Assembly: GCF_011043525.1 (NCBI RefSeq) | Contig: NZ_JAAKGO010000008.1 | Location: 1-64,000 of the forward strand | Direction of reading: 5' to 3' | Source: Sphingobacterium sp. SGG-5 | GTDB lineage: Bacteria; Bacteroidota; Bacteroidia; Sphingobacteriales; Sphingobacteriaceae | DNA length: 64,000 bases | Shown here: positions 1-64,000 of the stretch, piece after piece | How positions within the stretch are numbered: the stretch's first letter is position 1 | Layout of the letters: each line of letters opens with the position of its first letter | The notes under the pieces: generated by a model | What the model was told of the DNA's origin: nothing | Databases searched by the model: none | The model's input: the letters and a program-made list of their open reading frames with translations, nothing else | Program-made: the position numbers and the translations under genes

Positions 1-947
1 TGGGCAACCGGATATACCTGAACAACGAGCCTTATTACCAACGATTGGTTCTGGACCAGGGATTCTATCCGGACGGTATCTGGACATCCCCGTCCGATGA
101 AGCGCTTAAACGGGACATTATCTTGGGAAAAGAGGCCGGTTTCAACGGAGCTAGGTTACATCAGAAGGTTTTTGAGGAACGTTACTACTACTGGGCAGAT
201 AAGCTGGGGTACCTGACTTGGGGTGAGAGCGCCAGCTGGGGCATGGATGCGAACAACATAGAGGCGGCCCGTAATTTTATCTCTGAATGGATGGAATGCG
301 TGAAGCGGGACCGCAACCATCCTTCGTTGGTGGTATGGACGCCGTTCAACGAACAGTGGTGGCCAGATAAGACGAACTACCCTCGCCTGGCCGGGGATGT
401 CTATCGCCTGACCAAACTTATTGACCCGACGCGTCCTGTTAACGGGGTGAGCGGCGGCGCGCATATCCTGACGGACATCTGGACGGTACACCACTACGAA
501 CAGGATCCCGTAAAGCTTAGGGATGTCATCTATAAGGACAGTAAATTTTTCCAGACCCCGAACCGTGCCCATCCGGGCAACAGGAACATCGGATTCAACG
601 AGGTCAAAGACAGTAACAATTATGTGTTCCCTGTCTATGATGGGAAAAAACCCTATTTCGTGGATGAATTCGGGGGCATCAAATGGGTCAGTAACGAAAA
701 GCTCCAGCAGCTGGACTCCAAGACACAGACCTGGGGTTATGGCAGTGCACCTCGTACACAGGAAGAATTTTACCAACGCTTAGAGGGTCAGGTGGATCAG
801 CTTCTGTCACTGTCGGAACATGTCTGGGGCTACTGCTATACACAATTGACAGATGTAGAACAGGAACAGAATGGTATCTATAATTATGACCGATCGATAA
901 AGTTTGATATGGAGAGAATCCGAAAAATATTCTCTAAAAAACCGTGA
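1..947 (+). CDS. Glycoside hydrolase family 2, C-terminal catalytic part (5' truncated by window)
   Basis: The reading frame is open from the first base, so the protein start lies upstream. What remains is the TIM-barrel catalytic domain of a GH2 enzyme (beta-galactosidase, beta-glucuronidase or beta-mannosidase type), a retaining glycosidase. The acid/base motif WTPFNEQW (Glu at about 351-353) and the later nucleophile motif VDEFGG (Glu at about 666-668) are both present and correctly ordered, so the active site looks intact. The chain ends in IRKIFSKKP without an added domain. Substrate cannot be read from this fragment. It precedes the catabolic operon by about 50 bases on the same strand and may belong to it. 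Confidence 0.85.
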   Translation, partial: GNRIYLNNEPYYQRLVLDQGFYPDGIWTSPSDEALKRDIILGKEAGFNGARLHQKVFEERYYYWADKLGYLTWGESASWGMDANNIEAARNFISEWMECVKRDRNHPSLVVWTPFNEQWWPDKTNYPRLAGDVYRLTKLIDPTRPVNGVSGGAHILTDIWTVHHYEQDPVKLRDVIYKDSKFFQTPNRAHPGNRNIGFNEVKDSNNYVFPVYDGKKPYFVDEFGGIKWVSNEKLQQLDSKTQTWGYGSAPRTQEEFYQRLEGQVDQLLSLSEHVWGYCYTQLTDVEQEQNGIYNYDRSIKFDMERIRKIFSKKP

Positions 948-996
948 TGTGTGATATCGTCTCAAAGATAGAGAATTATTAATGCTATAAAATAAG

Positions 997-1809
997 ATGT
1001 ATATACTTCAATTAGTTTTTCTTGTACCTGTTTTTATAACCTGTGTCGTATTTGGTAAAGGCGTAGATTATGAAGCAGATGCACAAATTATGCCAAAAAT
1101 ATTTTTTGATGTTCAGAAAGGAGCACAGCAAGACAGGCAGGTAATCGCTCAATTATTGGCGGGCAGAACCCCGATCACCTGGCTGTTTACGGGAAATAGC
1201 ATTACACAAGGCGCGAAGCATACACATGGGCAAAGATCTTATTCAGAAATTTTTTCAGAACGGGTACGCTTTGAAATGGGGAGATATAGAGATATCGTGG
1301 TCAATACTGCCATCAGTGGACATACGACCAAAGATATACTGGAAGATTTTGAATGGAGAGTTGCGAAACTACAACCCCAAGTCGTGGTATTGATGATCGG
1401 TACAAATGATGCTGCGACAGCAAAGAACATTTCAGTATCGGAGTATGCAGATAATTTGTCCCAGATTATTATACGGATTAGGGATATCGGCGCAGTTCCT
1501 GTTTTAGTGAGTCCTACTCCGATTATTACCGACCTCACACCAGAGCGGAGTAATTTGAAACTGTATGTAGAGGCTATGAAAAATATCGCAGAAGAAGAAC
1601 AGATCATCCTTGTCGATAATTGGGCAATCTGGAAGATAGATCTGACAAAAAAGTATGATGGACAAGTTTTCCGCCAATTATTGAATGACCCGTTGCATCC
1701 GAATGGAACAGGTCATAAGGAGATTGCCATATCCTTGTTCAGGGAGCTTAACATTTTTGATCCGACACAACCAACAGGGGGTGCACCCTATTACGAAGGA
1801 GAACATTAG
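997..1809 (+). CDS. SGNH/GDSL-type esterase, exported
   Basis: This 270-residue protein has a hydrophobic N-terminal signal segment (residues 1-20) and the SGNH hydrolase blocks: GNSIT with nucleophile Ser68, NTAISGH for block II, GTND with Asn137, and DPLHPN with Asp231 and His234. Such enzymes remove acyl groups, commonly acetyl, from sugars, outside the cytoplasm. Only one base separates its stop from the next start, so it is the first clear gene of a long + strand operon. An O-acetyl esterase acting on the operon's substrate is a reasonable inference; lipase or protease activity cannot be excluded from sequence. Confidence 0.8.
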   Translation: MYILQLVFLVPVFITCVVFGKGVDYEADAQIMPKIFFDVQKGAQQDRQVIAQLLAGRTPITWLFTGNSITQGAKHTHGQRSYSEIFSERVRFEMGRYRDIVVNTAISGHTTKDILEDFEWRVAKLQPQVVVLMIGTNDAATAKNISVSEYADNLSQIIIRIRDIGAVPVLVSPTPIITDLTPERSNLKLYVEAMKNIAEEEQIILVDNWAIWKIDLTKKYDGQVFRQLLNDPLHPNGTGHKEIAISLFRELNIFDPTQPTGGAPYYEGEH

Positions 1810-1810
1810 T

Positions 1811-2734
1811 ATGATCAATCCTTATACGATAAATCCCGGACAGAGCGGCCCCCGGGTTCTTATACTGGCCGGTGTTCATGGTGATGAATATGAACCCATG
1901 TTGGCCGCTATGCAGCTTTTGGATGAATTGCCTGATCTGCTGATCCGAGGCTGTGTGACTATCGTACCTGTAGTGAATGAGGCGGCATATGTCAATGGGA
2001 GCCGATGTGCCTGCGATGGAATTGATATGGCTCGTATATGTCCGGGGAATAAAGAAGGATCTGTCACCGAACAAGCTGCAGATGCTGTAAGCCTATTGAT
2101 AAAAGAAGCCGATTACCTCATTGATATGCATACGGGTGGTTTGCTGTATGATATCTATCCGATGGTGGGCTATATGTTGCATAGCAGCCCGGAAATTCTG
2201 GAGAAACAACAGCAAATGGCCATCGCCAGTGGCTTTCCCTTGATCTGGGGAACGGATAGTCGCCCAAATGGTCGAACCTTGTCCGTTGCGAGGGACCATA
2301 ACGTTCCGGCCGTATATTTTGAATATGGTGGAGGAACGGGCTTTCGCGAAGAAGTCGTAGAGAGGTACAAAGAGGCCTGCATACGGATATTAGCGTATCA
2401 GGGGCTTTTTGAAGAGCCTTTTTCTATTCAGGACAGATATAACTACTGGCTGGAAGATGAGCGACCGGATAGCGGTCACCTACAGATAAAAATGCCGGCT
2501 CCTGTGGGAGGGGTTTTTATAGCCTTGGCAAAAACAGGGGAATATATGCGTAAGGGACAGTTATTTGGGGAGATAGCAGACCCCTTGTCCAAAGAGACTC
2601 ATCCCATATTTGCCGGAGAGGATGGATTGGTATTTCTGTTGCGAACCAATGTACATGTCAAGGCCGGTGAAGCCTTGGGGGGGATATTGGCGGTGGATTT
2701 ATTTGACAAAAAGACGATAAAAGAAATTGAATGA
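1811..2734 (+). CDS. Succinylglutamate desuccinylase/aspartoacylase (AstE/AspA) family amidohydrolase
   Basis: The ATG at 1811 follows the upstream stop by one base and gives a protein beginning MINPYTI; the reading frame extends further upstream but only over the preceding gene. The zinc site typical of this M14-like family is visible: GVHGDEYE (His and Glu ligands) near residue 24 and DMHTGG (third His) near residue 103. A C-terminal beta domain with KAGEALGGI follows, as in AspA/AstE. Members hydrolyse N-acyl bonds of amino acids, for example acetylaspartate, succinylglutamate, or the acetyl-diaminobutyrate of ectoine breakdown (DoeB/EutE). Here it probably deacylates an amino-containing intermediate; the substrate is unknown. 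Confidence 0.8.
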   Translation: MINPYTINPGQSGPRVLILAGVHGDEYEPMLAAMQLLDELPDLLIRGCVTIVPVVNEAAYVNGSRCACDGIDMARICPGNKEGSVTEQAADAVSLLIKEADYLIDMHTGGLLYDIYPMVGYMLHSSPEILEKQQQMAIASGFPLIWGTDSRPNGRTLSVARDHNVPAVYFEYGGGTGFREEVVERYKEACIRILAYQGLFEEPFSIQDRYNYWLEDERPDSGHLQIKMPAPVGGVFIALAKTGEYMRKGQLFGEIADPLSKETHPIFAGEDGLVFLLRTNVHVKAGEALGGILAVDLFDKKTIKEIE

Positions 2735-2735
2735 T

Positions 2736-3551
2736 ATGACAGCACATAAGGTCGCTATCGTGACAGGTGCCACACGTGGTATAGGCCGTAGTACGGCCAT
2801 TGGCCTTGCCAGGAAAGGTTATCATGTGGCTTTGGTCGGAAGAGACAAAAACGAGTTGATGGCATTAAAGCAGTGGATTGAAAAAGATGGTGATACGCAT
2901 GCTATCGTCTGTGCAGGGGATTTATCGGATACCCATTTTTGGGACGAAATAATCGAAAGTACACTATCTATTTGGAACTGTATAGATCTTTTGGTCAATA
3001 ATGCGGCATGGAGAACTATAGAACCGATGTCAGACATAGACATTACAAATTGGGACAAGACGATTCGGATATGCTTGACTGCTCCCGCATTTTTGGCAAA
3101 GAAAGTATGCCAGAGCATGTTGGAAAAGGGTATAAGCGGGGTAGTCATCAATGTGTCTAGCGTAATGTCACAACGCACGGGAGGCTATAGTCCGGCCTAT
3201 GCTGCCTGCAAAGGAGGGATGGAAAGCCTGACATACGAGTTGGCTACACTATACGGTCCAGCTAATATCCGGGTGGTCTGTGTCAATCCCGGCAATGTAC
3301 AAACGGATATGGGTCAAGATTATGAGGACCAGCAGGGCAATAACGTGAGTGCCCAGATAGGTGCTGATATGAACGATCACACTCCCCTAAAGCGAGCCGC
3401 TTCTTCCGAAGAAATTGCACAAGCTATTACTTGGCTTTCATCCAAAGAGGCTTCTTTTATTACGGGGACGACCCTTGTTGTGGATGGTGGTTTTACGCAC
3501 AACTTCAACAGTTATTCCATGAAAAAATTACAATTCCCCCATTTGTTTTGA
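2736..3551 (+). CDS. Short-chain dehydrogenase/reductase
   Basis: Classical SDR of about 270 residues: nucleotide-binding TGATRGIG at the N-terminus, NNAAW after strand 4, catalytic Ser in VSSV, and YAACK as the Tyr-x-x-x-Lys pair. The C-terminal TTLVVDGG is typical. I chose ATG 2736, two bases after the upstream stop, rather than a TTG at 2727 inside the previous gene. It should oxidise or reduce a hydroxyl or keto group with NAD(P)H. The tail after VVDGG is unusual (FTHNFNSYSMKKLQFPHLF) and overlaps the next gene, see the note on that junction. Confidence 0.85.
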   Translation: MTAHKVAIVTGATRGIGRSTAIGLARKGYHVALVGRDKNELMALKQWIEKDGDTHAIVCAGDLSDTHFWDEIIESTLSIWNCIDLLVNNAAWRTIEPMSDIDITNWDKTIRICLTAPAFLAKKVCQSMLEKGISGVVINVSSVMSQRTGGYSPAYAACKGGMESLTYELATLYGPANIRVVCVNPGNVQTDMGQDYEDQQGNNVSAQIGADMNDHTPLKRAASSEEIAQAITWLSSKEASFITGTTLVVDGGFTHNFNSYSMKKLQFPHLF

Positions 3552-4657
3552 AAGGTATCTGGAAATATGAACAATTGCTGCCGAGGATTGGTAGCGCATA
3601 TCAACTCTCTATAGGAGAGGGTGGTACGCCTTTGGTCAGATCCAAACATATCGGTCCGGCTTTGGGGCTTAAGAACCTGTACTTTAAATTGGAGAACCTC
3701 AATCCTTCGGGGTCTTATAAGGATAGGTTTGCCGCCATTGCTCTGTCACAGATACAGGAGCAGGGCGTAGGGTTTTGCCTAGCGACCTCCAGTGGCAATA
3801 CGGGTGCTGCCTTAGCGGCCTATAGTGCCGTAGCTCGCATACCCTGCTTCTTGGCTATTGTGGATGGTGCCCCCGAAGGGAAGCTCACGCAGATGGGGGC
3901 CTATGGAGCGGAGACATTGATGGTCAAGGACTTTGGAAAAGACGTCGGAGTCACGCAGGACACTATGGCATTGTTGGAACAAATTGCTTTGTCGTACGAT
4001 AGCGTGGTACAGGTCAGTGCTTTTCGGTATAGCCCGTCCGCCATGCAAGGGGTGCAGACCATAGCTTACGAGATAGCCGAGCAGTTGGGACAGGAAAAGG
4101 CGCAGGTGTTTGTTCCGGCTGGAGGTGGTGGGTTGACACTGGCTATTTGTAAGGGTTTTGATAGATGGGCAGAGGTATTTTCGGACTATGTGAAACCGAC
4201 CATACATTGTGTACAGCCTGAGGGTAACGATACCATAGCAACAGCTATCCGGAATCAGCTACAACAGGCAACTGCTATCGCTATGAGTACAACTGCCGTT
4301 AGCGGTTTGCAGGTCCCTGGTGTGCTGGACGGAGATGAAGTACTAAAATACTGTATGAATAATGCAGGGATGGGGCACACTGTGCAGGATGAAGAGGTAT
4401 TTGCCTGGCAACAACGGTTGGCACTGGAAGAGGGAATTTTTTGTGAACCTGCAGGGGCTGTTGCTTTGGCTGGGTTGGCAAATGCCCTAAAGAATAAAGA
4501 AATCGATACAGCAGCTGCGGCTGTTTGCATCGTGACAGGACACGGATTCAAGGACCCTGTCTCTGTCCAATGTATGGCAGCAGCGTCAGATCTGTTGTAT
4601 ATGGAGAATACGACAGTGTTGGAAAAATATTTAAAAACAAGGGTTAAACGAAAATAA
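3548..4657 (+). CDS. Threonine synthase-like PLP-dependent lyase
   Basis: Fold-type II PLP enzyme. The N-terminal GIWKYEQLLP is the usual threonine synthase beginning, SGSYKDR carries the Schiff-base lysine (Lys58 counted from the TTG), SSGNTG binds the cofactor, and PAGGGG is the phosphate loop. It is probably not a biosynthetic threonine synthase, because it sits in a catabolic operon; a dehydratase or ammonia-lyase of a hydroxy- or diamino acid is more likely, and a RidA gene follows, which would suit an enamine product. The frame has no ATG near the natural N-terminus. The best start is TTG 3548, overlapping the upstream TGA; 39 upstream codons in this frame lie over the SDR and are not family-like. 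Confidence 0.75.
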   Translation: MKGIWKYEQLLPRIGSAYQLSIGEGGTPLVRSKHIGPALGLKNLYFKLENLNPSGSYKDRFAAIALSQIQEQGVGFCLATSSGNTGAALAAYSAVARIPCFLAIVDGAPEGKLTQMGAYGAETLMVKDFGKDVGVTQDTMALLEQIALSYDSVVQVSAFRYSPSAMQGVQTIAYEIAEQLGQEKAQVFVPAGGGGLTLAICKGFDRWAEVFSDYVKPTIHCVQPEGNDTIATAIRNQLQQATAIAMSTTAVSGLQVPGVLDGDEVLKYCMNNAGMGHTVQDEEVFAWQQRLALEEGIFCEPAGAVALAGLANALKNKEIDTAAAAVCIVTGHGFKDPVSVQCMAAASDLLYMENTTVLEKYLKTRVKRK

Positions 4658-4666
4658 AAGGTCAAT

Positions 4667-5569
4667 ATGGAAAATAAATTTAAAGGCGTGTGGCCGGCGA
4701 TGTTCACACCTGTAGATATTGAAGGTAATGTTGCTGTGGTCGAATTGAAAAAACTGGTAGAGCTATTGATCTCTCAAGGTATGGATGGACTATATATCTT
4801 GGGGTCGACAGGGCAGGGCGTACTCTTTACCGAAGAGCAGCGAAAGCAGGTCGTAGAGGAAGTGATGGCTGTTAATGCAGGAAGAGTGCCTATCATGGTA
4901 CAGGTAGGAGCAATGACGACGGCCGAGTCTGTACGATTGGCACAACATGCTGCCAAGCTCGGCGCTGACGCCATATCATCGGTGGGGCCTATTTATTTCT
5001 CGGGCAATCAGGACACCGCATTGGAACATTACCGTCAGATAGCTGCTGCATCTGATTTGCCGTTTTTTCCGTACCAGTTGGGCAATAATACGATGGGCAA
5101 TATTACGGGGTTTATCGACGAACTGTTGAAAATCCCTACCCTGAAAGGTATGAAACTGACTACCGGTCAACTGTTGGAAATCGGTATTGTCAAAAATCAT
5201 GTAGGAGATCGTTTGCACCTGTTCAGCGGAGCGGATGAGTTGATGTGTCATGCAGCACTTTGTGGTACTTCTGGTGCGATAGGTTCTTTCTATAACCTTT
5301 GGGGGCCGGTTTGTAAGACCGTGAGAGCTTCTTTTAAGGAGGGGAATTATGCTCTTGCTGAAGAGTTTATGCTTGAATTTCAAAAAGTTATCATGTATGT
5401 GCTGCCCAATATATGGACATTTTTGAGACAAGCCATGCAGCTTAAATATGGAATTGATATCGGTGCGACGAAAGCACCACTGGGTACGATGCAAAAGGCG
5501 TGGGACGATCAGGAAGTACAGTCTATTATAGACAAGATAGAATCAATGACAGAAGTATCCGTAGCGTAA
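4667..5569 (+). CDS. N-acetylneuraminate lyase-like member of the DHDPS/NAL aldolase family
   Basis: A 300-residue class I aldolase barrel. GSTGQG (substrate carboxylate loop), Tyr136 in FFPYQLGN and Schiff-base Lys163 in LKGMKLTTG are in register with the DHDPS/NAL family. The Lys-x-Thr arrangement (K163, T165) resembles N-acetylneuraminate lyases more than dihydrodipicolinate synthases. Members split or form a 4-hydroxy-2-keto acid with pyruvate. With a NanM-like mutarotase and an MFS importer in the same operon, cleavage of a sialic-acid-like or 2-keto-3-deoxy sugar acid is a fair inference. Its stop overlaps the next ATG (TAATG at 5567-5571). Confidence 0.8.
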   Translation: MENKFKGVWPAMFTPVDIEGNVAVVELKKLVELLISQGMDGLYILGSTGQGVLFTEEQRKQVVEEVMAVNAGRVPIMVQVGAMTTAESVRLAQHAAKLGADAISSVGPIYFSGNQDTALEHYRQIAAASDLPFFPYQLGNNTMGNITGFIDELLKIPTLKGMKLTTGQLLEIGIVKNHVGDRLHLFSGADELMCHAALCGTSGAIGSFYNLWGPVCKTVRASFKEGNYALAEEFMLEFQKVIMYVLPNIWTFLRQAMQLKYGIDIGATKAPLGTMQKAWDDQEVQSIIDKIESMTEVSVA

Positions 5570-5952
5570 TGATGAAAGATAAAAAAGTAATAACAGGAGA
5601 CAATATCCCAAGAAGTTTTCTTCCTTTTTCGCCGGGCATACAATCCGGGGATTATGTATTTGTTTCGGGTCAGGCTTCGGTAGATGGAGAAGGTAATATC
5701 GTAGTAGATACTTTTGAAGGGGAATGCCGGCGGTCGTTCGAAAATGTGCGTACTATATTGGCTGCGGCTAACCTTACGTTTGACGATGTTGTACAGGTCA
5801 GAAATTATGTCGGTAGGCAGGAAGACCTGGCACAGTTTAACCAGATCTATAAGGAGTATTTCCAGACACCCTATCCAGCACGCACCACGTTGATTGGTTG
5901 CCTTGGTGACCTGTTGAAATTTGAGGTAGATGTGGTGGCACGAATAAAATAG
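5569..5952 (+). CDS. RidA family (YjgF/YER057c/UK114) deaminase
   Basis: About 127 residues from ATG 5569 (or 5572), directly overlapping the previous stop. It has the RidA hallmarks: PFSPGIQSGDYVFVSGQ at the N-terminus, FENVRTILAAA, and a C-terminal PARTTLIGCL with the arginine that binds the substrate carboxylate, followed by KFEVDVVA. RidA proteins speed hydrolysis of reactive enamine/imine products of PLP enzymes, or act as specific deaminases in catabolic operons. Two PLP genes lie in this operon, supporting such a role. Codons upstream of 5569 overlap the aldolase gene and do not match the family. Confidence 0.88.
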   Translation: MMKDKKVITGDNIPRSFLPFSPGIQSGDYVFVSGQASVDGEGNIVVDTFEGECRRSFENVRTILAAANLTFDDVVQVRNYVGRQEDLAQFNQIYKEYFQTPYPARTTLIGCLGDLLKFEVDVVARIK

Positions 5953-5960
5953 GAAGGAAC

Positions 5961-8291
5961 ATGAGGTATAGGGTAGCGCTTTTGGGTATTTATCACGAGT
6001 CCAATACGTTTATCGACGATCCGACAACCCTGTTTGATTTTGAAAACGGGCATCTGCTGGTGGGCGAAGCGATACGTGAGGAATACCGGAATGCACATCA
6101 TGAGATCGGCGGAATGCTGGAGGTGATGGAAGAGGAAGGGATAGATGTTGTTCCCGTTTTCTTTGCGGAGGCTACACCTGGTGGGGTTATTACCGAAGAG
6201 ACGTATTCTTTCTTGACGGACCGGATGTTTGAGGAATTGGAAAAAGTACTCCCTGTGGATGCTTGTTTGGTCGTTCCACATGGAGCGGGTGTCAGCGAGA
6301 GGATAAGGGATATGGACGGGGATTGGCTGATGCGGTTACGCAGACGGGTAGGCACAGCGGTGCCTATCGTCGGCACGCTAGATCTACATGCCAACGTCAG
6401 CCAGCAAATGGTTGATGCAACAGATGCTTTGGTTGCTTATCGGGAAAATCCTCATCTGGATCAACGGGATAGGGGGAAAGATGCGGCTCGAATACTGGTG
6501 TGTATGCTCAAACAAGGGCTGGAAGTTGCCCAACATTTGGTGCAGGTACCCGTAGCAATCAGTCTGGAGCAACAGTTTACCCAAAGTGAACCTTGCAAAA
6601 GCCTGTACGGACAGGTAAGCTTGGCAAACCAAGAAGACCATGTTCTAGCGGTGAGTGTGGTTTTAGGATTCCCCTATGCAGATGTGCCTGAAATGGGGAC
6701 ATCGATCATTGTAGTCACGGAGATAGGCAAGGATCTGGCTAGGCAGGTGGGCAGCATGATAGCGTCCTACATTTGGAAAAATAGAAAGCAGTATGTCGGT
6801 AAGAAAAACAGTGTCGATGAGGTTATTTTCAATGTACAGCACTTGAGTACACCTGTTTTGTTTCTCGATATGGGTGACAACATAGGTGGAGGATCACCGG
6901 GCAATGGACTTAGCCTGATACGGGCTTTGGAGCGTGATGGAAGATACCGTTATTTCAGCTATGTTTACGATGCTGAGGCTGTTGCCTTTCTTGAAGAACA
7001 ACGAACAGACGGTTATTTTCCGCTTACTTTGAAAGGGTTTGATGAATCTGGCGATGTACAGCTGACAGTAAACGCACATCTACTAAATCTGACGGATGGT
7101 GTGTTTCAGGAAGACACCCCTCGTCACGGCGGGCAGGTGCGGTACGATATGGGTAGGACGGCTGTCGTGCAAACAGACAAAGGTGGTGTGCTGATGCTCT
7201 CTACACTTCGTGTCCCCCCTTTTAGTCTGAAACAGGTGACTTCTTTTGGTGTAGCCCCCGAAGAGTTCGATATACTCATTGCCAAAGGAGTAAATGCACC
7301 TATTGCGGCGTATTCACCGGTTTGTAAAAGTATTGTTCAGGTGGATACTCCTGGCGTGACCCAAGCGGATATGACACGGTTTGTGTATAAAAACAGGAGA
7401 CAACCTTTATTTCCCTTTGAGGAAAAAAGACATACGGTGCATATCGAGTGGTCAGCTACAGAAACTAAGCAGCAACCTTTCTATACGGAAGGACCTGTCA
7501 TTGACAAGCATGGCAATCTGTTCTTTACTAACCTGAAAGGGCAATCTATTTTACGTGTCGATCGAGTAGAGGGAATAAAAAAATGGTTTGAAATGACCTG
7601 CCCTAATGGACAAGCTATAGATGAGCAGGGGTTCCATTGGGTGTGTGATAGTGGCCAAGGTACATTGGTAAAAGTGGATCGTGAAGGAAAGCATGTGGAA
7701 ACATTGCTATCTGACGGATATTGTGGGGGACAAAAGGTTGGTGTACCAAATGATGTGGTGGTGGACAGCAAAGGACGGATTTATTTTACCGATTCGGTTC
7801 GACATCAAGGGAGTGTATTTCTTATTGACGAGCATCGTACCGAAAGCGTATTAGCGGATAATCTGGACTATCCAAATGGTATAGTTCTTTCTCCTTCGGA
7901 GGATGTATTGTATGTTGCAGAGAGTTATGAAAACAGAATACTTTGTTTCAAACGCAATCAATCTACCCAAGAATGGGAAAAAGAAGTTTTTGCAGATCTG
8001 CCTACACATATTTCCGGAAAAGCGGAAGATAATCTGCCAGACGGTATCGCATTTGACAGCGAGGGCCGGTTGTGGGTAGCGCACTACGGTATGGGGGCAC
8101 TACAGGCCTTGAGTTCCAAAGGAGAGTTGCTGGCGACCGTGTCCACAGGATTCCCTTTGGTCAGTAATGTTTGCTTTATGCCGCAAGATAATAGCCTGTT
8201 CGTAACCGGTGGATTTGGAGAACCCGGTCCTGGAGCTATATTGCGTATTGAACTGAACAGAATAAATCAGAGCGTACAAAATGAGGATTAA
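5961..8291 (+). CDS. Fusion of an M81 (MlrC-like) metalloenzyme and an SMP-30/gluconolactonase domain
   Basis: A 776-residue two-domain protein. Residues 1 to about 490 match MlrC/M81: GIYHESNTF start, PHGAG, zinc-ligand motif TLDLHANVS (Asp141, His143), and ENPHLD with His165. Residues about 500-770 form an SMP-30 six-bladed propeller with the metal ligands Glu510 (FYTEGP), Asn597 (VPNDVV) and Asp694 (LPDGIA). M81 members are amidohydrolase-like; MlrC finishes microcystin linear-peptide breakdown. SMP-30 members hydrolyse sugar lactones or other esters. There is no signal peptide, so both probably work in the cytoplasm on consecutive steps. The frame runs unbroken through the join; its end overlaps the next start by 11 bases. 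Confidence 0.85.
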   Translation: MRYRVALLGIYHESNTFIDDPTTLFDFENGHLLVGEAIREEYRNAHHEIGGMLEVMEEEGIDVVPVFFAEATPGGVITEETYSFLTDRMFEELEKVLPVDACLVVPHGAGVSERIRDMDGDWLMRLRRRVGTAVPIVGTLDLHANVSQQMVDATDALVAYRENPHLDQRDRGKDAARILVCMLKQGLEVAQHLVQVPVAISLEQQFTQSEPCKSLYGQVSLANQEDHVLAVSVVLGFPYADVPEMGTSIIVVTEIGKDLARQVGSMIASYIWKNRKQYVGKKNSVDEVIFNVQHLSTPVLFLDMGDNIGGGSPGNGLSLIRALERDGRYRYFSYVYDAEAVAFLEEQRTDGYFPLTLKGFDESGDVQLTVNAHLLNLTDGVFQEDTPRHGGQVRYDMGRTAVVQTDKGGVLMLSTLRVPPFSLKQVTSFGVAPEEFDILIAKGVNAPIAAYSPVCKSIVQVDTPGVTQADMTRFVYKNRRQPLFPFEEKRHTVHIEWSATETKQQPFYTEGPVIDKHGNLFFTNLKGQSILRVDRVEGIKKWFEMTCPNGQAIDEQGFHWVCDSGQGTLVKVDREGKHVETLLSDGYCGGQKVGVPNDVVVDSKGRIYFTDSVRHQGSVFLIDEHRTESVLADNLDYPNGIVLSPSEDVLYVAESYENRILCFKRNQSTQEWEKEVFADLPTHISGKAEDNLPDGIAFDSEGRLWVAHYGMGALQALSSKGELLATVSTGFPLVSNVCFMPQDNSLFVTGGFGEPGPGAILRIELNRINQSVQNED

Positions 8292-9369
8292 ACGAGATAT
8301 AACGAATGTATTACTTATGAGCATAGCTTTAAGCAGCAATGGGCTGTGTGTGTCGAAGGCAGGGAAAAGATTTGATTATGATTTGCCCCCATTGCCCCAT
8401 ACACAGGGAAAAGCGGGGATGTTTGCCGGGGTGAGCCATGGCAAGCTGATCTGCCTGGGAGGGGCAGACTTTCCGGATGAGTATCCTTGGGAAGGAGGAA
8501 CGAAGAAGTGGTACGATGATGCCTATATATGGGAGGAAACTCAGCAAGAATGGCAACATGTCGAGCGATCAATGCCATTGCCTCTTGGGTACGGTGTATC
8601 TGCGAGCTATGCGGACAAAGTGTGGATTGTAGGCGGAAGTAATGAACAGGGCCACTTATCGGCTGTCAGGAGTGCGGAATACGATGACGGAAACATCAAG
8701 TGGAGAAAATATCCCGATCTGCCACATGCGCTTGCGAATATGTCGGGTGCACTTGTAGGTAGTCTGTTGATTATTGTCGGAGGTATGGAAACACCTGTGT
8801 CATCGGCGTTGCGTACCTGCTATGGTTTGGATCTCGACCAACCGGATCAAGGATGGTTTGTATTGCCAGTCTGGCCGGGACCAGAACGGATCTTTCCGGT
8901 ATGTGGAACATACAACGGAAAGTTGTATATGTTCAGTGGAGAGCATACGATTGAAAATTCCTTGGGAAACAAACAAAGACATATCCTGCAGGATGCCTAT
9001 TCATTTCAACCTCGTAAAGATGGAAATCTTTGGACCAGGGATTGGATAAGGCTGGGTGATATGCCCCGGGGCATGTCTGCTGCAGCCAGCCCGTCTCCTC
9101 TGATTCATAGGGAAAGATTTAGACTGTGGGGCGGAGTGGATCGGGTAACGGCTTTGCATACGGATCCGGTTACGCATCCGGGAATTTCCGCTACTGTGCT
9201 TTGGTATTATCCCGAGACAGATTCCTGGAGATATGACTTACAGCAATCTTCAGAAAAAGGTAGGGTGACTTTACCTACGGTTTTGTACCAGGGGAGTCAC
9301 TATTATATCAGTGGGGAGATCAGACCGGGGGTGCGGACGAATTCCATTATGAGCGTAAGGAATAAATAA
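8281..9369 (+). CDS. Kelch-type cyclically permuted mutarotase, NanM-like
   Basis: A 362-residue Kelch propeller. Repeated blades show GKLICLGGADFP, KWYDDAYIWEE, VWIVGGS, LIIVGGME, KLYMFSGEH and FRLWGG. The early ..GGADFP...W.GG..KWYDD segment is characteristic of N-acetylneuraminate epimerase-type permuted mutarotases, which convert the alpha anomer of sialic acid to the beta form. N-terminal residues 1-27 look like a weak signal sequence, consistent with a periplasmic site, though the predicted start overlaps the previous gene. Context with a NAL-like aldolase supports a sialate-like sugar acid as substrate; other sugars are possible. Confidence 0.8.
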   Translation: MRIKRDITNVLLMSIALSSNGLCVSKAGKRFDYDLPPLPHTQGKAGMFAGVSHGKLICLGGADFPDEYPWEGGTKKWYDDAYIWEETQQEWQHVERSMPLPLGYGVSASYADKVWIVGGSNEQGHLSAVRSAEYDDGNIKWRKYPDLPHALANMSGALVGSLLIIVGGMETPVSSALRTCYGLDLDQPDQGWFVLPVWPGPERIFPVCGTYNGKLYMFSGEHTIENSLGNKQRHILQDAYSFQPRKDGNLWTRDWIRLGDMPRGMSAAASPSPLIHRERFRLWGGVDRVTALHTDPVTHPGISATVLWYYPETDSWRYDLQQSSEKGRVTLPTVLYQGSHYYISGEIRPGVRTNSIMSVRNK

Positions 9370-9381
9370 AAAATTATTCAG

Positions 9382-10314
9382 ATGATTCAAGAAGTAAGAA
9401 GTTTGGTTACGCCTTTGACATTGGGAACGGTACAACTGGGGATGGCCTATGGTATAGCTAACCAGAAGGGAAAACCCGATATGGAGACGGGTCATAAGAT
9501 CTTAAAAAGTGCTGCAGAACTCGGTGTAACGACATGGGATACTTCCCGACATTACGGTGTCTCTGAAGAAGTGATCGGAAATTTTCTGAAAAACAATACT
9601 TCCTATAGCCCATACGTCATTAGTAAATTCAAATGGAGTGATCGGGCATTGGAAAATGAAAAACTTGCAAAGCAAGAGGCATTAGCACAGGTGCGAACAA
9701 GTTTGCAGGCTCTGGGACAGGATCAGCTACCGATATTATTGTATCATACCGATAAGGATCAGGATATTCGGCGCGTGATAAGTATTTTGCCGGGAGTATG
9801 CCGATTATTGAGAGAGGAAGGACTGATTAAGGCAGGGGGAATATCGTTATATTATCCAAAGGATGTCGCGGCTATTTTAGAGGAGCCTGAAATTGCGGCG
9901 GTACAACTACCCATAAATGTGTTTGACCAACGTTTAGTGGCGAATAAGGCTATGGATGAACTGGCCGATGTGGGAAAGTTAGTTTTCGCCCGCAGTGTTT
10001 TCTTACAAGGCCTGTTTTTCTTAACGGAAGATAAGCTCCCCTCTTCTTTGAAAGGGGTTGCGTATTATATCGATGAGCTCAAAAAATTGGCGGATCGTGC
10101 AGAAATGACCGTTGCGCAATTTGCCTTTTCTTATGTCCGGGATATCAGGGGAGTCAGTAGTATTGTGTTTGGAGCAGATAATGTCGAACAAGTGAAGCAA
10201 AATGTTCAATTATGGAACGGTAAATCTATTCCAGACGAAATCAGGGAAAACGCTCATAAAATATTTGGCAATATCGATGAGCGAATCATTACGCCTGGAC
10301 TATGGAAATCATAA
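9382..10314 (+). CDS. Aldo/keto reductase
   Basis: A 310-residue AKR barrel. Catalytic residues are visible in the right order: Asp in WDTSRHYG with Tyr in the same loop, Lys in VISKFKW and His in LLYHTDKD. The C-terminal SSIVFGADNVEQV binds NADP. It starts at ATG 9382, 12 bases after the Kelch gene. It probably interconverts an aldehyde or ketone and alcohol within the operon's pathway. The sequence belongs to the bacterial GxVQLGMAYG subgroup often found in sugar catabolic clusters; the exact substrate is not predictable. Confidence 0.85.
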   Translation: MIQEVRSLVTPLTLGTVQLGMAYGIANQKGKPDMETGHKILKSAAELGVTTWDTSRHYGVSEEVIGNFLKNNTSYSPYVISKFKWSDRALENEKLAKQEALAQVRTSLQALGQDQLPILLYHTDKDQDIRRVISILPGVCRLLREEGLIKAGGISLYYPKDVAAILEEPEIAAVQLPINVFDQRLVANKAMDELADVGKLVFARSVFLQGLFFLTEDKLPSSLKGVAYYIDELKKLADRAEMTVAQFAFSYVRDIRGVSSIVFGADNVEQVKQNVQLWNGKSIPDEIRENAHKIFGNIDERIITPGLWKS

Positions 10315-10340
10315 TTAAATAATATCAATTGATCGAATAG

Positions 10341-11141
10341 ATGGATAATATATTTAAACGTTTTTCCCTGAAGGGAAAAGTTATCATTGTAACCGGGGGA
10401 GCTGGTTTGTATGGTCAGCCCATTTGCACAGCTTTGGCCGAGGCCGGGGCCTTGGTTTTCATAGCATCCCGCGATGAGCAGAAGTGCGCAGAGTTTGCAA
10501 GGTCCTTGTCTGAAAAGGGATATCAGGCTATAGGAAAGGCACTCAATCTGGCAGATGAAGACAATATCCGGGATTTTGTAAAAGATATCGTATCGACTTA
10601 CGGTGGAGTTGATGTACTCATTAATAATGCAGTCTCTCGGGAAGGGTTTAAAAATCTTGCGGATATGGGCAAGGCCGAATGGGAAGCTTCTCAGCAGATC
10701 AACTCCACGGGAATGATGCTGATCACGAAGGAAGTCTTGCATTATATGTGTCAACAACAATCCGGAAATATTATCAATATCGGTTCTATCCAGGGGACTG
10801 TGGGGCCTAATTTTCCAGTCTATGGTGATACGGGAATGACAAGTCCAATAAATTATACCTATGATAAGTGGGCAATGGTTGGCTTTACAAAATGGATAGC
10901 CAACTATTACGGCAAATTTAACATTCGGGCCAATTGCATTAGCCCAGGTGGCTACGGGCCGGGTATAGCCGAAGCTATAGGCGAAAACGAATTTGTACAC
11001 AATTATAAAAGACTAACACCCCTTGGCCGCTTTGCGGATGAAAACGACATACAGGGGCCAATATTGTTTTTGGCATCGGAGGCTTCGGCCTATGTGACCG
11101 GACACAATTTATTGGTAGACGGCGGTTGGACGAGTTGGTAA
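10341..11141 (+). CDS. Short-chain dehydrogenase/reductase (second in operon)
   Basis: A 266-residue SDR with TGGAGLYG for the dinucleotide, INNAVS, Ser in IGSIQG and Tyr-x-x-x-Lys in YTYDK, ending VTGHNLLVDGGWTSW. An insert between the catalytic Ser and Tyr (VGPNFPVYGDTGMTSPIN) is seen in gluconate 5-dehydrogenase-like and sugar-acid SDRs, which fits a sugar-acid substrate. It lies 27 bases after the aldo/keto reductase and just before the importer. It differs clearly from the SDR at 2736, so the two likely do separate steps. Confidence 0.85.
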   Translation: MDNIFKRFSLKGKVIIVTGGAGLYGQPICTALAEAGALVFIASRDEQKCAEFARSLSEKGYQAIGKALNLADEDNIRDFVKDIVSTYGGVDVLINNAVSREGFKNLADMGKAEWEASQQINSTGMMLITKEVLHYMCQQQSGNIINIGSIQGTVGPNFPVYGDTGMTSPINYTYDKWAMVGFTKWIANYYGKFNIRANCISPGGYGPGIAEAIGENEFVHNYKRLTPLGRFADENDIQGPILFLASEASAYVTGHNLLVDGGWTSW

Positions 11142-11179
11142 TATTCATTTAAGAGCGATAAAAACTGAAATAATAGATT

Positions 11180-12415
11180 ATGGCTTCAATAGAAAGTAAA
11201 ACAACACCCCGGGCCTGGCTGGTTGTGGCTTTGTTGTGTGTGGTCGCCTTGCTCAACTACATAGATCGCACGATGATTACGACGATGCGTGGTTCGATTG
11301 TGGACGCCATTCCCATGACAGATGCACAGTTTGGCCTTTTGACGGCAGTGTTTCTTTGGATATATGGTTGTTTAAGTCCTGTGGCGGGCTATATGGCGGA
11401 TCGTTTTAGTAAAAGCAAGGTCGTGCTCATTAGTCTTGGTATATGGTCTTTGGTGACATGGATGACCGCTTATGCCCAGACCTTTGAACAGCTTTTATTG
11501 ACACGGGCACTGATGGGTATTAGTGAGGCTTGTTATATACCAGCGGCGTTAGCATTAATCATGGATTATCATAGAGGGAGTACACGTTCGCTTGCTACAG
11601 GTATACACATGGCCGGAATCATGGCCGGACAGAGTCTCGGATTTGTGGGTGGATGGATGGCTGAAAATCATGTTTGGAATACACCCTTTTGGTTTTTTGG
11701 GGCTTTTGGAATACTTTACTCTTTAGTGCTGGTTTTCCTCTTAAAAGATGCTCCAACCAGAATAGAAAATGAAAAGCCGTCCGAACAACAAAAGGTAAAT
11801 TTTGGTAAAGGTATGGCTTACCTGTTTCGGCAACGTTCTTTCATATTATTGCTTATATTTTTTGCTTTGGTCAGTATATTGACCTGGTTAATTGTCGGGT
11901 GGTTGCCCACCTATTTCAAAGAACAATTCGGTTTATCTCAAACGATGGCCGGCGTATATTCGACAGCTTATATTTTTACATCAGCGATCGTTGGCGTGCT
12001 ATTGGGAGGATTTCTTGCAGATAGGTTCAGCCGTCGAAATCCGAAGGGGAGAATCTGGGTTCCTGCTATAGGGTTATTGATTGCTGCTCCGGCAATTTTT
12101 TTAGCCAGTTATACGACAATATTGCCGATGGCTATCGTGTGTTTTATTACCTATACGGTTACGAAGTCTTTTACCGACTCGAACACCATGCCTATACTCA
12201 GCATGGTTGTTGATCCCCGGTATAGGGCCACAGGGTATGGTATTCTGAATTGTTGCGGTACCATCGTTGGCGGTATAGCACTTTACTACGGTGGATTTTT
12301 GAGGGATGCCGATATCAGTTTGAGCGCAATCTATCAGTTTGCTGTTCTATTTATAATAGCAGCAGCGATTACATTATTATATATCAGTCCTCGAAAAGAG
12401 TTTATTGAAAATTAG
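11180..12415 (+). CDS. MFS transporter, anion:cation symporter (hexuronate/sugar acid)-like
   Basis: A 411-residue 12-TM carrier. Helix 1 contains LLNYIDRTMITT, the loop 2-3 motif is GYMADRFSKSKV, and the central loop is short and charged. The NYIDR motif in TM1 is characteristic of the ACS family (ExuT, GarP, glucarate/phthalate carriers), implying proton-coupled uptake of an organic anion such as a sugar acid. It is the only membrane carrier in this operon, so it most likely imports the operon's substrate. A sialic-acid-like substrate would fit an ACS/NanT-like carrier, but specificity is inferred. Confidence 0.85.
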   Translation: MASIESKTTPRAWLVVALLCVVALLNYIDRTMITTMRGSIVDAIPMTDAQFGLLTAVFLWIYGCLSPVAGYMADRFSKSKVVLISLGIWSLVTWMTAYAQTFEQLLLTRALMGISEACYIPAALALIMDYHRGSTRSLATGIHMAGIMAGQSLGFVGGWMAENHVWNTPFWFFGAFGILYSLVLVFLLKDAPTRIENEKPSEQQKVNFGKGMAYLFRQRSFILLLIFFALVSILTWLIVGWLPTYFKEQFGLSQTMAGVYSTAYIFTSAIVGVLLGGFLADRFSRRNPKGRIWVPAIGLLIAAPAIFLASYTTILPMAIVCFITYTVTKSFTDSNTMPILSMVVDPRYRATGYGILNCCGTIVGGIALYYGGFLRDADISLSAIYQFAVLFIIAAAITLLYISPRKEFIEN

Positions 12416-12430
12416 AGATCTTAAGATATT

Positions 12431-13732
12431 ATGGAAATAAGTTACAGCAAATCGAATGAGATGCTCCAACGGGCGAAGAAAGTATTAGCCTCGGGAGTAT
12501 CGTCCGAGTTTAGAAAATACAACCATCCTCATGCTATCTTTTATACGCATGGTGCGGGAAGCAGGATATATGATGTGGACGGCAACGAGTACCTGGATTT
12601 CACATTGAGCCAGGGACCTTTGATCTTGGGGCATTCCCATCCGGAGGTGTTAAAGGCCGTACATACATATACCGATTTGGGGCAAATATTTGCAGGGCAA
12701 CATATCAAGGAGATAGAACTTGCAGAAAAACTTAATCAGCTTATTCCTTCAGCTGCATTGATGCGTTTTTGTTTGGATGGCTCGGAGGCGGTGCATACGG
12801 CCTTTCGGATTGCCCGTGCGAAAACGGGAAAGCAAAAGTTTTTGCGCTTTGAAGGGCATTATCACGGTTGGTTAGATAATGTTTGTTGGGGGAATTCGGC
12901 TCCATCTGCAGAGGCGTTGGAAAGCCGGGAGAATCCAGTGGTATTTCCCTGGTCTGAAGGGTTGTCCCTGAACTCGAAAGATGATTCCATCGTGCTCCCT
13001 TGGAATGATCTGGATCTGGTAAAGAAAATATTGGCAGAAAAACACAAAGATATAGCGGCGATCATTACCGAGCCAGTCATGTGCAACAATGGTTGTATAC
13101 CACCTAAAGAAGGGTTTTTGCAAGGGCTTAGAGGTCTGGCTGATCAGTACGGTATTGCATTGATCTTTGATGAGGTCATTACTGGGTTTAGACTGGGGCT
13201 TGGTGGAGCACAGTCTTATTTTGGTGTGACACCTGATGTGTCCATTTTTGCCAAAGCTATGGGCTCCGGCTATCCCATTAGTGCGATTGTGGGAAAACGT
13301 GAATGGATGGAAGGTGTAGAGCAGGGAAAGGTCATCCATGCCGGGACTATGAATTCGTGCAATCCTACCGTAGCTGCGGCTCTGGCTACGATACACGTAC
13401 TGGAAAGGGAAAATCCTTATGAACGTATGTTTTATCTCGGTAGAAAGCTTATGGACGGTATTCGGCAGGCGGCAGAAAAATATAACCAGAATCTTTTGGT
13501 TCAGGGATTGGGGCCGATGTTCAATGTGAGTTTTACCGATTTGGATTCGATTGGAGATTTCAGAGATACTTTTCAGACAGATAAGGCTAAATTGGGTAGG
13601 TTTGTTGCTGCTCTGCATAATCGCAAAATCCGTGTGATCGGACGAGGTTTGTGGTATATCAGCACCGCACATAAGGAGGAAGATGTAGACTATGCCATTG
13701 GTCAGGTAGAGGAGGTCTTAAGAGATTTATAA
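12431..13732 (+). CDS. Class III aminotransferase, glutamate-1-semialdehyde aminomutase-like
   Basis: A 433-residue fold-type I PLP enzyme: GILGHSHP-like LILGHSHPEV, GHYHGW, IFDEVITGFR (Asp of the cofactor ring) and FAKAMGSG with Schiff-base Lys275. It resembles HemL overall, but HemL's N-terminal NSPVRAF-type region and NSGTEA are replaced by SGVSSEFRKY and LDGSEA, and it sits in a catabolic operon, so I do not call it hemL. Relatives transaminate beta- or omega-amino groups. It is the last gene of the operon, followed within 16 bases by transposase debris. Confidence 0.82.
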   Translation: MEISYSKSNEMLQRAKKVLASGVSSEFRKYNHPHAIFYTHGAGSRIYDVDGNEYLDFTLSQGPLILGHSHPEVLKAVHTYTDLGQIFAGQHIKEIELAEKLNQLIPSAALMRFCLDGSEAVHTAFRIARAKTGKQKFLRFEGHYHGWLDNVCWGNSAPSAEALESRENPVVFPWSEGLSLNSKDDSIVLPWNDLDLVKKILAEKHKDIAAIITEPVMCNNGCIPPKEGFLQGLRGLADQYGIALIFDEVITGFRLGLGGAQSYFGVTPDVSIFAKAMGSGYPISAIVGKREWMEGVEQGKVIHAGTMNSCNPTVAAALATIHVLERENPYERMFYLGRKLMDGIRQAAEKYNQNLLVQGLGPMFNVSFTDLDSIGDFRDTFQTDKAKLGRFVAALHNRKIRVIGRGLWYISTAHKEEDVDYAIGQVEEVLRDL

Positions 13733-13747
13733 GAGATTTTTACTTTT

Positions 13748-14088
13748 CATTCGGAACAGTTTATCAACCTGAAATCGTTCTATATGCATTATGCCAAGCC
13801 CCGTCTACAGGACCTGTTCTCGGGTCTGGTATCCTATAACAGGTTCGTGCAGGCTTTTTACCTCACCAAGGGGAATGTTGACGACAGGGATCTAAATCAC
13901 ATGCTGGAAATGACAAAAGATATTTTCGGAAAACTCTACGGGACAAGGGTTATATCTCAAAGGTGCTGGCCAAGGCTGTCATTGAATATATCAATGATGA
14001 GTTAAAGAACATCTGTAAAATACAACATGTCAGACACAGATTGGTAAACAATTTCCTGTTGAATATTTTAGGTGCACTTGCTGCTTAA
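13748..14088 (+). pseudogene. IS982-family transposase remnant
   Basis: Translating this stretch gives pieces of an IS982 transposase in the right order: HSEQFINLKSFYMHYA, LVSYNRFVQAFY, GNVDDRDLNHMLEMT, IFGKLYG, then after loss of one base (near 13940) DKGYISK in a second frame, then a jump to AVIEYINDELKNICK and a C-terminal NNFLLNILGALAA with stop at 14086-14088. The middle and the N-terminus are missing and there is a frameshift, so it cannot be functional. It marks an old insertion between the catabolic operon and the heparan sulfate locus. I saw no clear terminal inverted repeats. Confidence 0.8.
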
Positions 14089-14116
14089 ACCGAACTCACG
14101 TTATTTAAGCTTATAA

Positions 14117-14746
14117 CTATCTCACTATGATGAACACACTTTCGCTCCAGTCACCAGGGCCTTTCGAATTGATAGCGCGCACTTGGAATTCATACATTTG
14201 CCCGGCCTCCAAGCCCGCAATAATATTGCTGCGCGAAGAGCTTGTCATCACGCGGTCGCTCCAGGACCCATCGCCAGAATCTGTTTTTCGATAGCGGTAT
14301 TCATACATACGTATGTTTGGTTGACTGTCAAAGCTTATTTTGATCTGACCCGACTGCAAGCCATCTGCAACACGTACATTTTCTACGGCCGTAGGGACTA
14401 CCAGAGTGCTACGCCCGGCCCGGATAGGAATGCCCGAACTGAGTGCGACGGAAGCCTGACCTTTAGCTATCGAATTGACATAGTAAGCCAGTTGTTGAAG
14501 ACAGACTTCCAGATGTCGACGGCTTTCACGCTTTAGCGCCTTATCCTCGCGAGAACCCGGTTTATAGGCAACAGCCAGTTTAGCAGAATAATCATCCAGT
14601 AAGGTTTTTAACTCAGCTAACGAGGGAATGGGTGAAGGAAAATTGCTGTTATCCGTCATAGAATCGAGTATAGTCTTTGCGATGACCTGCAACTCCTTGT
14701 CCCGGATTTTGGAAAAACCGATACGTGCTATTTTCTTTATTGACAT
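14117..14746 (-). CDS. Small fibronectin type III domain protein
   Basis: A 209-residue protein without signal peptide. Residues 1-115 are predicted mostly helical and end in a hydrophobic SVALSSGIPIR. Residues about 118-209 form one fibronectin III domain (VENVRVADGLQSGQIKISFD ... YEYRYRK ... GLEAGQMYEFQVRAIN ... GPGDWSES). Such small proteins are frequent in Bacteroidota near IS elements and accessory regions; no function is known to me. Its upstream side faces the minisatellite. The FN3 strand pattern is complete and the gene is not broken. Confidence 0.7.
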   Translation of the reverse strand: MSIKKIARIGFSKIRDKELQVIAKTILDSMTDNSNFPSPIPSLAELKTLLDDYSAKLAVAYKPGSREDKALKRESRRHLEVCLQQLAYYVNSIAKGQASVALSSGIPIRAGRSTLVVPTAVENVRVADGLQSGQIKISFDSQPNIRMYEYRYRKTDSGDGSWSDRVMTSSSRSNIIAGLEAGQMYEFQVRAINSKGPGDWSESVFIIVR

Positions 14747-14853
14747 GGTAATGTAATTATAAATTATTGATTGTCATATTGTTTGCTCTTGTTGTTTGTG
14801 TTGATTTCAGTGTATAAATGGACAAAAATACTAATAATAATGTGACAATGACA

Positions 14854-15336
14854 ACAGGGAATGGGGCGATGATGATAGGGAGTGATATAGACACAACAGG
14901 GAATGGGGCAATGATAACAGGGAGTGATACAGACACAACAGGGAACGACGCAGACACAACAGGGAATGGGACAATGATAACAGGGAATGACGCAGACACA
15001 ACAGGGAATGCGGCAACGCTAACAGGGAATGACGCAGGCACAATAGGGAATGTGGCAATGCTAACAGGGAGTGACACAGACACAACAGGGAATACGGCAA
15101 CGCTAACAGGGAGTGACACAGACACGACAGGGAACGCGGCAATGATAACAGGGAATGACGCAGACACAACAGGGAATACAGCAATGATAATAGGGAATGA
15201 CGCAGACACAATAGGGAATACGGCAACGCTAACAGGGAGTGACGCAGACACAACAGGGAATGCGGCAACGCTAACAGGGAGTGACACAGACACGACAGGG
15301 AACGCGGCAGAGACAATAGGGAATGACGCGCCGACG
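14854..15336. repeat. 21-bp minisatellite, 23 contiguous units (42-bp higher-order dimer)
   Basis: Twenty-three units of exactly 21 bp, each beginning ACAGGGA or ATAGGGA, with no insertion or deletion. Two unit types alternate: one like ACAGGGAATGACGCAGACA+CA and one like ACAGGGAATGCGGCAACGC+TA, with a single break of alternation between units 4 and 5. Because 21 is divisible by 3, several frames stay open on both strands (7-residue repeats such as TGNDADT/TGNAATL on +, FPVVSAS on -), so open frames here are not evidence of coding. The remaining sequence between 14747 and 15369 shows nothing else. Confidence 0.95.
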
Positions 15337-15369
15337 GTAGCATCCCACGAGGTGTGTAACTACCACAAT

Positions 15370-15402
15370 AAAAAAGAGGCTGTCCTTTCGAGAAGAACAG
15401 CC
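15370..15402 (-). terminator. Rho-independent terminator (mainly - strand) after the PL12 gene
   Basis: On the - strand GGCTGT (15402-15397) pairs with ACAGCC (15383-15378), with a second short CTTT/AGAG-type stem inside, followed by six T residues (15375-15370). It lies 28 bases past the PL12 stop, so it should end the GH88-PL12 transcript. On the + strand the same hairpin is followed by TTTT, so it may also work in the other direction for anything transcribed through the minisatellite. Confidence 0.75.
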
Positions 15403-15429
15403 CTTTTAAACTAAACTAACATGAAAACC

Positions 15430-17400
15430 TTATAGCTGCTGTTTGACGGTATGCGTTTTCCCGTCGATAACAATCGTGAAGTGAATGAAGCCATTTTGAG
15501 GGTCATTGCCTGCTTCTTCTTTATATTCGATTTGAGGAGCCACATTTCCATGAAATGGATAAAGCACTGTTGCAAATGTTACGGCATTACCGCTGGCTTT
15601 ATTTTGCTCAAAAACAAAAGCCGGGCGTTCGACTTCTTTTCTATAGGAATAGGAGACTTTACCTTCCTCTTGGGCGAATGTTGCTTGGCCAGCATTGAAG
15701 TTGCGGATAAATAGATTATTCCCATCCGCGTACCTTGTCGATATGCTATTATCTGTTGTATTGTAGATCGGATCGCAATTTTCAGCCAGTTGAAAATGTA
15801 TACCCACATTGCCTGTGGCATCACCTTCAGCTTTATCGAGGATAACAAAATATTTTTGATCGACAAAAAGTACAGTGCGGATATGATCTAAGTTTTTATA
15901 GCTCGGATTTTTATATACCAATATATCCAGGTTATCCGACGTCTGCCAGCGTATCAATTTGGCATCGCAAATTTCCATATCCGCATTGTTTAAGGTCAAC
16001 GTCTTGTGGATTTTGGTCTGACGATACCAGTTCCGCAACTTCATGATTTCCTCATCACCACCGTAGACAAATACACCCGCATCGGGCATAAAATTGCGGC
16101 CTTTTACCCACAGTTCAAAAGTGCCATTGTCAGGTTGGCTATGCCAGAATGCCGGAGGACTTGCTTTCAGTACCATCACGGTTGCTGTATCTTTCCAGCT
16201 ATTCCTAAAGGTATAGAAACCTCCGGTTGTTAAGCCTTTTGACAAATACGTGGGTGTTTCACCCTTTTTTCCTTCTGTTGCATAGTAGGCTATGATCTTG
16301 TTGTCTGGAAAAACCTTTGCCCAGTCTTTGAAGTTTCTTACACTATTTTTTTTATCGTTATTCCATGCATCGCCGAACATCGGATGCGTATAGTCCGGAA
16401 AAGAATAATTTACCTGTGCCAAAATCATTGATTCGATGGTGTTTTTATACGAAGCAGGAAACTCTTTGTCTACGCCCGCTAATTGAGCCATCGTCAGCGC
16501 TTTTAGGAAGATATTCGCGGCAGCCGTATGATAATTTGGTGAAAGCTCAAACTGTAGGCCGTCATCGTATATTTGTTTTTTGATTTCGGTATTCAGTACG
16601 TCAATACCACTTTTTCGCCATACCGGAGCATCTTTTAGCTCAGGGAAAAATGCACCGGCATAGATTATCCGTTGGGCTTCAAACAGCAGGTGATTGCCTT
16701 TTTCCGAATAATTGTGCAGGATATGGTCGGCATGTTTGGCATAGTTGTTCAAAAATACCATCAAAAACTCGGGTGTGAAATACGGCGAAGTCACGAACAT
16801 ATTGAACAAAGCTGTTTGCTCCTGAAGGCGGTGGGAAGTCTCTAAGGGTCTCCAGGCAAAGCGGTCATTATCTTTTGAAAGTCCCTTAGGGTTCTTCTTT
16901 ACCCAATCTATGTATTGGTCAACCCATTCCTTAGCGTATTTTTCGTCGCCTGTGGACCAATAGGCCAAACCCATAGGCGTCCACCAATACATACGATGCA
17001 GCTGCCACCGGACCTCATTGTCCTTCACCGGCCAATGTTGCCAGTTGATATCTTTGCCGTAGTCAAAAAAACCGTAGCCTTTATGTACGTAGAACTGATG
17101 TTCCAGGCCTTTGTCGGCTTTTTCCTGATTATCTTTGGAGAGCTTTTTGCCAAAAAAACGGCCTTTGTCCTCCATATTATATTCGGGATGCCGGATATCC
17201 GACCGCTTTTTGTAATAACTTAATAAAGCGTTAGCGGCCTGATCGTATTTCTTTTTAGCGACCAAACTCTTCACTTTTTCTAAACCGGGATAATCCAGGT
17301 TTAGCGGTGCAAAGTCTTCTTGTACAGGTTTTGATGTCGGTTGTGCTATTCCCAAAAATGGAATAAAAACAACGAAAAGATATATTAATTTAAGTTTCAT
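15430..17400 (-). CDS. Heparan sulfate lyase, PL12 (heparinase III type), periplasmic
   Basis: A 656-residue exported protein (signal peptide to GIAQ, residues 1-20) with a helical toroid N-terminal domain and a beta-sandwich heparinase II/III C-terminal domain. Residues matching the Pedobacter heparinus heparinase III catalytic set are present with a constant offset of 4: Asn236 in GNHLLF, Tyr290-His291 in SPNYHTAA and His420 in AFWHSQPDNG. The enzyme eliminates at the uronate of low-sulfated heparan sulfate, giving unsaturated oligosaccharides. Lacking a lipobox, it is probably periplasmic, like BT4657 of Bacteroides. It follows the GH88 gene by 7 bases, so they are co-transcribed. Confidence 0.92.
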   Translation of the reverse strand: MKLKLIYLFVVFIPFLGIAQPTSKPVQEDFAPLNLDYPGLEKVKSLVAKKKYDQAANALLSYYKKRSDIRHPEYNMEDKGRFFGKKLSKDNQEKADKGLEHQFYVHKGYGFFDYGKDINWQHWPVKDNEVRWQLHRMYWWTPMGLAYWSTGDEKYAKEWVDQYIDWVKKNPKGLSKDNDRFAWRPLETSHRLQEQTALFNMFVTSPYFTPEFLMVFLNNYAKHADHILHNYSEKGNHLLFEAQRIIYAGAFFPELKDAPVWRKSGIDVLNTEIKKQIYDDGLQFELSPNYHTAAANIFLKALTMAQLAGVDKEFPASYKNTIESMILAQVNYSFPDYTHPMFGDAWNNDKKNSVRNFKDWAKVFPDNKIIAYYATEGKKGETPTYLSKGLTTGGFYTFRNSWKDTATVMVLKASPPAFWHSQPDNGTFELWVKGRNFMPDAGVFVYGGDEEIMKLRNWYRQTKIHKTLTLNNADMEICDAKLIRWQTSDNLDILVYKNPSYKNLDHIRTVLFVDQKYFVILDKAEGDATGNVGIHFQLAENCDPIYNTTDNSISTRYADGNNLFIRNFNAGQATFAQEEGKVSYSYRKEVERPAFVFEQNKASGNAVTFATVLYPFHGNVAPQIEYKEEAGNDPQNGFIHFTIVIDGKTHTVKQQL

Positions 17401-17407
17401 CGGTATC

Positions 17408-18604
17408 TTAATTTAGTGTTTTTAAATCGATGTTTTTTGCATCAGCATAACGCAAGAGCGCTTCTAAATAATAGTAGTCTGCATAGTTCAATGGTGTATC
17501 TATTTCCGAGTTATATAAAAACGCACCTACACTATGTTTCAGGATAAAGTAAGCGTTGTCATCTTCTGCGGCTAAATAGGCCGGTGAAGATAACGATTTC
17601 AGCATATCCTCCGCATAGCTGAAGTAAGAAGGATTATCGGTAAATTTCGCCAAGTCAATCAAAGCAGATGCGATAACTGCTGCAGCAGAAGCGTCTCTGG
17701 GAGCCCTTTCTCCACCATTGTGGATGTCATAATCCCAGTAGGGAATTTTATCCTTGTCTACATTTGGATGTTCCATAATGAATTTAGCAATTGCGATAGC
17801 ATGGTTTAAGAAGACCTTGTTTCCAGTCTCCTTAAAGGCCATAGTATAGCCATACAGTCCCCAAGCTTGTCCTCTTGCCCAAGCAGATTCATGTGTTAAA
17901 CCCTGGTGGGTTTCTTTCTGTATGGCCCGTCCGGAAAGCGTGTCATAGCTGATAACGTGATAAGAGCTGTTGTCTGCACGGAAATGGTTCTTCAAGGTTG
18001 TCATGGAATGCTGTACAGCTGCGTCGGCATATTCAGGCTTTTTGAAGTGATCTGCGGCCCAAAAAAGAAAATCAAGGTTCATCATATTGTCGATGATGAC
18101 AGGGAATTCCCAATGTCCAAAATCCCAAGAACGTATAGCACCGACAGTTTTGTTATAGCGACCGTAGAGATGCGCCGCACCGAGCTGTAAGGTAGGCAAG
18201 TAAGCTTTGTCTTTGGTTAAGCGGTAGCCATTGCCAAAAGAGCAATAAATCATGAAACCAAGATCGTGTGTATGGGTGTAGTCTTTCAGCGAATCAAGAG
18301 CCAGTGTAAATTTACGTGCGTCCTTGCCCAATTGATTGTCGCCCGATAACTCGTAGCCAAACCACAGTGAACCCGGAAAAAAGCCAGTCGTCCAGTCTTC
18401 CTGAGGAGCAAGCCGTACCGTGCCGTCTGGATTGATAGATCGAGGATTCATGCCTGGGTGGTATACCTCCGCCGCTTTCTTGAGCTGATGAACAGCCGTT
18501 TTTTTAGCATGTTTTAACCAATTAAGGTCTTCCTGTGCTTGTGCGCGATACCCCGTAAATGTAAGCGTTATGCAGCAGATTAGAAGGCCGATAATTTTTC
18601 TCAT
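17408..18604 (-). CDS. Unsaturated glucuronyl hydrolase, GH88
   Basis: A 398-residue (alpha/alpha)6-barrel enzyme with a signal peptide (to about residue 24, RAQAQ). GH88 catalytic aspartates are visible as Asp114 in HTHDLGFM and Asp172 in IIDNMMNL. It hydrates the 4,5-unsaturated uronic acid left by the lyases and releases it from the non-reducing end, a periplasmic step in heparan sulfate breakdown. It is the first gene of a two-gene - strand operon with the PL12 lyase, and its leader carries the motif shared with the transporter operon. Compares well with BT4658 in content and position. Confidence 0.92.
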   Translation of the reverse strand: MRKIIGLLICCITLTFTGYRAQAQEDLNWLKHAKKTAVHQLKKAAEVYHPGMNPRSINPDGTVRLAPQEDWTTGFFPGSLWFGYELSGDNQLGKDARKFTLALDSLKDYTHTHDLGFMIYCSFGNGYRLTKDKAYLPTLQLGAAHLYGRYNKTVGAIRSWDFGHWEFPVIIDNMMNLDFLFWAADHFKKPEYADAAVQHSMTTLKNHFRADNSSYHVISYDTLSGRAIQKETHQGLTHESAWARGQAWGLYGYTMAFKETGNKVFLNHAIAIAKFIMEHPNVDKDKIPYWDYDIHNGGERAPRDASAAAVIASALIDLAKFTDNPSYFSYAEDMLKSLSSPAYLAAEDDNAYFILKHSVGAFLYNSEIDTPLNYADYYYLEALLRYADAKNIDLKTLN

Positions 18605-18629
18605 AATAATTTCGATTTTTTGATATCTG

Positions 18630-18668
18630 TAAAATTAGCGTCCCCTCCTTTTTAGCCGTTTCAATTTT
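18630..18668 (-). promoter_or_regulatory. Predicted regulated promoter of GH88-PL12 with candidate HTCS operator
   Basis: Read on the - strand: AAAATTGAAA (18668-18659), three bases, CTAAAAAGG (18655-18647), then a -7-like TAATTTTA (18637-18630). The same two blocks with the same 31-base distance from the first block to the -7 box occur before the MFS gene at 30243. A better-matching TAAATTTG (18679-18672) lies just upstream and could be an alternative, basal promoter with TTG at 18701-18699. Binding by the regulator encoded at 26100 is inference. Confidence 0.5.
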
Positions 18669-18800
18669 AGCCAAATTTATTTTGATTTTGATGAATGTCA
18701 ACGATGTGTTACCAAGCTCAAGTCGGGCACAGAGTGAGCAATTGTGGATGAATCAGTTACGTGTTATGACTTATTTGTTTAAAACCTAAAGTATTTTAAC

Positions 18801-18840
18801 GAAATTCAAAACACTTAAGGTGGAAAGGATTCTATTTTTG
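18801..18840 (+). promoter_or_regulatory. Predicted promoter of the PL15-sulfatase operon
   Basis: TATTTTTG at 18833-18840 matches the Bacteroidota -7 consensus TAnnTTTG and lies 22 bases before ATG 18862, which argues against the GTG start at 18820. No good -33 TTTG is seen. Upstream, GAAATTCAAA (18801-18810) and CTTAAGG (18814-18820) are a weaker version of the two-block motif found before GH88 and the MFS gene. Confidence 0.45.
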
Positions 18841-18861
18841 GACTATAACTTTAAATCTAAA

Positions 18862-21456
18862 ATGATGATAAAAATTCTATTCACATTTTTGTGCATTCAA
18901 ATGATTGCCGGTGAAGTCTGGGCACAGTCTACTATACATCTTGAGGAGGAAACACTGATGCACGAGATGCGGGCCACGCCATTTCCATTGGATGGTGCAG
19001 TTGTCAAGAACAGGAAAGTGCCGTTTATGTGGCCATTGGAAGGAAGTGCCGAACATAGGGCCGCATTGGACGGGTTTGAGGAGGAAGCAAAGAAGAAGCT
19101 GGACCCAAATCAAATAAATTACAGGCTACGTATTGCTCGGGATAGTGCATTTACAAAAGAAGTAAAGCACGTGGACTGTAGATGGGCTTTTTACAATGCG
19201 GACGAGCTATATGCCGATGGGACTTGGTTTTGGCAATACGGTTATGTGACGGGAGGAAAAACGAAGTGGTCTGCGTTGCTTCGTTTTACAGTAGAAAATA
19301 GTGCAGATCCTTTTGATCCGCCGTCTTTTCCTACATTCATAAAAAAACTACCTTCCTCACATCCCAGAGTTTGGCTATCTGAAAAAGAATGGGATACGTT
19401 TATCGAAAAAAGCAAAAGTAAAGAAGAACGGAACTGGTATCTCCAACGGGCAGATAAGGTCGTGAATGTGGCTATTAAGCCGATCGCGCAGACGATAAAC
19501 ACGAGCAAACTTGCCGAGTTGGATTCCGAGGTGAAGAAGGGAGCTTATTTAGTGCGTGAGGGACGGCGTGTCGTCGATCGGGAAGAAGCCAATACCGAGA
19601 GCCTGACACGAGCTTTTCTGTTGACCAAAGATAGGCGCTATTTTGAGGCTGCTATGCGTAGAATAGAAGAGATGGTGAGCTGGAAAGGAAGCCCTTATCT
19701 GAAAGGGGACTTTAATGAGTCTACCTTGCTCTCCCTGAGCGCGCTGGCTTATGATTCTTTTTATAGCCTGCTGTCCGACGGGCAGAAAAAAATGTTGCTG
19801 AAAGAGATTAAAGAAAATGGGGGGAAATTCTTTCAACGTTTTCAAAATCATTTTGAGGCACATATTGCGGATAATCATTCTGTGCAGATGACACTGCGTA
19901 TATTGACTATGGCGGCTTTTGCAGCCTATGGTGATCTGCCTGAAGCGGCGACATGGGCCGATTATTGTTATAATGTGTGGATCGTCCGTTTCCCGGGAGT
20001 CAATGATGATGGTGGATGGCACAATGGCGATTCCTATTTTCATGTGAATATCCGTACCTTGATTGAGGTGCCTTGGTTCTATGGCCGGATTAGTGGTTAT
20101 GACTTTTTTAAGGATCCCTGGTACAAAGGGTCGGCGATGTATGTCATGTTCCAACAACCCCCATTTTCCAAGTCTGCAGGAAACGGAAGCTCACACCTGC
20201 GGGTCGTTAAGCCGAATGGGCCCCGCGTGGCGTATGCTGATGCATTGGCCAAGTTGACAGATAATAGCTATCTGGCGGATTATGTACGGACCATTCAGAC
20301 GGCCGAACCCGATATTATGAAAAAAGGATTTATGTCCAAACCCGGAGATTTGTCCTGGTTCCGGCTTCAGGACGATACACCATTGCCGAAAGGTAAAGGT
20401 TTAGCAGACCTGCCGCTGTCTTATGTTTTCCGGAATACAGGTATTGCAACGTTCATGTCCAGCTGGAAAGATATTAAGAGAAATGCCATGTTGACATTTC
20501 GTTCGAGCCCATATGGTTCTACTTCGCACGCCTTAGCCAATCAGAATGCCTTTAACACGTTCTATGCCGGCAAGCCGTTGTTTTATAGCAGTGGTCACCA
20601 TGTCAGCTTTACCGATCAGCATAGTATCTATAGCCATCGAAGTTCGAGAGCACACAACACGATTTTAGTTGACGGGATGGGCCAAAAGATCGGTACAGAA
20701 GGATATGGCTGGATACCGAGGAGTTATTCAGGTGATGTGGTTTCCTATGTCTTGGGTGATGCTTCTAATGCCTATGGGAAGGTTGTTTCTCCGCTATGGC
20801 TGGAGCGAGGTCGTGTTTCAGATTTGGAGTATTCACCGCAAAATGGATGGGATGAAAATCACCTGAAGACTTTTAGAAGGCATATTGTACAATTGGGCGG
20901 TGCGGATCTGGTGTTTATTTATGACGAATTGGAGGCAGATAGGCCCGTTGAATGGGATTATCTATTGCATACCGTAGTGGATTCCATGCAGATAACACAG
21001 CAGAAAAACAATACACTGGTGCGGGCGACAAATACAAACGGTATATCAGATGCCTACATTTTTGCACCGGAGAAGCTTAAGGTAACACAAACAGATCAAT
21101 TCTTCCATCCGGCGGTCAATTGGTTGAGAGCAGATGACAAAGGTCATTTTGCACCTTATCCAAACCATTGGCACGTAACAGCAAGTTCATCCAAACAAAC
21201 GACATACCGTTATGCAACTATTATCCGAACGCATAACAAAAAGGAGGAGCCGGCACAACCAAAGTGGATAGGAGATCATACGATACAAGTCGACGATTGG
21301 ATAATTAAAGTCAATGTGACGACTGCGGGTAAACCTTCTTTCTCCATAACGAACAGTAAGAATAATGTTTCGGTGCTGTATGAAGATTCGACAAAAATTA
21401 TAGAAAATGGTAAGGAAACGGTATTGAAAGATCAATTGCCGGATTTAGAAATTTGA
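18862..21456 (+). CDS. Heparan sulfate exolyase, PL15-like (DUF4962 + heparinase II/III domain)
   Basis: About 864 residues from ATG 18862; the frame opens earlier at GTG 18820, but the promoter lies inside that extension and a signal peptide (MMIKILFTFLCIQMIAGEVWAQ) begins at 18862. Residues about 30-480 form the DUF4962 region with SSHPRVWLSEKEW and an ADNHSVQM segment; the rest is the heparinase II/III beta-sandwich (SSHALANQNAFN..GKPLFYSSG, SRAHNTILVDG). Length and order match BT4652-type PL15 enzymes that cut unsaturated ends off heparin/heparan oligosaccharides. Predicted periplasmic. It heads an operon with three sulfatases. Confidence 0.85.
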   Translation: MMIKILFTFLCIQMIAGEVWAQSTIHLEEETLMHEMRATPFPLDGAVVKNRKVPFMWPLEGSAEHRAALDGFEEEAKKKLDPNQINYRLRIARDSAFTKEVKHVDCRWAFYNADELYADGTWFWQYGYVTGGKTKWSALLRFTVENSADPFDPPSFPTFIKKLPSSHPRVWLSEKEWDTFIEKSKSKEERNWYLQRADKVVNVAIKPIAQTINTSKLAELDSEVKKGAYLVREGRRVVDREEANTESLTRAFLLTKDRRYFEAAMRRIEEMVSWKGSPYLKGDFNESTLLSLSALAYDSFYSLLSDGQKKMLLKEIKENGGKFFQRFQNHFEAHIADNHSVQMTLRILTMAAFAAYGDLPEAATWADYCYNVWIVRFPGVNDDGGWHNGDSYFHVNIRTLIEVPWFYGRISGYDFFKDPWYKGSAMYVMFQQPPFSKSAGNGSSHLRVVKPNGPRVAYADALAKLTDNSYLADYVRTIQTAEPDIMKKGFMSKPGDLSWFRLQDDTPLPKGKGLADLPLSYVFRNTGIATFMSSWKDIKRNAMLTFRSSPYGSTSHALANQNAFNTFYAGKPLFYSSGHHVSFTDQHSIYSHRSSRAHNTILVDGMGQKIGTEGYGWIPRSYSGDVVSYVLGDASNAYGKVVSPLWLERGRVSDLEYSPQNGWDENHLKTFRRHIVQLGGADLVFIYDELEADRPVEWDYLLHTVVDSMQITQQKNNTLVRATNTNGISDAYIFAPEKLKVTQTDQFFHPAVNWLRADDKGHFAPYPNHWHVTASSSKQTTYRYATIIRTHNKKEEPAQPKWIGDHTIQVDDWIIKVNVTTAGKPSFSITNSKNNVSVLYEDSTKIIENGKETVLKDQLPDLEI

Positions 21457-21464
21457 AAGGAATT

Positions 21465-23099
21465 ATGAGAAAAGAAAAGACGTTATTGTTTATTGGGCTG
21501 TTAGCGCTGGCCGCAGGGGTCAGTTCCTGCACACAGCAGAAAGCGACAGATGGTAAGAAGCCGAACATCATTTTTATTATGACGGACGATCATACTACCC
21601 AGGCCCTGAGTGCGTATGACAAACGCTTTATTGAAACACCTAATTTGGATCGATTGGCGGATGAGGGTATTAAGTTTAACAATTGTTTTGTGACCAATGC
21701 TGTTTGTGGGCCTTCCAGAGCGGTGATTCTTACAGGTAAATACAGTCATATTAATGGGTTGACGGACAATCACACAGTTTTTGATAGTACACAGACTATC
21801 TATCCGCAATTGCTGAAGGAGGCTGGGTATCAAACTGCTATGATCGGCAAATGGCACCTAGGCTCGACACCTGTAGGTTTCGACTATTACAGTATTCTTC
21901 CCAATCAAGGGGAATATTACCAACCTGTTTTTATCGAAAATGGAAAAGAAGTGCAGGAGAAAGGATATGTTACCGATGTTGTAACGGACAAAGCTATTGG
22001 TTTTTTGGATGAGCGAGATAGAGAAAAGCCATTTCTCCTGATCTATCAACAGAAAGCACCACACCGCAACTGGCTTCCTGCACAACGGCATTTGGGTATG
22101 TTTGATGATACCGTATTCGAAGAGCCCTCTAATCTATTGGACGACTATGCTCACCGTGGGCGGGCGGCCAAAGAGCAGCTGATGGCCATATCCAAAGACA
22201 TGTGGAATGCCTGGGATTTGAAGTTGATGTCATCCGAAGATCTGGAGGCAATGGCGAAAAAGCCGATAACGAAAATTGCAGACGCGAAAGATGATGATTT
22301 TACACAGGCGAACGATAAAAGTTTGGATCAGCAGCGATTCTTTCAGGTGTTTAATCGGATGACATCGGAAGAAAAAGCAGCATGGACAAAAGTATACAAT
22401 AAAAGAGTGGCTGAATATAAGCGATTAAACCTCAAAGGCGACGATCTTGTGCGGTGGAAATACCAGCAGTATATGAAAGATTATCTGGCCTGTGTGGTTG
22501 CGGTGGATGAAAATGTAGGCCGCCTATTGGATTACTTGGAAAAGGAGGGCGAGTTGGATAATACGATTATCGTATACACATCGGACCAAGGCTTTTTCTT
22601 GGGTGAGCATGGTTATTTTGATAAACGCATGATGTACGAAGAATCGCTGCGGACACCATTGTTGATCCGGTATCCAAAGGGTATCAAAAAAGGGTTGGTT
22701 TCGGATGCATTGGCGATGAATGTAGATTTTGCGCCGACATTGCTGGATTATGCAGGGGTGACTATCCCTAAGGATATGCAAGGGGTATCCTTGAAGCCGG
22801 TGATCGACAATGAAGGTAAAGCCCTTCCGGATTGGCGTGATGCGGTGTATTACCATTATTACGAATATCCAAGTTGGCACATGGTAAAAAGGCACTATGG
22901 CATTCGTACAGACCGTTATAAATTAATTCATTTTTACAACGATATCGATGAGTGGGAATTGTACGATCTGAAAAAGGACCCTAAGGAAATGCGGAACGTG
23001 TACGGTGAAGCTGATTACGCCGAAGTCGTACAGCTTATGCATACCCAGTTGAAAGCCCTACAGCAGCAATATGGTGATACGAATCCTACGGAACAATAA
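21465..23099 (+). CDS. S1 sulfatase, predicted GlcNAc-6-O-sulfatase (S1_11-like), lipoprotein
   Basis: ATG 21465 gives MRKEKTLLFIG with a lipobox (GVSSC). Sulfatase features: metal-binding IIFIMTDDHT, formylglycine site Cys81 in CGPSR, GKWHLGS, and YTSDQGFFLGEHG with the second metal cluster. The FDKRMMYEESLRTP and C-terminal YHYYEYPSWHMVKRHYGIRT segments are typical of bacterial glucosamine-6-sulfatases in heparan loci (BT4656 type). It needs formylglycine maturation by an anSME; no such gene is in this window. Sequence upstream of 21465 in frame overlaps the lyase stop and was excluded. Confidence 0.85.
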   Translation: MRKEKTLLFIGLLALAAGVSSCTQQKATDGKKPNIIFIMTDDHTTQALSAYDKRFIETPNLDRLADEGIKFNNCFVTNAVCGPSRAVILTGKYSHINGLTDNHTVFDSTQTIYPQLLKEAGYQTAMIGKWHLGSTPVGFDYYSILPNQGEYYQPVFIENGKEVQEKGYVTDVVTDKAIGFLDERDREKPFLLIYQQKAPHRNWLPAQRHLGMFDDTVFEEPSNLLDDYAHRGRAAKEQLMAISKDMWNAWDLKLMSSEDLEAMAKKPITKIADAKDDDFTQANDKSLDQQRFFQVFNRMTSEEKAAWTKVYNKRVAEYKRLNLKGDDLVRWKYQQYMKDYLACVVAVDENVGRLLDYLEKEGELDNTIIVYTSDQGFFLGEHGYFDKRMMYEESLRTPLLIRYPKGIKKGLVSDALAMNVDFAPTLLDYAGVTIPKDMQGVSLKPVIDNEGKALPDWRDAVYYHYYEYPSWHMVKRHYGIRTDRYKLIHFYNDIDEWELYDLKKDPKEMRNVYGEADYAEVVQLMHTQLKALQQQYGDTNPTEQ

Positions 23100-23110
23100 T
23101 AAATTATCAG

Positions 23111-24616
23111 ATGATGAATAAGACAGTATATTACATGAAGAATATTTATTTTGTGGCGATAGCTTTCATGCTATTCTCCTGCCAGACAAAACAAGAACAA
23201 GATCGACCGAATATCCTTTTGTTGATGTCGGACAACCAGTCCTGGAATCATGTTGGTGTATATGGTGATCCAGTCGTAAAGACGCCGAATGTGGATAAGA
23301 TCGCAGCAGAGGGTGTCCGCTTTACGCATGCTTTTTGCAATTCTCCGTCTTGTACCCCTGCGAGAGCAGCCTTGCTCACCGGACAGGATATCTGGCGCAT
23401 CGAAGAGGGGGCTAACCTTTGGGGAGTTTTACCGACAAAATTTACTGTTTTCCCGGATCTGTTGGAAAAAGCGGGTTATAAAGTGGGTTACGACGGCAAA
23501 GGTTGGGGCCCCGGAAGCTATGAAGCCAATGGACGTACGCGTAATCCGGCGGGCGATAAATACGCGAATTTTGCAGAATTTATAAAGAAGACTGAAAAAG
23601 GCGAACCCTGGAGCTATTGGTTCAATAGCTTGCATCCCCACCGCCCTTATGAGGTCGGATCGGGCGAAAAAGCGGGTATCGCTCTTGAAAGTATCAAGGT
23701 ACCTGCCTATTTGCCTGATACGCATGATGTGCGTATGGATATCGCAGATTATTATGCGGCAATCCAGACGTTTGATACAGAGGTCGGTGAAATTATGCAG
23801 CAGCTTAAGGAAAGTGGGCAGTTGGACAACACGATTGTTGTCGTCTGTAGTGACAATGGCTGGCAAATGCCACGAGGCTTGGCGAACTTGTACGATTTTG
23901 GAACACGGGTACCCTTGATTGTGTCGTGGCCGGAGCGTTTCAAAACGGATGTGGTAACCGATGAATTGGTTACTTTGTTGGATCTGACACCGACCTTTCT
24001 GGCATTGGCAAAAGCCGAAGTGCCCGATGACATGACAGGTAAGAGTTTGTTGCCCATCGTTGAAAAGGACGCAGAAACGTTTCAATCAAGAGAGTTTGTG
24101 GTCTTCGGACGTGAACGGCATGCCTTTGTCAGGCAGCATGGCTTGGGCTATCCCGGCCGGGCTATTCGCACAAAACAGTATCTGTATATCAAAAATTATG
24201 AAGCAGACCGTTGGCCGGCAGGAGATCCTCCGCTATACGGAGACGTCGATCCTTATATGTTGAATTATCCGGGGCCAGCGAAATTTTTTATCCTGCAACA
24301 TAAGGATGAGCCGGAAGCACAACAGGCTTTTCAGCTGGCATTTGCTAAACGCCCCACAGAGGAGCTGTATGACGTTATAAACGACCCTGATCAGTTGCAT
24401 AACCTGGCTGCTGACAGCAAATATCAGGAAGTAAGGGCGAAACTGGCCGAGCAAATGGTCAATTATCTGAAAAAAACAAATGACCCACGGGAAACAGGTG
24501 GTAAAATAATCTGGGACAGCACAGATTATTTTAGTGAAATAGACAAAACACCAAAGCCAAGCCAAGAAGCAATAGCTATATTTGACTTGGATACGATGTA
24601 TAATTATTTGAAATAG
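23111..24616 (+). CDS. S1 sulfatase, predicted heparan N-sulfatase (S1_8-like)
   Basis: About 500 residues with a lipoprotein signal (FMLFSC); ATG 23135 (MKNIYF) would give a more ordinary signal peptide than 23111. Metal motif ILLLMSDNQSW, formylglycine Cys81 in SPSCTPARAALLTG, KGWGPG instead of the usual GKWHLG, and VVCSDNGWQMPRG. The DNQSWNH, GANLWG and KGWGPG features are those I associate with N-sulfoglucosamine sulfohydrolase-like bacterial enzymes, which remove the N-sulfate of GlcNS. Specificity is a family-level inference. It follows the first sulfatase by 11 bases. Confidence 0.78.
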   Translation: MMNKTVYYMKNIYFVAIAFMLFSCQTKQEQDRPNILLLMSDNQSWNHVGVYGDPVVKTPNVDKIAAEGVRFTHAFCNSPSCTPARAALLTGQDIWRIEEGANLWGVLPTKFTVFPDLLEKAGYKVGYDGKGWGPGSYEANGRTRNPAGDKYANFAEFIKKTEKGEPWSYWFNSLHPHRPYEVGSGEKAGIALESIKVPAYLPDTHDVRMDIADYYAAIQTFDTEVGEIMQQLKESGQLDNTIVVVCSDNGWQMPRGLANLYDFGTRVPLIVSWPERFKTDVVTDELVTLLDLTPTFLALAKAEVPDDMTGKSLLPIVEKDAETFQSREFVVFGRERHAFVRQHGLGYPGRAIRTKQYLYIKNYEADRWPAGDPPLYGDVDPYMLNYPGPAKFFILQHKDEPEAQQAFQLAFAKRPTEELYDVINDPDQLHNLAADSKYQEVRAKLAEQMVNYLKKTNDPRETGGKIIWDSTDYFSEIDKTPKPSQEAIAIFDLDTMYNYLK

Positions 24617-24631
24617 AAGGAGCTATTACGA

Positions 24632-25996
24632 ATGAAAAAATATATCATCATCGCAGTTGCATGGATGACGTACCTGTCGGGTTATGCACAAAGTAAGCAG
24701 GCAGATCGTCCGAATATATTGATTATCATGACCGATCAGCAGACGGCGGAAGCGATGAGCTGTGCGGGAAATATAGATCTTCATACGCCGGCGATGGATT
24801 TTCTGGCCGCACATGGTACGCGCTTTACGGAAGCGTATTGCGCGCAACCGTTGTGTACGCCATCTCGGTCCTCGATTTTTAGCGGTGTGATGCCCAGTAC
24901 GAATGGTTTTGTGGGCAATTACTCCGAAGAGGACGGTCAATGGCCGGACTCGTTGTTGGTTATGGGGAAAATATTTAAGGATGCGGGCTATAAGACGGGA
25001 TATGTCGGAAAATGGCATCTTCCTTTGCCACCGGCCAAGATTGCCCAACATGGCTTTGAATATATTCACAACACCTGGACCGGCGATTTTATGGATGCGG
25101 CAAACCCGGCCTACTGTGCGCGGTTTATGAAAGAAAACAAAGACGAACCATTTCTATTGGTCGCTTCCTTTCTCAACCCACATGATATCTGTGAATGGGC
25201 GAGGAACGATTTCTTAAAAATGGACTTTATCGATCAGCCGCCAGCGCCCGAATTATGTCCTGTGTTGCCCTATAATTGGAGAATTTCGCCTCACGAACCA
25301 CCCATCATCCGTGAACAGCAGAAAGTAAATCCAAGGACGTATCCGTCTACAGATTGGGAAGCCGGTAGATGGAGACAATACAGATGGGCATACAACAGGT
25401 TAGTGGAGAAAGTGGATGGGTATGTGCAGATGCTTCTGGATGGACTTAAGAAATATGGTTTGGAAGAAAATACAATTATTATCTTCACGAGCGACCATGG
25501 CGACGGCTATGCGGCCCATCAATGGAACCAAAAGCAGGTATTGTACCAAGAGTCGGCGAAGGTGCCTTTTATCGTATCGAAAATAGGTTCTTTCCAACCG
25601 AAAGTTAACAACAATTTGATTTGTAACGGGACGGATATCATGACGACAATTTGCTCCTATGCGGGTATAAAAGCTCCCGCATACCTGCAAGGGGCTGATG
25701 TGAAGAAAGTCATGGATAATCCGCAACATCGGTTGCGGGATACGTTGGTCATCGAGACCGATTTTGCGGATAATACGGTGCTACTGGGAATACGTGGACG
25801 GGCGGTGATTACGCATCAATATAAGTATATTGTGTATGATAAGGGCGATTTTCGAGAGCAATTGTTTGATCTGGAGAAAGACCCCGGTGAGACGAGAAAT
25901 CTGGTCGTGGATACAAATTATAAAACCGAGCTAAAAAACATGCGTGATTACCTTAAAGCATATTTACGCAAAAGTGGAGATCCGTTCACTCCGTAA
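24632..25996 (+). CDS. S1 sulfatase, predicted uronate-2-O-sulfatase (S1_9-like)
   Basis: A 454-residue exported enzyme with an ordinary signal peptide (to GYAQ). IIMTDQQTAEAMSCAG carries the first metal ligands, Cys75 in CTPSR is the formylglycine site, then YVGKWHLPLP, SFLNPHDICEW and FTSDHGDGYAAHQWNQK. These match the BT1596-like group that takes the 2-O-sulfate from the unsaturated uronate before GH88 acts. If so, the three sulfatases in this operon cover 6-O, N and 2-O positions. The last gene before the regulator; 103 bases separate them. Confidence 0.78.
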   Translation: MKKYIIIAVAWMTYLSGYAQSKQADRPNILIIMTDQQTAEAMSCAGNIDLHTPAMDFLAAHGTRFTEAYCAQPLCTPSRSSIFSGVMPSTNGFVGNYSEEDGQWPDSLLVMGKIFKDAGYKTGYVGKWHLPLPPAKIAQHGFEYIHNTWTGDFMDAANPAYCARFMKENKDEPFLLVASFLNPHDICEWARNDFLKMDFIDQPPAPELCPVLPYNWRISPHEPPIIREQQKVNPRTYPSTDWEAGRWRQYRWAYNRLVEKVDGYVQMLLDGLKKYGLEENTIIIFTSDHGDGYAAHQWNQKQVLYQESAKVPFIVSKIGSFQPKVNNNLICNGTDIMTTICSYAGIKAPAYLQGADVKKVMDNPQHRLRDTLVIETDFADNTVLLGIRGRAVITHQYKYIVYDKGDFREQLFDLEKDPGETRNLVVDTNYKTELKNMRDYLKAYLRKSGDPFTP

Positions 25997-26045
25997 AAAT
26001 TTAGCTATAATGCAGAGGTTCAACAAGATGATCGGTTAAAAATGC

Positions 26046-26053
26046 TAAATTTG
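26046..26053 (+). promoter_or_regulatory. -7 box of the HTCS gene promoter
   Basis: TAAATTTG matches TAnnTTTG exactly and lies 46 bases before the ATG at 26100. No convincing -33 TTG is visible. It suggests the regulator has its own promoter, separate from the sulfatase operon. Confidence 0.5.
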
Positions 26054-26099
26054 CATTTGAAGCGAGCTTGAGGATAGGAAAATAGAAAGGCTATTAACG

Positions 26100-29000
26100 A
26101 TGAAAAGAGATGTGAGACTGTTGGTGATAATATCCTGGATGTATATCTTATATCCTGTTGTGCTTTCAGCGCAATTTAATCATGAGCTCAAGCATCAGTT
26201 CAGAACCATATCTATTGAGCAAGGGCTTTCTCAAAGCACCGTATATACCATTATACAGGATAAACTCGGATTTATATGGATGGGGACACAAGATGGCCTC
26301 AACCGTTATGACGGGAGAACCTTTCAGGTGTATCGGCCGTTAAAAAATAATCCGGCTTCTGTTGCGTCGTCTTATATACGCAGTCTATTTGTAGATCGTC
26401 ATGGCGTATTGTGGGTGGGTGGCAATAAAGGGATAAGTTCCTTCGACCACGTCAAGGAGACATTTCACAACTATACGCTAAATGTAAAACCGGGTGAATG
26501 GTTTGTCTCGTCGATTCAGGAAGATGAAGCGGGCCGGATCTGGCTGGCGACCAGTGGGGGAGAGTTATATGTATTCGATAGGGAGCAACAACAGTTTCAG
26601 CAGGTGAATACGCATGCCACTCCGGACGATGTAGGTAGCATTTGGCATATCGCCAAAGTTGGTAAGCTGTTTCTATTGGGTACCGATAAAGGTATATTCC
26701 AGTTCGATCCTTCGACGGGAAAATTGAGCCGACATGCGATAAATAGGAAGGTAAAGGTCAATTATATTTTTATAGACGACGACCATATATGGGCGGGTAC
26801 AGAAGGTGAGGGGCTACTGGAGTATAATCGATCAACACATGGCATACGATCCTACAGGCATATTGTAGGTTTGGCATCCAATAGCTTGGCTGACAACGAC
26901 GTCCGCAGCCTGGGTAAAGATGAGCAAGGCAATCTATGGATTGGGACCTTCAAAGGCTTATCCATTTTGGATGTTCATCAAGCGACCATCCAGAATTATT
27001 TTCAACAATATTCGGTGCCGCATACATTGAGTCAAAACTCCGTGCGCTATATTTTTCGGGATAAGCAAAATGGCATGTGGATGGGAACCTATTATGGCGG
27101 GGTTTCCTATCATCATAGCGACGATGTCCGATTTAATTTTCTCAATAGAAATACGGGTAGCTTGTCTTTAAATGATAATGTGGTGAATGTCATTCAAGAA
27201 GATGCTCGTAAAAATATATGGATAGGCACCAACGATAAGGGGCTGAATTTTTGGGATCGGGAGAGAGGAGTAGTCAGGCATTTTTCACACAGTGAAGGAG
27301 ATGCAAATTCGCTCGGCTCCAATAATATCAAGGCGATTACCTTTGACGACCGGGGAAATGTGTTAATCGGGACACACAACGCCGGGTTGAGCCTGTTTAA
27401 TCCGAAGACCGGAAAAACGGTGAGCCTAAAACATGATCCCGAGGATGGCGCATCGATAGCCGGTGACATGGTTTATGCGTTGCTGAAGGACAAAATGGGG
27501 CGCATATGGGTGGGTACGCGCTCCGGCTTAGATAGGTTTAACGAAACTACCCGGAAATTTTCACATCTCTACCTGGATAAAAACGGTGTACGGCTTTCAT
27601 CGGATGAGATTACGACATTGATGGAAGATCGTAAAGGTAGGATCTGGATAGGTACGACGAATGGAGTGAATATCTTAGATCCCGATCAACTTGTTTTTGA
27701 TGTTTTTCCAGGTTCCCATCTGAGTAATGACGTTGTAACATCGATCGCTGAAGATAAAAAAGGTCGTGTATGGATCGCCACGCGCGATGGTCTTAATCAA
27801 TATGATGAGAAAAGGAAATCTTTTATTGTAAGAAATGATGAGAAGAACCCTATACAAGGTATTATCTATAGTATAGTAAGCGATGAGGAAGGATATTTAT
27901 GGCTGTCGACTTCTAAGAATTTAATTCGGTTTGATGCGGACAATGGATTGTACCAACAGTTTGATGTAAAGGATGGCTTGCAAATAAGTCAGTTTAACTT
28001 ATCTGCTGTAGCGAAGACGACTGATGGCATGTTGTTGTTCGGTGGCATCAATGGATTGACGTTTTTTTATCCCAAAGAAGTCACACCCCAAAAGCTGGAT
28101 TTGCAGCTTACATTTACCGGACTGGAAGTGCTGAATAATCCTGTTTTCGCAGGGGATGCCCACGGTATTTTGGAACAGCATATCGACCAACAGAAGCTAT
28201 TGAAGCTGGATCATGACCATCGACAGTTTACCATATATTTTAACACATTTGACTATATCTCGCCCAATAAGATAACATATCGTTATAAGTTGGAGGAGTA
28301 TGACAACGATTGGATAGAGACAACCGATGTATCAAGTGCCACATATACCAATCTGAAGGCAGGGTCTTATACGTTTCGTGTCACCGCCGTAGGGCCTTTA
28401 GGGGAGAGTAGCCCCGAGCGGGTGATCGGTATTAAAGTATTACCCCCCTGGTGGAAGAGCGACTGGTTTTTCTTGATCATAGGTCTCTGTTGTGCCGCTG
28501 GTATATATGTAGCTTATCTGGTGATTACGGAACGGCTGCGAACGTTGCACCAACTGAAGATGGAACGCTTGCAAAGGGAGTTTACGACCAATAAGCTGAA
28601 TCTTGAACGTGTGGAACGGGAAAAAATCGATTCGATCAATCAAATGAAGACCGATTTTTTTACCAATATTTCGCATGAGTTTCGTACACCGCTTACGCTG
28701 ATTATATCGCCTTTGGAAGAGCTTATTGATCAAGAGGTTTCGGATAAGACGACAAAAAAATATTACGAACTGATGTTGCAGAATGCCAAGCGGCTCTATC
28801 ATCTTGTCGATCAGGTTTTGGAATTCAGAAAAACAGAGGCAGGAACGAAAAAATTGCAGATAAGCCAGGGTGATATTGTAGCTTTTGTGCGGGATATCTA
28901 TGATTCATTTATGGCTTTAGCACAGAAAAATACAATCCATTATGTTTTTGAATCCAATGAACAGGAGCTGCCTGGATTCTTTGATCGGGATGCGATAGAA

Positions 29001-30200
29001 CGTATCTGTTTCAACCTGCTATCCAATGCCTTTAAATATACACCTGTAGGAGGAGACATTTCAATAACTATCGATAAAAACGGATCGGATGTTCTTATCC
29101 AGGTGGAGGATTCGGGTGTTGGTATTTCAAAGGAGGAACAAAAACAAATTTTCGAACGCTTTTATCAGGTCGATTCACGCGAAATGAATCTCGGGTCCGG
29201 AATTGGTTTGGCTTTCACCAAAAAATTAGTCGAGCTGCATCATGGAAGTATCGATGTAGAAAGCGAAAAAGAGAGAGGTACACAATTTACGGTGCGTATT
29301 CCTATTTCGGATGAAAGTTATAAACTTGAGGAGTTATTGGAGAACCAGCTTATTATTGAACAAAGGGAATCTGGTCCAGAGCATGATGATCTGGAAAGTG
29401 AGATAGGGGTTACTATCGGAGAAGAGTCTGGCCGTGAGTCACTCCTGATTGTGGATGACAATCACGAAATCGTGGATTACCTGCATCATTATTTTGGTAA
29501 GCAATACGATATCAAGGTCGCTTTCAATGGTAAAGAGGCGTTGCATCATTTGGAAACAGAGACTTTCGATCTGATTATTTCAGACGTCATGATGCCTGAG
29601 GTGGACGGTATTCAGCTATCGAAGAAAATAAAGCAAAATATCACGACCTGCCATATCCCTATTATACTGTTGACCGCGAAAAGTGAGACTGCCCATCAGA
29701 TTAAAGGTCTCGAGGCGGGGGCAGATGATTACGTCGCCAAGCCTTTTTCGATCGCTTTGTTGGATGCGAAGGTGCAGAATATCCTGAAATCACGGAAGCG
29801 GTTGAAGGAATACTTTTCTTCCTCCAAGGAGATTGTTCCCGAAAATATCGCTTTCAATGCGCTCGATGAGGAGTTTTTGCGCCAAGCTATTAGTATTATC
29901 GAAAAACATATTGGCGATTCGGATTTTTCGGTAGATAAGTTTAGCCGGGAAATCGGAATGAGCCGATCGAATTTGTACTTAAAGCTCAAAGCGATAACGG
30001 GCGAATCTGCCACAGATTTTGTCAAACGTATACGCTTCAATAAGGCTACCGAACTATTGGAGACCCGACAATATACGATGGCTCAAGTGGCCTATATGTG
30101 TGGCTTCAATTCTCCTTCTTATTTTTCGACAGCATTCAAGCAATATTACGGTTGTATGCCTACAGAATACCTGGAAAGGAAAGAATCTGGGCTAAATTAA
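26100..30200 (+). CDS. Hybrid two-component system sensor-regulator (HTCS) of the heparan sulfate locus
   Basis: A 1366-residue one-protein signalling system. Order: signal peptide (residues 1-24), two periplasmic seven-bladed propellers built of repeated LWVGT/IWIGT-type blades (about 40-690), a Y_Y_Y domain (about 700-785), one membrane helix (about 790-815), histidine kinase with His859 in NISHEFRTPL, ATP-binding domain (GSGIGLAFTKK), receiver with Asp1162 in SDVMMPEVDG, and a C-terminal AraC helix-turn-helix (about 1260-1360). Such proteins sense an oligosaccharide in the periplasm and activate their own utilisation genes. It is complete. Its position between the two + strand operons suits regulation of both and of the GH88 operon. 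Confidence 0.95.
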   Translation: MKRDVRLLVIISWMYILYPVVLSAQFNHELKHQFRTISIEQGLSQSTVYTIIQDKLGFIWMGTQDGLNRYDGRTFQVYRPLKNNPASVASSYIRSLFVDRHGVLWVGGNKGISSFDHVKETFHNYTLNVKPGEWFVSSIQEDEAGRIWLATSGGELYVFDREQQQFQQVNTHATPDDVGSIWHIAKVGKLFLLGTDKGIFQFDPSTGKLSRHAINRKVKVNYIFIDDDHIWAGTEGEGLLEYNRSTHGIRSYRHIVGLASNSLADNDVRSLGKDEQGNLWIGTFKGLSILDVHQATIQNYFQQYSVPHTLSQNSVRYIFRDKQNGMWMGTYYGGVSYHHSDDVRFNFLNRNTGSLSLNDNVVNVIQEDARKNIWIGTNDKGLNFWDRERGVVRHFSHSEGDANSLGSNNIKAITFDDRGNVLIGTHNAGLSLFNPKTGKTVSLKHDPEDGASIAGDMVYALLKDKMGRIWVGTRSGLDRFNETTRKFSHLYLDKNGVRLSSDEITTLMEDRKGRIWIGTTNGVNILDPDQLVFDVFPGSHLSNDVVTSIAEDKKGRVWIATRDGLNQYDEKRKSFIVRNDEKNPIQGIIYSIVSDEEGYLWLSTSKNLIRFDADNGLYQQFDVKDGLQISQFNLSAVAKTTDGMLLFGGINGLTFFYPKEVTPQKLDLQLTFTGLEVLNNPVFAGDAHGILEQHIDQQKLLKLDHDHRQFTIYFNTFDYISPNKITYRYKLEEYDNDWIETTDVSSATYTNLKAGSYTFRVTAVGPLGESSPERVIGIKVLPPWWKSDWFFLIIGLCCAAGIYVAYLVITERLRTLHQLKMERLQREFTTNKLNLERVEREKIDSINQMKTDFFTNISHEFRTPLTLIISPLEELIDQEVSDKTTKKYYELMLQNAKRLYHLVDQVLEFRKTEAGTKKLQISQGDIVAFVRDIYDSFMALAQKNTIHYVFESNEQELPGFFDRDAIERICFNLLSNAFKYTPVGGDISITIDKNGSDVLIQVEDSGVGISKEEQKQIFERFYQVDSREMNLGSGIGLAFTKKLVELHHGSIDVESEKERGTQFTVRIPISDESYKLEELLENQLIIEQRESGPEHDDLESEIGVTIGEESGRESLLIVDDNHEIVDYLHHYFGKQYDIKVAFNGKEALHHLETETFDLIISDVMMPEVDGIQLSKKIKQNITTCHIPIILLTAKSETAHQIKGLEAGADDYVAKPFSIALLDAKVQNILKSRKRLKEYFSSSKEIVPENIAFNALDEEFLRQAISIIEKHIGDSDFSVDKFSREIGMSRSNLYLKLKAITGESATDFVKRIRFNKATELLETRQYTMAQVAYMCGFNSPSYFSTAFKQYYGCMPTEYLERKESGLN

Positions 30201-30242
30201 TCTTATTCCTCGATTTTAGTCAATTCTAAAACAATATTAATC

Positions 30243-30281
30243 AAAATTGAAATCCTAAAAAGGCGATCTACACTAAATTCG
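30243..30281 (+). promoter_or_regulatory. Predicted regulated promoter of the MFS-PL12-SusCD operon with candidate HTCS operator
   Basis: AAAATTGAAA (30243-30252), two bases, CTAAAAAGG (30255-30263), then a degenerate -7 box TAAATTCG (30274-30281). Block one to -7 is 31 bases, as before GH88. Just upstream an inverted repeat TTTTAG-N6-CTAAAA (30214-30231) repeats the same half-site. The weak -7 box suits an activator-dependent promoter. The rest of the 180-base gap to the MFS gene shows nothing else clear. Confidence 0.5.
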
Positions 30282-30381
30282 CTACATCATTGATACCAAT
30301 TTATGACTTGGTAAATGTTATGATAAGGGGGGATGATACGGTGAGAAAGAAACCTAAATGTTAACAACGATACTTTAATCG

Positions 30382-31638
30382 ATGATGCAACGAAGTAATT
30401 TTTTAGTAGGGGTGATATTGGTGATTTGGTTTGTAATTTCCTTTGTGACAAACATTATGGGACCTTTGATGCCTATAGTTATCGAAACCTATAAGCTAAA
30501 CCTCACCATGGCTGCTTTTTTACCCTTTTCCTTTTTTCTGGCTTATGGTGTTATGTCTATTCCAGCTGGTATCATGACGGAGCGGTTGGGGGGAAAAAGA
30601 GCAATGCTCATAGCATTCGCACTTAATTTTATAGGTGCGCTCGCCATTGTTCTATATCCGGTATATGCTGTGGCGTTGGCATCACTCTTTATCATTGGCA
30701 TTGGTATGGCCATGTTGCAAGTGATTATCAATCCCTTAATGCGCGTGGCAGGAGGTGAGGAGCATTTTGCCTTTTATTCTGTCCTGGCGCAGTTGATTTT
30801 TGGAGCGGGTTCTTTTGTAAGTCCATTTGTCTTTACCTATATGATGGAGGGTTTATCATCGCCTGTACAGGGCAACGGATTTCTAAATTTATTTTCGTCT
30901 TTAGTGAATGGTGATATGCACTGGACAGCCCTGTATGGGCTGTTTACCATGATCTTTGTCCTGATTTTTGTATTACTTTTTACGATTAAGATACCCAAGG
31001 TTGAGCTTAAAGATGATGAAAAATCCGGTACCGGAGCTGTTTATCTTGATCTGCTCAAGGACAAGAAGGTGATTTTGTTTTTCTTCGGTATCGTCGCGTA
31101 TGTAGGTACAGAGCAGGCTATTGCCAATTGGATGTCGCAGTTTCTAAAACAATATCACAACATAGACCCAACCACACAAGGAGCTACAGCTATTGCTTGG
31201 TTTTGGGGATTGATGTCAATAGGATGTCTATTAGGCTTGGTATTTCTTAAACTTTTCGATTCCAAATGGGTACTTAAAACAGCGGCTGTACTCGCGCTGA
31301 CTGCAATATCGTTAGCATTGTTTGGCAGTAGTGCAGTTTCCTATTATGCCTTTATGACATGTGGGTTTACCATATCCGTTATGTTTTCGATTATCTTTTC
31401 ATTAGCACTCAACTCCATATCGGCACATCATGGCTCTTTCTCGGGAATATTATGTTCAGGTATCTTCGGCGGCGCACTTGTTCCCTTACTGGTAGGCGCG
31501 CTGGGTGATTGGGTGGGCCTACGTTATGCGATGATCATCCTTTATGCGACAGTGGGGTATATTCTATATTTAGCCTACTACGCCCAGCCCTTGATTGCCA
31601 ATAAGACTGTAAAATTGAAAGAACTATTCAAATTATAA
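30382..31638 (+). CDS. MFS sugar permease, FucP/NagP-like
   Basis: A 418-residue 12-TM carrier. The first half carries MGPLMPIVIETYKLNLT, GIMTERLGGKRAM and the pattern GIGMAMLQVIINPLMR, which is characteristic of the fucose/glucose/N-acetylglucosamine proton symporters of Bacteroidota. It should move a monosaccharide released in the periplasm (GlcNAc, GlcN or unsaturated uronate) over the inner membrane. First gene of the operon leading to SusC/SusD, 21 bases before the next gene. It is not related closely to the ACS-type carrier at 11180. Confidence 0.85.
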   Translation: MMQRSNFLVGVILVIWFVISFVTNIMGPLMPIVIETYKLNLTMAAFLPFSFFLAYGVMSIPAGIMTERLGGKRAMLIAFALNFIGALAIVLYPVYAVALASLFIIGIGMAMLQVIINPLMRVAGGEEHFAFYSVLAQLIFGAGSFVSPFVFTYMMEGLSSPVQGNGFLNLFSSLVNGDMHWTALYGLFTMIFVLIFVLLFTIKIPKVELKDDEKSGTGAVYLDLLKDKKVILFFFGIVAYVGTEQAIANWMSQFLKQYHNIDPTTQGATAIAWFWGLMSIGCLLGLVFLKLFDSKWVLKTAAVLALTAISLALFGSSAVSYYAFMTCGFTISVMFSIIFSLALNSISAHHGSFSGILCSGIFGGALVPLLVGALGDWVGLRYAMIILYATVGYILYLAYYAQPLIANKTVKLKELFKL

Positions 31639-31658
31639 CCCATTAAATTATAGAAAAC

Positions 31659-33725
31659 ATGAAGTACTTCTTTTATATACTCGTAGCCATTGCGCTTTCT
31701 TCCTGTAGTAAGGAAGTTGAGCCCGGCAGTACGGGTGGCCCAGAAAATGGTGGACCTGCCAAGCCAAACGGTGTGATCAATGCTGCCCTTTTTGAGCAGA
31801 TCAATTTGGATTATCCGGGATTGGAAAAGGCTAAGGCACTTTATGAGGCGGATATGTATTACGATGCGGTCAGCGCCATCCTTACCTATTATCGGTTGAG
31901 AAGCGGTATTACCAATACCAGTGTTTCGCTGCTTAACGTAACAGCGACGGAAGATGATAAGTCAAAAGCGAATTACGCATTGGATAATAATCGCTTTTTT
32001 GTCAATAACTATTATGAAGATGGAGCGACGAAACAACCCTATTCGTTAACCAAAGATGGAGCGATAAATTGGTTGTTTGAACCAGCAGGTGCAGATAATG
32101 AATACCAAAAACAGTTGCACCGCCACCAATGGTTCGTTCCGCAGGCTAAAGTATATCGGGTCAGTAAAGATGAGCGGTATATTCAATCGTGGATCAGTGT
32201 GTATAACGATTGGTTGAAAAATAATCCCATGCCAGCAAGTGGCACCAATACGACCACGTGGTGGCAACTTCAGGTTGCAGAACGCGTGTTGGGACAGACA
32301 CAGCTGTTTGATTACTATAAAAACTCTGTAAATTTTACGCCAGAATGGTTTTCTGAATTTATGGTTCATTTTGCTGAACATGCTGATTTCTTAATCAGAT
32401 ATCCGTATTCGGAAGGAAATATTTTAATAGCACAAGCGAGTGCGCTTGCCTTTGCAGGTGTATTGTTTCCCGAATTTAAGAATGCATCGACATGGATGGA
32501 AACGGGATTTGAGACGTTAGGGACAGAAGTGCAAAAGCAATTCCTCGATGACGGGATGCATTATGAATTGGATTTCAGTTATCACATTAGTGCTATTGCT
32601 GATTTTTACGAGGTGATGAAGCTCGCAGACGCCAACAAGCATATTGTAGGTCCGGTAGCGGCCGATTTTAACCAATATCTGCATAAGGCTGCACAAGTAG
32701 TCATGCATTTTACGTATCCGAACTATTTTACGAATCCGAGCAACGGCTATCTTGTACCGGGTTTTAACGATACCCGCCAAAGTTCTTGGACCAGATCTGT
32801 ACTCAACCGTAACTACACACGGTATAATGAAATGTTTCCCCAGGACATGGAGTTGTTGTATATGGGCACCTACGGGCAACGTGGTACGAAACCCTCGACG
32901 GCTCCGAAAGCTTTTACGACATCGGGGTATTATGTGCTACGGAATGGATGGGATCGTCTGTCGACCATGCTGATTCTCAGTAACAATTATTCAGAGAACT
33001 CCATGGCTGTATGGAGCCACAATCAACCGGATAATGGCACTTTTGAACTTTATCATAAAGGGCGAAACTTTTTTCCTGACGCAGGTGTATATGCCTATAC
33101 CGGCGATGGTGATAATACAGATCGGCTTTGGTACCGTCAGACAAAGGTGCATAATACAATGACACTGGGTGGCCAGAATATTGCGAATGCGAAGGGCAAG
33201 TCTCTCGCTGTTGTCTCTAACGGCTCAACTGAAATAATAGCGACTGAAAATCAAGGTTATAATAACTTGAAACATCGCCGTTATGTATTCTTTGTCGATA
33301 AGAAATTCTTTGTGTTGGTCGATGAAGGGATAGGGACGGGAACAGGTACAGTAAATCTGAATTTCAATCTGTGCGAAGGTGATAGCGAAGTCATTATCAG
33401 CACCGACAAAAACGGCGCACATACGGCCTTCGCAGACGGTAACAATATACTGGTTCGTACATTCGGAAATGGAAGTTTGACGACAGTTCCTTTCAATGGA
33501 AAAGTATCTTATACACCGGGAGTATCCTTCGACCGTAAGGCTTATTCGGTAAATATGATAAAAAATGATAACCAGACGGTGCGCTATATTACCGTCTTGT
33601 ATCCTGGCGAACAGGCTGGAACAATTCCCGTTACCGCAGCTTTTACACAACCTTTTCGGGACTCAGGCGTTGATCTTCAAGTCAGCGTCGATGGCATTGC
33701 CTATAATCTTACTTGTAATTTATAA
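31659..33725 (+). CDS. PL12-type heparan sulfate lyase, surface lipoprotein
   Basis: A 688-residue heparinase II/III family protein with a lipobox (ALSSC) followed by acidic residues and a Gly/Pro-rich linker, so probably an outer-membrane lipoprotein at the cell surface. The family residues are kept: Asn254 in SEGNIL, Tyr308-His309 in DFSYHIS, and WSHNQPDNGTFEL with the later His. The His after the catalytic Asn of heparinase III (GNH) is Ile here. It resembles BT4662, the surface endolyase that starts heparan sulfate digestion in Bacteroides. It is distinct from the periplasmic PL12 at 15430, pointing to a surface/periplasm division of labour. Confidence 0.87.
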   Translation: MKYFFYILVAIALSSCSKEVEPGSTGGPENGGPAKPNGVINAALFEQINLDYPGLEKAKALYEADMYYDAVSAILTYYRLRSGITNTSVSLLNVTATEDDKSKANYALDNNRFFVNNYYEDGATKQPYSLTKDGAINWLFEPAGADNEYQKQLHRHQWFVPQAKVYRVSKDERYIQSWISVYNDWLKNNPMPASGTNTTTWWQLQVAERVLGQTQLFDYYKNSVNFTPEWFSEFMVHFAEHADFLIRYPYSEGNILIAQASALAFAGVLFPEFKNASTWMETGFETLGTEVQKQFLDDGMHYELDFSYHISAIADFYEVMKLADANKHIVGPVAADFNQYLHKAAQVVMHFTYPNYFTNPSNGYLVPGFNDTRQSSWTRSVLNRNYTRYNEMFPQDMELLYMGTYGQRGTKPSTAPKAFTTSGYYVLRNGWDRLSTMLILSNNYSENSMAVWSHNQPDNGTFELYHKGRNFFPDAGVYAYTGDGDNTDRLWYRQTKVHNTMTLGGQNIANAKGKSLAVVSNGSTEIIATENQGYNNLKHRRYVFFVDKKFFVLVDEGIGTGTGTVNLNFNLCEGDSEVIISTDKNGAHTAFADGNNILVRTFGNGSLTTVPFNGKVSYTPGVSFDRKAYSVNMIKNDNQTVRYITVLYPGEQAGTIPVTAAFTQPFRDSGVDLQVSVDGIAYNLTCNL

Positions 33726-33736
33726 CACATTTTATT

Positions 33737-35884
33737 ATGGACCTAATACATATAAAACTTAAATTAAAACAATGCATGTCATGGGGATTGATCCTTCTGT
33801 TTGTCACGACAGCGTGTAAGAAAACGGAAGTCGTGGATAGCGCAGATTTTACACTGTACTACACCGGTATGACAGATATAGGCCCGTCGATGACGGGAAT
33901 AATCAGTTCACCTTCCTTTATTGGTGGTACACCTTCTGACTTTAAAATTGTCCGCATCACGCTGGATGACGTAGCATATTCGGGCGGTGGTTTTGAGATC
34001 GATCCGGAAAAAGGTGAAATCAGTGTACGTGAAACAGCCGGTATGCCAGTAGGGTTGTATAAACTGACCATCAGTTGTTCTGCGAACGGTATCCAGCATG
34101 AGTTTGCCGATATTGTCGAGGTGAATATGATGAAACCTGTCCCGGATGGTATTGCCGTTGTGCCGAATAAGCTCACTGTAGACTATGGTGATGTCATCGA
34201 TGCTACAAGTGAGGTAGAACTACCTACGGCGCAGGTTACAACCGACGGCGACCACGTGTCTATTCGCAAATATGAGATTGCACAAAGTGATTTCTCCAAA
34301 TATTTTGATATTTCCTCTACTGGACTTATATCTATTGTACGTGGAGACAATACGCTTGTGCCCGGCAAATATGTGCTGTCGCTCAAATTGACGACAGGCG
34401 CATCGGGAGAGGACGAAGGCATCTTTGAAAATGCAATCGAGATCAATATTACGTCCAAACCTTTAGCGTTGACCTATGCCCCTGCATCGGGCAAGATCGA
34501 GGAAGAAACGGCCTTAAGTGGTAAAACTACCTACACCAGCACCGTACCGGTGCTTAAAGGTTCTCCGGATGATTTAGTGTATACCCTAAAAAGTGTAACA
34601 CCTGCGACCGATAAAATAAAGATTGACCCCCAAACAGGTGTTATATCCGTAGCGCAGGACCATGGTCTAGTAGCTGGAGAGGAGTTCCAGGTCTCAGTGA
34701 ATGTAAAGAATATCTATTCCGCAGAGGGCGTAGATTTTGAAAATGTATTCCTACTGCAAGTGGTTGAGTTTATCGAGCCCATACAAGGTTTTGCTTACCC
34801 GAATGTGCAGGCGATACAGGCTGTTCCCTTTGATAATGATCTGAATCCTGGATTCAAAGGGGACGAAGTGCGTTTTGAATTTGTAGACTTACCGGCAGCA
34901 TTACAGGGGAATATTTCTATCGATCTTCAAGGAAAGATCAGTGCCGAAAGAGGAAATACTATTCCAATTGGTAGTTATACGGTACGTGTCAAAGCAACGA
35001 ATCCGAAGAGCGAGGAAGCCAATCCGACTATCGCGTCATTTACGCTGACCGTCAGTGCAAATCCGAATTTCTTTACATTTGTGCGGTATGGCAATAATCT
35101 TGGTCTGACACCTGCGGAAAATTATGCAAATCAATTCCGTATTGCGGCGGGTACTTCTACGGCCGGATTTAGCAGTGGTGTGGCGGAAACAGATGCAACA
35201 GTGTCCTTAGTTTATGAAATTAGCCAAGTTCATCAAGCAGGCGGAGCAAGTATCAATTCAACCACCGGCGAAATCACATTAGGCGGTAGTAATCCGAAAA
35301 CGAGTCAATGTGCTATTATCATGGTTACAGCGACAGCTGGTAAAGGGACGCCATCGGAGTATTCGGTGAAAACCCCGATCTTTTTTCATAACTCAGAACC
35401 GGTAAATTCGGTGTTGGTAGAGTATTCACCTTTTGTTTTTCAGGTGAATCCTAACTCAGGGGGGCACTCGGCAAATCCGGTAATTACCGGTGTTAGTGAT
35501 ATGTCTAATTTTTTTATGGATTACAGACGGACATTCAATTACTATAATTTCTTTGGTACGCATATGGACGGACAGCCGAGTGTTGAGGGTTCGTTGATGC
35601 GCCAGCTTTTCAAAAATTACGCTGATTCTAAAGGCACTAATCCAAACTACGGTTCTAAAGATGCCCTTTCCTATTATAGTAATACGGGGAATCTCAGTTT
35701 GCCTTTAGCCTATGTTGATCCGAATACGTATAGCGTAGTAGTCAATCCGAATAGATGGATTGCGGATGGTGAGCCGGCAAATGGTACTATGATCGGCCAG
35801 ATTACATTTTCATCTGATTTAACGACTATAAATAATGGAAGTCAGATATTCCCAATTGTTTTATGGTTTGACACGAAATTTTAA
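33737..35884 (+). CDS. Surface glycan-binding protein, multi-domain lipoprotein (BT4661-like)
   Basis: A 715-residue lipoprotein (lipobox FVTTAC) made of repeated immunoglobulin-like domains with a cadherin/Ig-type phrase IDPEKGEISV, STTGLISIV, IDPQTGVISV, IDLQGKISAE, each about 110 residues, followed by a distinct C-terminal domain (from about residue 450) that probably holds the carbohydrate-binding site. Position just before SusC and the length match the surface glycan-binding protein of the Bacteroides heparan sulfate locus. It should capture heparan sulfate for the surface lyase and SusCD. No catalytic residues are recognisable. Confidence 0.78.
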   Translation: MDLIHIKLKLKQCMSWGLILLFVTTACKKTEVVDSADFTLYYTGMTDIGPSMTGIISSPSFIGGTPSDFKIVRITLDDVAYSGGGFEIDPEKGEISVRETAGMPVGLYKLTISCSANGIQHEFADIVEVNMMKPVPDGIAVVPNKLTVDYGDVIDATSEVELPTAQVTTDGDHVSIRKYEIAQSDFSKYFDISSTGLISIVRGDNTLVPGKYVLSLKLTTGASGEDEGIFENAIEINITSKPLALTYAPASGKIEEETALSGKTTYTSTVPVLKGSPDDLVYTLKSVTPATDKIKIDPQTGVISVAQDHGLVAGEEFQVSVNVKNIYSAEGVDFENVFLLQVVEFIEPIQGFAYPNVQAIQAVPFDNDLNPGFKGDEVRFEFVDLPAALQGNISIDLQGKISAERGNTIPIGSYTVRVKATNPKSEEANPTIASFTLTVSANPNFFTFVRYGNNLGLTPAENYANQFRIAAGTSTAGFSSGVAETDATVSLVYEISQVHQAGGASINSTTGEITLGGSNPKTSQCAIIMVTATAGKGTPSEYSVKTPIFFHNSEPVNSVLVEYSPFVFQVNPNSGGHSANPVITGVSDMSNFFMDYRRTFNYYNFFGTHMDGQPSVEGSLMRQLFKNYADSKGTNPNYGSKDALSYYSNTGNLSLPLAYVDPNTYSVVVNPNRWIADGEPANGTMIGQITFSSDLTTINNGSQIFPIVLWFDTKF

Positions 35885-35895
35885 ATAGAACAGAC

Positions 35896-38800
35896 ATGTA
35901 CAATATGATAAAAAAGATAAGTATAGATAAGGGTAACATCATGTTCATCTTGGCCCTACTGTGGTCTGTAAGCCTATATGCACAACGCGTCACGGTAAAT
36001 GGCACCGTCCTGAATGAAGCGGATGTTCCGTTGAAAGGAGCTTCGGTGTCGGTCGTCGGACAGTCAGCCAGTACGACAACGGATGAAAGTGGAAAATTTG
36101 CTTTGCGCATCAACCAGGGGCAGACTTTGGAGATTAGCTATTTGGGCTATGTGGCTCAAACACTTCGTGTCAGCGGTCAGAATGATTTTATCATTCGCCT
36201 ACAGCCCGAAGCGTCTGCTCTGGAGGAAGTCGTCGTCGTGGGGTACGGTACCAGCAAGCGTAGCGATTTGACAGGCTCTATCGCATCGGTCAGTGGCAAG
36301 GAAGTCGAAGGTTTCAAGTCAAGTTCTGTGCTGGAAGCCATGGGCGGAAAAGTTGCCGGGGTACAGATTACACAATTCGATGGCGAGCCCGGCTCTGGGT
36401 TTTCGGTCAACATCCGTGGTGTAGGTACATTGACAGGTGATGGATCTCCGTTGTATATTGTAGACGGTTTTGAAGTCAGTAGTTTGGATTTTCTATCCAA
36501 CACGGATATCGAGACAATCGACGTACTCAAAGATGCATCGGCTTCGGCGATATATGGTGCTCGTGCAGCGAATGGCGTGGTGCTGATCACGACCAAATCG
36601 GGTAAGATCGGCAGGCCGCGGATCACGTATACCGGTTCGAGTACCAATCGTCGGATTTATAAGGAAATGGAACTATTGAGCCCCTATGAGTTCGTCAAAC
36701 TACAGGCAGATGTCAACAGCAATTATGCCAATACATACTACCGTGAGGGAGAGGATGACGAAGGTGTTCCCTATCGTTATCAGACAGCCGAAGATTACAT
36801 CGGTGTTTCCGGGATAAACTGGCAAGCCGAAACGTTTCGTCCGACCTGGTCCATGGATCATAATGTAGCAGTCAACGGCGGTGTGGAAGCAACGAAATAC
36901 AATTTTTCGTTTAATAAATACAATGAAGACGGAATTTTTAATAACAGTGGTTTTGACCGGACAACGGCCAACATGCGGATCAACCAGAAGCTGACCAATA
37001 AGATTACCTTGGATGCTCGGGTAAGTTATGCAAACGTTATGCGGTCTGGTGTAGGTACTACTGCGGACAATGGACGTTTTAATATGCTGGCACAGATTTT
37101 CAGTGCACGTCCTACCGGTGGCTTACGGATTGATGATTATACATTGTTAAATACCGCTATAGACCCCGAAATGTTGGAAGATGGCCAGAGTTTGGCACAG
37201 GTCAATCCGGTTTTGCAAACACAATCGGTAACCAATAATAGGGGACAGGAACAATGGGTTGCCAACATGTCTGTCAACTGGGAGATCATCCGAGGCCTTA
37301 CGTTTCGGTCTGCGGGAACATACAATACGACCAACAGACGAAATGATCTGTTCTATAAAACTGATTCGAAAGAAGCCTACCGGAATGGGCAGAAACCCTA
37401 CGGGCAGACCCAGATGGGCAAAGATGTGCGATGGGTCAACTATAATAACCTGACTTGGAAAAAGAAAATTGATGACAAAAATCAATACGATGTCATGATC
37501 GGGCAGGAAGCTTCCTACCGTAGTTCGGAAAGTCTGTTAGGGCAGTCAATGGATTTTCCTTTCGACAATCTGGGCAATGATAATTTGGGTGTTGGTGCTA
37601 CCCCGAGTATTGTCACATCGGACTTTTTCGATAAAAAGCTCTTATCCTTCTTTGCACGGGCCAACTATAATTATGACAGTAAATATTTGTTGACGGCAAC
37701 AATGCGGGCAGATGGCTCTACTGTATTTTCCAGTAAAAATAAATGGGGATACTTCCCTTCCTTTGCAGCCGCTTGGCGTATCTCGGAGGAGGGTTTCATG
37801 AAAGACATCCGGGCTTTATCCAACCTGAAACTTCGTGCCGGGTGGGGCGTCGTGGGGAATGACCGCATTTCGAACTTCCTTTCGTTAGACCTCTATGAAC
37901 TGAGCAAATATGGCATCGGAACGACTACCTATATCGTATTGACACCCAAACAGCTCAAAAACGAAAATCTAAAATGGGAAGGTTCTTCGACAATCAATCT
38001 GGGGCTGGACTGGGGATTTTTCAACAATCGCCTAAGCATGGTTACGGATTTCTTTATAAAAGATACAAAAGACCTTTTATTGGCACAGGCATTGGCTGAG
38101 GTAACGGGCTTCTCGTCTCAATATCAGAATATTGGAAAAATCCGGAATAAAGGTATAGAATTGAGCATCACAGGTAAACCCATTCAAAAACGGGATTTCT
38201 CCTGGGAGTCGGCTTTTAATATCTCCTTTATCCGGAATGAGCTGGTATCACTGCAGTCGGGGGTAAACGCCATGTATAGTCGTTCGGGTTTTGATGGAAA
38301 TGTAACCGACAACGATTATGCCGCTATCGTCGGCCAGTCCTTAGGGCTTATTTATGGTTATGAATTTGATGGGATCTATCAATACAGTGATTTCAATACG
38401 ACACCGGATGGTACATTAATGCTGAAAGAAGGAATAACCAACAATACGCGTTTCTCCAGTATAGAGCCGGGTATGGTAAAATATACAGACCAGAATGGAG
38501 ATGGTATTATCACGACAGATGATCGCACGATCATCGGGAATGCAATACCGAAATGGTTTGGTGGTTTTACTAATACCTTTAATTATAAGGGTATTGATTT
38601 GAGTGTCTTTGTGCAATTTAACTATGGCAATGATATATTCAACGCTACGCGGATGTATGCGACACAATCTCGTTCGGGACGTCGAAATATGTTGGCCGAA
38701 GTGGCGGATAGATGGACGCCTACGCATGCCTCCAATAAAGTGCCGTCTACCAATGGCTATGTGACGAACGATATTTATTCACGTTTTGTAGAAGACGGCT

Positions 38801-39042
38801 CTTTCTTACGGTTAAAAAATGTAGCTTTAGGTTATACCTTGCCAACTTCATGGACAAAGAAAGCTTATGTATCTAGTGCCCGTCTATTTGCTTCCGCACA
38901 AAATTTGGTGACCTTTGCAGGATACAGTGGCTTTGATCCGGAGGTCAGTAGCTTTGCACGTAATCCGATGACTCCGGGTGTAGACTGGGGAGCCTATCCT
39001 CGAAGTAAAGTCTTCACGTTTGGATTGGAGTTTCAGTTTTAA
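35896..39042 (+). CDS. SusC-like TonB-dependent outer membrane transporter
   Basis: A 1048-residue outer-membrane protein. After a signal peptide ending SLYAQ come a carboxypeptidase-D-like regulatory domain (VNGTVLNEADVPLKGASVSV, residues about 30-110), the SusC plug with LEEVVVVGYG and the plug phrase IRGVGTLTGDGSPLYIVDG, then a 22-strand barrel with C-terminal FTFGLEFQF. With the SusD protein it imports heparan oligosaccharides made at the surface, powered by TonB-ExbBD encoded elsewhere. No FecR/STN domain, so regulation goes through the HTCS. ATG 35905 (MIKKIS) is an equally good start. Confidence 0.95.
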   Translation: MYNMIKKISIDKGNIMFILALLWSVSLYAQRVTVNGTVLNEADVPLKGASVSVVGQSASTTTDESGKFALRINQGQTLEISYLGYVAQTLRVSGQNDFIIRLQPEASALEEVVVVGYGTSKRSDLTGSIASVSGKEVEGFKSSSVLEAMGGKVAGVQITQFDGEPGSGFSVNIRGVGTLTGDGSPLYIVDGFEVSSLDFLSNTDIETIDVLKDASASAIYGARAANGVVLITTKSGKIGRPRITYTGSSTNRRIYKEMELLSPYEFVKLQADVNSNYANTYYREGEDDEGVPYRYQTAEDYIGVSGINWQAETFRPTWSMDHNVAVNGGVEATKYNFSFNKYNEDGIFNNSGFDRTTANMRINQKLTNKITLDARVSYANVMRSGVGTTADNGRFNMLAQIFSARPTGGLRIDDYTLLNTAIDPEMLEDGQSLAQVNPVLQTQSVTNNRGQEQWVANMSVNWEIIRGLTFRSAGTYNTTNRRNDLFYKTDSKEAYRNGQKPYGQTQMGKDVRWVNYNNLTWKKKIDDKNQYDVMIGQEASYRSSESLLGQSMDFPFDNLGNDNLGVGATPSIVTSDFFDKKLLSFFARANYNYDSKYLLTATMRADGSTVFSSKNKWGYFPSFAAAWRISEEGFMKDIRALSNLKLRAGWGVVGNDRISNFLSLDLYELSKYGIGTTTYIVLTPKQLKNENLKWEGSSTINLGLDWGFFNNRLSMVTDFFIKDTKDLLLAQALAEVTGFSSQYQNIGKIRNKGIELSITGKPIQKRDFSWESAFNISFIRNELVSLQSGVNAMYSRSGFDGNVTDNDYAAIVGQSLGLIYGYEFDGIYQYSDFNTTPDGTLMLKEGITNNTRFSSIEPGMVKYTDQNGDGIITTDDRTIIGNAIPKWFGGFTNTFNYKGIDLSVFVQFNYGNDIFNATRMYATQSRSGRRNMLAEVADRWTPTHASNKVPSTNGYVTNDIYSRFVEDGSFLRLKNVALGYTLPTSWTKKAYVSSARLFASAQNLVTFAGYSGFDPEVSSFARNPMTPGVDWGAYPRSKVFTFGLEFQF

Positions 39043-39059
39043 TTAAAAACAAAGAAAAG

Positions 39060-40754
39060 ATGAAAAGAATAATTTATTATATCCTTGTACCGGCGTTACT
39101 TTTGGTACATCTGTCCTGTTCAGATTATTTGCTGGAAGAGTCAAGAACAGAAATCGATAAGAGTACGTATATGCGCAATGCTGCTGAAGCCGAGAACGTC
39201 CTATTGGGAGTTTATCGGAATATGGTAACGGATGATATGTATGGCTATCATCTTTCTATCCTCTTTACGATGGGAACAGATATTTCTCAGGTAGAGGGTA
39301 GCTCGAATGAGAACTTCCGTATCATACCGACAAATTCGTTTTCTGCCAATCAGGCCGAGATACAGGAGACATGGGGCATGTTATACAACTCCATTTATAA
39401 TGCCAATGATTTTCTGGAAAGTATAGAACAGAAGATGGTAACCTATTCGCAGGTCGATCAAGAGTTGGCTACAATCTATATGGCTGAAGCGAGAGGATTG
39501 CGTGCTTTATATTACTTTGAATTATTGCAACGGTTTGGGCATATCGCTTTGATTACGAATACGAGTATGTCGTATCAACATCCGTCGACGTTTGTGCAGG
39601 AAGATCCTGTCAAAGTATACGAATTTATCGAACAGGATTTGCAGTATGCGGCGGAAAATCTCCCTTACGCAGTGGATGATACGTATCGAAGCAACAGTAG
39701 TTACCGCTTCTCTCGTGGATCGGCATTGGGATTATTGGCCAAGGTATATGCGACATGGGCCGGTTACCCGGTTCGGGATGAGTCAAAATGGGAAATGGCT
39801 GCTAAAACCGCCCAAATATTGGTCGAATCCAATAAGCATAGTCTTTTAAGCGACTATGAGCAACTGTGGAAAAATGCTGGCGCAGGTATCTGGAATCCGC
39901 AAGAAAGTTTGATCGAAGTTTCATTTTATTCACCTACAGCTACGCTTGGGTCTGATCCCGTCGGACGTATTGGGAAATGGAATGGTGTGAAAACTTCAGC
40001 CATTGCTGGTGTGCGTGGCCGGAATGCAGGGAATGTAAAGGTAATACATACTTTTGTGCTGGATTGGCGGACTTATGCGGAAGACTTGCGCAGGGATATT
40101 TCCGTAGCAAATTATCAGTATAATGATGATAAAGTGCTATATGCGAAAGGAGCAAGTGATAGTGAGGAGACCGCACAGGCGAACGATGCTGATCCGACCA
40201 AACGGCAAAAGGAAAAGCAAAATTATACGCCGGCTAAATGGGATACAGAGAAATATGTCCCGCAGAGCAATAGCCTGATTAATAATGATAAATCGAATGT
40301 CAACTGGTATGTATTACGTTATGCAGATGTGTTGTTATTGTATGCCGAAGCTTTGAATGAATGGAAACATGGGCCAACGACTGATGCATATACAGCTATT
40401 AACATGGTGCGTAGAAGGGGGTATGGACTCCCTGTTGAAGCGGCGAGCAATTTGGCGGATATACCTGCTGGTCTGGGAGAGGGTGCTTTTCAGGAAGCTG
40501 TTCATAAGGAACGTGCCTTTGAGCTGGCTTTTGAAGGACATAGAAGGCTTGATCTTGTACGTTGGGGTGTATATTATGAAACCGTAAAGGCTACTGCTGA
40601 AGCATTGGGGTCGTGGTGGGAATCTGCTGGATCACCAAATTATGTTGTGGGACAGCCTGGTTATACGACAAAGGGCAAGCACGAATTGTTTCCCATTCCC
40701 CAACGGGATAAAGATTTAATGACGCAGTTTGACCAAAATCCACTCTGGGAATAG
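39060..40754 (+). CDS. SusD/RagB-family starch-binding-like lipoprotein
   Basis: A 564-residue lipoprotein (lipobox VHLSC) of the SusD fold: N-terminal TPR-like helices (AEARGLRALYYFELLQRFGHIALIT, typical SusD phrase), then the central insert, and the C-terminal RAFELAFEGHRRLDLVRWG and KHELFPIPQRD motifs. It caps the SusC pore and binds oligosaccharides. 17 bases after SusC, the normal SusC-SusD arrangement. A strong terminator follows it, making it the last gene of the full-length transcript. Confidence 0.95.
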   Translation: MKRIIYYILVPALLLVHLSCSDYLLEESRTEIDKSTYMRNAAEAENVLLGVYRNMVTDDMYGYHLSILFTMGTDISQVEGSSNENFRIIPTNSFSANQAEIQETWGMLYNSIYNANDFLESIEQKMVTYSQVDQELATIYMAEARGLRALYYFELLQRFGHIALITNTSMSYQHPSTFVQEDPVKVYEFIEQDLQYAAENLPYAVDDTYRSNSSYRFSRGSALGLLAKVYATWAGYPVRDESKWEMAAKTAQILVESNKHSLLSDYEQLWKNAGAGIWNPQESLIEVSFYSPTATLGSDPVGRIGKWNGVKTSAIAGVRGRNAGNVKVIHTFVLDWRTYAEDLRRDISVANYQYNDDKVLYAKGASDSEETAQANDADPTKRQKEKQNYTPAKWDTEKYVPQSNSLINNDKSNVNWYVLRYADVLLLYAEALNEWKHGPTTDAYTAINMVRRRGYGLPVEAASNLADIPAGLGEGAFQEAVHKERAFELAFEGHRRLDLVRWGVYYETVKATAEALGSWWESAGSPNYVVGQPGYTTKGKHELFPIPQRDKDLMTQFDQNPLWE

Positions 40755-40791
40755 TATATTCTTAATAATATGCTAGATAATATCTTCATTC

Positions 40792-40829
40792 AACTCTTCA
40801 AGGCAGCCAAGATCCTTGAAGAGTTTTTT
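40792..40829 (+). terminator. Strong Rho-independent terminator between susD and the lyase-like gene
   Basis: AACTCTTCAAGG (40792-40803) and CCTTGAAGAGTT (40814-40825) are a perfect 12-bp inverted repeat with a 10-base loop, followed by T residues to 40829. It ends the MFS-SusD transcript and lies upstream of the ATG at 40843, so downstream expression depends on read-through or on an unseen promoter. It rules out a TTG start at 40816. Confidence 0.92.
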
Positions 40830-40842
40830 AATTAAATACCAT

Positions 40843-41724
40843 ATGGAAAATAGAATTAAAAATTATCTATTGGCGATTTGCATACTATTAGCCATAGCCT
40901 GTTGCGGAAAGAAAGAAGTAGCCAGTCCGCCAACGGATAAAAAAGAGGGTACAAAAACTTGGCTTCCGAAAGATGAAAATCCGGTTAATGATACTATTCT
41001 GAACGTGGATTACGAGTCGGGTACACTCAACTCGGGAATTGTCGGTATACGGGGTACAGTGGCTCCGGGAGCCGATGCGGCATACATCATTAGTCCTAGC
41101 AGAAACAGTACCCGGGGGATTGCCCATAAAGTTACGTTGGGCGAAGCCGATTATTATTCTGCGGAAGCCTACAGAAGCGAAGCCGACGCGCTGGAGTACT
41201 TGCCTGCGCTGTTTTTTCCAGGTATGGAGCGTCGTTATGAATTTAGCGTTTACCTAAGAGACTGGGAGCCGTGGAATACAGTCGATACACCTTATGGAGA
41301 CAATATTTTTCAATTGAAAGTCTCGGGGGGTGACCCTGTGCCCGTCAGGCTTCTGACCAAACGACATGCTATTACCGTTCGGTTTGGACCAGCTGGAAAC
41401 GGCATCGTGATAAGCGATTTCAGACCTAATATCAACAGATGGATAGATTTTAGGATAGACGTAAAATGGACTACGGACAATACGGGTTATTTTAAAATTT
41501 ACACCAAATATGAAGACGAAACCGCGTATGTTTTGCGTTTTCAGCAAGATAATTTGGTAACCTTTACGGGTACCCAGTTGAATAATGGACAAAAGGGTTA
41601 TATCAAATGGGGTGTATATCGTGAAGCAGGAAAAGATGATGAGGGGAATGTTATATTAACGGATAATGTGCTTACCCGGATTGCCTATCACGATAATATC
41701 CGTATTATTAAATTGGATGATTAG
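40843..41724 (+). CDS. Jelly-roll polysaccharide lyase-like lipoprotein (heparin lyase I / PF14099-like)
   Basis: About 293 residues from ATG 40843, with lipobox LAIACC. The mature part shows the beta-jelly-roll pattern of the PF14099 family that groups PL20 and heparinase I-like proteins: an RSE segment (AYRSEADALEY), YEFSVYLRDW, FQLKVSGG, a central strand with HAITVRFGP, WIDFRIDVKW and the final YIKWGVYREA. I infer a lyase or a non-catalytic heparan binder on the cell surface; the usual catalytic His/Tyr pair is not certain. It is much shorter than heparinase I (PL13). It stands after the susD terminator, so it may be expressed at a lower level. Confidence 0.6.
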   Translation: MENRIKNYLLAICILLAIACCGKKEVASPPTDKKEGTKTWLPKDENPVNDTILNVDYESGTLNSGIVGIRGTVAPGADAAYIISPSRNSTRGIAHKVTLGEADYYSAEAYRSEADALEYLPALFFPGMERRYEFSVYLRDWEPWNTVDTPYGDNIFQLKVSGGDPVPVRLLTKRHAITVRFGPAGNGIVISDFRPNINRWIDFRIDVKWTTDNTGYFKIYTKYEDETAYVLRFQQDNLVTFTGTQLNNGQKGYIKWGVYREAGKDDEGNVILTDNVLTRIAYHDNIRIIKLDD

Positions 41725-41757
41725 ACCTGCCCGAAGAAAGAATCTTTTAAGCGTATA

Positions 41758-42441
41758 TTAACTCAAAAATATCTTTTCCAGCTCGAGCGGTGGTATATAG
41801 GTTCCACCTTGATACACTCGCATATTTCCCCCCGAAATCTCGTCGATCAAAAGAAGTTGGTTGGTGGCTTTGTCGTAACCAAATTCCAATTTAATATCGT
41901 ATAGCTCCAATCCTTTCTTTGCCAGCTCTTCTTTTACGATGTCACAGATCTGTCGGGTCAATTCCTTAAGTTCCTGATATAAAGCGTGCGGTAGAATGCC
42001 TAATTGGGCAAGTGCATCGTCCGAAATAACAGGATCCCCGCGTTCGTCATCTTTGATGGTAACTTCCACGAAGCGATCCAGGTCCTGACCTTCGGTACAG
42101 TAAGCCGCATAGCGCCTATAGAAACTGCCGACAGCTTTATAACGGCAGATAACTTCCAAACCTTTGCCCAATACCTGTGCTTCTTTTACGGTCATGGATA
42201 CCTCATCGAGATCCGCAGCGATAAAATGTGTGGGGATGCCGCGGCTATTCAGTAATTCATAAAAAAATTTGGTCATCTTCAATCCCGATTTTCCGGCCCC
42301 TTCAATAGTTAGTCCGACGGTATTGGCTCCCGGGTCGAATACGCCATTTTCACCTGTGACATCATCTTTGAATTTTAATAGAATTTGGTTGTTGTCCAGT
42401 TTGTAGACATCTTTGGTCTTACCTTGATATATCAAATGCAT
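41758..42441 (-). CDS. purC: Phosphoribosylaminoimidazole-succinocarboxamide synthase
   Basis: A 227-residue SAICAR synthase, cytoplasmic, joining CAIR and aspartate with ATP in de novo purine synthesis. Family motifs are clear: YQGKTKDVY at the start, FKDDVTGENG, ICRYKAVGSF, the KLEFGYD segment and the DEISGGNMRV signature. Normal bacterial length. It stands alone on the - strand, tail to tail with the heparan locus, and marks the change from accessory to core genes. No overlap with neighbours. Confidence 0.96.
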   Translation of the reverse strand: MHLIYQGKTKDVYKLDNNQILLKFKDDVTGENGVFDPGANTVGLTIEGAGKSGLKMTKFFYELLNSRGIPTHFIAADLDEVSMTVKEAQVLGKGLEVICRYKAVGSFYRRYAAYCTEGQDLDRFVEVTIKDDERGDPVISDDALAQLGILPHALYQELKELTRQICDIVKEELAKKGLELYDIKLEFGYDKATNQLLLIDEISGGNMRVYQGGTYIPPLELEKIFLS

Positions 42442-42500
42442 AGTTGTAACGTTAAGGCCCGCAAATTACCAAAAATAGCTTTACTATGCGTAAAAAAGTA

Positions 42501-42508
42501 TAACTTTG
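42501..42508 (+). promoter_or_regulatory. -7 box placed 3 bases before the rsmI start (predicted leaderless mRNA)
   Basis: TAACTTTG matches TAnnTTTG and is followed by ATC then the ATG at 42512. Transcription would start at or next to the start codon, so the message has no room for a ribosome-binding site. Confidence 0.5.
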
Positions 42509-42511
42509 ATC

Positions 42512-43177
42512 ATGCTGTATTTAGTTCCTACCCCTATAGGCAATCTGGAGGATATGACTTTCCGAGCCATACGTATCTTGAAGGAATCGGATGTTATTTT
42601 GGCCGAAGATACGCGCACCAGTGCACCTCTACTCAAACATTTCGGTATCGACAAGAAAGTATTTGCCCATCATCAACATAATGAACACAAGGCGGTATCG
42701 GAGATTATCAAATTTCTGAAAGAGGGTCAGCAAATAGCCCTCATATCGGATGCGGGTACTCCCGCTATTTCGGATCCCGGATTTTTGCTTGTCCGGGAAG
42801 CTATTAAAGAAGGAATTACGGTACAGTGCCTGCCGGGCGCCACAGCTTTCGTTCCGGCATTGGTCAATTCCGGATTGCCAAATGACCGATTTTGTTTTGA
42901 GGGTTTTTTACCCGTCAAGAAAGGTCGGCAGACGCGATTGAAAGCGTTGGCGACTGAAAAACGTACCATGATTTTTTACGAATCGCCTCATCGCTTGTTG
43001 AAGACCATCGATGAACTGATCCATTATTTTGGTACAGAACGGCAAGCATCCATTTCGCGGGAACTCAGTAAAATCTATGAGGAGAATGTACGCGGAAGTT
43101 TGCTTGAACTGAAACAGCATTTTGAAAGCAACGTCATCAAGGGTGAGTTTGTGTTTTGTGTGGCCGGATTAGAATAG
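42512..43177 (+). CDS. rsmI: 16S rRNA (cytidine1402-2'-O)-methyltransferase
   Basis: About 221 residues starting MLYLVPTPIGNLEDMT, the RsmI signature (tetrapyrrole-methylase fold). DTRTSAPLLKHFGI, ISDAGTPAISDPG (SAM site), PGATAFVPALVNSGLP and the YESPHRL segment complete it. It 2'-O-methylates C1402 of 16S rRNA in the ribosome P site. ATG 42512 was chosen over TTG 42506 because it is the family start. The C-terminal KGEFVFCVAG is normal for the family; the protein is shorter than the E. coli enzyme, as usual in Bacteroidota. Confidence 0.95.
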   Translation: MLYLVPTPIGNLEDMTFRAIRILKESDVILAEDTRTSAPLLKHFGIDKKVFAHHQHNEHKAVSEIIKFLKEGQQIALISDAGTPAISDPGFLLVREAIKEGITVQCLPGATAFVPALVNSGLPNDRFCFEGFLPVKKGRQTRLKALATEKRTMIFYESPHRLLKTIDELIHYFGTERQASISRELSKIYEENVRGSLLELKQHFESNVIKGEFVFCVAGLE

Positions 43178-43209
43178 TTAACTTTACGCATACGATTTAA
43201 AGAAGGAAT

Positions 43210-43977
43210 ATGGATAAATTCATACAGGATGGTCAGGATCCCAAGGTTGTTGAAAAGATATATAAGAAAATCATCGATATGCTGACCCATGGCGAAGCAA
43301 TCAATTATATCGCCATACAGAAGAAACCGGCAGTGACCTTGTTTCCGGATAGCATAACGATCAGTAATAAGCGGATTTTTTTGTGTGAGTTTACCAAATT
43401 GGGGCTGGCCACGAATTTTGAGATTTTCTCCTGGACAGACATTAAGGATATCGCCTTTAAAGAAGAAATATTTGGTTCCAAAGTGACCGTCATACCCTTT
43501 ACGGGAGAGAATTTGAGCATTGACTACATTCCGAAGGTGCAAGCCAGAAAGTTATACCAGCTCATTAAGGATGCACTGGAAAACGGTAAGGATGTGGTAG
43601 TCAAAGAAGGACATCACGCTCCTGTCGCTCCTCCCGTGATGTCGACAAATGCAGAAGGCAAAGTGCCTTCAATCAATGATATGTATCGCCAGCGGGCAGC
43701 AGATAAAGAAGATTCTACCGAGCTAACGGAAGCAAACGATGATGATACCTCAGTAGAAGAAGAAAAGTTTCCAATCGAGGATGCGACGGCGGTAGATGTG
43801 GGTGCTCCGGATCCTCTTGTTGAGAAGGAGGAAGCGCCTATTGTAAATCAGCCCTTGACAGAAGAAGATGATGAACTGACGTTGAAACTTAAAAAACTAA
43901 AAAGTCTCTACGATAAACAGCTCATAACGAGAGCGGAATACGAAAGCAAAAAATCTGAACTTCTTTCTCAATTATAG
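43210..43977 (+). CDS. PH-like domain protein with C-terminal SHOCT-type motif
   Basis: A 255-residue soluble protein. Residues about 10-120 look like a bacterial PH-like (YokE-type) domain (LFPDSITISNKRIFLCEF, TDIKDIAFKE, IPKVQARKLYQLI). A charged, low-complexity linker (about 140-225, rich in Glu/Asp) leads to a SHOCT motif at the end (LKKLKSLYDKQLITRAEYESKKSELL), a short helix hairpin common at the C-termini of bacterial proteins and thought to mediate oligomerisation. Function unknown. Six bases before lnt, probably co-transcribed; AGAAGGAA before the ATG is a possible ribosome-binding site. Confidence 0.7.
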   Translation: MDKFIQDGQDPKVVEKIYKKIIDMLTHGEAINYIAIQKKPAVTLFPDSITISNKRIFLCEFTKLGLATNFEIFSWTDIKDIAFKEEIFGSKVTVIPFTGENLSIDYIPKVQARKLYQLIKDALENGKDVVVKEGHHAPVAPPVMSTNAEGKVPSINDMYRQRAADKEDSTELTEANDDDTSVEEEKFPIEDATAVDVGAPDPLVEKEEAPIVNQPLTEEDDELTLKLKKLKSLYDKQLITRAEYESKKSELLSQL

Positions 43978-43982
43978 TATAC

Positions 43983-45596
43983 GTGAAAAACAACTATTTA
44001 TTAGCGCTGCTGAGTGCCTTCATACTGTGGTTGGCCTGGCCACCTATACCCTACAGTAGCTTTCTCCTATGGATAGGTTTTGTACCGTTACTGGTCGCTG
44101 TCGAACGGGTTATGCGTAGCGATGTTGACAAGAAAGGAAGAAAAATATTTGGACTGGCTTTTCTGACGGGAGTCGTCTGGAATACCGCTTCGATCTATTG
44201 GGTATTTCATGCTATGCATGCCTATTTGCCGACGGTGGTATCTTTACTGATTGCCTTAATACCGTTTTGTCTGGCACCCCTGCTCATGGCCACGGCATTT
44301 CGATTATACTATCAATTGCGTAAACGTTGGGCGATAGGATGGAGTTTCATGGGGTTGGTCTCCTTTTGGATCGCCTATGAATACCTTCATCAGTCCTGGG
44401 ATTTGGCTTTTCCTTGGATGACCTTGGGCAATGGCTTTGCCAATTTTCATGAAATCGTGCAGTGGTATAGTATTACGGGCGTATATGGAGGTACGCTGTG
44501 GATCTGGGGAATTAATATTCTGCTGTTTCTTTTATATTGGCAAAAGACACAAAAGGTATATATTCTGCCCCAACGTAGACTGGCGATAGCAACAATCGCC
44601 GCGATTGTTATCCCTGTGACGGTATCTTTGGTTCAATACTCCGGCTATAAGGAACATGTTAATCCTTCGGATGTGGTTGTTGTGCAACCTAATATCGATC
44701 CTTATGGAAAATTCGGTTCTATTCCTCCTGAAGAGCAGTTGCAACGGCTTATGGAACTTTCCGCCAGCGTAGCTCGACCGAATACCGAGTTTTTTGTCTG
44801 GCCGGAGACTGCTATTTCCGCGCGTGGGGGAATTAATGAAGAGGAGTTCCGGTCTTATCCGAGCTACCAGTCCATCGTAGACTTTTTAGGCAATTATCGC
44901 AACGGCAATGTCTTGTCCGGAATAGAAAGTTATGCTTTGTTCCCGGAGCAACAGACACGTACGGCCCGATCTTTTGCCGGGCAGTATGTTGATAGTTACA
45001 ATGCTGCGGTGCTTATCGACGGCTCGAGCAAGCTTCAGTTTTACCATAAGTCTAAGTTGGTACCGGGTGTCGAGCAGATGCCATTCGGTGGCGTTCTGGA
45101 ATTTATGAAGCCGCTTTTTAAACATTTTGGTGGTACTACCGGTGGATATGGACGAGATACTGAACCTTCAGTTTTTTATGCCCAAAGTGGGATAGGAGCG
45201 GCGCCGGTCATTTGTTATGAATCGATTTGGGGTAATTATGTGCGTCAGTATGTGCAAAAGGGAGCCCAGTTTATTGCGGTTGTCACCAATGACGGCTGGT
45301 GGGAAGATACATCAGGAAAAGACCAGCACTTGGATTACGCCCGGTTACGTGCGATCGAGAACCGTCGTTGGGTGGTTCGTTCAGCTAATACGGGTATATC
45401 AGGATTTATCAACCAACGTGGCGATATCGTCCAGCGTACCGAATGGTGGGTGCCCGCAGCGCTTCATCAGGAAATTAATCTTAATGAGGAACTGACTATT
45501 TATACAAGGATAGGGGATGTAGTGGTGTATCTGGCATTGGTAGGAGGAATATTATCACTTTTCAGTTTATGGTTGCCTATAACAAAATCGAAATAA
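43983..45596 (+). CDS. lnt: Apolipoprotein N-acyltransferase
   Basis: A 537-residue inner-membrane enzyme adding the third acyl chain to lipoproteins. Eight hydrophobic segments (residues about 1-215) are followed by a nitrilase-like domain with the catalytic triad: Glu in VWPETA, Lys in HKSKLVPG and Cys in ICYESIWG. A last TM helix is at the C-terminus. It begins with GTG at 43983, six bases after the previous gene; no in-frame ATG is nearer. It supports the many lipoproteins predicted in the heparan sulfate locus. Confidence 0.93.
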   Translation: MKNNYLLALLSAFILWLAWPPIPYSSFLLWIGFVPLLVAVERVMRSDVDKKGRKIFGLAFLTGVVWNTASIYWVFHAMHAYLPTVVSLLIALIPFCLAPLLMATAFRLYYQLRKRWAIGWSFMGLVSFWIAYEYLHQSWDLAFPWMTLGNGFANFHEIVQWYSITGVYGGTLWIWGINILLFLLYWQKTQKVYILPQRRLAIATIAAIVIPVTVSLVQYSGYKEHVNPSDVVVVQPNIDPYGKFGSIPPEEQLQRLMELSASVARPNTEFFVWPETAISARGGINEEEFRSYPSYQSIVDFLGNYRNGNVLSGIESYALFPEQQTRTARSFAGQYVDSYNAAVLIDGSSKLQFYHKSKLVPGVEQMPFGGVLEFMKPLFKHFGGTTGGYGRDTEPSVFYAQSGIGAAPVICYESIWGNYVRQYVQKGAQFIAVVTNDGWWEDTSGKDQHLDYARLRAIENRRWVVRSANTGISGFINQRGDIVQRTEWWVPAALHQEINLNEELTIYTRIGDVVVYLALVGGILSLFSLWLPITKSK

Positions 45597-45620
45597 TTCC
45601 ATATTTCGTGGGCAAATCCC

Positions 45621-45628
45621 TAATTTTG
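45621..45628 (+). promoter_or_regulatory. -7 box placed 4 bases before the cysteine desulfurase start (predicted leaderless)
   Basis: TAATTTTG matches TAnnTTTG and is followed by CATC and the ATG at 45633. As for rsmI, no 5' leader of useful length is possible if this box is used. Confidence 0.5.
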
Positions 45629-45632
45629 CATC

Positions 45633-46763
45633 ATGCAAATATATTTAGACAATGCCGCGACCACACCCTTAGACCCAGAGGTTATTGACGTGATGGTCGA
45701 GGTCATGAAGGACGACTTTGGTAACCCTTCTTCTATACATGCGCATGGCCGCCGTGCGAAAACAATTGTCGAAAAAGCGCGTAAAACCATTGCCCAACTG
45801 CTCCATGCTTCTCCTGCAGAAATTTTCTTTACGTCGGGTGGAACAGAAGCGGATAATATGGCAATTGTTCGATCTGTGGAAGATTTGGGTGTTACGAATA
45901 TCATCACTTCTGCAGTAGAGCACCATGCTGTTTTGCATACCGTGGAAGAACTGGAAAAGACGGGAAAGGTGTTTCTCCACCTGGTGCAGTTGGATGCGAC
46001 GGGTAATGTAGATTATGAACATCTGGAACAGCTATTGGCTGCTCATCCGAAAGCATTGGTGTCTTTAATGCATGCAAATAACGAATTGGGTAATCTCACG
46101 GACATTCAGCGGGTGTCTGAGCTGTGTCAACAATATAACGCTGTATTCCACTCGGATACCGTGCAGACCATGGGGCATTATCCGCATGACTTATCGCAAT
46201 TGCACATTGATTTTATTACCGGCGCGGCGCACAAGTTTCACGGTCCGAAGGGTGTAGGCTTCTTATATATCAATTCAAAAAATAAGATTAAACCTTTCAT
46301 CTACGGGGGAGCGCAAGAGCGTAATATGCGAGGTGGTACCGAGAATGTATATGGTATTGTCGGCTTGGCGAAGGCTTTGGAAATCGCCTATCGTGATATG
46401 GAGGAACATCGGGCTTATATACAGGGATTGAAAGATTACATGATAACACGGCTTCAGGAGGTTATTCCGGATGTCCGTTTCAATGGTAATGTCGATGCGG
46501 ATCAATCCTTATACACAGTGCTGAACGTGTCTTTGCCTTGTACGGATATGGATGATATGTTGTTGTTTAATCTGGATATCGATGGGATATCGGTGTCGGG
46601 CGGCAGTGCTTGCAGTTCGGGGTCGAATATTGGTTCACATGTGCTTCAGGCGATACAAGCAAAGAATGATCGGCCTGCTATCCGCTTTTCTTTCAGTAAA
46701 AACAATACGCGAGCGGAGATCGATATTGTGGTTGCGAAACTGCAGGAGATTTGTAGGGGATAA
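45633..46763 (+). CDS. Cysteine desulfurase, NifS/IscS-like class V aminotransferase
   Basis: A 376-residue PLP enzyme: IYLDNAATTPLDPEV start, FTSGGTEADN (cofactor phosphate), AVEHHAV, MHANNELGN, Schiff-base Lys in GAAHKFHGPKG and the catalytic Cys loop SGGSACSSGSNIGSHV. It takes sulfur from cysteine for Fe-S clusters or thio-modified tRNA. The ordinary SACSSG loop puts it with group I NifS/IscS enzymes. No iscU or sufE lies next to it here, so I cannot say which pathway it serves. Ends 1 base before the convergent cbpM gene. Confidence 0.92.
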   Translation: MQIYLDNAATTPLDPEVIDVMVEVMKDDFGNPSSIHAHGRRAKTIVEKARKTIAQLLHASPAEIFFTSGGTEADNMAIVRSVEDLGVTNIITSAVEHHAVLHTVEELEKTGKVFLHLVQLDATGNVDYEHLEQLLAAHPKALVSLMHANNELGNLTDIQRVSELCQQYNAVFHSDTVQTMGHYPHDLSQLHIDFITGAAHKFHGPKGVGFLYINSKNKIKPFIYGGAQERNMRGGTENVYGIVGLAKALEIAYRDMEEHRAYIQGLKDYMITRLQEVIPDVRFNGNVDADQSLYTVLNVSLPCTDMDDMLLFNLDIDGISVSGGSACSSGSNIGSHVLQAIQAKNDRPAIRFSFSKNNTRAEIDIVVAKLQEICRG

Positions 46764-46764
46764 A

Positions 46765-47037
46765 TTACCCACGTTTTAGAGCCCGAACTTCCTGTTGTAA
46801 CTGTTCGATACGCTCCAAAAGGCGTGAAACTACTTCAATACCTTGCATGTTGAGCTCTAGATCGTAATGCCAATTGGAGAACTTTTCAATCAAGGGTAAT
46901 TGCTCTTCATCGATGCAATCCTGCTCATTCTCGAGGATGATTTCAATGAGTCCATTACGATAGAGTTCGTATATAAAGGTTTCTTCGAGTCGATGAACTC
47001 GACAGATGTCGACGATTTTGAATAAAGTACGTTCCAT
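46765..47037 (-). CDS. cbpM: Chaperone modulator CbpM-like MerR-type protein
   Basis: A 90-residue protein: a short winged-helix start (FKIVDICRVHRLEETFIYELYRNGLIE) then a helical coiled-coil end (SRLLERIEQLQQEVRALKRG). In E. coli CbpM binds the J domain of CbpA and inhibits it. Here it is directly downstream of the CbpA-like gene (4 bases), the usual pairing, which supports the assignment despite weak sequence conservation. Confidence 0.85.
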   Translation of the reverse strand: MERTLFKIVDICRVHRLEETFIYELYRNGLIEIILENEQDCIDEEQLPLIEKFSNWHYDLELNMQGIEVVSRLLERIEQLQQEVRALKRG

Positions 47038-47041
47038 AGCG

Positions 47042-47956
47042 CTACTTACTGATGTCTGCTAATTGTTGTATAAGTTTCTTCTGTTCCTCGTTCAGATTCG
47101 TCGGCAGCTTAACCAACACCTCCGCATAGAAATCGCCGAAACTATCCTCTTTTTTATAAACTGGAAAGCCTTTTCCCCGAAGCCTGATCTTGGTGCCACT
47201 TTGCGTTTCCGGTTTTATTTTAACTTTGATCTTCCCCGACAACGTTTCTACGATGGCCTCGCCCCCCAAAAGCGCCGTATAGAGGTCAATTTCTACTTTG
47301 GAATAAAGATCATTTCCTTTCCGTTGAAAGCGCGGGTCACTCTTTACGAGAAAAGTAATGTAAAGATCGCCTTTTGGTCCACCATTCGTTCCTTCGGAAC
47401 CCTGACCTTTCAGCCGGATCTTTTGGCCGTCTTCCACACCTGCCGGAATGGTGATACGGATATTTTTGCCATTAATCGTAAACGTCTGTTGGTGGGTTGT
47501 TGCAGCCTGGGATAACGTCAATTCGACTTCAGCCTGATAATCTTGTCCGCGATAGGCACTTCTCCGTCCACCACCAAAGCGTGAGCCGAACATCTGTTCG
47601 AAAAAGTCGGAGTACTCGCCCGTATCGTAGTTGCCGCTGTAGTTGAAGTCAAAACCCTCGAAAGGATTTTGGGTACGGCCACCACCTGACTGTTGGCGAT
47701 ACTGCTGCTGTGCACGGTCGTATTCTTCACCATGCTTCCAGTTTTCACCATACTGGTCATATTTTTTTCTCTTTTCCGGATCGGTCAATACTTCGTTCGC
47801 TTCATTGAGTTCCTGGAACTTCTTTTTCGCCTCTTCGTCATTGGGATTTAAATCCGGATGATATTTACGTGCGAGCTTGCGATACGCTTTTTTGATGTCG
47901 TCCGGACTGGCCGACTTGTCAAGTCCTAATACCTTATAATAATCTAAAAAAGCCAT
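47042..47956 (-). CDS. cbpA: DnaJ-class co-chaperone CbpA-like
   Basis: A 304-residue type B J protein. N-terminal J domain with HPD in [10 protein letters not shown] (residues 5-70), a Gly/Gln/Arg/Tyr-rich linker (about 75-150), then two DnaJ C-terminal beta domains ([18 protein letters not shown]..., [22 protein letters not shown]). No zinc-finger cysteine repeats, so CbpA rather than DnaJ. It delivers substrates to DnaK and stimulates its ATPase; CbpA is also nucleoid-associated in E. coli. AGGAG lies a short distance before its ATG. Confidence 0.93.
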
Positions 47957-48092
47957 ATTGTGTTGTTATCTCCTGTTAATTTACGGCATATCATACAACA
48001 AAACAAAAGCGGCTTTAGTTTTTCTGCCAAGAAAACGAAAAAGTCCTATTTGTTTTCGTAAATTTAATGTGCGAAGAATGGCATATTGAGAA

Positions 48093-48605
48093 ATGGACAA
48101 TGAAACTTTATTTGTAGAAAGACAAAGATTTAAGCAATGGTGGATTTGGTTAATCCTGCTGATCCTTAATGGGTTTTTCCTCTACGGTGTTTTTAAACAA
48201 GTTGTCGGTGGACAGCAATTTGGTGATAAGCCGATGAGCGACACTGAACTTTTAATAGCTACGGGACTGACCATCATATTGACATTGTTATTTGTTAGCT
48301 GTCGTCTTGTCACCCAAGTTAAAGTAGATGGAATATATGTTCGTTTCTTTCCTTTTCACCTCAAATATAAACGTTATCCTTGGGATATCTTGACCAAGTG
48401 TTATGTCAGAGTGTATTCGCCGATAAGCGAATATGGAGGTTGGGGATTGCGGTTTAGTTTCTTTGGAAAAGGCAAGGCATATAATGTTTCGGGCAACAAG
48501 GGGTTGCAGCTTGAGTTTACCAACGGTAAGAAACTACTTATTGGCACAAACAAATCAGAAGAACTTATTAAAATATTACATCAGATTGGCCAATTGAAGT
48601 CCTAA
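48093..48605 (+). CDS. Predicted inner-membrane protein of unknown function
   Basis: 170 residues with two membrane helices (WIWLILLILNGFFLYGVF at about 17-35, ELLIATGLTIILTLLFVSC at about 52-70) and a C-terminal part of beta character like a bacterial PH-like domain (VKVDGIYVRFFPFH...KYKRYPWDI...GWGLRFS...LQLEFTNGKKLLIGT). I recall similar proteins in Bacteroidota but no known role. Alone on the + strand between cbpA and the riboswitch-controlled gene; the stretch 48606-48672 holds nothing clear. Confidence 0.6.
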   Translation: MDNETLFVERQRFKQWWIWLILLILNGFFLYGVFKQVVGGQQFGDKPMSDTELLIATGLTIILTLLFVSCRLVTQVKVDGIYVRFFPFHLKYKRYPWDILTKCYVRVYSPISEYGGWGLRFSFFGKGKAYNVSGNKGLQLEFTNGKKLLIGTNKSEELIKILHQIGQLKS

Positions 48606-48672
48606 GAAGCTTCCAATAAAACCAAGAGATCGATTTTGCTGTTAAGCATACGTGAATATAAAGCATTTTATG

Positions 48673-48680
48673 TAAGTTTG
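48673..48680 (+). promoter_or_regulatory. -7 box of the riboswitch-controlled gene
   Basis: TAAGTTTG matches TAnnTTTG exactly. Transcription from it would begin about 7-10 bases later, just ahead of the riboswitch aptamer starting at 48695, so the box and the RNA fit together. No -33 box is convincing. Confidence 0.6.
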
Positions 48681-48694
48681 CAGCAGACAAAAAA

Positions 48695-48777
48695 GGAAAT
48701 GGTGTTCTTCCTTACCCAACCGCTCCAAAAAAGCTGATGACGCCTGATTAATTAAATGTTGACAATTTAATCAGGTG
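48695..48777 (+). promoter_or_regulatory. Fluoride riboswitch (crcB motif) with start-site hairpin
   Basis: Aptamer 48695-48746 fits the fluoride (crcB) consensus: GGAA/TTCC stem (48695-48698 with 48708-48711) around ATGGTGTTC, then AACCGCT, short GCT/AGC stem, and GCTGATGACGCC. The pseudoknot forms between GGTGT (48701-48705) and ACGCC (48740-48744). Downstream, CGCCTGATTAA (48741-48751) pairs with TTAATCAGGTG (48767-48777), a hairpin ending four bases before the ATG of the CLC gene. The two pairings share CGCC, so fluoride binding should open the translation start. Mechanism is inferred from the base pairing. Confidence 0.9.
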
Positions 48778-48781
48778 CGCC

Positions 48782-50095
48782 ATGTCTAAATACAAACAAA
48801 GTACAATTCGTAGAAAGATAAACCTCTCCACTCGATTATTCTTTCGTAAATACCCCGCCATTTCTTATATCATTAGGTGGTTTTTCATCAGTTTGTTTAT
48901 CGGCGCGTGTATTGGCAGTGCTTCGGCCGGCTTTCTGATTTCGTTGGATTGGGCAACCGATTTTCGGGAAAATCATCTTTGGTTGATTGCCTTGCTTCCT
49001 GTTGGAGGTCTGCTCATTGGACTCCTCTATCATTACTTGGGTAAAGATGCCGAACAAGGTAATAATCTTCTGATCGACACTATCCATCAACCGAAACGGA
49101 TCATACCTTTCCGTATGGCCCCGTTTGTGTATATCGGAACTATTGCTACCCATTTCTTTGGAGGTTCAGCAGGGCGGGAGGGAACGGCCTTACAGATGGC
49201 TGGGGCGATTGCGGACCAATTTTCAAAACCATTCCGCCTCTCATCCCCGGACAGGGTGATACTCATCATAGCGGCGATTGCTGGGGGATTTGGATCCGTA
49301 TTCGGTACACCCTTAGCGGGTGCAATTTTTGGTCTGGAGTTTTTTCTTTTGGGGCGTATCCGGTATAACGCTATTTTCCCGGCTTTCATGACGGCGATAA
49401 TCGCCGATTTGGTCACAAGGCTTTGGCAGGCACAACATACGCATTATCATATTGATGTCGTTCCCGATATTTCACTCCTTCCAGTCGTTTATGCTGTTAT
49501 AGTTGGGGTTTTCTGTGGGCTATGTGCTGCTACATTTAGCAAGATGGTTCACAAAGCAGGCCGTATATTTAAGTCTACGATTGCCTATCCGCCATTGCGG
49601 CCTTTTGTCGGAGGTATTCTTGTTGCGTCTGCCGTGTGGGCTATAGGTACTACAAAATATATCGGCTTGGGCATTCCGACAATTGTTGATTCGTTCGAGC
49701 AGCAACTGCCGGCGTATGATTTTGCGGTGAAAATGATTTTTACTATTGTCACGCTTTCGGCAGGGTTTAAAGGTGGGGAAGTGACACCATTGTTTTTTAT
49801 TGGAGCAACTTTGGGGAATGCGTTGGCCTATTTTATTCCCCTGCCCGTAGATCTCCTTGCTGGCATGGGTTTTGTCGCCGTTTTCGCGGGAGCTACGAAT
49901 ACACCTTTAGCATGTAGCATCATGGCGATAGAGCTTTTCGGTGCTGATTGCGGCATGTATGTGGCTATTGCCTGTATAGTTTCCTATTTGCTGTCAGGGC
50001 ATAGCAGTATTTACCGAAGCCAACTTATCGGTGAACCTAAAAATCGGCGGTTTTGGCACCATGAAGGTAAGCGGATAAATGATCTTCCCTCTTAA
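48782..50095 (+). CDS. CLC-F type fluoride/proton antiporter (eriC-F)
   Basis: A 437-residue CLC-family carrier with about ten to twelve membrane helices. The selectivity-filter site has GNNLL (residues 93-97), not the GSGIP of chloride CLCs, GREGT carries the gating Glu133, and a second acidic residue, Glu333, lies in GFKGGEVTP. Glutamates 200 residues apart match what I recall of Enterococcus CLC-F (118 and 318). With the fluoride riboswitch directly in front, it is best read as a fluoride exporter and not a chloride channel. It ends with a 4-base tail overlap with the convergent M28 gene. Confidence 0.88.
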   Translation: MSKYKQSTIRRKINLSTRLFFRKYPAISYIIRWFFISLFIGACIGSASAGFLISLDWATDFRENHLWLIALLPVGGLLIGLLYHYLGKDAEQGNNLLIDTIHQPKRIIPFRMAPFVYIGTIATHFFGGSAGREGTALQMAGAIADQFSKPFRLSSPDRVILIIAAIAGGFGSVFGTPLAGAIFGLEFFLLGRIRYNAIFPAFMTAIIADLVTRLWQAQHTHYHIDVVPDISLLPVVYAVIVGVFCGLCAATFSKMVHKAGRIFKSTIAYPPLRPFVGGILVASAVWAIGTTKYIGLGIPTIVDSFEQQLPAYDFAVKMIFTIVTLSAGFKGGEVTPLFFIGATLGNALAYFIPLPVDLLAGMGFVAVFAGATNTPLACSIMAIELFGADCGMYVAIACIVSYLLSGHSSIYRSQLIGEPKNRRFWHHEGKRINDLPS

Positions 50096-51657
50096 TCGAT
50101 ATCTACCCGAGGTCTGTTTTCGCGATTGGCGATATCCCATACCACATGAAAAATAAGTTTCTCTCGTTTGACCATCATTGGAAAATCGATTTTATCCACG
50201 GTATCTTCGGGGGTATGATAATGCGGGTGTAACCCCGAGAAGAAGAAGAGGGAAGGGATGCCTTGTTGGGCAAAATTATAATGATCTGAGCGATAGTATA
50301 GACGTAAAGGATCCTTGGGATTATTATACATGTCGTCCAATTCGAGTTGGATTGTACGGTTGGCGTCTTGGAGGATAGGTTTTAGGTCTGTACTTAATTT
50401 GTTTGTTCCAATAACGTGTATGTAATTATGATTGCCATTCAGATGCTTGTCATCAATACGACCGATCATGTCGATGTTAATGCAGGCAACGGTATTGCGC
50501 AAAGGTAAAACAGGGTTTTCGACGTAATACTTGGAACCCAAAAGGCCGCGCTCTTCGGCAGCCCATGCGACAAACAGTATACTCCGGCGAGGACCGTGAC
50601 CTTCCTTTTTGGCTTGAGCAAAAGTCCGTGCCAATTCCAACACAGCTACAGTACCACTACCATTGTCGTCTGCACCCGGGAAATATGTACTGTCGGGAAG
50701 TATGCCGTCATGGTCATAGTGTGCACAGACGACGATAATTTCCTCTTTCAGATCTGTTCCTTCAATCAACCCTAACACGTTTGGATCATGCAACTTTTCG
50801 GATAGAATACCCATGCGAGCGTGCAGACTTAACGGAATGTTGGAGATTACTGGTTTAAGTGTGCTGGTTACGGTATTTTTGAACTCTTGTAAAGAAGTTT
50901 GTGCCTGTTTTAGCATTTCATCTGCAATGGACTCCGTAATATAGACAACGGGCGCTTCTTGTGAAACATCTTTGGGTTCGACTGTTCCCTCATCCAGCTG
51001 AATACGACCGAGCAAATTGCGGTTATTACCCTGCTGTATGATTTGTTGGGCCATTTTCCCTGTTGCCAGAATGAGCTGGGGTTTATGTTTGAGCAATGCT
51101 TGGATACGTTTGAATCGGTTGACCGACCATTCCGATTTATATTTTTTACCGGTTATCACCGAATGTCCATTACCGTCCATGGGTTCGTCTTCGTTGAGCA
51201 GCAAGACGACTTTTCCCTTGATATCAATTCCTTTTAACTCATTGTATTTGGAATCTTGTATACCGTAGCCAATAAAAACAATTTCTTTGGCTTGGAAATC
51301 CTGAAAGGTGTTGTCACCTTGTACGAAATATTCCCGACCATATGCCAGCGGTATATTGCTTATTCTAAATTCATTGACCTTATAAGATGTTCTTCGTAAA
51401 GCAACGGGCTGGAAGTAGGAGTCCTTAACTATGGGTATAAGCCCATAGTCCTTAAAATGATCCGCGATATAGCGCGCAGCCTTTTGACCTCCAGCTTGGC
51501 CTGTTCCGCGTCCTTCATAGGATTTAGAAGAGAGTACGGTCAGATGTTCTTTTGCCGGCTCCTCCTTTAATTCTTCCACATAACGAGACGGACTCTGCGC
51601 TAACGTGCAGCTGTTCGTCAGGAACACAATAAAGAATAAACTCAGAAACGGCTTCAT
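50092..51657 (-). CDS. M28-family metallopeptidase with PA domain, exported lipoprotein
   Basis: A 521-residue secreted aminopeptidase-like protein with a lipobox-like signal (FLTNSC, or cleavage at AQ). A protease-associated insertion lies at about 100-260. Two-zinc site: HYDHDG (His, Asp), GADDNGSG (bridging Asp), AEERGL (Glu pair), DMIGR (Asp) and PHYHTPEDT (His). Such enzymes remove N-terminal residues from peptides in the periplasm or at the surface. It is the last gene of a long - strand cluster; it starts 3 bases after rpiB. Confidence 0.9.
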   Translation of the reverse strand: MKPFLSLFFIVFLTNSCTLAQSPSRYVEELKEEPAKEHLTVLSSKSYEGRGTGQAGGQKAARYIADHFKDYGLIPIVKDSYFQPVALRRTSYKVNEFRISNIPLAYGREYFVQGDNTFQDFQAKEIVFIGYGIQDSKYNELKGIDIKGKVVLLLNEDEPMDGNGHSVITGKKYKSEWSVNRFKRIQALLKHKPQLILATGKMAQQIIQQGNNRNLLGRIQLDEGTVEPKDVSQEAPVVYITESIADEMLKQAQTSLQEFKNTVTSTLKPVISNIPLSLHARMGILSEKLHDPNVLGLIEGTDLKEEIIVVCAHYDHDGILPDSTYFPGADDNGSGTVAVLELARTFAQAKKEGHGPRRSILFVAWAAEERGLLGSKYYVENPVLPLRNTVACINIDMIGRIDDKHLNGNHNYIHVIGTNKLSTDLKPILQDANRTIQLELDDMYNNPKDPLRLYYRSDHYNFAQQGIPSLFFFSGLHPHYHTPEDTVDKIDFPMMVKREKLIFHVVWDIANRENRPRVDID

Positions 51658-51660
51658 AAT

Positions 51661-52092
51661 CTACGCACAGGAAATCTTATTGACACGGTTAGCATGTCGA
51701 CCACCTTCAAAATCAGTAGTGGTGAAGGTCGTCACAATCTTTTTGCTCAGGTCCATGTCTATAAACCTTGCTGGAATACATAAGATATTAGCATTATTGT
51801 GCTGACGGGCCAAAGCTGCAATTTCATTTTGCCAGGCTATGGCAGCGCGTACCCCTTGATGTTTGTTAGCCGTAATGGCAACACCATTGGCACTGCCACA
51901 GATCAATATCCCCAATGTATGTTCACCATTTTCAATAGCACTGGCGACCGGATGTGCATAATCCGGATAGTCTACTGAATCGGCATTCGACGGACCATAA
52001 TCCTGCACGTCGTGTCCGAGATGCTTTAAATGATTAATGATTTCTGTTTTATAATCAAAACCGGCATGGTCGCTTCCAATGGCTATTTTCAT
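51661..52092 (-). CDS. rpiB: Ribose 5-phosphate isomerase B
   Basis: A 143-residue RpiB/LacB-type isomerase that interconverts ribose 5-phosphate and ribulose 5-phosphate. GSDHAGFD at the start carries the sugar-phosphate site, CGSANGVAITANK contains the catalytic Cys and its loop, RAAIAWQ follows, and HNNANILCIPAR is the typical C-terminal part. Cytoplasmic pentose phosphate enzyme. It lies 10 bases after tatC in the same operon. Confidence 0.95.
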   Translation of the reverse strand: MKIAIGSDHAGFDYKTEIINHLKHLGHDVQDYGPSNADSVDYPDYAHPVASAIENGEHTLGILICGSANGVAITANKHQGVRAAIAWQNEIAALARQHNNANILCIPARFIDMDLSKKIVTTFTTTDFEGGRHANRVNKISCA

Positions 52093-52102
52093 GATTTTTA
52101 GT

Positions 52103-52969
52103 TTATGTGTTATAAAATTCTTTTTCTTTTAAGTCTCGTTGCTTTTTGACCCGTGCGGACACCATGATGCTAAGTTCGTAAAGCATGAACATAGGAGCAC
52201 TGACCGTAAGCAACGTTATGACGTCGGCCGTAGGGGTAATGATAGCGGCTATAATCAAAATAATAACAATGGCATACCGCCGGCTTGCCCGCATAAACTG
52301 CGGTGTCATCAAGCCTAGTTTGGACAGGATGAATATCAAAATGGGTAAGAGGAAAATAATCCCACACCCCAATGTTAATGTAGCGATGGTAGATAGATAA
52401 GAATCGATTGTAATTTGGTTCGTTATTTCATCGCTTAGTGACACGTTGGCTAAAAAGTTGACAGATAGCGGAACCACAATATAATAACCAAATAGCGCGC
52501 CAATAACGAATAGAAGAGTGGCGTAGAACACAAATCCATTTGCCGACTTCCGTTCGATATCGGTCAGTGCAGGTTTGATGAATAACCAAACTTCGAACAG
52601 TAAGTAGGGGAATCCTAATGCAACGGCCATCAACAGACAGGAGTTGATTTGTAGCATAAATTGCCCCGCCAGTTCTGTATTGATAATATTGAAAGGAATC
52701 CGTTCAACACAAAATCCATCCAAATGGAGCACATCTCCCATTTTGCACATCATGCGGTAGGTCCAAAAATCAAGACTTTTAGGCCCCATGATGATTTGGT
52801 TGAAGATAAAATCGTAAAAGCTAAACGATAATATCGCAAAAACCGTGACAGCGATGACGGCCCGGATGATATGCCAGCGAAGGACTTCCAGGTGTTCAAA
52901 GAAAGACATTTCAGCCTCAATACTTTTCCCTTTTTCCTTTATGGCATTTAATAATTTTCTACTAGACAT
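52103..52969 (-). CDS. tatC: Sec-independent translocase subunit TatC
   Basis: A 288-residue inner-membrane protein with six TM helices. Family features: EMSFFEHLEVLRWHIIRAV at the cytoplasmic N-terminus (TatC signature with the acidic-Arg pattern), FEVWLFIKPALTDIERK, GALFGYYIVVPLS, and the PTADVITLLTVSAPMFMLYELSI end. It recognises twin-arginine signal peptides. tatA is not in the window. N-terminal residues add a short charged extension; ATG at 52969 is the only sensible start. Confidence 0.95.
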   Translation of the reverse strand: MSSRKLLNAIKEKGKSIEAEMSFFEHLEVLRWHIIRAVIAVTVFAILSFSFYDFIFNQIIMGPKSLDFWTYRMMCKMGDVLHLDGFCVERIPFNIINTELAGQFMLQINSCLLMAVALGFPYLLFEVWLFIKPALTDIERKSANGFVFYATLLFVIGALFGYYIVVPLSVNFLANVSLSDEITNQITIDSYLSTIATLTLGCGIIFLLPILIFILSKLGLMTPQFMRASRRYAIVIILIIAAIITPTADVITLLTVSAPMFMLYELSIMVSARVKKQRDLKEKEFYNT

Positions 52970-53046
52970 ATACAGATGTTACTCGAATAACAAAAATACC
53001 ATTCTTTGTTGTAAGAATGGTATCTTTTCAAATGAAAACAAAATTT

Positions 53047-54408
53047 TTACGCTTCCTCTTCGTCCGGATAAGCAGTCAGATCGAAAGTTTCCATAAACTT
53101 CGTGGTAAAATTTCCTGCTCGGAAGTTTGGATCACGCATCAATCTCAGATGTAAGGGAATGGTTGTTTTCACGCCTTCGATGACAAACTCACTCAAGGCT
53201 CGTTCCATGGTGGAGATTGCTTCTTCGCGTGTTTGTGCCACACAGATGAGCTTTGCAATCATCGAGTCGTAGTTTGGCGGAATAGTATATCCAGAGTATA
53301 CATGTGTGTCTACACGGACACCATGCCCTCCCGGAGAATGGAAGTTTGTGATCTTACCCGGTGAAGGGCGGAAATTATTGAATGGATCTTCCGCATTGAT
53401 ACGGCATTCGATAGCGTGCATGGTCGGTTCGTAACTTTTCCCTGAAATAGGAATACCTGCGGCTACTTTGATTTGTTCTTTAATCAGATCAAAATTGATG
53501 ACCTCTTCCGTAACGGGATGTTCTACCTGGATACGCGTATTCATTTCCATAAAATAGAAATTGCGGTGTTTGTCCACGAGGAACTCGATCGTTCCGGCAC
53601 CTTCATATCTTACCGCTTGTGCTCCTTTGATGGCTGCTTCTCCCATCTTGGCTCGTAGCTCTGGTGTGATAAAAGGAGACGGGGCTTCTTCAACCAATTT
53701 CTGGTGGCGGCGTTGTATGGAACAATCCCGTTCTGATAAGTGACATACTGTACCGTATTGGTCACCGATGACCTGTATCTCAATATGGCGAGGCTCTTCA
53801 ACGAATTTTTCCAGGTAAATGCCATCATTGCCGAATGCGGCAGCAGCCTCCTGGCGAGCTGAGTCCCAACTCGGTTCAAACTCTTCGTCTTTCCAAATAA
53901 TCCGCATACCTCGGCCACCACCACCCGCCGTAGCTTTGATGATGACAGGATAGCCGATTTCGTTGGCCAATTTGATGCCTGTTTTGACGTCGGGTATCAA
54001 ACCGTCCGAACCGGGAACTGTCGGTACGCCTGCATTTTTCATGGTGTCTTTTGCAGACGATTTATCACCCATTTTTTCAATCTGGTCTGCCGTAGCACCG
54101 ATAAATTTAATGCCATATTCGGCACATATAGCCGAAAACCTTGCATTTTCGGATAGAAAGCCATATCCCGGATGGATAGCATCTGCGTTCGTTAATTCAG
54201 CTGCTGCTATGATGTTTGGGATATTCAGGTAAGAATCTCTACTGGCAGGAGGACCTATACACACGGCTTCGTCAGCAAATCTCACATGGAGGCTATCCCG
54301 ATCAGCAGTAGAGTATACGGCTACGCTCTTGATACCCATCTCCCGACAGGTGCGAATGATTCGTAGGGCTATTTCCCCTCTATTGGCAATTAATATTTTC
54401 TTAAACAT
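53047..54408 (-). CDS. accC: Acetyl-CoA carboxylase, biotin carboxylase subunit
   Basis: A 453-residue ATP-grasp enzyme that carboxylates biotin on AccB, first step in fatty acid synthesis. N-terminal [31 protein letters not shown], the glycine-rich [12 protein letters not shown] nucleotide loop, [16 protein letters not shown] with catalytic residues and the C-terminal [11 protein letters not shown] are all standard. It follows accB by about 79 bases, a gap holding a short tandem repeat. Confidence 0.97.
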
Positions 54409-54452
54409 CTATTGTAATTTTGACTAGATAAGTCTATTATCTCAAATCTAAT

Positions 54453-54486
54453 ATCTAAATACTAACATCTAAATACTAATATCTAA
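54453..54486. repeat. Short 14-bp tandem repeat in the accB-accC gap
   Basis: ATCTAAATACTAAC, then ATCTAAATACTAAT, then ATCTAA: two full units and a part unit in an AT-rich spacer between accB and accC. No hairpin or coding potential visible. Confidence 0.8.
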
Positions 54487-54487
54487 G

Positions 54488-54979
54488 TTAAGAGGGGTCT
54501 ACTAAAAATAAAGGTTGATCGTATTCGACCGGTTGTGCATCATTTACTAATATTTTCACAATTTTCCCAGAAACTTCAGATTCGATCTCATTGAACAATT
54601 TCATCGCCTCTATAATGCACAATACTTTGCCTGGTGCAATTTCATCGCCTACATTTACGAAAACAGCTTTATCTGGCCCAGGTGAACGATAGAAGGTACC
54701 GATCATGGGCGACTTGATTGTTATCAAGTTCGCGTCGTTGCCCGAAGCGGATGCGGGGGCAGCAGGTGTCGTCGGTGCTGCTTTTTCGGGTGCGGCCGCA
54801 GTAGGAGCAGCAGCTACAGGAGCTGGCATCGCCGCAGGAAGAGTAGCCGTGACATATGTCGGTTCCTGATTTGTCTTTATTGTAATCTTGAAGTCCTTTT
54901 CTTCGATTGATACTTCATTCACGCCTGATTTTGATACAAATTTAATCAGATCCTGAATTTGCTTGATATCCATACTCAT
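54488..54979 (-). CDS. accB: Acetyl-CoA carboxylase biotin carboxyl carrier protein
   Basis: A 163-residue carrier. N-terminal helical part ([20 protein letters not shown]), a Pro/Ala-rich flexible linker (about residues 50-85), then the biotinyl domain with the biotin lysine in [12 protein letters not shown]. It shuttles carboxyl groups between AccC and the carboxyltransferase. Upstream of accC as usual; fabH and plsX precede it in the same direction, a common lipid-synthesis grouping. Confidence 0.96.
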
Positions 54980-55046
54980 AGCTAGTAGGTTTTGTTTTAA
55001 TTTACGTTAAAATTTAATGTCTTAAAATACCCAAAAAGCGGAGGAT

Positions 55047-56036
55047 TTAATACGCCCACTTCAAATATACGGAACCCCAGGTAAAACCGCCACCGAAAGC
55101 GGCTAAAATGAGGTTATCTCCTTTTTTTAGTTGTTTTTCCCATTCCCAGAGGCAAATCGGGATTGTGCCGCTGGTCGTATTGCCATATTTATGGATGTTG
55201 ACCATAACCTTTTCTTCCGGAAGACCCGCCCGTTCTGCCGTAGCGTCGATAATGCGTTTATTAGCTTGATGGGGAACCAGCCACGCGACATCTTCCGATG
55301 ATAAATTGTTGCGCTCCATGATCTCTGCGGCAACATCGGCCATATTGGTAACGGCAAATTTGAATACGGTACGCCCCTCTTGATAGGCATAATGTAAGCC
55401 TGCTTCGACTGTCTCATGAGAAGCTGGATGTAAAGATCCTCCAGCTTTAATATTGAGATACTGTCCACCTGAACCGTCTGTTTTGAGAATAGCATCCTGG
55501 ATACCATTGCCTTCGGTATTAGGTTCTAATAACACAGCTCCACAACCGTCCCCAAAGAGGATACAGGTGTTTCTGTCCTTGTAATTGACAACGGATGACA
55601 TTTTATCTGCGCCGATGACGAGGACTTTGCTGTGTCTCCCTGATTCGATAAATTGCGCGGCTGTAGTCAGTCCAAAAAGGAAGCCTGAACAGGCCGCTTG
55701 CAGATCATAACCCCAGGCGTTCGTCGCACCTATTTTGTCTGCTAAGATATTGGCTGTGGCCGGGAATAGCATGTCGGGTGTACTGGTGCAGAAAATGATG
55801 AGTTCAATTTCTGTGGCAGCAATACCTCTTTTTTCTAATAAGCCTTTTACAGCGGGTACCGCGAGGTCGGATGTCGCTAATCCTTCTCCTTTTAGAATAC
55901 GTCTTTCTTTAATACCCGTACGTGTTACGATCCATTCGTCATTTGTATCAACCATTGTTTCCAATTCGCTGTTGGTCAATACATAATCAGGAACGTACCC
56001 GTTTACCGCTGTAATAGCTGCATGAATTTTAGACAT
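55047..56036 (-). CDS. fabH: 3-oxoacyl-ACP synthase III
   Basis: A 329-residue condensing enzyme starting fatty acid synthesis from an acyl-CoA primer and malonyl-ACP. Catalytic Cys in [12 protein letters not shown], His in [11 protein letters not shown] and Asn in [10 protein letters not shown] are all visible, with N-terminal [14 protein letters not shown]. 6 bases after plsX, consistent with co-transcription. In Bacteroidota FabH often accepts branched primers; the sequence alone does not say. Confidence 0.96.
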
Positions 56037-56042
56037 AGAATG

Positions 56043-56981
56043 TTAGTTAAAAGCCGATTTAATCTTGTCAATAAATTTTGATTCGATCATTTCTTTCGAT
56101 AGTAATACCATATTTTTAATAGCTTCAGGAGTGGAAATACCGTGTCCGATGATCACCGGGGCATTGACTCCTAATATTGGGCTTCCTCCATACTGTTCGT
56201 AATTGAATCGATCAAAGAACTCGTCTTTAAAGTTTTTCTTGCGCGTAACGATGTAAAATGATTCGGCCAACTTTAAAACAACGTTACCTGTGAAACCATC
56301 ACAAACAAATACATCGGCATGGTCACTGAACAAATCGCGGCCTTCGGCGTTGCCGATGAAATTAATTTTTGAATTTGCTTTTAGAAGGGGGTAGGTAGCG
56401 ATGGTGAGGAGATTTCCTTTTTCTTCTTCTTCACCTATATTGAGGAGAGCAACTTTTGGATTGGATTTGCCGGATATATGTTCGGCGTATAAGCTTCCCA
56501 GTAAGGCAAACTGATTCAGCGTTTCGGGCTTACAATCTGCATTGGCTCCCACGTCCAACAGAATGCCGTACCCACTTTTTAACTTGGGAACGTTGGTCGC
56601 TATGGCTGGTCTTAGGACGCCTGGAACGGTTTTGACACTGAACATAGCCCCCACTAACATGGCACCGGTATTTCCTGCTGAAGAAAACGAGTCTATTTCA
56701 CCGTTTTTTAATAATTCGAACCCCTTAGCCACACTGGAGTTAGGTTTTTGTGTGATTGCTTTCGTGGGGTGTTCATGCATGGAAATGTTTTCGGGGGCGT
56801 GGATGTAATCAAATAGAGATGGGTCTGCTCCAGCCACTGCTATACTTTTTCTTACCTCTTCCTCATCGCCGAATAGAACTATACGTTGATCGTTTTGAAG
56901 GACTTTTTGCGCTTCAATAGCGCCTAATATTGTAGACTTAGGAGCATAATCTCCTCCTAAAACATCTAAACCAATCTTCAT
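56043..56981 (-). CDS. plsX: Phosphate acyltransferase PlsX
   Basis: A 312-residue enzyme making acyl-phosphate from acyl-ACP for membrane lipid synthesis. MKIGLDVLGGDYAP is the family start (IAxDxxGGDxAP type), followed by SSVAKGFELLKNGEIDSFSSAGNTGAMLVGA, LLDVGANADC and a C-terminal GVNAPVIIGHGIS. It lies between rpmF and fabH, the conserved yceD-rpmF-plsX-fabH order. Confidence 0.96.
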   Translation of the reverse strand: MKIGLDVLGGDYAPKSTILGAIEAQKVLQNDQRIVLFGDEEEVRKSIAVAGADPSLFDYIHAPENISMHEHPTKAITQKPNSSVAKGFELLKNGEIDSFSSAGNTGAMLVGAMFSVKTVPGVLRPAIATNVPKLKSGYGILLDVGANADCKPETLNQFALLGSLYAEHISGKSNPKVALLNIGEEEEKGNLLTIATYPLLKANSKINFIGNAEGRDLFSDHADVFVCDGFTGNVVLKLAESFYIVTRKKNFKDEFFDRFNYEQYGGSPILGVNAPVIIGHGISTPEAIKNMVLLSKEMIESKFIDKIKSAFN

Positions 56982-57085
56982 CCGTTATTATTTTTCGAAT
57001 TCAATAATACGCAAAAAACATCCCAAATTAAAGCAAAAAAATAATTTAAGATGCTTATTTGGGATGTTTATTTCAAAAGATTCGC

Positions 57086-57277
57086 TTAGACAGCTGCTGT
57101 ATTCTCAATAATCAATTTGCCGTTGTAGTACAAATTACCGTCTACCGTATATGCACGATGAGGTGTGTGAACTGCACCAGTTTCTTTACAAACTGTCAAA
57201 GTAGGTCTTTCTGCTTTATAATGTGTTCTTCTTTTATCTCTTCTTGATTTCGAAGTTTTACGCTTTGGATGTGCCAT
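57086..57277 (-). CDS. rpmF: 50S ribosomal protein L32
   Basis: A 63-residue basic protein beginning MAHPKRKTSKSRRDKRR, the L32 signature, with CKETGAVHTPHRA in the middle. Only some of the zinc-binding cysteines of L32 remain (one Cys visible), common in zinc-independent forms. It follows the DUF177/YceD gene by 13 bases, the standard bacterial arrangement. Confidence 0.96.
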   Translation of the reverse strand: MAHPKRKTSKSRRDKRRTHYKAERPTLTVCKETGAVHTPHRAYTVDGNLYYNGKLIIENTAAV

Positions 57278-57290
57278 CTCGTATTATTTT

Positions 57291-57821
57291 TTAATTGTTC
57301 CTAATATTCTTTAACGTTGCCCAACGTGGGTCTATATTTTCGCCTTCAACTGACGATTGTTCAATGTTGCTTATCCTCGCAATCATCTCCGGGTCGCATG
57401 TAATACCGATACCTTGCTCTTCACACTTGGCATAATAGGGGACTCTTACATTGATATACTCATAGAGTAATGTCGAAATGTCGAGCTCATAGTCCGTTTT
57501 GCTAAGAATGATAACTTCTTCTGTTTCTTCATCCCATTCTTCTTGGACAAACTTAACAATGACCCGCTCTTGGAAATCCAGCGGCGATTCAAATGCAGAC
57601 AGACATACGTCACAAGTGAGTTGTATGCTTCCTTTGATGTCAAAATGGACAATCAGCATATTCTCTTGCTTATGCAACTGTACAGAAGCTGTTAATTTGC
57701 CCTTCTTGACTAAGGAGTGTTCAAAGCAATCAAAGAACTTATCATCAATCTCAAATTTAAAATCGTGTTCTCCTGCAGCTAAGCCTGAAAAAGGTATTCT
57801 ATATTCTCTGAGGTACTTCAC
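57291..57821 (-). CDS. yceD: DUF177 family protein (YceD)
   Basis: A 176-residue cytoplasmic protein of the YceD/DUF177 family: HFDIKGSIQLTCDVCLSAFESPL holds the conserved CxxC, and LSKTDYELDISTLLYEYINVRVP with a later DP..W.TLKNI end are typical. YceD-like proteins are linked to 23S rRNA and ribosome assembly. First gene of the rpmF-plsX-fabH cluster, with a good promoter directly upstream. Confidence 0.88.
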   Translation of the reverse strand: MKYLREYRIPFSGLAAGEHDFKFEIDDKFFDCFEHSLVKKGKLTASVQLHKQENMLIVHFDIKGSIQLTCDVCLSAFESPLDFQERVIVKFVQEEWDEETEEVIILSKTDYELDISTLLYEYINVRVPYYAKCEEQGIGITCDPEMIARISNIEQSSVEGENIDPRWATLKNIRNN

Positions 57822-57840
57822 AATCCTGTATTTGAGCCTG

Positions 57841-57871
57841 CAAAATTAATTCTTTTGTGTGAACAAAACAA
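57841..57871 (-). promoter_or_regulatory. Promoter of the yceD-rpmF-plsX-fabH operon
   Basis: On the - strand TAATTTTG (57848-57841) fits TAnnTTTG and a TTG (57871-57869) lies 20 bases upstream, the Bacteroidota -33/-7 spacing. About 13-19 bases separate the box from the yceD ATG. Confidence 0.65.
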
Positions 57872-57889
57872 TACTTTTGAAAAATACTT

Positions 57890-58549
57890 TTACTCCTCGT
57901 CTCCGTAGTATTTTGTGCCTAATTCAATTTTCTCTCGCCCATTGGCCATACGCCACTTGTTCGTGTCCCGCAGGGAATAAGCGCATCCACAATATTCTTG
58001 CATGTAGAATTTTTCACGTTTGCTGATCTCTAACATACGAGCTGATCCTCCTTTTTTGCGCCAGTTGAATGTCCAATAGGCTAAGTTGGGATAACGGGAG
58101 GCTGCCCGCAGCCCACAATCGTTGATCTGCTCCATGTTTTTCCATCGAGAAATACCCAGCGAGCTGGAGATCACATCGAAACCGTGTTTAGCGGCATATT
58201 CGGCAGTTTTTTCAAACCGCATATCAAAACACATGGTGCAACGTATACCTCGCTCAGGTTCGTGTTCCATGCCTTTTGCCAGTTCGAACCAATGGTCTAC
58301 ATCGTAGTCTGCATCGATAAAAGGTATGTTGTGCTTTTCAGCAAAGCGGATGTTTTCTTCTTTGCGGATGTCGTACTCGTTGCGTGGATGGATATTCGGG
58401 TTATAAAAATAGATGGTAAAGTCGATATCCGAGGCAATCAAAGCTTCCATGACTTCACCCGAACAAGGGGCGCAACAGGAGTGCAACAATAGTTTTTGTC
58501 CGTTGTCCGGTAATATAAGCGTTTCTCGTATCAATGTTTTCTGTTCCAT
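57890..58549 (-). CDS. queH: Epoxyqueuosine reductase QueH
   Basis: A 219-residue QueH (DUF208) protein, performing the last step of queuosine synthesis for tRNA wobble bases in bacteria lacking QueG. The Fe-S/iron-binding Cys pattern is clear: [14 protein letters not shown] near the start, [17 protein letters not shown] in the middle, and YCGCAYS at the end. [10 protein letters not shown] is a further family phrase. Expressed in the - direction ahead of yceD but with a 68-base gap and a separate promoter for yceD, so it may be monocistronic. Confidence 0.92.
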
Positions 58550-58615
58550 TCTCTTTTGTAGGAATATGCAATTTTACAGAAATCGACGGATAATAAAAAG
58601 TTAAATATTTTTATC

Positions 58616-58623
58616 TAAGTTTG
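58616..58623 (+). promoter_or_regulatory. -7 box of the propeller lipoprotein gene
   Basis: TAAGTTTG matches TAnnTTTG and ends 23 bases before the ATG at 58647, giving a short leader. Confidence 0.5.
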
Positions 58624-58646
58624 TAACATATAATAATTGTCAGTGC

Positions 58647-59753
58647 ATGAAAGTGACGAAGTGTCTTCTATATATATGTCCTCTATTGCTATTAGGGGCA
58701 ATGATGTGGGGTTGTGAAAGGGATGATGATGAGCCTCGTAAGGCCAAAAAGCCAATCTCACGTCTTTATATATCGACTTCAGAATATACGCCAAATTCTG
58801 CGGATGCACAGATCAGAAACGTCTTTGTCATAGATCCCGCGGACTCTAGTCTTTTTAGTACAGAAGGAGGGCTTTCCTATAGATCGGGAGCATTAGGCGG
58901 GAATGTTATTCATTTCAGCCCCTTTGCAAGAAGCATCTTCCAGAGCAGTATAAATACACCTTCTTATCTGGATACCACCATTCAGGTGATGTCTGTCAAC
59001 GATAAGGGGCAGCTCGCCTCCTCGGGTACTATAGGTAACCGCAAGTTTAAAAATATTACGGGTCTGTGGTACAATAGTTTTGACGATCAGCTTTTTGCAG
59101 CCGACTTAAACTTGGGAGGTGAGAAAGATACTATGAGTATATTCGTCATAGACCGACCAAAGACACGTCGGGGCTTTGTCCGTCCGGCTTATCAAGTCAT
59201 ATTGAATGACCGTATCTGGGGAATGCAGTTGGATTCGATGGATATGTTGTTGAGCAAAACGGGTGTAGATGGTGGAATATTGGTGTTTAAGAATTTTGTA
59301 AATGTCGTGAATGCGAAAGCGGATACATTGGTAAAGGACATCGGACCAACTTATACGTTGACGGTTCCGGGTACATCGAATATTCGTGGTTTTTCCTATG
59401 CGAACATATCGGACGTTTTGGTAGCGAGCGATTATACGGGCAACGGCGTCGATGGGAGAGTTTTGATTTTCGAAAATTTTTCCAAAAATACGAGTAGTAC
59501 TACCCTTACACCTACGCGTGTAATATCTGGTGCTTCCACCAAGTTGCAGCAGCCCTTGGATGTAGCTATTGATTCGCGTGAAGGAGGTAAGTATATCTAT
59601 GTTGCCGATGCTGGAGCAAAGAAAATATTGCGGTTTCATCTGACAGATAATGGGGATGTCGCACCTGATGCGGAACTAAGTGTGGGCAGCGGGTCGGCAT
59701 CTTATACTCCACAATCGATCTTTCTGGATTCAAGGGGGCCTTCTGAATATTAG
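58647..59753 (+). CDS. Predicted surface lipoprotein with beta-propeller
   Basis: 368 residues: lipobox AMMWGC followed at once by ERDDDEPRK, an acidic stretch that in Bacteroidota directs lipoproteins to the cell surface. The rest looks like an NHL/YVTN-type propeller (LGGNVIHFSP, LVASDYTGNGVDGRVLIFENF, LQQPLDVAIDSREGGKYIYVADAGAKKILRF). No catalytic signature; function unknown. Convergent with the next gene, 5 bases apart. Confidence 0.65.
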   Translation: MKVTKCLLYICPLLLLGAMMWGCERDDDEPRKAKKPISRLYISTSEYTPNSADAQIRNVFVIDPADSSLFSTEGGLSYRSGALGGNVIHFSPFARSIFQSSINTPSYLDTTIQVMSVNDKGQLASSGTIGNRKFKNITGLWYNSFDDQLFAADLNLGGEKDTMSIFVIDRPKTRRGFVRPAYQVILNDRIWGMQLDSMDMLLSKTGVDGGILVFKNFVNVVNAKADTLVKDIGPTYTLTVPGTSNIRGFSYANISDVLVASDYTGNGVDGRVLIFENFSKNTSSTTLTPTRVISGASTKLQQPLDVAIDSREGGKYIYVADAGAKKILRFHLTDNGDVAPDAELSVGSGSASYTPQSIFLDSRGPSEY

Positions 59754-59758
59754 ATTAG

Positions 59759-60625
59759 CTATTCGTCGTCTAAGAGATTTAATAATATAGCGATTTCCTC
59801 TCTTTTTTCTAAATTGCCTAAATTGTCATAAGCCGTCATTAAATTGCGAATGATACGCTTGAGGATGGCAACATTGGAGCATGGCAAGATAAATTCCTCC
59901 CGGGGTGGTAGATTGAGTTGTTTCAAAAAAGAATAGATATCATCGTGTTTCATGATCTGCCCTCTATTGAAGACATTGATGTAAAATAGGGGAGTCTGAA
60001 GCTCTTCGTCAATGTAGGCAGCGATAAAATGTTTAGGTAAATTAATACCCAGAACGGGAATATCCAATTTTTGTGCAACAATACTGTATATACAGGCTAA
60101 CGACAGCGGATTACCTTTTTTAGTTTCTAATACTTTATGGATAAACGAGTTCTGCGGGTCGTGATAATTGGCCGTATTGCCAGATAAGCCGAATTCTTTG
60201 AAAAGGATATTGTTCAGCAACTTGACTTTTTCCATCGGATTCATGTCATACATCAGGTGAAGCCAGATATTCCGGCGCAGCTCGGCGAGTTGCAGGTGTA
60301 CAATGTCTTCATCAAGATTGGGGTATTGGTATCGATTGATGATAAGCATGCCCGCTAATAAATCGTTGCTGTTTTGTAACATCCATAACTGGAGGTCGTT
60401 TTTGATCTGATCGAATTGTATGCGATGAATAATGTTTTCGATGCGAGTCTGGGAGAGTGGGTCAAAGGATGATTCCCATGTTTCCTCCAATATCGGAATC
60501 ACTTCTGGGCCACATGTAATCAAATGCTGTTCTACGTGGTCGAAAATTTCAGTGTCTGGGTCGTCCAACAACGATATCAGTGCTCTTAATTCATTTTCCT
60601 GCATACGAATACCCTCTTTCTCCAT
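59759..60625 (-). CDS. SirB1-like transglutaminase-fold protein
   Basis: About 288 residues from ATG 60625 (MEKEGIRMQENELR; ATG 60604 is also possible). The frame continues upstream to 60745 but overlaps the divergent gene and lacks family features. Helical N-terminal part, then NYHDPQNSFIHKVLETKKGNPLSLACIYSIVAQKLDIPVLGINLPKHFIAAY, which is the SirB1/transglutaminase-like core; the usual catalytic Cys position reads Ala-Cys (SLACIY) and PKHF supplies a His. The C-terminal NVAILKRIIRNLMTAY with TPR-like ending is family-typical. Function unknown, possibly peptidase-related. Confidence 0.75.
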   Translation of the reverse strand: MEKEGIRMQENELRALISLLDDPDTEIFDHVEQHLITCGPEVIPILEETWESSFDPLSQTRIENIIHRIQFDQIKNDLQLWMLQNSNDLLAGMLIINRYQYPNLDEDIVHLQLAELRRNIWLHLMYDMNPMEKVKLLNNILFKEFGLSGNTANYHDPQNSFIHKVLETKKGNPLSLACIYSIVAQKLDIPVLGINLPKHFIAAYIDEELQTPLFYINVFNRGQIMKHDDIYSFLKQLNLPPREEFILPCSNVAILKRIIRNLMTAYDNLGNLEKREEIAILLNLLDDE

Positions 60626-60673
60626 TCTAAAATACGAAATTTTACTGTACAAAAAAAATATTATGTTTGCGTC

Positions 60674-61144
60674 GTGAATAAGCTCTTGTCTGTTTTTTAT
60701 TGTTTTCGACATTTTTTGATAGCACATAGCCGACACGGTACACACTCTCCCTTTGTATATGCGTTGGCCGAGAACGTGATCTATAGTTCATCAGAAAAAG
60801 GAGAAAGAAAGATCCGAAAAAAAGATCGGCTGATAGGTAAGATAGCTGATTATTTTGGTGTGGTGTATACGTCATCTCCCCAAAATACGGGTAATGCCAA
60901 GGCTTTATATGTGCAGGATTTTACTGTTTCTGTAGCGGGTATAGCAACCCTGCAAAAGCAGTTTCGTTACATTGTGCTTACTGATATTTACAGGAACAAA
61001 AGTGATAGAAAACGCTGGCGTACTATTTGTCAAGATGAGCGCTTCATCGTTACCATAGATCTATTCTTCTTTGGCTTGCTGTTTTACCGTCCTAAACAAC
61101 CTAAACAAAACTTCCGATTACGGTATCCTTTTTGGAGACGTTGA
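60674..61144 (+). CDS. Short protein resembling a SAM methyltransferase without its SAM-binding core
   Basis: 156 residues from GTG 60674. The N-terminus RHGTHSPFVYALAENVIY and the C-terminus IVLTDIYRNKSDRKRW...FIVTIDLFFFGLLFYRPKQPKQNFRLRY are those of a Bacteroidota class I methyltransferase group of about 240-260 residues. Between them the SAM-binding Rossmann segment (E-L-G-x-x-x-G type) is absent and only about 60 residues remain. The frame is intact, so it is either a domain-deleted gene kept for another role or a decaying one. TATGTTTG at 60662-60669, four bases before the GTG, suggests a leaderless message. Confidence 0.55.
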   Translation: MNKLLSVFYCFRHFLIAHSRHGTHSPFVYALAENVIYSSSEKGERKIRKKDRLIGKIADYFGVVYTSSPQNTGNAKALYVQDFTVSVAGIATLQKQFRYIVLTDIYRNKSDRKRWRTICQDERFIVTIDLFFFGLLFYRPKQPKQNFRLRYPFWRR

Positions 61145-61156
61145 AGCAAACCTGTC

Positions 61157-62296
61157 TTAAAAAGCCTCACTCAGACTGAGGTAAAAGCCTGACTGTCGTT
61201 TTTCGCTCGGTCTTTTTTCGCCGATAGCATAATCCAAGCGAACAGTACTTTGGTGTTCGAGACTGAAAAAATAGCGAATACCCAACCCATAACTTGGTAA
61301 TGTACGGAAAGGATATTGATCTGAAAATGTGCTGCCCAAGCCTCCGAATGCTACAGCACCGACACGGGCTAATGTACGGAAGCGGATCTCCGATTGTATA
61401 GTTGCATAATTTCTGTCACGGTATCGCCCGAGGTAGTAACCGCGCATGGCACTGTCACCGCCAAGTTCTCTATATATATAATAAGGTATATGTTTGCCAA
61501 AAGAGCCTTTGTATAAAGCTTGGATTGCAAAGGTCAGTTTTGGTAATGGAGAGATGAAGTATCTGCTGTCCATTTCGAGGAGACCTCCTGAGAAATGGTC
61601 TTTCTTCCAAAAGTCAGGGGCATACGCATATTTCAACCGCAAAAATGAACCTTTGGTCGTATAGGTTGTGACATTGCGATTGTCGAATAGGAGGGATGTG
61701 CCGAGAGCCAAATAATGGCCTCCTTCTTTTCCTAATACCGCGGGATCTTCGAATATGCCTCCCTTTTCGATATCTTCCAGATTAAAGTGGTCAAAGTGAG
61801 CATTTATCCCAGCATATAGATGGGGAGATATCTTTCTTTCTACATCGACCTTTGCTCGCACTAATTTCTGACCGATGTAATCTTTGTCTAGAGTATGTGT
61901 CTTATTCCCTAAACCATAAAAATAAAGGGGCCAGTCCCGGTATCGGATTTCGGCCATAATATGATAGTCATTGTCGTTCGTCCAGATATCCGTGTTTAGC
62001 TTTATATTCTTTTGCTTGTTGGAAGTCAACGTTGCCATGAATGTCATATTCGAGGTTCGGCTTGCTACATTTTGCGGGTCCATATAGAAATCGTAAGTTG
62101 ACGCCAGTCCAAATTCTACGCCTGTTTCTTGGGCATATCCCAATGCGGGCAGTATCATCATACTCCCTCCACGAGAACTATCGCTTGTAGCCGATAGATA
62201 TTTTTGAACTATTTTCTGGATAAATCCGTTTTTTTTCTGCGCATGAGCTGATATAGTGCATGAAATAAATAAAATAAGAATAAACGCCCGATGCAT
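61157..62296 (-). CDS. Omp85/BamA-like outer-membrane beta-barrel protein
   Basis: A 379-residue exported protein (signal peptide to AHAQ). No POTRA domains are seen; nearly all is a 16-strand barrel with the Omp85-family loop GGDSAMRGYYLGRYRDRN (the RGY motif that plugs the barrel) and an aromatic C-terminal YLSLSEAF. It looks like a short bacterial surface antigen (D15) protein found in Bacteroidota. Role in outer-membrane assembly or transport is unknown. Alone on the - strand, 409 bases before the tRNA cluster. Confidence 0.8.
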   Translation of the reverse strand: MHRAFILILFISCTISAHAQKKNGFIQKIVQKYLSATSDSSRGGSMMILPALGYAQETGVEFGLASTYDFYMDPQNVASRTSNMTFMATLTSNKQKNIKLNTDIWTNDNDYHIMAEIRYRDWPLYFYGLGNKTHTLDKDYIGQKLVRAKVDVERKISPHLYAGINAHFDHFNLEDIEKGGIFEDPAVLGKEGGHYLALGTSLLFDNRNVTTYTTKGSFLRLKYAYAPDFWKKDHFSGGLLEMDSRYFISPLPKLTFAIQALYKGSFGKHIPYYIYRELGGDSAMRGYYLGRYRDRNYATIQSEIRFRTLARVGAVAFGGLGSTFSDQYPFRTLPSYGLGIRYFFSLEHQSTVRLDYAIGEKRPSEKRQSGFYLSLSEAF

Positions 62297-62507
62297 AGAT
62301 TTAGATAGGATATTTCATTTCAAACATAGATAAAAAGCTCGGTATTCACGCACTCCAATGTTAAAAGAGTTCATGCCTGCTGTTAAAATAGGTGAAAAGA
62401 CATGGAGAGAAGAAGGTAAGAAACAGGAGAAATGGACCTGAGATAAAACTATTTGCTTGCATATCAATATAATGTATGTGAGCGGGTAAAAAAAAGTGAA
62501 AAATATT

Positions 62508-62537
62508 TTTGTAAAGTCCTTCAAGTCTATATCTTTG
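62508..62537 (+). promoter_or_regulatory. Upstream promoter candidate of the tRNA cluster
   Basis: TTTG at 62508-62511 and TATCTTTG at 62530-62537, 18 bases apart, a close match to the Bacteroidota consensus. The region 62297-62705 otherwise contains only AT-rich sequence and a short open frame that I consider spurious. Confidence 0.5.
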
Positions 62538-62625
62538 CAACATCAAAATTCAGGGTGCTTTGATGACAGGGGTTTTGAGTTCGTTCTTTTACAGGATAAA
62601 AGCAAAAAAAGTTTTTCAGGTTCGC

Positions 62626-62656
62626 TTGCAAAATTCAAATTAAATCGTGATTTTTG
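62626..62656 (+). promoter_or_regulatory. Proximal promoter candidate of the tRNA cluster
   Basis: TTG at 62626-62628 and GATTTTTG at 62649-62656 with 20 bases between; the -7 box differs from TAnnTTTG at one position. GCAC follows, then a start region about 45 bases ahead of the first tRNA-like sequence. Confidence 0.45.
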
Positions 62657-62705
62657 CACTCTCTATAGAGATGAAGTGTTCTTGAAAAAATTAAAGAAAA
62701 TATAA

Positions 62706-62760
62706 GCCTCCTTAGCTCAGCTGGTAGAGTCCCGATACTCGGGATAATCAGCAGGTCACG
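62706..62760 (+). pseudogene. Broken tRNA-Thr copy (5' half with palindrome in the anticodon arm)
   Basis: Bases 62706-62729 equal the first 24 bases of the true tRNA-Thr at 62816. Then the left half of the anticodon arm is replaced by the palindrome TCCCGATACTCGGGA, after which TAATCAGCAGGTC matches the tRNA again (one change), and the T arm and acceptor 3' strand are missing. It cannot fold as a tRNA. It looks like a partial duplication placed just ahead of the intact gene. Confidence 0.75.
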
Positions 62761-62815
62761 TTCAGAATAGTTGAAAGTGGCAGGTTTAGGATAGTTGAAA
62801 TATTAAAAGGTAATA

Positions 62816-62888
<73 letters not shown>

Positions 62889-62909
62889 CACAACGTAAGT
62901 TGACGGTTT

Positions 62910-62990
62910 GGAGGGGTTCCAGAGCGGTCAAATGGGACGGACTGTAAATCCGTTGCTTCGGCTTCGAAGGTTCGAATCCTTCTCCCTCCA
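62910..62990 (+). tRNA. tRNA-Tyr (anticodon GTA)
   Basis: Acceptor GGAGGGG/TCCCTCC, anticodon stem ACGGA/TCCGT around CTGTAAA, a long variable arm (TTGCTTCGGCTTCG) as in bacterial tRNA-Tyr, and T arm GAAGGTTCGAATCCTTC. Reads TAC/TAT codons. Confidence 0.95.
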
Positions 62991-63009
62991 CAGTAATCCA
63001 ACTATGTTA

Positions 63010-63082
63010 GCGGAAGTAGCTCAATTGGTAGAGCGATAGCCTTCCAAGCTATAGGTTGCGGGTTCGAGACCCGTCTTCCGCT
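63010..63082 (+). tRNA. tRNA-Gly (anticodon TCC)
   Basis: Acceptor GCGGAAG/CTTCCGC, anticodon stem ATAGC/GCTAT around CTTCCAA, T arm GCGGGTTCGAGACCCGT. Reads GGA/GGG codons. Confidence 0.95.
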
Positions 63083-63168
63083 CTTTAATTGTCAAGATTA
63101 TAATAGGTCTCTCTCTTTCAAGATATCGTGAAGGTGAGGGCAATAATCTGTAGTAAGCTTTTATAAAA

Positions 63169-63233
<65 letters not shown>

Positions 63234-63240
<7 letters not shown>

Positions 63241-63265
63241 CGATAAAATAAGTTTATTATTTTTG
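63234..63265 (+). promoter_or_regulatory. Probable tuf promoter overlapping the tRNA-Thr 3' end
   Basis: TTTG at 63234-63237 (inside the tRNA acceptor strand) and TATTTTTG at 63258-63265, 20 bases apart, a good -33/-7 pair. The start codon of tuf lies 47 bases further, with an AT-rich leader. Confidence 0.6.
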
Positions 63266-63312
63266 TAAAATTTTAACAAAGAAATATTTAATAATTACTA
63301 ATTCGCATAAAC

Positions 63313-64000
63313 ATGGCAAAAGAGAAATTTGACCGTAGTAAACCACACTTAAACATTGGTACGATCGGTCACGTTGACCACGGTAAGACAACTACAACAG
63401 CTGCTATTACTAAAGTATTGGCTGATAAAGGGTTTTCGGAAGCTCGTTCATTTGATTCAATTGACTCTGCTCCTGAAGAAAAAGAACGTGGTATTACAAT
63501 TAACACTTCGCACGTAGAATACCAAACTGCTAACCGTCACTATGCGCACGTTGACTGTCCAGGTCACGCTGACTATGTGAAAAACATGGTTACGGGTGCT
63601 GCACAGATGGACGGTGCTATCATCGTAGTCGCTGCGACTGATGGTCCTATGCCTCAAACTCGTGAGCACATTTTGTTGGCTCGTCAGGTAGGTGTTCCTG
63701 CGTTAGTAGTTTTTATGAACAAAACTGACTTGGTTGATGACCCAGAGTTGTTAGACCTTGTTGAAATGGAAGTTCGTGAATTACTATCTTTCTATGAATT
63801 CCCTGGTGATGATATTCCTGTAATCAGAGGTTCTGCTCTTGGTGCATTGAACGGTGAGACAGAATGGGTAGACAAGATTATGGAATTGATGGAAGCTGTG
63901 GATAACTATATTCCAATTCCTCCTCGTTTGACTGAATTACCTTTCTTGATGCCTATCGAGGACGTATTCTCGATCACTGGTCGTGGTACTGTGGCTACAG
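63313..64000 (+). CDS. tuf: Elongation factor Tu, N-terminal part (cut by window end)
   Basis: ATG 63313 opens [16 protein letters not shown] and the frame runs to the end of the window, 229 residues. GTPase motifs: [11 protein letters not shown] (P loop), RGITINTSH (switch I), [12 protein letters not shown] (switch II), MNKTDL and GSALGAL. The GTPase domain is complete and domain 2 begins ([20 protein letters not shown]). Delivers aminoacyl-tRNA to the ribosome. It follows four tRNA genes, the classical tufB position. Confidence 0.98.

Follow-up and report, generated by a model that had tools for sequence, protein, structure and literature searches.

Within a stretch of 64,000 nt from Sphingobacterium sp. 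SGG-5 (the window), a gene of the CLC family stands behind a candidate fluoride riboswitch. The locus raises two questions: which ion the encoded protein would carry, and by what means the RNA ahead of the gene would govern its expression. We address the leader first and the protein second.

Fluoride aptamer upstream of the CLC gene

A preliminary description of this DNA had placed a crcB aptamer, pseudoknot included, in front of a CLC gene, and had named a covariance-model search for the crcB RNA as one check. The search bore this out: RF01734 matched the + strand at 48686-48753 with 47.8 bits, against a gathering threshold of 34, and the match was complete over model positions 1-64 (E 3.7e-10 over all 64 kb of the window). 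Its first base lies 9 nt before 48695, the start given in the preliminary description and the position at which P2 (GGAA) begins. By inspection, GGUGU at 48701-48705 can pair with ACGCC at 48740-48744, forming a pseudoknot between the P2 loop and the 3′ strand. The window aptamer has the same sequence, P2, P3, and pseudoknot as the Rfam fluoride riboswitch, and it likewise precedes a predicted fluoride exporter gene. An Rfam scan of the whole window returned five matches, namely four tRNAs and RF01734, and no other riboswitch. Genome-wide, the search for fluoride aptamers found one, that at 48686-48753.

The next long + strand ORF, here designated clcF, begins with an ATG at 48782, 28 bases past the aptamer, and its stop codon ends at 50095. 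CLC antiporters are reportedly controlled by riboswitches, as described in 2012, and the same would be true of clcF in the window. The features of the aptamer and the gene are as follows.

48686..48753, + strand: fluoride riboswitch aptamer (crcB motif, RF01734), from the Rfam covariance-model match
48695..48711, + strand: aptamer hairpin P2, GGAA 48695-48698 with UUCC 48708-48711
48701..48705, + strand: 5′ pseudoknot strand GGUGU, in the P2 loop, from the sequence
48722..48734, + strand: aptamer hairpin P3, GCU 48722-48724 with AGC 48732-48734
48740..48744, + strand: 3′ pseudoknot strand ACGCC, common to the aptamer and the base of the start-site hairpin
48782..50095, + strand: clcF, predicted CLC-F type fluoride/proton antiporter of 437 aa, from the ORF, Pfam, the PDB sequence match, and signatures

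A start-site hairpin shares a strand with the aptamer

Folding of the leader revealed a second structure between the aptamer and the gene.

48741..48777, + strand: start-site hairpin, CGCCUGAUUAA 48741-48751 with UUAAUCAGGUG 48767-48777, from folding

This hairpin has 11 bp, a 15-nt loop, and a stability of -13.4 kcal/mol, and it ends 4 nt before the ATG of clcF. The 3′ pseudoknot strand (48740-48744) doubles as its base. When ACGCC was blocked from pairing, the hairpin lost 9.6 of its 13.4 kcal/mol. The overlap between aptamer and hairpin is well supported, and the hairpin is likely the actual switch.

Imposing the aptamer raised predicted openness from 0.13 to 0.37 over the 12 nt that precede the ATG and from 0.36 to 0.44 over the AUG, both calculated with the energies of the pseudoknot and of fluoride excluded. 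The gain is small because the upper stem of the hairpin persists. The stability of the whole window leader was unexceptional (z -0.94). Both results weigh against the hairpin as the switch.

Covariation of the hairpin arms

The hairpin arms were compared in a set of 82 leaders, 59 from the genus and 23 from named contigs, of which 69 were distinct after one (G025) was dropped. A sub-threshold aptamer (G065:C29), a locus that duplicates G021 (L143), and one with its aptamer at the locus edge (L142) were omitted from the set. The pseudoknot of G032 was repositioned by hand. For 10 rows a new start codon was taken, the first ATG that lies 38 nt or more further on, and in four of these the first ATG is not that of CLC-F. 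The arm-pairing test considered only the 18 nt that precede the ATG.

The left arm was GCCTG in 32 of the 69 leaders, GTCTA in 36, and of a third kind in one, and the right arm changes to match. The native arm duplex averaged -9.48 kcal/mol, versus -2.71 kcal/mol for cross-type swaps and -3.45 kcal/mol for shuffled right arms, and it was better than the leader's own swap mean in 65 of 69 cases. The duplex reached -5 kcal/mol or better in 60 leaders and was weak in nine. Blocking ACGCC cost at least 2 kcal/mol in 62 leaders and less than 1 kcal/mol in the other seven. The two arms change together, and their pairing is maintained through sequence change. An earlier test, based on the longest run of pairs, gave a poorer separation of native and swapped arms and was too loose for AT-rich leaders: runs of at least 7 occurred in 54/72 native, 768/3438 swapped, and 553/3600 shuffled combinations.

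For a check outside the genus, 20 leaders were hand-picked, rather than drawn at random, to span other genera of the family. Nineteen were readable; L177 was dropped as its core was not found by pattern. At least 2 kcal/mol was lost on blocking ACGCC in 17 of these 19, and further arm pairs were found, such as CCTACC/GGTAGG and CCTGC/GCAGG. A strong arm lay near the ATG in only 12 of the 19 leaders, a result reached by 95 of 950 shuffles.

Leaders of another type occur in G006, G014, G017 (the same as G035), G040, G064, and G066. Here, the hairpin before the ATG stops short of the aptamer strand and is made of CTTTAT with ATAAAG (ATAGAG in G066).

Translational or transcriptional control

Mutually exclusive folds of aptamer and terminator platform have been published for fluoride riboswitches, and translational ones are described from Burkholderia pseudomallei and Pseudomonas syringae (PMC13273304). 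The same exclusion of aptamer and platform is proposed for the window leader, in which the platform would instead be a start-codon hairpin, in a phylum without Shine-Dalgarno sites. According to PMC6847099, Bacteroidetes lack such sites, and structure in the start region tunes initiation in Flavobacterium johnsoniae. In the literature searched, which covered few subscription papers, we found no description of a translational fluoride riboswitch from Bacteroidota.

The platform is probably translational, occluding the start codon, because the arms covary beside the ATG in 69 leaders. A hairpin that acts on transcription, as a terminator or through RNA stability, ahead of the same exporter and behind the same aptamer, would fit two observations: the overlap of an aptamer strand with a hairpin is published for terminator platforms (PMC13273304), and in 5 of the 19 leaders from other genera the chosen ATG comes well after the end of the hairpin. 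We nevertheless consider this unlikely. Of the 60 leaders with a good arm, 57 have 0-8 nt between the end of the arm and the ATG, and just two carry five consecutive T within the 9 nt that follow the arm. In the window, no T run follows the right arm; CGCC comes next and then the ATG.

A terminator at the window leader was rejected on this missing T run and not on the terminator scan, which returned nothing at the leader but covered loops of 3-8 nt only and is blind to a hairpin with a 15-nt loop.

Promoter and genus-wide pairing of aptamer and clcF

A candidate promoter element lies upstream of the aptamer.

48673..48680, + strand: putative promoter -7 box TAAGTTTG, read from the sequence; Bacteroidota consensus TAnnTTTG

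The consensus is that given in PMC7366714. Judged from the position of the box, the transcript would start at about the first base of the aptamer. TAnnTTTG was found in the 40 nt ahead of the aptamer in 66 of the 82 leaders, versus 471 of 8200 shuffles, but ahead of only 4 of the 19 aptamers taken from other genera in the family.

Among 93 Sphingobacterium genomes, 56 have the aptamer and 78 a CLC-F homologue (E 1e-60). Across these genomes, a CLC-F hit was found less than 250 nt downstream of 55 of the 60 aptamer hits. Two of the remaining five are at 420 and 439 nt, two are in one genome (L103), and one is a sub-threshold hit without a CLC. The pairing of this aptamer with CLC-F is well known, indeed textbook, and the window adds another example.

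Conversely, 22 of the 80 CLC-F hits in the genus are without an aptamer. The gene can evidently do without one, which would fit a reading in which the window aptamer is a non-functional remnant and clcF is constitutively expressed. We consider this very unlikely: the aptamer scores well above the curated threshold, the locus also has a pseudoknot, a promoter box, and a start hairpin, and arm pairing has been kept through sequence change.

Several other arrangements were observed at related loci. In L101 (G055:C1) and L114 (G071:C18), the aptamer and start hairpin are followed by 420-439 nt before CLC-F. This gap holds one 91-aa ORF without an assigned family in L101 and no ORF of at least 50 aa in L114; the gap may represent a first gene that is short or has decayed. 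In L103 (G076:C330, about 187-5020), two fluoride aptamers head one same-strand gene run. Each aptamer is followed by a short ORF (65 and 68 aa) and then a universal stress protein gene, and the run continues with enolase, inorganic pyrophosphatase, and CLC-F, the last 2.6 and 3.4 kb past the aptamers. From its gene content, L103 appears to be a compact fluoride-stress gene set, in a genome (G076) with 9% contamination by tool estimate. On Chryseobacterium contigs (L134, L137, L121, and L123), a Flavo-1 RNA (RF01705) lies within about 2.5 kb of clcF.

Identity of the CLC protein

The clcF protein matched Pfam Voltage_CLC (PF00654) with 255.7 bits, versus a cut-off of 24.8, which places it in the CLC fold family. 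Its closest solved structures are 6d0j, 6d0k, and 6d0n, all of a CLC-type fluoride/proton antiporter, with 204.6 to 201.3 bits. The alignment to 6d0j (204.6 bits, E 2e-59) covers residues 35-423. The best other CLCs in the PDB were 1kpl, with 46.8 bits, and 3nd0, with 31.1 bits; the best E among other CLCs was 1.7e-11.

A 2024 review (PMC11139923) gives the CLC-F signatures as GNNLI/GMGLI, GREGT/V, and GEVTP. The preliminary description had read GNNLL, GREGT, and a second glutamate as marks of a CLC-F antiporter, not a chloride channel. All are present: GNNLL, GREGT, and GGEVTP start at residues 93, 131, and 331, respectively, which correspond to Asn94, Glu133, and Glu333. The protein thus carries all three published signatures, with L in place of I as the last letter of the first. 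The CLC-F of 6d0j is from Enterococcus casseliflavus (PMC11139923). GREG and GGEVTP are common to both proteins, whereas the selectivity stretch reads GMN in the E. casseliflavus protein and GNN in that of the window. Two further CLCs encoded by this genome have none of the three CLC-F signatures; at those sites they show GITPI or GITEI, GLEAP or GVEVS, and GGIFAP or GGVFAP.

Conservation of the signatures was examined in an alignment of 109 rows, comprising 80 genus hits, the window's own included, and 29 named-contig loci, among which L143 repeats G021. GGEVTP was found in 109/109 rows. The GN that begins the first signature and GREGT were found in 108, the remaining row being a partial hit without those regions; from the third letter onward, the first signature differs in some rows.

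The distance between the structure scores, together with the three signatures, supports the assignment made in the preliminary description, and the window protein is in all likelihood a CLC-F and a fluoride exporter. A fluoride riboswitch might instead govern an ordinary chloride channel or chloride/proton exchanger, as the name given by general family models would have it, but this is scarcely credible for a protein that has GNN, GREGT, and GEVTP, is without the motifs of both paralogues, and matches a CLC-F structure so far above the best other CLC.

A search of this genome for CrcB/Fluc gave no match, and clcF is the only exporter of known type found in it. The two types of fluoride exporter are usually mutually exclusive, and riboswitches control about 30% of CLC-F genes (PMC11139923). 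The single aptamer and the missing CrcB/Fluc match in this genome agree with that source on exporter exclusivity and on riboswitch-controlled CLC-F.

A voltage-gated chloride channel label had been forecast for the gene, and it is indeed both the Pfam name of the family ('Voltage gated chloride channel') and that of most listed plasmid homologues. Specifically, 119 plasmid records hold a relative, and among the 15 of these 119 matches that were listed, 11 go under 'voltage-gated chloride channel family protein' and the other four have no gene entry, the gene table being incomplete. No NCBIfam model, including those for chloride CLCs (ClcA/ClcB), matched at its cut-off; the best was ClcB-like, with 110.9 versus 482 bits. 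Although labelled chloride channels, the clcF protein and its relatives in all likelihood export fluoride, and the label calls for correction.

Origin of the locus

Upstream of the aptamer lies a further small gene.

48093..48605, + strand: small gene with a DUF6141 match (Pfam), upstream of the aptamer and in the same insertion as clcF

The genes for DnaJ and an M28 peptidase are separated by a gap of 2138 nt in the window and of 198 nt in G063, which has the closest flanks. Based on the best dnaJ and the best peptidase hit per genome, the gap is less than 400 nt in 36 of the 78 genomes with both genes. The insertion between the two genes in the window contains clcF with its leader and the DUF6141 gene; the compared loci of other genomes yielded no DUF6141 homologue. 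In other genomes, the DnaJ-M28 gap holds other DNA.

A clcF tree of 108 proteins was built by a quick method, with the partial CLC hit G018 left out; it leaves 29 of 104 inner branches open. The window clcF groups with relatives from Weeksellaceae, Flavobacteriaceae, and Sphingobacteriaceae, mostly of its own leader type. Most members of the genus are placed elsewhere, with the other leader type or no aptamer. The leader label changes 13 times on the tree, versus a mean of 49.6 for shuffled labels. The insertion and the tree suggest horizontal gain as the simplest reading, and from synteny and this quick tree the aptamer-clcF cassette was probably acquired in that way.

Proposed model

Known fluoride riboswitches bind fluoride with magnesium. 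We infer that the window very probably encodes a fluoride-controlled fluoride exporter that would work as follows. Fluoride would enter as HF, accumulate in the cytoplasm, and bind the aptamer, which in its bound form would hold the GGUGU/ACGCC pseudoknot. At low fluoride, ACGCC would form the base of the hairpin, whose other arm stops 4 nt short of the ATG, and the ribosome would thereby be kept from loading. With fluoride, the base of the hairpin would be removed and most of its stability lost, and translation of clcF would begin. The CLC-F protein would then export fluoride in exchange for protons.

Beyond the known pairing of aptamer and exporter, what this locus adds is modest: a start-codon hairpin with a strand common to the aptamer. 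For Bacteroidota more widely, we lean towards a recurrent switch, free of Shine-Dalgarno sites, in which the pseudoknot strand is the base of the start-codon hairpin. Its arms would have drifted jointly into several types, among them GCCTGAT/ATCAGG, GTCTAC/GTAGAC, and CCTACC/GGTAGG. The exporter would move between orders as one cassette with the aptamer and the switch. The window leader is a compact and well-supported example of how a riboswitch may act without Shine-Dalgarno sites.
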